A stretch of DNA of 27,471 bases from a virus: positions 1-27,471 of IMG/VR virus record IMGVR_UViG_3300048015_000168; one strand, given 5' to 3'. The notes under the pieces are model-generated. The model saw nothing but the letters and a program-made list of their open reading frames with translations. It ran no database searches and was not told the DNA's origin. The position numbers and the translations under genes were made by a program. How positions within the stretch are numbered: the stretch's first letter is position 1; every line of letters starts with the position of its first letter. This document shows positions 1-27,471 of this stretch, in pieces.

Positions 1-21
1 AAAAACTTCGGGGGAGGAGTC

Positions 22-903
22 ATGTCTAAGGATAATTTTTGGGTCATTAAGATCCCTCAATGGGATAAGCACAACGCCAAACAAAACAGACAAAAGTACT
101 ACCTAATGGACTGCCGAATGCACAAAGATCCGCAGTTTTTATCGCTATCGCCCGGGGCTCGACTCGCCTTCTTGTGGCTACTCGGGGAGGTAGCGACCAG
201 CACACGGCGAGAGGCTTGGTGTAGGCCGGTCGACCTACACCCGATCACCGGTCGTAAGCCGCCCGCTATACGGTCGTTGCTCGACGAGCTATGTAGTATT
301 GAATGGATTCAAATACTTAGCGGACCAAATTTATCACAAGCAAAGGTAAGTAAAGATAAGATAAGTAAAGATAAGGGGCGCACGCTGAAAAAGCCGAGGG
401 ACCCTGACCCTAAAACAGCGCCGCCGGAGGCGCCGCCCCCTGAGCAGAAAAGCTTGGTTCTTGTGGATGAGCCAAAGCCGGAGCCCGAGAAGCTGCCGAC
501 GGTGAGCGGGTACTACATCGACTGCTGGAAGCAGCGAGTCGGTGGAGGAACAAAATCTCCGGACCTTGGCCCGAAGCAGCATGGTCAGCTCGCCAGGTTG
601 AGCAAGGACCACGGGCACCGGCGCACGCTAGAGCTCATACGCTCCTACTTCCGGATGACCGACCCGTTCTACCTGAAGCGCGGCTATGACGTCGGCACTC
701 TCGTGGTGAGCATCGCGGCCATCAACCAGTTTGAGGCGTCGGGCAAGATCGTCACGAAGAAGGTCGTCGAGGCGTTCGAGGAAAAAGTTGACCAGGAGCA
801 GGGGACCGACAAGAAGCCTCGGAAGTCTCTCGAGGAGCTGGTAAGGGAGCGTGAGGAGATGTACGCGAATTCCGGCGAGCGGCCGAAACTGGAGGGTAGA
901 TGA
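22..903 (+). CDS. Putative phage replication initiator (replisome organizer-like), 293 aa
   Basis: Probably binds the phage origin and recruits the replication machinery. What is visible: an N-terminal part (about residues 25-100) with the length and helical look of a winged-helix DNA-binding domain; a low-complexity linker (about 107-165) that starts with a VSKDK-ISKDK duplication and is then rich in Pro, Glu and Lys; and a C-terminal helical part (about 170-260). This two-domain layout with a flexible linker is known for lambda O-type and lactococcal phage replisome organizers. The start is ATG with a strong GGGGGAGGAG site 5 bases upstream. The stop overlaps the next gene's ATG (ATGA), and that next gene looks like a helicase loader, which supports the role. 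The first 380 bases are visibly AT-richer than the rest. I see no signature motif that fixes the family, so the function is inferred from layout and context. Confidence 0.6.
   Translation: MSKDNFWVIKIPQWDKHNAKQNRQKYYLMDCRMHKDPQFLSLSPGARLAFLWLLGEVATSTRREAWCRPVDLHPITGRKPPAIRSLLDELCSIEWIQILSGPNLSQAKVSKDKISKDKGRTLKKPRDPDPKTAPPEAPPPEQKSLVLVDEPKPEPEKLPTVSGYYIDCWKQRVGGGTKSPDLGPKQHGQLARLSKDHGHRRTLELIRSYFRMTDPFYLKRGYDVGTLVVSIAAINQFEASGKIVTKKVVEAFEEKVDQEQGTDKKPRKSLEELVREREEMYANSGERPKLEGR
347..376 (+). repeat. Tandem 15-base repeat inside initiator gene, possible origin iterons
   Basis: Two adjacent 15-base units (347-361 and 362-376), each reading TAAGTAAAGATAAG plus one base, lie in an AT-rich stretch of the initiator gene and encode its VSKDK-ISKDK linker. 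In lambda and several lactococcal phages the replication origin is a set of iterons within the initiator gene's linker region. By analogy this may be the origin; with only two units this is an inference. Confidence 0.35.
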
Positions 904-1397
904 ACGTCACGCAGAAAGACCTAGAGTTCCAGATCGACCGCCTGGCCGACACGTTCGGCGACAAGGCCTTCACGAACGAAAGGAGGGCCATGCTCTGGAA
1001 CATTTTCAAGAACACGCCCTACGTCACGGTGATCGCGATCATCGACCACTTCATCCGCTCGTCCAGGTACGCTCCGATGCCTGCCGACATCGCCGAGCTG
1101 GTGGCCAGGTCCGGCGCCTCGGGCAAATCAAAGGCTCTGGGCGAGATCCGACTGCGGAGCGAGGCCAAGTGCCACGATTGCGCGGACTCGGGCTTCATAC
1201 GCCTCTCTCGGCTTCCTGCACATGAGCCATGGGCCAAGTACCTGGACGGCTCTGCTCCGTGCCATTGCCATCGTGGTAGGCAGCTCATCGAGGCGGGCCG
1301 GAGGCTCAAGGAGCCCCACGACTTCGGTCCGCAGTACAGCGACCACTGGTCCCGTAGCTACCGGATACTGAACCCGTGGGACGGGTTTGACCTGTGA
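900..1397 (+). CDS. Putative helicase loader-like protein with zinc-ligand-like cluster, 165 aa
   Basis: Likely helps bring the replicative helicase to the origin. The N-terminal 75 residues (TQKDLEFQIDRLADTFG, then NIFKNTPYVTVIAIIDHFI and a PMPADIAELV motif) resemble the helical helicase-interaction domain of phage loaders such as SPP1 G39P, where a conserved proline-containing segment precedes the linker. The C-terminal part has C91-x2-C94 and a C121-H-C123-H cluster that could bind zinc. Its ATG overlaps the stop of the initiator-like gene (ATGA), so the two are probably translationally coupled. The arrangement initiator then loader is common in phages without their own helicase, and no helicase gene is seen here. 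No AAA+ Walker motif is present, so it is not a DnaC-type ATPase loader. Confidence 0.55.
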   Translation: MNVTQKDLEFQIDRLADTFGDKAFTNERRAMLWNIFKNTPYVTVIAIIDHFIRSSRYAPMPADIAELVARSGASGKSKALGEIRLRSEAKCHDCADSGFIRLSRLPAHEPWAKYLDGSAPCHCHRGRQLIEAGRRLKEPHDFGPQYSDHWSRSYRILNPWDGFDL

Positions 1398-1441
1398 AGC
1401 GAACTATCGACAACGCCATCAAAATCCATTGAGGAGGAAAC

Positions 1442-2275
1442 GTGAACGAAGTGATGAAAAGCTTTAACGGCTATGAGGTGCGCATGCACATCGACGACAA
1501 GGGCCAGCCCTGGTGGGAGGCCTCTGACGTTTGCAAGATACTCGACTTGGACAACGTGTCGCAGGCGATGTCGAGACTTGAGAAGGAAGAATGGGGCTAC
1601 GTCAGCTCAAGTGATGACGTCGGGCGTCGCGCAGAAAAGATCTGCGTGAACGAGCCTGGCCTGTACGCACTCATTTTTGGGTCGAGGAAGCCGGAGGCGA
1701 AGGATTTCAAAAAGTGGGTTACTGGTGAAGTCCTGCCCACGATCCGTCAGACGGGCTCATACTCGACCGCCCCATTGTCACTCTCACAGCAGCTGCTCAT
1801 GTCGGCTCAGGCGATGGTCGAGATCGAGCGCAGACAGTCGGAGTCAGATGCCAAAATAGCCGCAGTCCAAACCGACGTGAGGGCTTTAGAGTCTAGGACC
1901 GATGCGAAGATCGAGGCGTTCGAGAAGAAGCTCATCGTCGAGCAGGTAAACCAGTTTCCGCCAGACTGTGAGACCCTGGAGCACATCACGGAGCGGTGCT
2001 TTGCGGGCATTACGGCGGCCCACGTCTCCACATGGCTGCACCACCTCGCCCATCCCGTCAGGAACTACCAGTACACCGACCAGGCCGGACAGATGTTCTC
2101 CAAAGAGGTCTGGCTCAAAGCGGGCCTTGAGCAAGCCGCGGACCGCCTGAGGATGGAGGCCCAGATCACGAAGCGGACGCCGAAGAACTTGATCTGCTTC
2201 CATCCGAGGCTCGGGCGATTCTTCGTGAAGACCGTCTCCCACAAGAAGAACCTCCTCGACAGTTTGGAGTCCTAG
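1442..2275 (+). CDS. BRO family (Bro-N) antirepressor-like protein, 277 aa
   Basis: Putative DNA-binding regulator. Residues 1-108 match the Bro-N fold by eye: GYEVRMHIDDKGQPWWEASD, a VCKILDLDNVSQAM helix-turn segment, a VNEPGLYALIFGSRKPEAKDFK segment (shown here without claim to exact boundaries) and the hallmark WVTGEVLPTIRQTGSY. Residues about 112-170 look like a coiled coil (AMVEIERRQSESDAKIAAVQ and onward), suggesting oligomerisation. Residues about 171-277 form a separate C-terminal domain rich in His, Trp and Arg that I do not recognise; many phage Bro-N proteins carry exchangeable C-terminal domains. The start is GTG with an excellent GAGGAGGAA site. In temperate phages such proteins act as antirepressors, but no repressor is visible in this window. 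Confidence 0.75.
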   Translation: MNEVMKSFNGYEVRMHIDDKGQPWWEASDVCKILDLDNVSQAMSRLEKEEWGYVSSSDDVGRRAEKICVNEPGLYALIFGSRKPEAKDFKKWVTGEVLPTIRQTGSYSTAPLSLSQQLLMSAQAMVEIERRQSESDAKIAAVQTDVRALESRTDAKIEAFEKKLIVEQVNQFPPDCETLEHITERCFAGITAAHVSTWLHHLAHPVRNYQYTDQAGQMFSKEVWLKAGLEQAADRLRMEAQITKRTPKNLICFHPRLGRFFVKTVSHKKNLLDSLES

Positions 2276-2347
2276 CATCGACGCTATGCGCCGTGAAGCA
2301 GATTTCTGTTTACATCGGCCAGGAACCGTCGCAATTAGTTCCACGTA

Positions 2348-2442
2348 GCGCTTCGGAAGAGCAATCGACACAGAAAATATTTACACCCGCACTCCCCAAG
2401 GGACGCGGGTCCTCGGACCCAGGCACTCTTCTTCCGAAGCGC
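2348..2442 (+). repeat. 12-base perfect inverted repeat enclosing a strong hairpin
   Basis: GCGCTTCGGAAG (2348-2359) is exactly complementary to CTTCCGAAGCGC (2431-2442). Between them lies a second perfect hairpin, GGGTCC-TC-GGACCC (2407-2420). A further pair, CCAGGC (2419-2424) with GCCTGG (2444-2449), overlaps these and could form only as an alternative or pseudoknot. The segment is in a gene-free stretch, so it may be a structured RNA, an operator region or a recombination site. No T run follows, so it is not an obvious terminator. Confidence 0.55.
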
Positions 2443-2465
2443 AGCCTGGTCTCCGGGGGACTTTT

Positions 2466-2699
2466 AAGCTGTGGGGAAATTCCTCGGTCAATTCGTGAAA
2501 ACGATGCCACACGAGGTTAGTAGTCCACTGGAGACACGCTCTTTTGTCGCTTATGTGACGCGAATGCAAATTCGCAAGAACGGCCTCAGTCGCGCGGGGC
2601 AACTGACTTTTGTTTACAGCCGGAGCGGGCGGTTGATGTGTGAGCGGTGTCCGCGTGGGGCAGCCTTGCCACGCCCCTTAGCCGCTCCGGCACTTTTTT
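2466..2699 (+). ncRNA. Candidate structured RNA, copy 1 of a duplicated element
   Basis: This copy shares blocks with the segment at 5516-5676: AAGCTGTGG, then TCC(A/G)CTGGAGACACGCTCT (18 of 19 identical; here 2524-2542), then ACTGACTT, then a GAGCGGTGTCC-like 3' block (2642-2652). GACAC plus GCTC (2533-2541) can pair with GAGC plus GTGTC (2642-2651) across one bulged base. A perfect 6-bp hairpin with a GCAA tetraloop lies inside (2560-2575). The 3' end has a 10-bp stem and a T run. The pairing just described crosses that terminator stem, so they would be alternatives or a pseudoknot. A 76-codon frame from GTG 2471 spans the region and is the competing explanation. Confidence 0.4.
2619..2699 (+). 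terminator. Terminator-like compound stem with T6 run
   Basis: GCCGGAGCGG (2619-2628) is perfectly complementary to CCGCTCCGGC (2682-2691), followed by ACTTTTTT (2692-2699). The 53-base loop contains an inner hairpin formed by GCGT (2653-2656) with ACGC (2671-2674) and GGCA (2659-2662) with TGCC (2667-2670). The long loop is atypical of a simple intrinsic terminator, but stem, T run and position just ahead of a gene fit a terminator or attenuator. Confidence 0.6.
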
Positions 2700-2713
2700 G
2701 AAGAGGAGTACTT

Positions 2714-2734
2714 ATGCGAGAAGACAATGAGTGA
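2714..2734 (+). CDS. Six-codon leader frame (MREDNE) overlapping the Gp157-like start
   Basis: The GAGGAG site at 2703-2708 is ideally spaced from ATG 2714, not from ATG 2727 of the next gene. ATG 2714 opens MREDNE and stops at TGA 2732-2734, overlapping the downstream ATG in another frame. Ribosomes may therefore enter here and restart on the Gp157-like gene, a translational coupling device; or ATG 2727 simply uses the same site with long spacing. No peptide function is implied. Confidence 0.3.
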   Translation: MREDNE

Positions 2735-3281
2735 AGCCGCGGGCAAGTCCCTGGTCGCGATGATGTCCGACGTCATGGCCATGGAGAACGCGCTGATCGA
2801 GTCGGGCGGCGAGCTGACCCCGGAGATGGAGCAGGAGTGGGCGCTTACGCAGGACAACTTCCAGGACAAGGTCGACCGGTACTACTACGTCATCGAGGGC
2901 CTCGTGTCCCGGGCCGAGTACTTCCGGTCGATCGAGCGGCAGGCGCAGGCCGCCCGGCGGGTGTTCGAAAGCCAGGAGGAGCGGCTGAAGAACAACCTGA
3001 AGTACGCGATGGTGGAGATGACCGTCGCGGAGCTGAGGGGACATGACTACCGCTACCGCCTCGTGCAGACCAAGCCGAAGCTGGTCATAGACCAGGACCT
3101 CCTGCCGGCCGCGTACTTCAAGGAGGAGGTCACTCGGGTGCCGGACAGGGCGCTGATCGAGCAGGACCTGGAGCTCGGCGTCCGGATACCCGGCGTCGAG
3201 CTGGTGGAGTCCGCGCACGTCAGGCCGTACGTCAACGCGGGAACGAAGGCTAAACAAGTCAAGGAGAATTCAATTGGGTGA
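2727..3281 (+). CDS. Gp157-like phage protein (siphovirus Gp157 family), 184 aa
   Basis: The family is found beside recombination and replication genes in many phages; its biochemical role is not settled, and linkage to phage resistance has been discussed for the Streptococcus thermophilus phage founder. Visible features: an acidic helical N terminus (ELTPEMEQEWALTQDNFQDK), a tyrosine-rich DRYYYVI segment, a long coiled-coil part (about residues 60-105, RSIERQAQAARRVFESQEER), and a small C-terminal beta-rich region ending with LELGVRIPGVELVES, which is characteristic of the family's tail. The length is usual. It sits two genes upstream of an ERF annealing protein, a typical neighbourhood. The start at ATG 2727 lacks its own well-spaced ribosome site; see the leader frame. 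Confidence 0.8.
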   Translation: MSEAAGKSLVAMMSDVMAMENALIESGGELTPEMEQEWALTQDNFQDKVDRYYYVIEGLVSRAEYFRSIERQAQAARRVFESQEERLKNNLKYAMVEMTVAELRGHDYRYRLVQTKPKLVIDQDLLPAAYFKEEVTRVPDRALIEQDLELGVRIPGVELVESAHVRPYVNAGTKAKQVKENSIG

Positions 3282-3438
3282 GATCGCGGTCATGATGCTG
3301 GACGGTATTTTGTGCGAGGGCTGCGGGGCGATAATGGAGGATATTATGGATGACCTGATGGACGAGGAAAAGGGCATTCTCGACGGGCCGGGACACTCCA
3401 TGAAGTGCGCGGGCTGCGCGGATGAGGAGGAGCAATGA
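3274..3438 (+). CDS. CxxC...CxxC microprotein, putative zinc binding, 54 aa
   Basis: A short gene starting at TTG 3274, 7 bases after a perfect AAGGAG (3261-3266). It overlaps the Gp157-like stop by 8 bases and its own stop overlaps the ERF start (ATGA), so it fits the operon exactly. The protein has C14-x2-C17 near the start (LCEGCG) and C45-x2-C48 near the end (MKCAGCADEEEQ), with H41 nearby and a strongly acidic helix between (EDIMDDLMDEE). Two CxxC knuckles suggest one zinc site. Very small CxxC proteins of this kind are frequent in phage early operons and are mostly uncharacterised. Confidence 0.7.
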   Translation: MGEIAVMMLDGILCEGCGAIMEDIMDDLMDEEKGILDGPGHSMKCAGCADEEEQ

Positions 3439-4274
3439 CAGACCGAGAGCTAAGGGATTCGGACGTCGATGACCTTGTCAAGGGGATGATCGACGACATC
3501 CGCTCTGCGGTTTACAGGATGACCTGCGAGTTCTCGGATGAGACCAGGCTGAAGGAGCTGCCGCTCGCCCTGGCCAGCGCACAGAAGGCGATCAAACCCC
3601 CGGTCAAGAACAAGAAGGTGGACTTCCAGCCGCAGGGCAAGCCGCGCGTGAAGTACAACTACGCCGACCTCGCCGACGTGATAGAGGCGATCCGCGAACC
3701 GCTCGCGGCCAACGGCCTGTCGTACTCCCATACCATGGGCTTTCAGTCGGACCAGTACGGAATGAGGACGGTCCTCATTCACTCCTCGGGCGAGCGATTG
3801 TCGACGTGGTATCCGCTGCCGCACCCTAAGGACATGCGCCCTCAGGAGTTCGGATCGGCCCTTACGTACGCGCGCAGGTACAGCATATCGTGCCTGGTGG
3901 GCATCGCGAGCGAGGACGACGACGACGGCCAGGCGGTCGCGCACGCCGACAAGCCGAAGCCCGCAGCGGCCGTCCAGCCCAAGCCGCAGCCGAAGGCGAT
4001 TCCCACCAGCCCCTCATCCGTTAAGCCGCCCGTGAGGAACGAGGCGCCGGCCTCCGAGGCGCAGGTCAAGAAGCTGTTCGCGATGGGCAAGGAGCGGATG
4101 ATCAGCCAGGACGTCCTGCGTGGAACGCTCAAGGGCCTCTACGGGATCGAGTCGACGAAGGACCTGAAGCGCTGGCACATGGACGAGCTCTACGAGACGC
4201 TCGCCGACCCCGACTGCGGTGACGCCAAGCTGATGGCCATGGTCGCGGCCAAGCAGAAGGAGGCTGGGCAGTGA
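3435..4274 (+). CDS. erf: ERF superfamily single-strand annealing protein, 279 aa
   Basis: Promotes annealing of complementary single strands in phage recombination, as P22 Erf does. Recognised from the order of family blocks: LALASAQKAIKPPVKNKKVD (about residues 44-63), YNYADLADVIEAIREPLAANG (74-94, boundary approximate), the HSSGERLSTWYPLP strand pair (116-129), QEFGSALTYARRYSISCLVG (137-156) and the acidic EDDDDG end of the core (160-165). A Pro/Lys/Ala-rich linker (about 168-205) leads to a small helical C-terminal domain (ASEAQVKKLFAMGKERMI), a common arrangement where the tail contacts partners or DNA. The ATG overlaps the previous stop. Neighbouring Gp157-like and RusA-like genes agree with a recombination module. 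Confidence 0.9.
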   Translation: MTDRELRDSDVDDLVKGMIDDIRSAVYRMTCEFSDETRLKELPLALASAQKAIKPPVKNKKVDFQPQGKPRVKYNYADLADVIEAIREPLAANGLSYSHTMGFQSDQYGMRTVLIHSSGERLSTWYPLPHPKDMRPQEFGSALTYARRYSISCLVGIASEDDDDGQAVAHADKPKPAAAVQPKPQPKAIPTSPSSVKPPVRNEAPASEAQVKKLFAMGKERMISQDVLRGTLKGLYGIESTKDLKRWHMDELYETLADPDCGDAKLMAMVAAKQKEAGQ

Positions 4275-4480
4275 CGCTGAGGGTAAAGTGCATCAAGTGC
4301 GGGGCGGAGTGCCCGGAGACGAGCACAGGGCTCTGCGCGCCCTGCCGTAAGGTGAAGTGCGCGAGGCCCGGCTGCGAGCGGCTGGTGCTGAGGAGGTCTG
4401 ACCGGACATTCTGCGCCGAGCACACCTACGGGAAGAGGGTCAGGCCCGACGAGCGCCGCTTTCTGGTGGAGGGCGTCTAG
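4271..4480 (+). CDS. Zinc-binding microprotein, paralog A, 69 aa
   Basis: Starts at GTG 4271 overlapping the ERF stop (GTGA). Cysteines at C7-x2-C10, C22-x2-C25, C30-x4-C35 and C48-x2-H51 form two plausible zinc sites, one CxxC/CxxC and one CxxxxC/CxxH. The core pattern TGLC-x2-CR-x-VKCA-x2-GCE-(x)-RLV-x-R recurs in the next gene, so the two are tandem paralogs. Basic residues between the knuckles suggest nucleic-acid binding, but nothing proves it. I do not recognise a named family; McrA- or HNH-type enzymes share such knuckles, but the protein is too short and lacks an HNH motif. Confidence 0.75.
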   Translation: MTLRVKCIKCGAECPETSTGLCAPCRKVKCARPGCERLVLRRSDRTFCAEHTYGKRVRPDERRFLVEGV

Positions 4481-4481
4481 C

Positions 4482-4709
4482 GTGAAGACCGGGAGGGAGA
4501 CGCGCAAGAGGGCCATCGCGAACTGCCAGCGCTGCGGAGACGGCATGCCCAGCCTGAACAAGACGGGGCTCTGCTTCAGGTGCCGGACCGTCAAGTGCGC
4601 GCACGAGGGGTGCGAGGAGCGGCTCGTGATCCGCGGCATGGCCAAGGGCTTCTGCAAAAGCCACGTCCAGAGGAACAAACCTAAACAGTATAGGGGAATA
4701 GACATATGA
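4482..4709 (+). CDS. Zinc-binding microprotein, paralog B, 75 aa
   Basis: Begins at GTG 4482, one base after the stop of paralog A, and ends overlapping the next ATG. The ligands line up with paralog A: C15-x2-C18, C31-x2-C34, C39-x4-C44 and C58-x2-H61, around the shared TGLC-x2-CR-x-VKCA core. It has an 8-residue longer, very basic N terminus (KTGRETRKRA) and one residue inserted after the GCE motif. DNA identity is only partial, so the duplication is not recent. The role is unknown; small basic zinc proteins in phage early regions often act as transcription or nuclease modulators. Confidence 0.75.
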   Translation: MKTGRETRKRAIANCQRCGDGMPSLNKTGLCFRCRTVKCAHEGCEERLVIRGMAKGFCKSHVQRNKPKQYRGIDI

Positions 4710-4987
4710 GCACATACCCGCACATAGAGAGCATTGGGCTGGAAATAGTTGAGATTAAGTTCGCAGCTTTTGGAGGCCTCCTCACTACCTGTTATGTCCG
4801 CGCCGACGAGCTTGAAGCCCTGTTGGCAAAGGCCAATGCTCCTGTGGCACTTAGCTACGACGAGTGGTGCGCGCGCGGGGGCGTTGACAGCGAGCGCGGA
4901 TACTACTCCGGCTACGGAGCTTACCTTTCAAAGTGGCGCGATGACCACGGAATACCTACGGACGTGAACTATGAGAAGTATAAATAA
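4706..4987 (+). CDS. Hypothetical protein, 93 aa
   Basis: No recognised family. The start ATG overlaps the previous stop (ATGA), and a GGGGAA site lies about 8 bases upstream. The sequence is a small mixed alpha/beta protein: an N-terminal strand-rich half (IESIGLEIVEIKFAAFGG), a short helix (ADELEALLAKANA), then a Tyr- and Gly-rich second half (SERGYYSGYGAYLSKWRDD). There are no membrane segments and no cysteine clusters. Composition shifts here to a lower GC than the preceding genes, marking the start of the AT-richer accessory block. Confidence 0.7.
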   Translation: MSTYPHIESIGLEIVEIKFAAFGGLLTTCYVRADELEALLAKANAPVALSYDEWCARGGVDSERGYYSGYGAYLSKWRDDHGIPTDVNYEKYK

Positions 4988-5383
4988 ATGGGCATGAATC
5001 AAATCGAGCTAAAAGACATTATAAAGAAGCACGGCAAGTGGCTAAAAAATGAGTATGGCTGCGCAAGGGCGGATCTGAGCTCTGCGAACCTGCGCTTTGC
5101 GAACCTGCAGTCTGCTGACCTGCACTCTGCGAACCTGCGCTCTATCAAGTTGGACTTTTACGAAGTCCTTTTGACGGCCATTCCCGAGGTGGCGGGACTT
5201 TACGATTCTCTCATGCGCGGCAAGGTCGATGGCTCGAAATATACTGGCGAATGCGCATGTTTGGTTGGAACAATCGCGAACGTTCGCAAGGTTGACGTCG
5301 ATACGCTTAAGAAAAATTCGAATCGACCTGCAGAAGTTTGGTTCCTCGGCATTCGCAAAGGCGATGTGCCGCAATCGAATTAG
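4988..5383 (+). CDS. Pentapeptide-repeat protein, ends at an in-frame amber codon, 131 aa
   Basis: Helical start (ELKDIIKKHGKWLKNEYG), then five to six pentapeptide repeats of the A(D/N)LxS type at residues 28-55 (ADLSS ANLRF ANLQS ADLHS ANLRS), which form one short right-handed beta-helix. A domain follows with YTGECACLVGTIANVRKV and SNRPAEVWFLGIRKGDVPQSN. From memory, related phage pentapeptide proteins continue past the latter motif with a residue, then VSxIT and a WIEEF-like end. Here the TAG at 5381-5383 falls precisely there, and the same frame continues VSDITRECIEEF. The gene is thus either truncated by a CAG-to-TAG change or read through. The start ATG follows directly on the previous stop, with a weak GAGAAG site. 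Function of the family is unknown. Confidence 0.8.
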   Translation: MGMNQIELKDIIKKHGKWLKNEYGCARADLSSANLRFANLQSADLHSANLRSIKLDFYEVLLTAIPEVAGLYDSLMRGKVDGSKYTGECACLVGTIANVRKVDVDTLKKNSNRPAEVWFLGIRKGDVPQSN

Positions 5384-5539
5384 GTGTCTGATATCACTCG
5401 CGAATGTATTGAGGAGTTTGCGGCCGAGCACAAGATTGAGCTTGCGAAGTACAGGCTTGTGTCGCGCCTCGAGTTCCTGAAGCGTTTAAGGATTAGTTTT
5501 GGGCGGCGGCGTGGGAAGCTGTGGAGTAAGCATCGTTAG
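5384..5539 (+). pseudogene. Displaced C-terminal part of the pentapeptide-repeat protein, beyond the amber codon
   Basis: In frame with the preceding gene, straight after TAG 5381-5383, runs a 51-codon open stretch beginning VSDITRECIEEFAAEHKIEL and ending in a basic tail (GRRRGKLWSKHR), stopped by TAG 5537-5539. The first dozen residues look like the expected continuation of the family motif. It has a GTG as first codon but no ribosome site, so separate translation is unlikely. The basic tail may itself run into the next structured element. Confidence 0.5.
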
Positions 5540-5676
5540 GCACATGCTCCGCTGGAGACACGCTCTGACCGGGGAATGACACTGACTTGGGTAAGGGCCT
5601 AGGCAACCTCTCGAAGTCTGCACCGAGTGCGCGGGCACTAAAGTCAAGGCCACGTAGCGAGTGTCCAGCGCTTTTT
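5516..5676 (+). ncRNA. Candidate structured RNA, copy 2 of a duplicated element
   Basis: Shares with 2466-2699 the blocks AAGCTGTGG (5516-5524), GTTAG, TCCGCTGGAGACACGCTCT (5548-5566; 18 of 19 identical), CGGGG, ACTGACTT and GTGTCC. The 5' block pairs with the 3' end: CGCTG (5550-5554) with CAGCG (5666-5670), GACAC (5557-5561) with GTGTC (5661-5665), and GCT (5562-5564) with AGC (5656-5658), with a GA bulge on each side. An internal AGTGC-GCGG-GCACT hairpin lies near 5625-5640. The closing stem is followed by CTTTTT (5671-5676). No open frame spans this copy, which argues for an RNA or DNA role. It is read in the same orientation and lies ahead of the next gene, as copy 1 does. Confidence 0.45.
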
Positions 5677-5704
5677 AACATCGCGGTTTAGCCGCAGGAG
5701 GCTT

Positions 5705-6409
5705 ATGAAAGCATTTTTTGGCAAGCAAGAAGTCAAAGACAAGTACGTGAATAGAGTCAAGGGCTATCGCGAAATGGATAACCTTATTCAAGGCACTGGG
5801 TGGGAAGAAGGGAAGGGCTGCGCGGTCGGATGCACTTTAGAAAATTACGATCATGCTCAATACGAAATTGAGTTAGGCATCCCCGAGTGGCTCGCAAGAC
5901 TTGAGGATACTATATTTGAGGGATTGCCTAAAGCCGAAGCGATGCTTTGGCCAGAGAAATTCCTCTCTGCGATTAACGTGGGCGCTGATTTGGAAAAGGT
6001 TAAAGTGCCATTCCTTATTCACATTTTAGAGAAAAATATCCTAACGTTAGATGCTCTGCCAGATATGAGCGCGTATCCAGACGTAGCGAATGCTATTGCC
6101 CTTTCACGCGCGGCGAATGTCGAAATGATTAGGTGTCGCCGTGAAGGGCTGCATTTGTCAGCGGCGGAGTCAGCGGCGAGATCAGCGGCGGAGTCAGCGG
6201 CGAGATCAGCGGCGTGGTCAGCGAGGTCAGCGGCGGAGTCAGCGGCGTGGTCAGCGAGGTCAGCGGCGGAGTCAGCGGCGTGGTCAGCGTGGTCAGCGGC
6301 GTGGTCAGCGGCGGAGTCAGCGTGGTCAGCGGCGGAGTCAGCGGCGAGATCAGCGGCCTACCTTTACTTCGCGAACAAATTGATTGAGATTTTAGAGGAC
6401 ACGAAATGA
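5705..6409 (+). CDS. Phage protein with Ser-Ala-Ala-X tandem repeats, 234 aa
   Basis: The N-terminal 150 residues form a globular part found in many uncultured-phage proteins: KGYREMDNLIQGTGWEEGKG, a CAVGCTLENYDHAQYE motif, IPEWLARLEDTIFEGLP and a WPEKFL segment. Residues 152-218 are 18 units of SAA(E/R/W) or SA(R/W), probably a long Ala-rich helix. A short conserved-looking end (YLYFANKLIEILEDT) closes the protein. Related phage proteins carry an Ala-rich repeat at the same place with differing lengths. The start has a strong GCAGGAGG site 5 bases upstream. The function is unknown. The repeat also leaves the +1 frame open (a basic QRR-rich shadow), which is not a separate gene. Confidence 0.8.
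   Translation: MKAFFGKQEVKDKYVNRVKGYREMDNLIQGTGWEEGKGCAVGCTLENYDHAQYEIELGIPEWLARLEDTIFEGLPKAEAMLWPEKFLSAINVGADLEKVKVPFLIHILEKNILTLDALPDMSAYPDVANAIALSRAANVEMIRCRREGLHLSAAESAARSAAESAARSAAWSARSAAESAAWSARSAAESAAWSAWSAAWSAAESAWSAAESAARSAAYLYFANKLIEILEDTK
6158..6358 (+). repeat. Tandem 12/9-base repeat coding for SAAX units
   Basis: Units begin with TCAGCG. Thirteen are 12 bases long (TCAGCGGCG plus GAG, AGA or TGG), four internal ones are 9 bases (TCAGCG plus AGG or TGG), and the last is a 9-base TCAGCGGCC. All lengths are multiples of three, so unit gain or loss keeps the frame. The near-identical units suggest recent expansion by slippage or unequal recombination. Confidence 0.9.
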
Positions 6410-6762
6410 CCTACAAACAAAAGATCGAAGGGCTACTGAGGCCCATGCGTAAGCGAGTAGAGAAGGCGACTCCTGGGCCATATGAAGCCCGCACTTGGGA
6501 GTTTAGCAATACCGCTTTAAGTGAAGTTTGGACTGAGTTTGGTTGGTATCAAAGGCTGCCGCGCGACTATAGCGAACCCACGATCGAGCTATTCGCCCAT
6601 TCCCGCACCGACATCGAGACGCTTCTCGCCCTCGTGGAGAGGCAGTCCGAAATTATTCATCAGGCAAAGACTTACTTTGAGCACGGATCTCAGGGCGCAG
6701 CGGATGATTTTGAAATTGCGCTCTTCGCCCTAGAGCAGGGACTCGGCGAAGGAGAGAAGTGA
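6406..6762 (+). CDS. Ead/Ea22-like phage protein, 118 aa
   Basis: Starts with ATG overlapping the previous stop (ATGA). The pattern VEKATPGPYEARTWEF followed by LFAHSRTDIETLLALVERQ matches the (A)TPGPW...(A)RTDIPxLLAEVxR signature of Ead/Ea22-like proteins found in the early regions of lambdoid and many other phages. Their function is unknown. The C-terminal part is helical and acidic. A GAAGGAGAGAAG stretch at its end serves as the ribosome site for the next small gene. Confidence 0.7.
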   Translation: MTYKQKIEGLLRPMRKRVEKATPGPYEARTWEFSNTALSEVWTEFGWYQRLPRDYSEPTIELFAHSRTDIETLLALVERQSEIIHQAKTYFEHGSQGAADDFEIALFALEQGLGEGEK

Positions 6763-6926
6763 AATCACCCCGTCACGCAGAACGCTGCAAAGAACTTATT
6801 GCGCGCGACGGGCTTTTTCATTTTGGCCTATTCATAATGGCAAAAACCAGTACTTGGTGTTTTATGGTTCGCGTTTGGAAGTTCCAAATTACCTTTACTA
6901 ACCTTTGGCCGGCGAGGCGCATGTGA
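6759..6926 (+). CDS. Small hypothetical protein, 55 aa
   Basis: Opens at GTG 6759, overlapping the stop of the Ead-like gene (GTGA), with AAGGAG (6749-6754) 4 bases upstream. The stop overlaps the GTG of the next small gene. It encodes a basic, aromatic-rich peptide (starts MKSPRHAERCKELIARDG; then FHFGLFIMAK and a Trp-rich TSTWCFMVRVWKF). No family is recognised. The support is positional: without it a 160-base hole would remain in an otherwise gap-free operon. Confidence 0.5.
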   Translation: MKSPRHAERCKELIARDGLFHFGLFIMAKTSTWCFMVRVWKFQITFTNLWPARRM

Positions 6927-7060
6927 TTCTCCTCACCTACCCTACAGCCCTTTTTATCTCGGCCTTCGCGTTGGTCGGAGCCTACACCGCAATTTCACTA
7001 TTAATTGGAGTTGCGAAACGGCTCACTTCAAAAATTGAAAAGCTTGGGCGCTTGAAGTGA
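6923..7060 (+). CDS. Small single-span membrane protein, 45 aa
   Basis: GTG 6923 follows a GCGAGG site and overlaps the previous stop; its own stop overlaps the next GTG. The peptide is a hydrophobic stretch (about residues 3-29, LLTYPTALFISAFALVGAY then TAISLLIGVA) followed by a basic end (KRLTSKIEKLGRLK). The topology is one transmembrane helix with a cytoplasmic basic tail. It could be a holin-like, superinfection-related or regulatory peptide. The neighbouring genes do not decide this, as no endolysin is visible. Confidence 0.6.
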   Translation: MILLTYPTALFISAFALVGAYTAISLLIGVAKRLTSKIEKLGRLK

Positions 7061-7296
7061 GCGAGTGGATTCGGGGCTTTCTTTGGGGCGTCACTGCGTT
7101 GTTCGTGATCAGAAGGCTTCTCCTGGTCATCACGGGCGGCGACGAAAAGCGAAGGCGCATCGACATCACATGGGCCTACTACACGGGCGCCAAGACAACG
7201 ATTGACCTGTTCTATCAAGGACATAAAGTTGAAGAGCTGACTCAAAAGCTTGATCAAACGATCGAGCACATCCTCAAAAAGGAGTTCGAAAGGTGA
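7057..7296 (+). CDS. Membrane-anchored small protein, 79 aa
   Basis: Begins at GTG 7057 overlapping the previous stop. One N-terminal hydrophobic segment (about residues 7-27, GFLWGVTALFVIRRLLLVIT) is followed by a charged stretch (GGDEKRRRIDITWAYYTGAK) and a C-terminal amphipathic helix (KVEELTQKLDQTIEHILKKE). Together with the preceding membrane peptide it forms a coupled pair of inner-membrane candidates, which may act together. No recognised family, and no spanin or holin signature beyond the membrane segment. Confidence 0.6.
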   Translation: MSEWIRGFLWGVTALFVIRRLLLVITGGDEKRRRIDITWAYYTGAKTTIDLFYQGHKVEELTQKLDQTIEHILKKEFER

Positions 7297-7499
7297 ACCG
7301 CGAAGCCAGACGCAGGCAGTTCAAGATGCACAAGCGCACGAGACTCACGACCCTAGAGGAGGCGAAGGCGTTCTTGGCCAAGCAAAAGGTCTCCCATTAC
7401 ATGACGGATGAGGGCGAACAGATGCCCGTAAACCTCGCCGATGAGCCGCAGATCAACCGCATCCTCAGGCACTTCTACGGGCTCAAGATTGAAGGATAG
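7293..7499 (+). CDS. Hypothetical protein, 68 aa
   Basis: Opens at GTG 7293, overlapping the upstream stop, after GGAGTTCGAAAG. A basic N terminus (NREARRRQFKMHKRTRL) leads into a helical segment (TTLEEAKAFLAKQKV) and a short C-terminal part ending HFYGLKIEG. No family recognised. It lies directly before the HNH-like gene, whose likely TTG start is inside its last codons, so the two are probably coupled. Confidence 0.6.
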   Translation: MNREARRRQFKMHKRTRLTTLEEAKAFLAKQKVSHYMTDEGEQMPVNLADEPQINRILRHFYGLKIEG

Positions 7500-7761
7500 G
7501 GCACTCAGGCACAGCTATCGCGCGATGCGCTGCGCGGCCTGCAACCGCTTAGGATGTGATCCCGCCCACATCATAACGTATGCGGCCTCTCGAAAGGACA
7601 GCCCGGAGAACATCATGCCGCTCTGCCGGGCGCATCACACTATGCAGCACACGATCGGCTGGCTCAGGTTCACCGAGCGCTTTCCGCAAGTGGGACAAGC
7701 CTTGTTCGTGCGCGGTTGGCATTTGACCGACAAAGGCAAGTTCATCAGAATCTCAGAATGA
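7489..7761 (+). CDS. HNH-like putative nuclease (DUF968/Ref-like), 90 aa
   Basis: Zinc-knuckle nuclease candidate. The segment KDRALRHSYRAMRCAACNRL, then DPAHIITYAASRKDSPENIM and PLCRAHHTMQHTIGW fit the HNH treble-clef layout: CxxC, a D-P-A-H-I catalytic region, then LCRxHHxxxH with paired His. Lambda-type NinG/Ref/DUF968 proteins share this arrangement and sit in recombination regions. Because the residues KDRALRHSYRAMRC resemble the family's usual lead-in, I place the start at TTG 7489 within the upstream gene's end; ATG 7525 is the alternative. No good ribosome site precedes either, so translational coupling is likely. The RusA-like gene follows with an ATGA overlap. Confidence 0.65.
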   Translation: MKDRALRHSYRAMRCAACNRLGCDPAHIITYAASRKDSPENIMPLCRAHHTMQHTIGWLRFTERFPQVGQALFVRGWHLTDKGKFIRISE

Positions 7762-8189
7762 CAGTAAGCCTGTATAAGATGCCGATGCCGCCCAGCGTAA
7801 ACTCGCTTTACTGCAATGTGCCCAAGGTCGGCAGATGCAAGACACAAAAGTACAAGGCGTATGAGCTCGAGTGCTTCCGCTGGAAGATGCTCAACATGAG
7901 CCAGGTCCTTAGGGCCGACGCCATAGCCCTTAAGGTCGGCAGGTCAGGCCCCTCCATGTGGTGCTTGAGCCTCAGGCACTACTTCTTCTTCCCCAGGAAG
8001 CAGCTCTACACGCTCAAGGGCGACCTCAAGGCCAACGACACCTCAAACCGCATCAAGGCCCACGAGGACATCCTCTCCAAGCTCCTCCGCGTGGACGACC
8101 GCTACTTCTGGTCCCAGAGCACCTCAAAGGCCGTCACCACGCAGGAGCACGGGTACGTCGACGTCACCCTGGAGCTCATCGAGATCTAA
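7758..8189 (+). CDS. rusA: RusA-like Holliday junction resolvase, 143 aa
   Basis: Cuts four-way DNA junctions during phage recombination and before packaging. Start ATG 7758 overlaps the previous stop (ATGA); an earlier in-frame start would intrude on that gene. The sequence opens with the family's LPxPPSVN motif (MPMPPSVNSLY, residues 8-18). Acidic residues expected for metal binding appear as D94-x2-N97-x2-K100-x3-D104 and then D113-D114 (VDDRYFWSQ), compared with the DxDN...LLDAL...DD signature of RusA. The first Asp position is D-T-S-N rather than D-x-D-N, a variation seen in divergent members. Length is close to the family's usual 120-140 residues. Confidence 0.8.
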   Translation: MTVSLYKMPMPPSVNSLYCNVPKVGRCKTQKYKAYELECFRWKMLNMSQVLRADAIALKVGRSGPSMWCLSLRHYFFFPRKQLYTLKGDLKANDTSNRIKAHEDILSKLLRVDDRYFWSQSTSKAVTTQEHGYVDVTLELIEI

Positions 8190-8192
8190 TCA

Positions 8193-8216
8193 GGCCTTGC
8201 AAACTGCCTTAAAGGC
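8193..8216 (+). repeat. Small inverted repeat between resolvase and terminase genes
   Basis: GGCCTT (8193-8198) is complementary to AAGGCC (8211-8216) with a 12-base loop, in the short gap after the resolvase stop. No T run follows. Possibly a weak mRNA processing or regulatory hairpin at the early/late boundary; the significance is uncertain. Confidence 0.3.
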
Positions 8217-8232
8217 CCCATATCGTGGGCAT

Positions 8233-8652
8233 ATGCCGAGAATTAAGAAGCGCGTTTTAGACGAGAAGGAACTCAAGCAACTCGAGGGAATGGCCGCGAT
8301 ACGGTTGCCCCTGGACCAGATCGCGACGCTATTGGGGTTCGGAAGCGAGAGAGCGCTGAGCCTCTATTTGGCGCGGGACACTGCTGCGCGGCTCCGAATG
8401 AATGAGGGTCGCGGAAAGGCCGCGGCCAACTTCAGGCAAACGGCCTACGCCCTTGCCATGAAATCAGGCCCCCAGCAGATGCGCGCCGTCGAGTTCTGGG
8501 GGCGCACCCAGGAGGGCTTCAAGACCACCGACGCCATCGAGCTGTCGGGGCCGAGCGGCGGCGCCATCGAGACCAAGGACATGAGCAAGGAAGAGGTCCA
8601 GGAGGCGGCGATGGCGATGGCCCGTAAGCTGTGCCTCGTCGAAGATGAATAG
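8233..8652 (+). CDS. terS: Terminase small subunit, 139 aa
   Basis: Recognises the packaging site on phage DNA and hands it to the large subunit. The start chosen is ATG 8233; an upstream in-frame TTG at 8197 is possible but less likely. The N-terminal half contains a helix-turn-helix (about residues 11-45: EKELKQLEGMAAIRLPLDQI, then ATLLGFGSERALSLYLARD). The following GRGKAAANFRQTAYALAMKSG and AVEFWGRTQEGFKTTDAI match the repeated helical pattern of phage small terminases, where Trp-Gly/Leu-Lys-Arg-x-x-x-Gly ends the oligomerisation core. The acidic Met-rich tail (KDMSKEEVQEAAMAMARKL) would contact the large subunit. The location directly before the large subunit supports the call. Confidence 0.8.
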   Translation: MPRIKKRVLDEKELKQLEGMAAIRLPLDQIATLLGFGSERALSLYLARDTAARLRMNEGRGKAAANFRQTAYALAMKSGPQQMRAVEFWGRTQEGFKTTDAIELSGPSGGAIETKDMSKEEVQEAAMAMARKLCLVEDE

Positions 8653-8671
8653 TCCCTTGTGACACACTGGT

Positions 8672-8688
8672 CATACTAAAGTAGTATG
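8672..8688 (+). promoter_or_regulatory. Perfect hairpin abutting the TerL ribosome site
   Basis: CATACTA (8672-8678), loop AAG, TAGTATG (8682-8688). The last G of the 3' arm is the first base of the GAGGA ribosome site (8688-8692) for TerL. As RNA the stem could limit ribosome access and set the terminase subunit ratio; as DNA it is a compact palindrome that could be an operator. Confidence 0.5.
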
Positions 8689-8696
8689 AGGAATTG

Positions 8697-10181
8697 ATGG
8701 CCTCGGATCACGAAAGGTTCATAGCATTGGGGACCAAAGCCCTGGTCGAGAAGGCCAGGGCCGGTGGCATCAAGGCGTTCGTGAGCTTGACGTTCCCCGA
8801 GTACGAGTGGAGCTGGCACCACGTGCTCACCTGCCACTACCTGAACAAGTTCATCAAGGGCGAGATCAAGCGGCTCATGATCTTCGAGCCTCCGCGCCAC
8901 GGCAAGAGCGAGCTGACCTCCCGCAGGCTGCCTGCCCTGATCCACGGGCTCTACCCGCATGACGAGATCCTGGCCGTAAGCTACAACTCCGAGCTGGCCT
9001 CGGACATGACGGTAGACGTGCAGCGCATAATGGACACTGAAGTTTTCCGCCACATATTCCCGCACGCCCAGATAACGCCTGAGGGCAAGGCCAGCAAGTA
9101 CAAGCGCACTCGGAACGAGCACGAGCTGCACCCTTGGAAGGTCGACGGCAAGGTTTTTCCGATGCTGGGCAGTTACAGGTCTGCGGGCGTGGGCGGCTCC
9201 TTCACGGGTCGCGGCGGGAATTGGGTGCTCATCGACGACCCGGTAAAGAACGCGGCGGACGCCGACTCGCCGAGCTTCCGCGACGGCATGGAGAAGTTCT
9301 ACACCTCAACCATACGCACCAGGCTCGAAAAGGACGCGCGCATCCTAATTACCATGACGAGGTGGCGAAACGACGATTTGGCAGGACGCTTGCTCAAGCT
9401 CGCCGAGTCGAACCCGGACGCCGACCAGTGGACCGTGGTCTCCCTTCCGGCGATCAAGGAGGACAGATCCAACCCTTACGATCCGAGGGAGATCGGGGAT
9501 CCGCTCTGGCCCGGCAAGTTCGACAGGGCAGCCATGCTGGCCACTCAGGCCTCTGTCGGGTCCCGCGACTGGGCTTCGCTCTACCAGCAGCGGCCGAACG
9601 TCGAGGGCGGGAACATCATCCAGTCCTCGTGGATCCGCTACTACAAGGTCCTGCCGCCCCGATTCGACCAGGTCATCCAGAGCTGGGACTTCGCGGTCAA
9701 GGACAAGACCAGCTCAGACTACACCGTGGGCCAGGTCTGGGGCCGCATCGGCACGGACAAGTACCTGCTCGATGAAGTCAGAGGCAGGTGGTCGTTTCCG
9801 ATGGCCTGCGAAGAGGTCATCAAGCTCTCGCAGAAGTGGAAGGACGCGCACAAAAAGCTCATCGAGGCGAAGGCCAATGGTCCTGCTGTAGTCCAAACAT
9901 TGCGGCAGCGCATCACGGGTCTAGTAGAGGTCGAGCCGCGTGGCGACAAAGTTTCGCGCGCGTATGCGGTCGCGCCTGAGTACGAGTCCGGCCATGTGTA
10001 CTATCCCTTAGAGGAGATCGCCCCGTGGATGCCCCAACACAGGGACGAGGTCTGCAATTTCCCGCGGGACAAGAACGACGACCGTGTCGACGCTGAGACA
10101 CAAGCCCTTGATCATCTGCGCAAGCCCGTGACGTTCCGCGCTCCGATCGGCGGGCACGGTAGCGGCCAGGTCTTCACGTAG
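8697..10181 (+). CDS. terL: Terminase large subunit, 494 aa
   Basis: ATP-driven DNA packaging motor and nuclease. ATPase domain: Walker A PPRHGKSE (residues 65-72), Walker B WVLIDDP (176-182, with D180-D181), and a coupling motif ITMTRWRNDDL further on. Nuclease domain (RNase H fold): first Asp in SWDFAVKDKTSSDYTV (D331), middle acidic residues around YLLDEVRGRW, and a last Asp in KNDDRVDAETQALDH (about 459-473). Together these give a complete two-domain enzyme of ordinary length. The start is ATG 8697, spaced 4 bases from GAGGA; TTG 8694 is in frame but less likely. The C-terminal 20 residues after LRKPVTF are Gly-rich, probably the portal-contacting tail. Confidence 0.95.
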   Translation: MASDHERFIALGTKALVEKARAGGIKAFVSLTFPEYEWSWHHVLTCHYLNKFIKGEIKRLMIFEPPRHGKSELTSRRLPALIHGLYPHDEILAVSYNSELASDMTVDVQRIMDTEVFRHIFPHAQITPEGKASKYKRTRNEHELHPWKVDGKVFPMLGSYRSAGVGGSFTGRGGNWVLIDDPVKNAADADSPSFRDGMEKFYTSTIRTRLEKDARILITMTRWRNDDLAGRLLKLAESNPDADQWTVVSLPAIKEDRSNPYDPREIGDPLWPGKFDRAAMLATQASVGSRDWASLYQQRPNVEGGNIIQSSWIRYYKVLPPRFDQVIQSWDFAVKDKTSSDYTVGQVWGRIGTDKYLLDEVRGRWSFPMACEEVIKLSQKWKDAHKKLIEAKANGPAVVQTLRQRITGLVEVEPRGDKVSRAYAVAPEYESGHVYYPLEEIAPWMPQHRDEVCNFPRDKNDDRVDAETQALDHLRKPVTFRAPIGGHGSGQVFT

Positions 10182-10234
10182 CAGTTGATCGCGGCACGGC
10201 AATCCTTTCTAATAGGGCTTTGGGGGTGAGTGGC

Positions 10235-10771
10235 ATGTCTGACGGATTCGCAGGCTCGGGAACGCGCCAGCTCGGCAGTCTTGAAAGAGAAGTCGAGTCC
10301 AGATTGCAACAGCTCGAACTCGTTGGTGTAGTAAATGGTAAGCACGGTTCTGCCGAGATTCACAAGGACAAGCGGGCCGGCAAGTACCACGTACACGTAG
10401 GGGCACGCCATGTCGGTGAAGCGAGCGATTTTAAATCTGCGAGGGACAAGGCCCAGAGCGTCGTTGGCGAGCGCAGAATGGCATCGGCCTTCGCCGAGGA
10501 CTTTACTTCCAGTCGGTCAGATGAACTCGCCCCTGGACAGGACGCCACGAAGAATGACAACGGTTATCAAGGTCCACATAACGACTCACGAACAGTGGCA
10601 GATCCAAGGTTTGGACTGGGCACCGCCCGAGATCGACGTCAGCAGGGCGACCTAGACGAGATCGACCGCGAGCAGCAGCGCAGGGAAGGCGGCATCAAGC
10701 CGAGGTCCGAGCAGTTTCCAGTGGACCTGAACGAGCGCGTTGAGCAGATGCTCTACAGAGTGCCGAAGTGA
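10235..10771 (+). CDS. Hypothetical protein after terminase, 178 aa
   Basis: Start ATG 10235 after GGGGGTGAG; earlier in-frame TTG 10220 and GTG 10226 are possible. Residues about 10-80 contain a compact part with GKHGSAEIHKDKRAGKYHVH and VGARHVGEASDFKSARDKAQ, which looks like a small beta-alpha domain. The rest is hydrophilic and disordered-looking (NDNGYQGPHNDSRTVADPRF), rich in Arg, Gln and Glu. No recognised family. Its place between terminase and the structural genes suggests a virion or packaging accessory role, but this is only inference from order. Confidence 0.7.
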   Translation: MSDGFAGSGTRQLGSLEREVESRLQQLELVGVVNGKHGSAEIHKDKRAGKYHVHVGARHVGEASDFKSARDKAQSVVGERRMASAFAEDFTSSRSDELAPGQDATKNDNGYQGPHNDSRTVADPRFGLGTARDRRQQGDLDEIDREQQRREGGIKPRSEQFPVDLNERVEQMLYRVPK

Positions 10772-10857
10772 TGTGGCAGGCATACGCGGAGGCGGTTTTG
10801 AGCTCAATCATAGTCTGCATATTAATCCACGAACTAAACAAGGGGAACCCCACATGA
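10771..10857 (+). CDS. 28-residue membrane micropeptide
   Basis: ATG 10771 overlaps the previous stop by one base (TGATG), and the frame ends exactly on the next gene's ATG (ATGA at 10854-10857). It encodes MWQAYAEAVLSSIIVCILI followed by HELNKGNPT: a short amphipathic start, one hydrophobic stretch long enough to span or lie in a membrane, and a polar end. No strong ribosome site is seen, so coupling to the upstream gene is needed. The exact fit at both ends is the main evidence. Confidence 0.5.
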   Translation: MWQAYAEAVLSSIIVCILIHELNKGNPT

Positions 10858-11159
10858 TCGACTCGGCCGAGCTGAAGCAAGAAGAGGAGCGCCTGAAGGG
10901 GCTGCTCGAGCAGTACAAGAAGTACGACCCGTCAGACCTTTCGGGCAACCAGAAGCGCATCAAGGACATGATGGCTGACCTCGGGCTCGCCGAGAAGAAG
11001 TCAAAGGGCCTGTCCGCTTCCGACAACGCGGGCTTTGACGAGCACCAGACCGACCCCTCGAAGCTGAGCGGCGAGGAGCTGTCCAAGGAGATCGAGAAGC
11101 GCATGCAGAAGAGGCTCGCTGAGATGGGCGAAGCCTCCATTGACAAGGTTGGCGAGTGA
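10854..11159 (+). CDS. Hypothetical charged helical protein, 101 aa
   Basis: Start ATG 10854 with AAGGGG 8 bases upstream. An in-frame ATG at 10740 would overlap two other genes and is rejected. The protein is almost entirely helical and charged: a coiled-coil-like start (ELKQEEERLKGLLEQYKKYD), a second helix (NQKRIKDMMADLGLAEKKSK), and a third (GEELSKEIEKRMQKRLAEMG). No family recognised. The stop overlaps the GTG of the following large structural gene. Such small coiled-coil proteins near terminase may serve in head assembly, but no motif shows this. Confidence 0.7.
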   Translation: MIDSAELKQEEERLKGLLEQYKKYDPSDLSGNQKRIKDMMADLGLAEKKSKGLSASDNAGFDEHQTDPSKLSGEELSKEIEKRMQKRLAEMGEASIDKVGE

Positions 11160-12130
11160 TCAAGCTCTTCATGTGCATATTCTGTGCATATTATGCGGGC
11201 GCTACTGTCATCGACACGTCTGGCCCGCAAGACGGGGCCGGGCACCCTGAGGTGGACCTGTACGACTCGAGCGGGAGTCAGCGAGGGACCGTATCCAACC
11301 CTCTCTATATCGTGCAGCAGCCCGATTCCACCTACACGGGCACAGTCACCACACAGGATTTGGTCAGCGCTCCATCCACGCAGGCAAACGGACAGGTGGT
11401 TTACAGCGGGACGCCTACGACGGGCAGCGCCTTCGCTCTTGCCCTCAGCTCCGTTGAGACCGTCATGGTCGTCGTCACCGGCACATGGACCGGCACTTTG
11501 CAGGTCGAGATCTTCAGCGCCCAGTCTCAGGGATGGATCGCGCACTCGGTGCACCTGATCGGAGGCGAGATCTTCACGAGCAGCTTTACTCAGAACTTTC
11601 AGGGCTCGCTGAACACCGCCGCAAAGACAATGATCCGCGTGCGCGCGACGGCCGCAATGACCGGCACGGCAAACGTCGCCTTTACGACCTCTGACAACCC
11701 CTCGAGCATCTACGTCGCGAACTCGATCAAGCTGATCGACGCGAGCACGACCATCTCTCCGGCGAGCCTCACGATCAAGCCCGCGAGCACGCCCTCGACC
11801 GCCGCTGACACCGCTGCCGTGGTCGCTGTGAGCCCAGGCACCCCGATCGGCACAAAGACCCCTCTTTCTGGGAACGCGCCCGGCTCATTCACGGCGACGA
11901 CCTCGTCCAGTCAAATGCTCGCCGCGAACTCAAGCCGCCACGGCCTTGTCGTCACAAACTTGGGGGCGGGCACGGTTTATTTTGGCCTTGGTGCTACAGC
12001 CGTCATCGGCAGCGGCATCGCGCTCTTGCCCGGCGGGGTGTGGGTGATGGACGAGTACACCTTCAGTCAGGCAGCAATTAACGCCATAGGGACGATCAGC
12101 TCAGCGCTCGCGCTTCAGGAGCTGCAATGA
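11156..12130 (+). CDS. Putative virion surface protein, beta-rich, 324 aa
   Basis: Starts at GTG 11156 overlapping the previous stop. Residues 1-16 (MIKLFMCIFCAYYAGA) resemble a short export signal or membrane anchor. The remainder is rich in Ser, Thr, Ala and Gly, as in phage decoration or receptor-binding proteins. A middle domain contains VETVMVVVTGTWTGTLQVEI and a repeat of the 'GTWTGTLxxE' type common in phage virion proteins. The last 75 residues (SSRHGLVVTNLGAGTVYFGL, ALLPGGVWVMDEYTFSQAAI) match a small beta module that ends many phage fibre or structural proteins. Position between terminase and portal is unusual for a fibre. The specific role is not determined. Confidence 0.65.
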   Translation: MIKLFMCIFCAYYAGATVIDTSGPQDGAGHPEVDLYDSSGSQRGTVSNPLYIVQQPDSTYTGTVTTQDLVSAPSTQANGQVVYSGTPTTGSAFALALSSVETVMVVVTGTWTGTLQVEIFSAQSQGWIAHSVHLIGGEIFTSSFTQNFQGSLNTAAKTMIRVRATAAMTGTANVAFTTSDNPSSIYVANSIKLIDASTTISPASLTIKPASTPSTAADTAAVVAVSPGTPIGTKTPLSGNAPGSFTATTSSSQMLAANSSRHGLVVTNLGAGTVYFGLGATAVIGSGIALLPGGVWVMDEYTFSQAAINAIGTISSALALQELQ

Positions 12131-12900
12131 GGCTTTGCCTTTTAGCTTTAGCGCTCCTCTCGACAATCTCTTACGCGCGCGTGATGAACCCGTCCGCCTT
12201 CATCGGCGAAAAGCTGTTCGGCTCCACGTCGGGCTCAATCCTCTTCTCGAGCGGCACCTCGCTCTCTCAGGACAACGCAAAGCTCTACTGGAACGACTCT
12301 TCGGGATACCTGGGCGTTGGCACGAACAATCCGCAGTACACGATCCAGACGACTGGGACGATGGCGGCGCAGAACTATCTTCTCCCGGTCGGCTCAAACT
12401 ATGTGCTGATCAATCCGCCCGCGACGCTCGCCGCGACCTACGTGCTCACGCTCCCATCGGCACAGGGTGCCGCGAACACGTACCTCGTCAACAACGGTTC
12501 GGGGCAGACATCGTGGACATACCCGCAGCTGGCGGTGACGAGCTACACCTCGACGACTGCGCAGGCGATGACTACGACCGCTGGTGTATTTACGGGACTC
12601 ACCGCGACTCCGGCCGCGGGGAGCTACACTGCCTCATGCGGGGTCAACGTCACCGCTAGCTCTGCCGGTGGCAACGTCCTCACGATCAGCATCTACGTGA
12701 ACGGAGCGCAGGTCGCCTCTTCAGCGAGGGCCGTGACGCCGCTAAGCTCTGCGGCTTTGTCAACTTTTCAGGCGAGCAGCGTATTCACGAAGACTTTTGT
12801 CACTGTGAACGGATCACAGTCTATCGCCTGTTATGGCGTCACGAGCGCAGGCACTGTGACCGGAACTCAAAAGGAAATGATCCTAGAAAGGGTCGATTGA
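12127..12900 (+). CDS. Putative fibre-like virion protein with signal peptide, 257 aa
   Basis: The ATG overlaps the previous stop (ATGA). N terminus MRLCLLALALLSTISYARV has the basic, hydrophobic and small-residue parts of a cleavable signal peptide, with likely cleavage after SYA. A tail-fibre motif follows, LYWNDSSGYLGVGTNNPQYT (residues about 50-70), of the kind 'LGIGTxxPxxxL' seen in many phage fibres. Later segments (LPSAQGAANTYLVNNGSGQT, TPAAGSYTASCGVNVTASSA) are beta-rich and end in TQKEMILERVD. Phage virion proteins normally lack signal peptides because they assemble in the cytoplasm, so this is odd. It may be exported by infected cells or the segment may simply be hydrophobic. Confidence 0.65.
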   Translation: MRLCLLALALLSTISYARVMNPSAFIGEKLFGSTSGSILFSSGTSLSQDNAKLYWNDSSGYLGVGTNNPQYTIQTTGTMAAQNYLLPVGSNYVLINPPATLAATYVLTLPSAQGAANTYLVNNGSGQTSWTYPQLAVTSYTSTTAQAMTTTAGVFTGLTATPAAGSYTASCGVNVTASSAGGNVLTISIYVNGAQVASSARAVTPLSSAALSTFQASSVFTKTFVTVNGSQSIACYGVTSAGTVTGTQKEMILERVD

Positions 12901-13088
12901 TGGATGCGATCACATATCTGGCGACTCAGCTCGCCTTAGTTCTAGAGGCAGATTACACAAACGCACCTGACGAGAACGCGGCCCTTTGCATGGGGATAGC
13001 CCAATACATGAACAATGTCGTGATCCCGAACCTGCAGGTCAACTCGACGACCGGTGCGATCACTTTTGTCGTTCCGGCAAGCACATGA
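12900..13088 (+). CDS. Small hypothetical protein, 62 aa
   Basis: ATG 12900 overlaps the previous stop by one base (TGATG); its stop overlaps the next ATG. It encodes an acidic helical start (MDAITYLATQLALVLEADYT) and a short C-terminal hydrophobic, beta-like part (NVVIPNLQVNSTTGAITFVV). No family recognised. Similar very small genes that encode an NxxxGxITFV-like ending occur near phage fibre genes, possibly as assembly partners, but this is only analogy. Confidence 0.6.
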   Translation: MDAITYLATQLALVLEADYTNAPDENAALCMGIAQYMNNVVIPNLQVNSTTGAITFVVPAST

Positions 13089-13426
13089 TCCTGTTGCTCT
13101 CGCTGCTGATAAGCGCCTGCCAGGCCATGGACATCTACACGATCCCGCACGTGGTTCCGCTGAGCTACACGAAGGTCGTGGCGAACGCGCCAGTCTCAGG
13201 GCTCAGCGTCACAGTCAAGGTCGTCAATGCTGTGACGAATGCGACTCTTCTCTCGAGCACCCCTGCGCCTGAGGTCGCAACTGGCGCGGGTGTTTACACG
13301 TACAACTGGACCAGCGGTCTGACAGCAGACACACTCTGTCAAGTTACGTACACTGTTGGCTCAACAACTGTCTATAAAGAGTTCATCTACATCACATTGG
13401 GTGCCTTCGGCGCCAGGGGGACATAA
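13085..13426 (+). CDS. Putative lipoprotein-like beta protein, 113 aa
   Basis: Start ATG 13085 overlaps the previous stop (ATGA). A start upstream at 12986 would overlap the neighbour completely and is rejected. The N terminus MILLLSLLISACQAMD contains a hydrophobic stretch and a lipobox-like ISAC, which would place a lipid on Cys12. The rest is an Ig-like beta domain: LSVTVKVVNAVTNATLLSST, then GAGVYTYNWTSGLTADTLCQ and VTYTVGSTTVYKEFIYITLG. Comparable 'V..V.I...G......Y.Y.W...' domains occur in phage tail and baseplate proteins such as the next gene's N-terminal part. It may be a virion protein or an exported membrane protein. Confidence 0.6.
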   Translation: MILLLSLLISACQAMDIYTIPHVVPLSYTKVVANAPVSGLSVTVKVVNAVTNATLLSSTPAPEVATGAGVYTYNWTSGLTADTLCQVTYTVGSTTVYKEFIYITLGAFGARGT

Positions 13427-14646
13427 TGTCTGTAAGCGTAAAGGGTCTGCGGTTTGACTATCAGGCGTTCAACGGAACGACGGGCCTTACTGACGTCACG
13501 GGTAAGCTGTTCGTAGGCGGCGTTCAAAAGGCCAGCGGCTTGGCCTTCACAGAGCTCATGAGCGGGACCTCTGGGACGGGCGTCTACACCCTGTTCGTCA
13601 GCGGAACCACGCTCGCGGGATACGGAGTCGCTGCGCTGAACGCGGACAACTTCGTTGAGGTCATCGCGACATCGGCGAGCGTTCCGTATCCGACACCGAT
13701 CAAGCTGCTGGGACAGGTCGCGACCAACGACGACGTAATCGCGCTCATCGGCTCGACCTCTACGGGCACTGTCAGCGGTGATCTCGCGCAGATCTACAGC
13801 CGCATCGGTGCGCCCGCGACCACATCCGTTTCGGGCGACATCCTCGCTTTGCAAACGCAGCAGAACACGATTTTCAGCCAGCTGACGGCCTTGACGAACG
13901 CAGCGCAATCTGGCGCGGGGATCGCAGCGGCTCTTCCATCGTTCCTCACGGGCAGCTCCGCGAACACGTACTTGATACCGCTCACCATCCTGAACAATGA
14001 CGGAGCGCTTGTCGCGCCCGCGGCTGCCCCCATTATTGGACTCAAGAACGCGGCGGGAACGGACCGGGGCTCCTACCTGACGGGCTCATCTGGAACGCCC
14101 GCGACCGTGAACGCCACGCTTGTATCGACTGGCGAGTACACAGTCGGCATGGTCGTCCCGGCCGGAGCCCCTGAAGAGGAGTTGATCTTCAGCATGAGCT
14201 ACACCGTCAACGGCAACGCAGTCGTGAAGTTCTACGTGTGCCAGCTCGTGCAGGACGCCGCAACCTCTGGTTACGCCCTTCAGACCACTTTGCTGAGCGT
14301 TCAAACGACAGTGAACTCTATCAACTCAGCCGTGACGAATGCGACATACGGCCTCTCTGCGCTTCAGGCCTTGCTCGCGAACGGGACGTACGGTCTCGCG
14401 GCCCTGCAGTCGCTGCTCGCGAACTCAACCTACGGTCTGTCTGCGCTCCAGTCGATCCTCGCGAACGGCACATACGGGTTGTCCGCCTTGGCGGGCCTCT
14501 TGAACAACGCCACGTATGGGCTCGCAGCGCTTCAGGCTCAGAACGTCGCGACTCAGGGGACGGGGTTTGTCTCCGCGACGAACAGCTTGGTCGCGATCAG
14601 CGCGGCGATCGCGAAGATCCCTCAATATGGTGGCAAGGGCATCTAA
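13426..14646 (+). CDS. Putative fibre or baseplate protein with TYGLSALQ repeats, 406 aa
   Basis: ATG overlaps the previous stop. The protein has two similar beta domains, residues about 1-110 (SVKGLRFDYQAFNGTTGLTD and YTLFVSGTTLAGYGVAALNA) and about 165-280 (NTYLIPLTILNNDGALVAPA, then STGEYTVGMVVPAG). A helical linker (IYSRIGAPATTSVSGDILAL) separates them. At residues 305-374 are five 14-residue units of the N(A/G/S)TYGL(S/A)ALQxLLx type. Such 'NATYGLSAL' repeats are frequent in phage fibres and are thought to form trimeric coiled coils. The gene thus probably encodes an oligomeric surface or attachment protein. Confidence 0.7.
   Translation: MSVSVKGLRFDYQAFNGTTGLTDVTGKLFVGGVQKASGLAFTELMSGTSGTGVYTLFVSGTTLAGYGVAALNADNFVEVIATSASVPYPTPIKLLGQVATNDDVIALIGSTSTGTVSGDLAQIYSRIGAPATTSVSGDILALQTQQNTIFSQLTALTNAAQSGAGIAAALPSFLTGSSANTYLIPLTILNNDGALVAPAAAPIIGLKNAAGTDRGSYLTGSSGTPATVNATLVSTGEYTVGMVVPAGAPEEELIFSMSYTVNGNAVVKFYVCQLVQDAATSGYALQTTLLSVQTTVNSINSAVTNATYGLSALQALLANGTYGLAALQSLLANSTYGLSALQSILANGTYGLSALAGLLNNATYGLAALQAQNVATQGTGFVSATNSLVAISAAIAKIPQYGGKGI
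14338..14547 (+). repeat. Five 42-base repeats coding for TYGLSALQ units
   Basis: Five successive 42-base units code for 14 residues each: NATYGLSALQALLA, NGTYGLAALQSLLA, NSTYGLSALQSILA, NGTYGLSALAGLLN, NATYGLAALQAQNV. Fourteen residues equal two heptads with Leu and Tyr at regular places, consistent with a coiled coil. The DNA units differ at many positions, mostly silently, so they are not fresh copies. Confidence 0.85.
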
Positions 14647-15159
14647 TTGGGCGTTCTCGGCATCCCCTTCCAGATCGAGTACGATGGGAAGAACTATCAG
14701 ACCGGTCTGATGGGGGTGCACCTTTATATCCGCAGGCCTGACGGCATGAACCTCGGTCCGTTCGCGATGACCGAGGACCCAGGCCTATTCGCGGGCAGCT
14801 ACTTCTACTCCTATCAGAGCTCGGTCGACGATGAGCCCGGTGAGTACAAGGTCCGCATCGTCTCGCCGCAAGAGGGCATCACCGCTTCTCTCGCAATGCC
14901 CCTTTATCCTGCGACGGGCGGCGAAGGCGGATCCAGCACGCTCTTAGTCCTTGGCAATCGTGTCGCGGGATACGTAAAGAACGATCAGCTCAGCGGAAGG
15001 GTCGAGAACGAGCCCGTCTCTGGCGGTGTTATCAATGATGACGTCCAGGGATCAGTTGAATTAAATCCCGTCGCCGGAGAAGCTATTGGAAGCGATCTCG
15101 GCGGCTCAATCGAATCGAATCAAATATTGGGAGAAGTACATGACGAACAATTGCCTTGA
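14647..15159 (+). CDS. Putative virion protein with nonapeptide beta-repeats, 170 aa
   Basis: Begins at TTG 14647 directly after the previous stop, with AAGGG 8 bases upstream. The N-terminal 85 residues form an Ig-like beta domain (FQIEYDGKNYQTGLMGVHLY, then GSYFYSYQSSVDDEPGEYKV). From residue 108 to the end (170) run seven exact 9-residue units, G-x-(V/I/A)-x-x-(N/D/E/S)-x-(L/V/I)-x, for example GYVKNDQLS, GRVENEPVS, GGVINDDVQ. An eighth, imperfect unit may precede them. This spacing suggests a small beta-solenoid or zipper; similar 'LSGTVxxxxLSGxV' runs occur in phage virion proteins. Its role is unknown. The end overlaps the next gene by 20 bases. Confidence 0.7.
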   Translation: MGVLGIPFQIEYDGKNYQTGLMGVHLYIRRPDGMNLGPFAMTEDPGLFAGSYFYSYQSSVDDEPGEYKVRIVSPQEGITASLAMPLYPATGGEGGSSTLLVLGNRVAGYVKNDQLSGRVENEPVSGGVINDDVQGSVELNPVAGEAIGSDLGGSIESNQILGEVHDEQLP

Positions 15160-15520
15160 ATCCACGCCTCAGCCTGAGGAGATCATCCAGGGCGGCGACA
15201 AGCTGCTGCAGATCAAGCTCTGGGACGTGGCGAACAAGAAGCCGTACGACCTGACGAGCGCGACCGAGGTCGTCGCGATCCTTCCGATCACGGCCTCGCC
15301 CACGTACCTCGAGAAGAGGCTGAGCCTGAGCCAGGTCACGGTTGACAGCGCGGTGCTCGGTGAGGCGACGATCATTCTCGGTCCCTCTGACACGTCTTCG
15401 CTGACGCCAGGAGCGAACATCAGCTTTGAGGTGCGCATCACGATCGCAGGCAAAGTGCAGCCTGTGCAGTTCCTCCAGGCTCTGAACGTGGTCCCCTCGC
15501 TATTTCCGACTGCGACTTAA
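15140..15520 (+). CDS. BppU-N-like baseplate or fibre-attachment domain protein, 126 aa
   Basis: Start ATG 15140 with GGGAGAAG 4 bases upstream; an in-frame ATG at 15086 lies deeper inside the neighbour and lacks a ribosome site. The protein is one beta-sandwich: KLLQIKLWDVANKKPYDLTS, then ATEVVAILPI, and GEATIILGPSDTSSLTPGAN followed by ISFEVRITIAGKVQPVQF. The order 'I.L.D..G.P.DLT.AT.V......, then LT.PG.Y.FEV.I...G' is typical of N-terminal domains of baseplate upper proteins (BppU) and other phage fibre anchors. In this setting it may anchor the fibre-like proteins upstream. The call is by motif only. Confidence 0.6.
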   Translation: MTNNCLESTPQPEEIIQGGDKLLQIKLWDVANKKPYDLTSATEVVAILPITASPTYLEKRLSLSQVTVDSAVLGEATIILGPSDTSSLTPGANISFEVRITIAGKVQPVQFLQALNVVPSLFPTAT

Positions 15521-15532
15521 GGAGTATCTGAA

Positions 15533-17083
15533 ATGCCACAAGATAAGTACTCGTTCGGCTCTATCCTCGACTTTATGGACGACACCCCGTCCAACATCAA
15601 GTCCGAGCTGGCCGACAGGACGGACGAGTTGAGCGCCCTTGAAGAGGCGCAGATCGAGATCGGAACAACTGTCCCTCAGCTGTACGGCTCACTCTCCCGC
15701 TTCGTCGCGAATCCCTCGACTGTCTCCTCTGAGACCTTTAAGCGCATGATTGACACCGATGAGACGCTAGGCGCGGGGATCGACTTCTTGATCATGGCGC
15801 TCATCGCGCGCTTCGGCGACTACACGCATCCTGTCCCTGAGGTGCAGCAGTTCGTGCGCAGCGCCCTCAACAAGATGCAGGGCTCTTGGCACGCGAACCT
15901 CGAAGAGATGTTCTCTGCTGAATGGGGCGGCTTCTCCGTCACCGAAAAAGTATGGCAATTCGTGGAGGACTTCGACGGCGCACCAGCATTTGTGCCGAAG
16001 AAGCTCGTTACATACCCGCAGCTGACTGTCGTCTTCGCGGTCGACCGCCACGGTGAGGTGCTACCTGACGGCATTTATCAGTATCAGCGCTTTCACAACT
16101 CCTTCTTCAACTCGAACGTGTACGGTGTATCCCAGGGCGAGCTCGACGGCTTCAGGCCGGACAGCTTCGCCTCGATCGGCGACTTGCCGTATCCCGTCCG
16201 CATCGCCGCGGACTTGACCTATCTCACGGTGAAGATCACGAAGGATAAGGTCATTCACTTGCGCAGCTCAACAACTGGTAAGTTCAACAACCCGTACGGG
16301 CGCAGCGTTTTGCGTCGCGCATACAAGAGCTGGGTAGCAAAAGACGCCTTCTTAAAGATGTGGATCATCGCTGCAGATCGCAAAGGCACACCCCTAACTG
16401 TGGGCTATGCGGCGCCGAACGAAACGGTCATTCAAGAGAACCAGCAGTCCCACGGACCTGACGGCGCTCCTCAATTGATGGACACGGCATCCGCAATGGC
16501 GAACACGTTCAAGCATCTGCACAACGAGAGCTTCATCGTTCTGCCCGGCAAGAAGGGCGAGACGTACGAGGTCGAAGCGTTGCAAACGCAGGGCGACATG
16601 AATGTTTTTAAGGACGGCGTCGAGTACTTCAACAAGTCAATGATGCGCGCACTCCTCATCCCCCCGCTCGTCATGGGCACAGGCGACGGCTCCGGCTCGT
16701 GGTCTCTCGGCTCTGAGCACAAGAAGATCTTCAACCAGATCATCGACGGCAAGCTGAAGCCGTACAAGCAGGACATCCTCGACCAGCTGATCCAACCGCT
16801 GATCGCCTACAACTTTCCCCGCAAGCTGTGGGAGAAGCACGGCAACGGAGACTTCCTGCTCGAGGAGTACGACCCCGAGGTCATGGAGAAGCTCGCCGGC
16901 ATATTCTCCCAGCTGACGACTGACGGGTACATGAGCCCTGAGAACCAGGTCGACATGGACGAAGTGCGCCTGAAGATGAACTTGAAAAAGGCCCAAGCAA
17001 AGCAGCCGATTCCTGAAGACCCCATGCAGACTCAGCATCCCGAAGAGGATGCAGAAGACCCAATTCCCGACATCAACGTGTGA
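15533..17083 (+). CDS. Portal protein (DUF935, Mu gp29-like), 516 aa
   Basis: Forms the dodecameric ring through which DNA enters and leaves the head. Strong AAGGAG upstream. Family features: FKRMIDTDETLGAGIDFLIM (early helix pair), EMFSAEWGGFSVTEKVWQFV with a central Trp-Gly, KDKVIHLRSSTTGKFNNPYG and GRSVLRRAYKSWVAKDAFLK (the 'PYGxSxLrxay..W..K' block of DUF935 portals), and the late GDGSGSWSLGSEHKKIFNQI motif in place of the usual 'GsSraaa..h' stretch. The acidic C-terminal tail ends DPIPDINV. Length is usual for the family. The tail-fibre-like cluster between terminase and portal is unusual; the next genes follow the Mu order. Confidence 0.85.
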   Translation: MPQDKYSFGSILDFMDDTPSNIKSELADRTDELSALEEAQIEIGTTVPQLYGSLSRFVANPSTVSSETFKRMIDTDETLGAGIDFLIMALIARFGDYTHPVPEVQQFVRSALNKMQGSWHANLEEMFSAEWGGFSVTEKVWQFVEDFDGAPAFVPKKLVTYPQLTVVFAVDRHGEVLPDGIYQYQRFHNSFFNSNVYGVSQGELDGFRPDSFASIGDLPYPVRIAADLTYLTVKITKDKVIHLRSSTTGKFNNPYGRSVLRRAYKSWVAKDAFLKMWIIAADRKGTPLTVGYAAPNETVIQENQQSHGPDGAPQLMDTASAMANTFKHLHNESFIVLPGKKGETYEVEALQTQGDMNVFKDGVEYFNKSMMRALLIPPLVMGTGDGSGSWSLGSEHKKIFNQIIDGKLKPYKQDILDQLIQPLIAYNFPRKLWEKHGNGDFLLEEYDPEVMEKLAGIFSQLTTDGYMSPENQVDMDEVRLKMNLKKAQAKQPIPEDPMQTQHPEEDAEDPIPDINV

Positions 17084-17195
17084 TTCAATGGCCGGGCAGG
17101 GACCCGGGCGGATGGGCGGTCATGGTGGCGTGCTCTGTCCTTCCGAATCCATCCTTGCTCGGTCATCCTTATCGTGATTGGATCTGCTTAAGAGG
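17084..17195 (+). other. Non-coding gap upstream of the tRNA, small hairpins
   Basis: No credible frame or complete second tRNA is visible. CCGGG/CCCGG (around 17092-17107) and GGATGG (17110-17115) with CCATCC (17149-17154) can pair, so the leader is foldable. It may be the 5' part of the tRNA precursor or the remnant of another tRNA. Confidence 0.4.
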
Positions 17196-17271
17196 TGGGG
17201 TTAGGTCGACATAGCGGAGATGCGCGGCTGTTAACCGCGAGGGCCAGGGGCGGTACCTGGAACCCCAGCCA
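17196..17271 (+). tRNA. tRNA-Asn: tRNA-Asn (anticodon GTT), non-canonical T loop, CCA encoded
   Basis: A 76-base cloverleaf. Acceptor TGGGGTT (17196-17202) pairs perfectly with AACCCCA (17261-17267), then discriminator G and encoded CCA (17269-17271). Anticodon stem CGCGG/CCGCG (17223-17227 and 17235-17239) encloses the 7-base loop CTGTTAA, anticodon GTT (17230-17232). T stem CCAGG/CCTGG (17244-17248, 17256-17260) is perfect, but the loop is GGCGGTA instead of TTCRANY. The D stem is only three pairs (GTC/GAT, one G-U), with a GG pair in the loop; base 8 is A, not T. It sits between portal and minor head genes. It could be a functional divergent tRNA, a decaying one, or a tRNA-like element. 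Confidence 0.7.
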
Positions 17272-17289
17272 AAATTTCTCGGAGACGAA

Positions 17290-18138
17290 GTGGTCCCATT
17301 CAAGATGCCACCCTGGCGCAAGAAGCAAGTCTCTCAAAAGATGCGCGCGCAGGAGAAGGTCGCACAAACCGCTGCCGACAAGATGGAAGCCGTCATGAAG
17401 AAGGCCGTTTCGTACGTCATCGACATGGCCGCGACGACCGGCAAGTTCCATGAGCCTGACCTCAGCGCGATGTTCACCGTCGGCGAAAGCTTTTACAAAG
17501 ACGTGCTTCACCATGCGATCAACGACAGCGAGAACGAGCGCAAGGTGCAAAAGGGCAAGAAGAATTTGGCCGCGCCGCGTCTGCCGACATCCCTCAAAGG
17601 TCTAGAATTCGTGTTCAGGGACAAGCGCTTTTGGCCGCGCATTTTGAAGCGAAACAAGCTCCTTGTTGAGAATCTGCGCAAGGCGTACCTGAAGAAGCTC
17701 CGGCGCAAGTTTACCGAGCTGATGCCCCGGATCCTCGACAACGAGATAAACGTCAACGACGCGAAAAAACAGATGATGCAGGCTTGGGACGCTTCAAAAT
17801 CTCGCGTGACGACCATTTTTAGAACTGAAACGACGAATTATTTCGCCAAAACGCAGGTGAAATATTTTGAAGGAGACCACGCGATCATAGGCTTTCTCTT
17901 TGACTCTGTCAGGGACAAGTCCAGGACCAAGATCTGTACCGCAAGGCACGGATTGATCTTCCGGCCAGGCACTCAGCTGCTGACCAAGAACACCCCTGCG
18001 CTTCACTGGAACTGCCGTTCGCATTTAATTGCGCTTGCAAATACGCCGTACAACCGGCGACTATTGGAGGACAAGAACAGGGATCCTTCCGGGAAGTCGC
18101 TGCCACCGCCTCCGCCCGGCTGGACTGTGGGGAAATAA
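17290..18138 (+). CDS. Minor head protein, Mu gpF/SPP1 gp7-like, 282 aa
   Basis: Assists head assembly and DNA injection in phages of this type. GTG 17290 lies 4 bases after GGAGA (17281-17285); ATG 17305 is an alternative. N-terminal half is basic and helical (KKQVSQKMRAQEKVAQTAAD). The C-terminal head-morphogenesis domain is clear: RTETTNYFAKTQVKYFEG (R178-T-E180), a DSVRDKSRTKIC block (R212, C216) in place of the family's 'W..D.RTC..C', and the HWNCRSHL signature (H239, N241, C242). The usual second Cys of the CxxC is not evident, a variation. A Pro-rich end (LPPPPPGWTVGK) is common. It follows the portal as in Mu, separated only by the tRNA segment. Confidence 0.8.
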   Translation: MVPFKMPPWRKKQVSQKMRAQEKVAQTAADKMEAVMKKAVSYVIDMAATTGKFHEPDLSAMFTVGESFYKDVLHHAINDSENERKVQKGKKNLAAPRLPTSLKGLEFVFRDKRFWPRILKRNKLLVENLRKAYLKKLRRKFTELMPRILDNEINVNDAKKQMMQAWDASKSRVTTIFRTETTNYFAKTQVKYFEGDHAIIGFLFDSVRDKSRTKICTARHGLIFRPGTQLLTKNTPALHWNCRSHLIALANTPYNRRLLEDKNRDPSGKSLPPPPPGWTVGK

Positions 18139-18140
18139 GC

Positions 18141-19580
18141 TTGATCAAACTGAAAAGCCCTTCGGGCAAGCTATCCGCTGGTGGCAGCGCAGAGAGCGGC
18201 GTCGACAAGATCGTACGCCCCGCTTTGCTCGTGCACTCAGGGCCCGACGGCTCGCCCATCGTTTTTCAGAGCGCCGACGGCGAGATCGAGTTCGACGACG
18301 CGCGCATTCAGGACATCGTTAAGAACCACAACGCCGAGATGGAGGCCTTGGTCGGCCAGTACGGCGGCGAAGACAAAATGCCTATCGGCGCTTGGCCCCC
18401 CATATTAGACCAGCACGAGGACGACAGCTCTTATCGCATCAGCGGAAGGCTCGCGGGAATGCTGCGCTACGAGAAGCAGGACGTGCCCGGAGTAGGAGCC
18501 AACTGCTCCTGCGTCTGCGGAGACATAACCTTCTTGGGCAAGGAAATCGTCGAGCGCGTGCAGGACGGCCGCATTTATCACTTGTCGATAGGCATCAAAG
18601 AGGAATCAAATACCCTAGGGGAAGTCTCAACAGTTATTGAACCGGCTGCTGCTGGAGCTCGCGTCCTAAACAAGGGCGCGAAGGCCGCTGCGCTGCCAAA
18701 AGGAGAAAAGAAGATGGCTAAGAACCTAAAGGCGGCGAAGGCAAAGCGTCTCGCGCGCATGAAAGAGATCGCGGACGGCATGTCTACTTTGAGCGCAGGT
18801 CTTACTGCAACGAGCTCAAAGGTCAAGCTTGCCGCAAAGAAGGCCGCAGTGACGGCGCGTTTGTCGAGCCTGATGAAGGCCGGAAAGCTCACGCCCGCTG
18901 AATTCAAAAAGATGTCCATCGCCAAGCTAGCAGCGATGCCTGACGAGGCGATGAACACGGTCGTTGAGACCTTTGAGGCTCGAGAGCCGCAAGTGACCCC
19001 TGGCCAGCGCGGAACATCTGACGCCGTGCCATTCACTGACCTCGCCAAAGGCATGAAGAAGAAGCAGGTGAAGAACCTCAAGAGCGAGACCATCAAGGAC
19101 CTCAAGAAGCTCACGGGCGGGAAGATCCGCTTGAAGGGCGGGGACGACGAGATGGAGGACGACCAGGACGAGAGCCGCGCTGAGATGGCTGTCGGCGAGG
19201 GCAAGGACGAGCACGCTGTGCCCGGCGAAGAGGCCGATGGCAAGGAGATCAAAGCCCACCTCGAGGAGATGGGCAAGCACCTTGAGAACGGCGACATTGA
19301 GCAGGCCAAGATGTGCCACATGAAGTGCATGGAAGCCCTCGACAAGGTCGGCGACAAGAAGCTGGCGATGGGCGAAGAGGGATCTGAAGAGCAGAACTCT
19401 GCAATGCAAGAGATGCAGGGCAAAGTCGACGAGCTATCGACTCAGATGGCTCGCTTCGCCGGCATGGTAAAAGAGATGATGGGCGACGAAGTCGGTGACG
19501 ACAAGAAGCTCGGCGGCGAAGAAGAGGGCGACGAAGCTCAGCTGTCTGAAGAAGTAAAAGACGATAAAGATTTGGCGTAA
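18141..19580 (+). CDS. Prohead protease-scaffold fusion protein (Mu gpI-like), 479 aa
   Basis: Matures the capsid and provides internal scaffold. TTG 18141 follows GGGGAA and lies 2 bases after the previous stop. Protease part, residues about 20-180: conserved LDQHEDDSSYRISGRLAGML with candidate catalytic His92, and DGRIYHLSIGIKEE with candidate nucleophile Ser149 in the xSIG context typical of phage prohead serine proteases (S78-type). Scaffold part, residues 192-479: Lys/Ala/Glu-rich helix bundle (KNLKAAKAKRLARMKEIADG), charged middle (RLKGGDDEMEDDQDESRAEM), Met-rich helical end (MAVGEGKDEHAV, EMQGKVDELSTQMARFAGMV) with an acidic tail. An internal start at 18714 would make the scaffold alone. 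Confidence 0.8.
   Translation: MIKLKSPSGKLSAGGSAESGVDKIVRPALLVHSGPDGSPIVFQSADGEIEFDDARIQDIVKNHNAEMEALVGQYGGEDKMPIGAWPPILDQHEDDSSYRISGRLAGMLRYEKQDVPGVGANCSCVCGDITFLGKEIVERVQDGRIYHLSIGIKEESNTLGEVSTVIEPAAAGARVLNKGAKAAALPKGEKKMAKNLKAAKAKRLARMKEIADGMSTLSAGLTATSSKVKLAAKKAAVTARLSSLMKAGKLTPAEFKKMSIAKLAAMPDEAMNTVVETFEAREPQVTPGQRGTSDAVPFTDLAKGMKKKQVKNLKSETIKDLKKLTGGKIRLKGGDDEMEDDQDESRAEMAVGEGKDEHAVPGEEADGKEIKAHLEEMGKHLENGDIEQAKMCHMKCMEALDKVGDKKLAMGEEGSEEQNSAMQEMQGKVDELSTQMARFAGMVKEMMGDEVGDDKKLGGEEEGDEAQLSEEVKDDKDLA
18714..19580 (+). CDS. Nested scaffold protein from internal in-frame start, 288 aa
   Basis: Inside the protease-scaffold gene, ATG 18714 is in frame and preceded by AAAAGGAGAAAAG (18698-18710), a perfect ribosome site 8 bases away. 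Translation from it gives MAKNLKAAKAKRLARMKEIA and the rest of the scaffold, without the protease. This is the same arrangement as lambda C/Nu3 and Mu I/Z, where a nested gene makes excess scaffold. The start sits exactly at the boundary between the protease (ending AAGARVLNKGAKA) and the Lys-rich helical part. The inference is strong from position and ribosome site, but no protein data are available. Confidence 0.75.
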   Translation: MAKNLKAAKAKRLARMKEIADGMSTLSAGLTATSSKVKLAAKKAAVTARLSSLMKAGKLTPAEFKKMSIAKLAAMPDEAMNTVVETFEAREPQVTPGQRGTSDAVPFTDLAKGMKKKQVKNLKSETIKDLKKLTGGKIRLKGGDDEMEDDQDESRAEMAVGEGKDEHAVPGEEADGKEIKAHLEEMGKHLENGDIEQAKMCHMKCMEALDKVGDKKLAMGEEGSEEQNSAMQEMQGKVDELSTQMARFAGMVKEMMGDEVGDDKKLGGEEEGDEAQLSEEVKDDKDLA

Positions 19581-19609
19581 GCCCTTAACCCATACGAAAG
19601 GACATAACT

Positions 19610-20041
19610 ATGTCTCAGCCTGAATTAAGGGATGCGCTGTTCATCCCGAGCGACTACCGGGAGAACTTCAAGCAAGTCATCGCCAAGCGCAGTGATCTTG
19701 TTCGCTACTCTGGTGGACGTTTAGCCCCGAGCCTTACGCCCTCCTCTGGCGTGGCAACCTTTGAAGCTGGAACCGTTTTAGGCTTCGCATCTACTGGCGG
19801 AGACGCCGGCTACTACAAGGCCTACAACTCGGCGAACACGGACGGCAGTCAAATTCCTGCTGGCGTTCTCTCCGAGCAGGCGGTTGTCGATTCTCTCGGC
19901 AACGGCTCTGAGATCGCGATCATCCAAGCGGGCGACCTGTACCAATCAGCGCTCATCGGATTCGACACGAACGCTCAGACCGTGACTGGAAGCTATGTCT
20001 ACAACGAACACGGTGTCGCCATCGTGGGCTTCCGGATTTAA
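19610..20041 (+). CDS. Head decoration protein, lambda gpD-like (HDPD), 143 aa
   Basis: Caps the capsid's three-fold positions and stabilises the shell. AAAGGACATAACT lies before ATG 19610. Recognised from FEAGTVLGFASTGGDAGYYK, AYNSANTDGSQIPAGVLSEQ and the late YVYNEHGVAIVGF, the pattern 'L.aGtVlG.......y..y.....dGs..a.GIL.e.v' of gpD-type proteins. Length is slightly above lambda gpD's 110. The N-terminal SQPELRDALFIPSDYRENFK helical region is an addition. It sits immediately before the major capsid gene as in lambda. Confidence 0.85.
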   Translation: MSQPELRDALFIPSDYRENFKQVIAKRSDLVRYSGGRLAPSLTPSSGVATFEAGTVLGFASTGGDAGYYKAYNSANTDGSQIPAGVLSEQAVVDSLGNGSEIAIIQAGDLYQSALIGFDTNAQTVTGSYVYNEHGVAIVGFRI

Positions 20042-20061
20042 GGAATAGGGGGGAATAAAAG

Positions 20062-21144
20062 ATGAGTAACGTATTCGCATCAGCACACACACGAGTTCTT
20101 CAAGAGGTCATCCGCGAGATCGAAACCGATCCCACGGAGTACAAGGGCGCCCAGTACATGCCCTCGATCGAGATCCCTTCGGCGACCGTCTTCGTTGACG
20201 TCCTCGAAGCCCGCGGCGGTCTGATCAAGGAGCACACTTTGGGCACCGATCCTCAGTCTGCCCCGCGCCGTCAATTCCGCACGCAGCAATACTCGCCTGG
20301 CGCGTACAAGGAGTTCATCCGCTTCAATGAGGGTGACATCCTCCGCCTGCGCGAACTTGGCCTCAACGATCAGTCCAAGCGCGGCATCCGCCAGCACTTG
20401 AACGAGAACGCGATGGCCCTGAACAACCGCATTGAGGCCCGCATGGAGCTCCTGCGCTGGCAGGCCATCTTCCAGGGCACCTACATCTACGACGGCCGCA
20501 CCGTCTCGTTCGGCAAGCCTTCGTACAACAACGTGACCCCGACAGTCCCGTGGGGAGCAAACGATGGTGCAGGAAACTTCACCACCGCGAACTCCTCTGC
20601 GACCCCGATCATGGACATGCGCTACTGGACGATGGGCGGCTATGCACCCTTCCGCAAGTACGTCATTACCAAGATCATCATGAACCCGAACACTGAGCGC
20701 ATGGTTTTGGATAACCCGAGCGTTCAGTCGTTGATCCAGAACCGTTTCGCTGCAGAGACCTACAAGCAGCACAACATCAATGAGATCATGGGCTTTTTGG
20801 TCCCGGGCATGCCGCCGATCGAGATCTACAAGGGCTGGTACCAGTCCGAGACTATAAACGCGACCACCGGTCAGTTAACCGTCGGAAACGCGATCTACTT
20901 CATCCCGGACGGCTCGATCTTCTTCGAGTGCAAGCTTCCCGATTCGAACAAGATCGGCGACGTCGTGATGACCCTGAACCTGTCGAACGGTTCTGTGGAC
21001 AGCCCGGCTCCCGGCAAGTTCATCTTGGTGGACGAGCACATCGAAGACCGCCCCGGCAACCCGTACATCGACGTGATCGGCGGATTCTATGGCGGACCGC
21101 GATTGAAGCGCGCGTTCGACACTTTGACCGCGACTGTCATCTAA
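20062..21144 (+). CDS. Major capsid protein, lambda gpE-like, 360 aa
   Basis: Forms the icosahedral shell. AGGGGGGAA precedes ATG 20062. The sequence matches the phage major capsid protein E family: TRVLQEVIREIETDPTEYKG at the N terminus, LEARGGLIKEHTLGTDPQSA (peptide of the extended loop), QQYSPGAYKEFIRFNEGDIL, EARMELLRWQAIFQGTYIYD, and the late NTERMVLDNPSVQSLIQNRF and FKILVDEH-like end (FILVDEHIEDRPGNPYIDVI). Length is close to lambda gpE (341). Codon usage and GC are those of the surrounding late genes. A strong hairpin follows the stop. Confidence 0.9.
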   Translation: MSNVFASAHTRVLQEVIREIETDPTEYKGAQYMPSIEIPSATVFVDVLEARGGLIKEHTLGTDPQSAPRRQFRTQQYSPGAYKEFIRFNEGDILRLRELGLNDQSKRGIRQHLNENAMALNNRIEARMELLRWQAIFQGTYIYDGRTVSFGKPSYNNVTPTVPWGANDGAGNFTTANSSATPIMDMRYWTMGGYAPFRKYVITKIIMNPNTERMVLDNPSVQSLIQNRFAAETYKQHNINEIMGFLVPGMPPIEIYKGWYQSETINATTGQLTVGNAIYFIPDGSIFFECKLPDSNKIGDVVMTLNLSNGSVDSPAPGKFILVDEHIEDRPGNPYIDVIGGFYGGPRLKRAFDTLTATVI

Positions 21145-21158
21145 GGCTATCGTTTTGT

Positions 21159-21182
21159 CTGGCCCCGCATCGGCGGGGCCAG
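21159..21182 (+). promoter_or_regulatory. Perfect 10-bp hairpin after the capsid gene
   Basis: CTGGCCCCGC (21159-21168), ATCG loop, GCGGGGCCAG (21173-21182). It is followed by AACTCAAAAGGAG, with no T run, so it is not a standard terminator. It may protect the capsid mRNA end or slow transcription, so that capsid transcript exceeds the downstream tail transcript. The next gene's ribosome site starts 9 bases later. Confidence 0.65.
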
Positions 21183-21202
21183 AACTCAAAAGGAGCCACA
21201 AT

Positions 21203-21625
21203 ATGCAATTGGTAAAAAACCCCTCAGTGAAGCCCGCTGCGGGGATGACCCGGATCAAGATTCTTTTGTACGTCGGGCAATACTCGCCCGGTGACATCGT
21301 CGACTGCTCTGCTGAAGAGGCTGCAAATCTTCTCTCAGTGGGCCACACAAACGATGGCACTAAAGTGATCGAGGTCCGTCGCGCGATCCTGCTCTCTGAT
21401 GCTCAGGCACAAGAGGAGGCTCCGGCAGACCTTGATTCTCTGGCGCAAGATGAGCTCGAAGCGATGGGCCGAAAAAACATCGTCGCGACGCCGAGAGACG
21501 CTGCTTTTGAAGAGAAGCTGCGCTTGATGACACAGAAGAAGCTCTCGGAGGAGAACGCGCCGAGCTTTGACGCAGGGAAAGCTGATCCGCAGCCAGAAGA
21601 AAAGGGCAAAAAGAAGAAGGACTAA
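21203..21625 (+). CDS. Hypothetical head protein (connector region), 140 aa
   Basis: Start ATG 21203 after AAGGAG; the longer frame from GTG 21155 would begin inside the hairpin and is rejected. A small beta domain at residues about 15-45 (TRIKILLYVGQYSPGDIVDC, then SAEEAANLLSVGHT) fits the 'Y.pGe.v.l....A..Li..G.A' pattern of short phage head-tail proteins such as those following capsid genes. The remaining half is acidic and Lys-rich (EEKLRLMTQKKLSEENAPSF), ending in a KGKKKKD tail. It occupies the position of lambda FI or Mu gp35. No function can be assigned from sequence. Confidence 0.65.
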   Translation: MQLVKNPSVKPAAGMTRIKILLYVGQYSPGDIVDCSAEEAANLLSVGHTNDGTKVIEVRRAILLSDAQAQEEAPADLDSLAQDELEAMGRKNIVATPRDAAFEEKLRLMTQKKLSEENAPSFDAGKADPQPEEKGKKKKD

Positions 21626-21631
21626 ACTGAT

Positions 21632-22237
21632 ATGAGCGCACCATGCCCGATCTACACGACTGTCCCAAGCGTACAGGTGAGGCTGACGGGCAAGGTGCAG
21701 TTCCAATCAGAGACCGGTCTCATGCAGGGAGAGATACCAAACGCTCTCCTCTTGCAGCTGATTGCTGACGCCGAGACTGCCGTTGAGCAGGAGCTGCGCA
21801 GCCGGTACGCGATTCCATTCCGCTCCGCACAGTACGGCACTTGGGACGCTTTGCCTGATCACACGCGTCGTGCAATCCGCATGGTTTGCGACCTCAAAGC
21901 CGTTATGCGCATTCTTGCGACTGACTTTGGGCTCGGAACTCATGTGTCCGCTGACCCCTACTACAAGAGCACGAGCGTTGAGTACAACCTTGAGATTAAG
22001 CGCCTTCTCGGAAAAGACATGATCGGTGCCGGAGACAACATCGACCGCTTTCGCGTATCGCCGCCCCTTGATGACCTTATGCTGTCTGCTAATACACTGG
22101 CCTCAGCGGACAACGGCGTCCGTGGCAGGATCATCAACACGTCCGGCGGCCGCAACGAGGTCGACTACGCGAAGAGCCAGCAAAACGACCCTTCCAGGTC
22201 CTACATCAACTATTATGGACTGGGGCGGCGTCGGTGA
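21632..22237 (+). CDS. Head-tail adaptor, Mu gp36-like (DUF1320), 201 aa
   Basis: Likely forms part of the neck that joins head and tail. Recognised features: GEIPNALLLQLIADAETAVE, QELRSRYAIPFRSAQ (the 'lI..AeaeVd.yL..RY..P' signature), and DHTRRAIRMVCDLKAVMRIL. The N-terminal 35 residues and a 75-residue C-terminal extension (YKSTSVEYNLEIKRLLGKDM, then FRVSPPLDDLMLSANTLASA) make it longer than the usual about 140. ATG 21632 follows the previous stop by 6 bases with a weak AAGGAC site. The order capsid, small protein, gp36-like protein matches Mu-like phages. Confidence 0.7.
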   Translation: MSAPCPIYTTVPSVQVRLTGKVQFQSETGLMQGEIPNALLLQLIADAETAVEQELRSRYAIPFRSAQYGTWDALPDHTRRAIRMVCDLKAVMRILATDFGLGTHVSADPYYKSTSVEYNLEIKRLLGKDMIGAGDNIDRFRVSPPLDDLMLSANTLASADNGVRGRIINTSGGRNEVDYAKSQQNDPSRSYINYYGLGRRR

Positions 22238-22806
22238 GTGCTTCGTTCAAGGTAAACGTCAATGGGCTCAAGAACCTGTCGAAGAAGTTCGGTAACGCCG
22301 CGGTCCGTGCTGAGATCGAGAACATCGCGAGGGAGAAGGCCGTCGCCGGCCTCATCGGGCAGGCTATCAACGACAACTTCGACAAGCAGGGTCCGGGCTG
22401 GAAGCCCACCCGCCGTGGCGGCGACATTCTGAAGAAGACGGGACTGCTGCGCGCGAGCGTCACTACGCCATCGGCCGAAGGAAACATCTACTTCGTAAAG
22501 GGCACGACTATCGAATGGGGCACTAGCCTTGAGTACGCTTCGATACATCAAAACGGTGGAACGATCGTGCCGAAGAACGCGAAGGCGCTCTTTATCCCGC
22601 TGAGCCCGAAGGGCGAGAAGGTCGGCCCGCGCAAGAAGGACGACCGCAAGGGCGTTAAGCTCAAGTACGGCAAGGACTTCGTCCTCGCCAAGTCAGTGAC
22701 CATTCCCGCGCGGCCGTTCCTGACAATTTCTGCGTTCTGGCTGAAGGAGATCAAGGCGTACGTCGATGGGCGCGTGCGCGAGATCCTCGACAAGAGGGTC
22801 AAGTGA
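22234..22806 (+). CDS. Phage virion morphogenesis protein (Mu gpG/Phage_tail_S-like), 190 aa
   Basis: Needed for head-tail joining or tail completion. GTG 22234 overlaps the previous stop. Conserved points: NVNGLKNLSKKFGNAAVRAE at the start, DKQGPGWKPTRRGGDILKKT (the 'd.eG.pW.pl....g.iLxxTGxLrxSi' block, continued by GLLRASV), GTSLEYASIHQNGGTIVPKN with the 'YA.iHQ.Gg' motif, and IPARPFLTIS near residue 160. The last 25 residues are helical (EIKAYVDGRVREILDKRV). All core blocks of the family are present, so the gene appears intact. It sits in the connector region, as expected. Confidence 0.8.
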   Translation: MSASFKVNVNGLKNLSKKFGNAAVRAEIENIAREKAVAGLIGQAINDNFDKQGPGWKPTRRGGDILKKTGLLRASVTTPSAEGNIYFVKGTTIEWGTSLEYASIHQNGGTIVPKNAKALFIPLSPKGEKVGPRKKDDRKGVKLKYGKDFVLAKSVTIPARPFLTISAFWLKEIKAYVDGRVREILDKRVK

Positions 22807-23561
22807 ACGAGACCATCAATCCAGTAATCAAGCAGGCGACGGTCGACCAGGCCCTCATGACGGGACCTGGCGAGGACCTCGTCCTAAAGACGCTGCTGCA
22901 GCTCTCCTCCATTCCCGGATTCGTGAAGATCTTCGGCCCCTACAGTCCGCCGACAGGCAACGTCAAGGACGACCTGCAGCGGTGGGCCGACTACCAGCGC
23001 TTCGACTGGTCGATCCGCCAGCTGCCGGCGATCAACGTGTTCGAGTCCCAGCGGGAGTCGAAGGACTCGGACAACGCCTTCCTGCGCGGGACGGTCAGCT
23101 TCCAGGTCTTCTGGCCGCCGAGCATGCGCCGGCCCGACTCACGTCGGGTCGATGCGGCGTTCAAGGGGGCGCTCGAGAACTTCTTCGCGAGCGAGTACGT
23201 GACCGCGATGCTCGATGAGCTGTACTACATCCAGAGGCCGGCGAAGGTTTACGGGCTCAACGAGTACGGCAAAACGCTGACCTGGACTCCAAATATTAAC
23301 GGACTTGTTGAAAGTGGCGAAGTTCCGACTACCATAATAGATGCCGACTACAGGATCGATTTGCGCGCGTGGTACAGGGCCCTTGAGTTCATGAGCAGAA
23401 CGAAGGACCAGCCCTTCCTCGACACGCTCGTCGACCTCGTCTCGATCGGGTCCTCCGCGGACGCACCGCCGAGCGGGTACGACGGGGTCATCAACGGCGA
23501 CGTTGACGGCGGCACGGTTGAAGTTACAGTTGAAGATGAGATCGCAGTAAACAACCCATAG
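22803..23561 (+). CDS. Putative tail terminator or connector protein, 252 aa
   Basis: GTG 22803 overlaps the previous stop (GTGA). The middle part has the pattern of Mu gp37 (K)/DUF1834-like tail terminators: DWSIRQLPAINVFESQRESK, then FLRGTVSFQVFWPPSMRRPD and FKGALENFFASEYVTAMLDE, with an alternating beta-alpha layout (INVFES, VSFQVFW, then helix). The N-terminal helix (VLKTLLQLSSIPGFVKIFGP) and C-terminal DLRAWYRALEFMSRTKDQPF are consistent. An acidic 45-residue extension (GVINGDVDGGTVEVTVEDEI) makes it longer than usual. Gene order just before sheath matches gene K of Mu. No motif is decisive, so the assignment is mainly from position. Confidence 0.55.
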   Translation: MNETINPVIKQATVDQALMTGPGEDLVLKTLLQLSSIPGFVKIFGPYSPPTGNVKDDLQRWADYQRFDWSIRQLPAINVFESQRESKDSDNAFLRGTVSFQVFWPPSMRRPDSRRVDAAFKGALENFFASEYVTAMLDELYYIQRPAKVYGLNEYGKTLTWTPNINGLVESGEVPTTIIDADYRIDLRAWYRALEFMSRTKDQPFLDTLVDLVSIGSSADAPPSGYDGVINGDVDGGTVEVTVEDEIAVNNP

Positions 23562-23573
23562 GGGGACTTGAAG

Positions 23574-25217
23574 ATGGCTAATGCTTTGAACGACATCGCA
23601 AACCGGCTCACGCCGAGCGTGCCGCAGGAGATCACTTACGCGGCCCAACCCACGGCGACCGGACGCAAGTTCGCGACGCTGTTCGCGCACATGGCGCAGG
23701 TGCCCGGGACCGGTATGCCCTACCAGGTCTACAGGGTCGTCAATGTCGGCGTACCCGCCTCAGCGCAGGCGGAGGTCGACGCCGTCGCGGGCTTCGGCTC
23801 GCAGGCCGGTAAGATGGCTTACGCCTTCGTCGCGGCGAACGCACTGATCGCCCAGGCGCGCAGCTTCCCCGCGTTCCAGATCGTCCTCCTCCCTTACACA
23901 GAACTCTACTTCGGACCCAACCAGGAGGCCATCCTCGCGGCTCAGAATCTGCGCTGCGACTTCCTTGTCAGCTGCTATCCCGCGGGCGACTCGACGAACC
24001 GCACGACACTCTTGAACCTCGCCAACCTGTTGACCGGACCTGACCGCGACCTTCAGGGGCAGTTCGGCTCCTTCGCAATGTTCGGCTCGATTGAGCCGCT
24101 GTCCGTTCAGGTTGGCTACGCGATCAACTCCCGCGCGGCGATGGTTGCCTCGAACCCCGACACGAACACAGCGCTGGTGAACATCATCGCAAACGACCTC
24201 GACAACTCGAACGTCCTCACGAACATCTCCCAGGCCCCCGTCACCGTAAACGGCATTCTGACCGCGGGCAGCACGACGATCGCTGGCATCAGCAGCACCG
24301 CTGGAATCTATGCCGGCGCTTCGATTACCGGATCCGGCATACCCGTGGGTGCAATCGTAGAGAACATGACCGCTACAACTTTGCTGATTTCTGCTCCGGC
24401 AACTTCGAGCGAGTCCTCAGAGCCCCTTGTGGTAACGAACTTGCCGACCGCTGGGATTTATCCGGGCGCATCTATCACGGGCTCTGGCGTTCCCGTGGGA
24501 ACTGTTGTCGAAAGCATCAGCCCGAGCACGATCACGATGAGCAACGCGGCCACAGGGACCGCAAACGCAATTGCAATCGCAGTTCAGAACCAGGTCTCGA
24601 ACTTGCCTGAGGAGCTCGCTGCCGCACAGGCTGCTACACTCCTGTCTTTGGCGTTCCCGTACAACCCCGCTCAAGGCTTGACCGTTGGCGGCCTTGTTCC
24701 GTCTCAGAAGACCTCAGATCGCATCTACATCGATCCGAACGGCACCTCTGAGCAGGCTCTAGCTGCAGGCTTGTCGCCGTTCTACACTCAGCCCGGCAAC
24801 ACTGTCGGCATGATCCGCTCGCTGACGACCTACAACTTGTTGCCTGACGGTGTCACGACTGCGACCAGCTACATTGATTGGCAGGACATCGTGGCCCTCT
24901 ACGACTTCCGCGAGGACATGTACGAGGTGAGCCAGAACCCTCCGTTCAACGGCAATCCTGGGGGCACGAAGGCGACGACCACGATCGCCGCGTTCTTCAA
25001 GGACGAGCTGATCCGCGTGTCCAGCGACTACGAGGACCAGGGAGCGTTCCAGAACGTGAAGCAGCTGGCCCCGTACTATCAAGTTGTGCCGAGCACCACG
25101 AGCCGTGGTCGCTTTGACTTCCGCGTGCCTGAAGACGTCGTGCCGGGATTGATCGTGATCGCAGGAAACATCGTCGCAGTAAGCGACCTCTCGCAGCTCG
25201 CGAGCTTCACTCTCTAA
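23574..25217 (+). CDS. Contractile tail sheath protein with duplicated inserted module, 547 aa
   Basis: Contracts to drive the tube into the host. ATG 23574 is chosen, 7 bases after GGGGGA; TTG 23568 is possible. The Mu gpL-like core shows in the N-terminal YAAQPTATGRKFATLFAHMA, VYRVVNVGVPASAQAEVDAV and in the C-terminal ASYIDW-like TSYIDWQDIVALYDFREDMY, TTTIAAFFKDELIRVSSDYE and the last RFDFRVPEDVVPGLIVIAGN. Inserted between is a pair of similar segments at residues 242-285 and 292-335, TAGIY(A/P)GASITGSG then (I/V)PVG(A/T)(I/V)VE, 18 of 22 identical. This 'GxxVtGtGIPxGt.V.si' beta module is known from phage virion proteins and is probably exposed on the sheath surface. Confidence 0.85.
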   Translation: MANALNDIANRLTPSVPQEITYAAQPTATGRKFATLFAHMAQVPGTGMPYQVYRVVNVGVPASAQAEVDAVAGFGSQAGKMAYAFVAANALIAQARSFPAFQIVLLPYTELYFGPNQEAILAAQNLRCDFLVSCYPAGDSTNRTTLLNLANLLTGPDRDLQGQFGSFAMFGSIEPLSVQVGYAINSRAAMVASNPDTNTALVNIIANDLDNSNVLTNISQAPVTVNGILTAGSTTIAGISSTAGIYAGASITGSGIPVGAIVENMTATTLLISAPATSSESSEPLVVTNLPTAGIYPGASITGSGVPVGTVVESISPSTITMSNAATGTANAIAIAVQNQVSNLPEELAAAQAATLLSLAFPYNPAQGLTVGGLVPSQKTSDRIYIDPNGTSEQALAAGLSPFYTQPGNTVGMIRSLTTYNLLPDGVTTATSYIDWQDIVALYDFREDMYEVSQNPPFNGNPGGTKATTTIAAFFKDELIRVSSDYEDQGAFQNVKQLAPYYQVVPSTTSRGRFDFRVPEDVVPGLIVIAGNIVAVSDLSQLASFTL

Positions 25218-25229
25218 GGGGGATTTCAA

Positions 25230-25661
25230 ATGGGCGTAGTCTATGCAGATCGCGGCTTCATCTCGGTCAACGGTGTCGAGGTGCTTGACGTTGAGAACAT
25301 TTCAGTGAAGCAGACGGACGGCACAAAGCCCGTCCCGACGATGACTCGCAACCGCCGCACGAAGGGCTTCGTCAAGGGAAACCGTGAGTTCACGATCTCC
25401 TTCGCGGTCGCCGTGCAGAACGCCTTGGGCACTCCCAAGATCGAGTCGATCGACTTCGAGAACAACAGCGTCGCGCTGACCTTCGAGCACGGGGCAGACC
25501 GCTACTCGCTGACGAACCTTGATTTCGCGGACGCCGAGCAGGGCGCTTCGGGTGTCGGTTCTGAGGGCAAGAAGAGCTTCAACATGGTCGCGACCGACAT
25601 GGTCGACCAGGTCGGAAACTCCGCATTGTTCCCGACCGTCCTCTCGAACGCTGCGAATTAG
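25230..25661 (+). CDS. Tail tube protein (contractile tail), 143 aa
   Basis: Forms the hollow inner tube around the tape measure protein. TAAGGGGGA precedes ATG 25230. The protein has the compact beta-barrel pattern of phage tubes: GFISVNGVEVLDVENISVKQ, a central KGFVKGNREFTISFAVAVQN, and NNSVALTFEHGADRYSLTNL, ending GKKSFNMVATDMVDQVGNSA. Length is standard. Position after the sheath is the order in Mu, P2 and T4-type phages. Codon usage matches neighbours. No anomalies seen. Confidence 0.8.
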   Translation: MGVVYADRGFISVNGVEVLDVENISVKQTDGTKPVPTMTRNRRTKGFVKGNREFTISFAVAVQNALGTPKIESIDFENNSVALTFEHGADRYSLTNLDFADAEQGASGVGSEGKKSFNMVATDMVDQVGNSALFPTVLSNAAN

Positions 25662-25672
25662 GGGTTTGACGG

Positions 25673-26212
25673 ATGGCCACACCGATGAACCGTGACAAGG
25701 AGCAGAAGATCATAATGCGCGCGGAGGACATCCTCGCGCAGATGCGAAAGGGCATTCAGGAGACGTACGAGATACGCCTGCGCGGGGCCTTGATCCCCGT
25801 GCGCGTGCTGACGGTCACTGAGATGAACGATGCGCGCCGTGAGGGCCTCAGCGCCGCGATCGCCATCAAGGGCGACGAGACGGACAAGAACCTGTTCCAG
25901 CAGAAGACGATCCTCAAGCTGGCCTCGACGATCGTGAAGGGCGCTGGCCCGATGCTCTCGGACAAGCTGCTCGACATGCTCTCGGCGGATGAGCTCGACT
26001 TCATCTACCGCGAGTACATTAATATTGTTGACAGGGTGAACCCCGATATGGAGCAGATGACCGAGGAAGAGTTCCGTCACCTGGTGGACATGGTAAAAAA
26101 AAACACCATGACATCGAGAGAGTGCACTTTGCGGCAGCTCAGGGTGATATTTACCGCATATCAGGATTTAATCCAGAGACAGGCTTCTCAAACATCACAT
26201 CAGGCCAAATAG
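25673..26212 (+). CDS. Tail assembly chaperone, short form (G-like), 179 aa
   Basis: Cytoplasmic chaperone for tape measure and tube assembly. GGGG upstream of ATG 25673, then an N-terminal helix (NRDKEQKIIMRAEDILAQMR), YEIRLRGALIPVRVLTVTEM with the beta-strand feature of the family, and a helical middle (GPMLSDKLLDMLSADELDFI). At codons 140-144 the message has nine A in a row, and the zero-frame continues to a different, shorter end (TSRECTLRQLRVIFTAYQDL) that stops at 26212. Position between tube and tape measure and the slippery run make the chaperone assignment firm. The zero-frame tail may be a fully used product, as with lambda gpG. Confidence 0.8.
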   Translation: MATPMNRDKEQKIIMRAEDILAQMRKGIQETYEIRLRGALIPVRVLTVTEMNDARREGLSAAIAIKGDETDKNLFQQKTILKLASTIVKGAGPMLSDKLLDMLSADELDFIYREYINIVDRVNPDMEQMTEEEFRHLVDMVKKNTMTSRECTLRQLRVIFTAYQDLIQRQASQTSHQAK

Positions 26213-26262
26213 TCTGGTGGGCGGTGATCAAGTTCGTTGAGGTAGAGTCAAGAGGGGGATAA
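25673..26262 (+). CDS. Tail assembly chaperone, long form made by -1 frameshift (G-T), about 196 aa
   Basis: After GTA AAA AAA a slip of one base back at A AAA AAC (26098-26104) enters the -1 frame from 26101, which reads KHHDIERVHFAAAQGDIYRI, then SGFNPETGFSNITSGQIVWW and a short end, stopping at TAA 26260-26262. The extra 53 codons fill the gap between the short form's stop and the tape measure start exactly. Lambda-type G/GT chaperone pairs use this arrangement, and the short and long forms are both needed. The -1 product starts in the slippery run and shows no in-frame stop before 26260. Confidence 0.8.
26095..26104 (+). promoter_or_regulatory. Slippery run for -1 ribosomal frameshift
   Basis: AAAAAAAAAC: nine A (26095-26103) then C. 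The last seven bases form the A AAA AAC heptamer in the reading frame of the short form, as -1 slippage requires. The immediately following sequence can fold modestly, but no strong stimulatory hairpin was proven by eye. Confidence 0.8.
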
Positions 26263-27471
26263 GTGTCGCAGGACGAAAAGCTAGAGCTGGACTTAGACCC
26301 CAAGAAGATCCTGAAGGCCCTCGAGGACGTCTCCGAGCAGGTGAAGAAGCTCGCCGACGACACCGAATCTGCGCTCGGCAAAGACGCAGTAAAATCGATC
26401 GACAATATGCAGAAGGCCGCGGAGAACGGGTCCTCGAAGATCACGGGCTTCTTCCGTAACCTCGGTCAGCGCGTTCGCGAGGACCTGAAGACCGCATTCG
26501 ACATCGCCGGCTTGGCCGGCGGGCTCAAGATGGGCAAGGACCTCGGCGACGGCATCAAGCAGGTCTTCGAGATGGAGCGCGCGTTCGACCGGCTTAACAC
26601 CCGCCTGAAGATGACATCGGCGCAGCTCAAGGACTTCAAGGTGGCCGTTGGCCGCAACGTCGCCTCGACCGGCGCCAAGCTCGAGGACGTCCTGCCCGGT
26701 GTCGAGACGATCGCGGCGAAGGGGAACATCAAGTCCCCGGAGCAGCTCGCGGAAATCTCCAAGATGCTCGGGCAGGCGAATATGGACACCGCGAACGAGG
26801 ATGTTCACTCCCTCGCCGACTCCGCCGTCGAGATCCTCAAGAACAAGGGATCGGCGATCAACGCCCAGTCCATCAAGACGACGATCGACGCCCTCCAGGG
26901 CGCGAAGGTCGCGGGCGGATTCGCGACGGCCGCGGAGGCCGGAGGCGCCACGAAGGACCTCTCACACATCATGAGCGCGAAGCAGTCCGCTGAGTCCGGC
27001 CTGGGGATTCGCGAGTACGCGGGTCTCGCCGCGATGGCGAACAAGTCTGGCGAAGGTGGGCAGCAGGTCATCTCAAAGATGCTCGAGATCGCGCGCGACC
27101 CTGAGGGCAAGACCCGTCTCAATGCGATGTTCGGATCCCAGATATTCGACAAGCAGGGCAAGTTCTCAGCAGAGAACTTCGCGAAAGCTGACCCGAACAA
27201 GATGGGCAAGTACGGCCCGCAGGTGCTCGGAAACGCCTTGGGCATTGATCCCTCCGAGCTCCAGAAGGTGATGAGCGGCTTCAAGACTGGGATGGACTCC
27301 TTCAAGGAGGTCACGCGGGGCGCTGATGAGAACGCGCAGCAGTTTGAGCAGGTCTCTCAGAGCTGGGCCGCGAAGATGGATATCTTCAAGGCCAACCTCA
27401 AGAACGCAGGCCTCGAGGTAGGGAACGCAGTCGGTGATCTCGCTAGCGATCTGCTCAAGGGCGACATGAAG
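26263..27471 (+). CDS. Tail tape measure protein, N-terminal part (continues past window end)
   Basis: Sets tail length and passes with the DNA on infection. GTG 26263 follows AGAGGGGGAT and the chaperone's -1 stop. The frame stays open for 403 codons to the end of the window. N-terminal part: DEKLELDLDPKKILKALEDV and a coiled-coil start; then GGLKMGKDLGDGIKQVFEME and FDRLNTRLKMTSAQLKDFKV in the style of phage minor-tail tape measure domains, VASTGAKLEDVLPGVETIAA and further helical, Ala- and Lys-rich stretches with GIREYAGLAAMANKSGEGGQ. The rest is missing, so total length and membrane segments cannot be seen. Confidence 0.85.
   Translation, partial: MSQDEKLELDLDPKKILKALEDVSEQVKKLADDTESALGKDAVKSIDNMQKAAENGSSKITGFFRNLGQRVREDLKTAFDIAGLAGGLKMGKDLGDGIKQVFEMERAFDRLNTRLKMTSAQLKDFKVAVGRNVASTGAKLEDVLPGVETIAAKGNIKSPEQLAEISKMLGQANMDTANEDVHSLADSAVEILKNKGSAINAQSIKTTIDALQGAKVAGGFATAAEAGGATKDLSHIMSAKQSAESGLGIREYAGLAAMANKSGEGGQQVISKMLEIARDPEGKTRLNAMFGSQIFDKQGKFSAENFAKADPNKMGKYGPQVLGNALGIDPSELQKVMSGFKTGMDSFKEVTRGADENAQQFEQVSQSWAAKMDIFKANLKNAGLEVGNAVGDLASDLLKGDMK

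Follow-up and report, generated by a model that had tools for sequence, protein, structure and literature searches.

A family of structured RNAs in tailed phages, with two divergent, probably partly decayed copies in one phage record

EAR is a processive antitermination RNA of Bacillus, and would be the model for a gene-independent RNA that acts in cis. Phage HK022 carries two put copies per genome (putL and putR), whose RNAs are about 70 nt long, fold into a pair of stem-loops and affect, in cis, the transcription that follows them, putL lying just downstream of a promoter (PMC9378689). In cis, put RNAs suppress both pausing and termination. GOLLD and ROOL are structured RNAs of phages and prophages that were found by comparative genomics and whose function is unknown; they are complex, measure about 660 to over 800 nt, include pseudoknots (ROOL) and often lie near tRNA islands (PMC12286853). 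The family described here is 133-280 nt long, has four short conserved helices and lacks an Rfam match, which distinguishes it from GOLLD and ROOL and, on the last point, from EAR. Like put it is a phage RNA, and some members likewise start right after a promoter; compared with put as published, its members are longer, are built from a closing stem (P1), a two-part hairpin and a further hairpin (P4), and show no preference for a co-directional downstream gene. A put-like role, raised in an earlier sequence-only reading of this DNA, is therefore possible but not favoured, as length, fold and co-directionality all differ.

The window, that is the whole 27,471-nt stretch of IMG/VR record IMGVR_UViG_3300048015_000168 that was analyzed, contains two segments that the sequence-only reading took for divergent copies of an uncharacterized structured element. 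The blocks shared by the two are present as described: TCCACTGGAGACACGCTCT (2524-2542) and TCCGCTGGAGACACGCTCT (5548-5566) are identical at 18 of 19 positions, AAGCTGTGG occurs at 2466-2474 and at 5516-5524, and GTTAG, GGGG, ACTGACTT and GTGTCC are found in both copies in the claimed order. Taken from the window alone, the case for two related copies is moderate: a direct 18/19 match arises by chance in 20% of shuffled windows, the upstream 9-mer common to both copies has a p of about 0.03, and alignment scores between the flanks of copy 1 and copy 2 have p values of 0.31 (upstream) and 0.05 (downstream). Folded as single sequences, the segments gave z scores of -1.1 and +0.26, neither better than its own shuffles. 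The relationship was settled by a covariance model from other phages, which ranks both places best in the window.

Relatives were sought by pattern scans of IMG/VR, starting from the blocks common to both copies. In viral_contigs, a 17-mer scan gave five matches, none recognized as a member, and a 14-mer scan gave matches that were nearly all coding or chance, one of which (L036) was later shown to be a member. The pattern GCTGTGGN{20,50}TGGAGACACGCTC had no match, and with the gapped pattern GTTAGN{2,16}CCRCTGGAGACAC a single locus was convincing, L156, which like copy 2 has GGCGTGGGAAGCTGTGG upstream. The relaxed pattern AGCTGTGGN{22,52}CCRCTGGAGA returned 101 stretches, with the extended consensus CGGCGTGGRAAGCTGTGG...CCACTGGAGACACGC in about 40, and the scans together yielded about 40 distinct phage loci with one architecture. 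Downstream lies a second signature that no scan demanded, a 5-bp hairpin with a loop of approximately AGU(C/A)GCGN, and directly after it a strand that can pair with the bases preceding CGGCG. A seed of 39 members, window excluded, was used for the analyses below. Because the recruiting pattern demanded AGCTGTGG and CCRCTGGAGA, the invariance of these two strings is partly selection. The viral scan was run without CGGCGTG or CACGC, a later filter wanted approximate GCGTGG and CACGC, and P4 and P1 were under no selection at any stage, except when P1 was located. One locus listed early as a member, L166 from a Saganbacteria MAG, was not confirmed by the covariance model.

Members share the order P1 (of any sequence), CGGCGUG-GRAAGCU-GUGG, a variable arm, CCAC-UGGAGA-CACGC, a variable region, the 5-bp hairpin, the second P1 strand and often a U-run. 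P1 is the closing stem that unites both ends and adjoins P2/P2b and P4; P2/P2b is a hairpin with the conserved internal loop GRAAGCU / UGGAGA, P4 is the 5-bp hairpin with its conserved loop, and the two variable regions make up the remainder. Of the 39 members, 37-39 form each of the six inner P1 pairs, a count flattered by the fact that the limits of P1 were first placed by seeking complementarity; its offsets to both sequence motifs are constant, and several of its positions show all four Watson-Crick types. Across the 39 members (MAFFT alignment A2, window excluded), 94.3% of cells are paired, vs 74.1% when shuffled and 28-43% when slid, and two-sided changes occur at 18 of 22 pairs. RNAalifold without constraints recovered the same helices. 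Outside the seed, seven matches from six further elements or copies retain P1 and P2 and include new pair types, e.g. GCGCU/AGCGC and AUGUG/CAUAU, in an alignment fitted to the model. P1 and P4 are free in sequence, their pairing is kept and G-U pairs are tolerated. The covariation supporting an RNA family is overwhelming, and the proposal of divergent copies of an uncharacterized structured phage RNA is thereby borne out by homologs.

The details of the original proposal fared less well. Its fold, in which GACAC pairs with GTGTC, is wrong: GTGTC is found downstream in only 3/39 members, and the true pairings are CACGC with upstream GCGUG (P2) and CCAC with GUGG (P2b). Two of the blocks first listed, AAGCTGTGG and CCRCTGGAGACACGC, characterize the family. 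GTTAG lies in the arm of only three of the 39 members and ACTGACTT downstream in none, so these two blocks and GTGTC are coincidences or specific to the copies; the GGGG block is not conserved across the family. Overlooked at the time was the 3' loop signature, AGTCGCGC (2588-2595) in copy 1 and GTAGCGA (5654-5660) in copy 2. The 76-codon frame starting with GTG at 2471 finds no support as a gene, as across the members only 12/117 forward frames are open.

The covariance model, R1, was built without the window, and a short calibration makes its E-values approximate. Its best two matches in the window are the two copies, copy 2 at 51.3 bits (E 1.2e-12) and copy 1 at 20.7 bits (E 2e-4; cmsearch with filters off), and the third-best has an E of 0.92. 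The copy 1 match is weak: its E is 0.0037 over 513 kb, the weakest among the matches listed. R1 had no match in 40 control phage records, relatives of the window phage included. P2 and P2b around GRAAGCU/UGGAGA are complete in copy 2, and copy 1 forms P2b alone; P4 with its typical loop is present in copy 1 and, by inspection and with one mismatch, probably in copy 2. A P1 directly abutting CGGCG and P4 is absent from both copies, and because P1 is missing in the canonical register we call the copies divergent and partly decayed. The parts of the two copies given below, and the hairpin after copy 1, are on the plus strand.

Copy 2 extends over 5499-5676, of which R1 covers 5499-5614, and the P4 hairpin and T-run, found by inspection, reach 5676. 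The string CGGCGTGGGAAGCTGTGG (5507-5524), identical to the family consensus, supplies the 5' strand of P2 (5509-5513), the internal-loop strand and the 5' strand of P2b (5521-5524). In CCGCTGGAGACACGC (5549-5563; sequence and R1) the 3' strand of P2b (5549-5552), TGGAGA (5553-5558) and the 3' strand of P2 (5559-5563) follow each other. By inspection, the probable P4 (5648-5666) pairs GGCCAC with GTGTCC, with one C-U mismatch, around the loop GTAGCGA (5654-5660), of the same 7-nt type as in L210 and L203; the 3' GTGTCC is thus most likely one strand of P4. Instead of this hairpin, which it missed, R1 took 5614 as the close of P1. The P1 candidates of copy 2 are all alternatives to the canonical register, 5499-5506/5607-5614 (R1) and 5480-5486/5667-5673 (inspection), and the copy ends in a T-run (5672-5676). 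Copy 2 may still fold its core. An attC-like reading of its GTTAGGC was abandoned, since it does not suit copy 1. The next gene behind copy 2, ORF 5705-6409, contains an imperfect tandem repeat of about 12 nt (6157-6357) that encodes SAA(W/E/R)SA units, and elsewhere in the window ORF 13426-14646 contains four repeats spaced 42 nt (14336-14532).

Copy 1 was matched by R1 (cmsearch) at 2443-2608, with the conserved part at 2466-2600. Its AAGCTGTGG (2466-2474; sequence and R1) holds the internal-loop strand AAGCT and the P2b 5' strand GTGG (2471-2474), without the CGGCGTGG that stands before it in the family. Its CCACTGGAGACACGC (2525-2539; sequence and R1) comprises the P2b 3' strand (2525-2528), the loop TGGAGA (2529-2534) and the P2 3' strand (2535-2539). 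P4 (2583-2600; sequence and model pairs) joins GCCTC and GGGGC across the canonical loop AGTCGCGC, the commonest P4 loop in the family. The 5' strands of P1 and P2 are lost, and P2b and P4 are kept; with P2 lost, copy 1 is probably a remnant. Directly after it, outside the conserved fold, an inverted repeat, GCCGGAGCGG/CCGCTCCGGC with T6, forms a terminator-like hairpin (2619-2698). Just 5' of copy 1 lies a 20-nt inverted repeat (2341-2360 / 2430-2449, 85% complementary), with the potential to fold into a separate branched structure.

Rfam 15 (4227 families) gave no match to the window at the gathering threshold and none that was credible, and neither permissive Rfam searches of both copies and of L156 nor a search of five member loci matched a family. 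A search of the open-access literature for exact consensus strings found none. Noncoding RNAs of phages are a known genre, but this family is absent from Rfam 15. By blastn, a program weak for short blocks, both copies and one strong member had no homolog among cultured phages and plasmids.

The carriers found are viruses of uncultured bacteria, many otherwise unrelated, and are spread over several terminase groups or none. The nearest relative of the commonest carrier terminase (28% identity) is from a Silvanigrella (Bdellovibrionota) phage, which is without the RNA. Among 101 Dependentiae genomes one has the RNA, on a MAG contig that looks like phage because its translations, by reading, include polymerase-, primase- and integrase-like proteins. 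No constant neighbor gene family was found among carriers; in one (L257:1068-2840) the RNA is directly followed by a gene for a 590-aa protein that by eye resembles a GroEL-type chaperonin. Records have 1-3 copies, with close tandem pairs spaced about 15-20 nt in those of L199, L247, L225 and L204. A subtype, GGCGTGAAGTCGCTG...CTGGGACACGC, stands in tandem before a standard copy at L204:6004-6197 and L225:273-512, in phage records of about 155 kb, and L178 has copies on opposite strands within 1 kb, at 226-415 (+) and 1072-1238 (-). Seven records whose capsid protein is 76-81% identical to that of the window phage differ from it in the early region and lack an R1 match. Comparison of window positions 1-8700 with L152-L155 (capsid 76-81% identical) shows early regions that are almost wholly different, i.e. 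strong mosaicism. Searching with Gp157-like and Bro proteins brought up no relatives of use, and a capsid scan of genome_contigs had no match.

A sigma70-like promoter whose -10 element ends 2-5 nt before P1 was found in 9/39 members (vs 2.2% of control positions), and a T-run of at least four just after P1 in 21/39 (vs 6% of controls). GC-rich carriers, window included, are mostly without a recognizable promoter. Among 36 members, 30 are followed by a co-directional gene, which equals the background of 83% (ORF calls mechanical); four members lie between genes that both run on the opposite strand, and one (L187) ends at a convergent terminase. An RBS and start codon lie within 60 nt in 16/39 members. 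The promoter before P1, the U-run after it, the varied neighbors and co-directionality at background favor a stand-alone RNA acting in trans. The window pair belong to this tailed-phage RNA family as copies that look partly decayed, and a typical member is probably of the stand-alone kind. Such a member would be a small transcription unit in which the promoter ends at P1 and a U-run follows, and its product would be a stand-alone RNA with its ends paired in P1. Acting in trans, the RNA may present its internal loop and hairpin loop to a single conserved partner that binds there. A host protein or machine is the likeliest candidate, as the RNA persists across phages without common neighbor genes.

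That a recognizable promoter is present in only 9/39 members counts against a stand-alone RNA, and the chief competitor is an element that acts on transcription in cis. Like put or EAR, such an RNA, in a leader or between cistrons, would bind either RNA polymerase or a factor and govern whether transcription terminates at the U-run or beyond it. The flanking promoter and U-run would suit it too, and positions independent of any gene are what processive antitermination would predict. It keeps weight because of the nearby RBS and start codons in 16/39 and because the gap between tandem copies could not hold a second promoter. The background level of co-directionality, the four members between opposite-strand genes, the end of L187 at a convergent terminase, and a fold and length unlike put all speak against a cis element, and we regard it as unlikely. 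Strict conservation limited to two loops within freely drifting helices, the two variable arms and the tandem arrays would also suit a ribozyme that cleaves itself, or a processing element, whose catalytic core of P1 and conserved loops releases the ends of transcripts; as no Rfam ribozyme family matched and promoter and U-run appear to set the ends in many members, this is improbable.

A position that varies, copies in tandem and an integrase predicted near L168 and L203 could instead point to a recombination or protein-binding site at the DNA level. Helices P1 and P4 that keep pairing while free in sequence and tolerate G-U, flanked by a directional promoter and U-run, make such a site very improbable. 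Least probable of all is a chance resemblance, over 19 bases, between two unrelated segments of the window: such a match is common enough in shuffled windows, but both segments are the best window matches of a model from other phages, and for copy 2 a chance match is excluded.

The stand-alone, trans-acting RNA thus remains the preferred reading. Loops that are kept while helices drift imply selection for a shape that something recognizes, and the presence of 1-3 copies across phages without common neighbors suggests a job common to many phages. R1 is a ready covariance model for annotation, and the RNA a compact target for study. Tentatively, a small RNA of unrelated phages might bind a conserved host machine via its two loops, with RNA polymerase, the ribosome or a defense protein as candidates, and could reprogram or inactivate that machine during infection.
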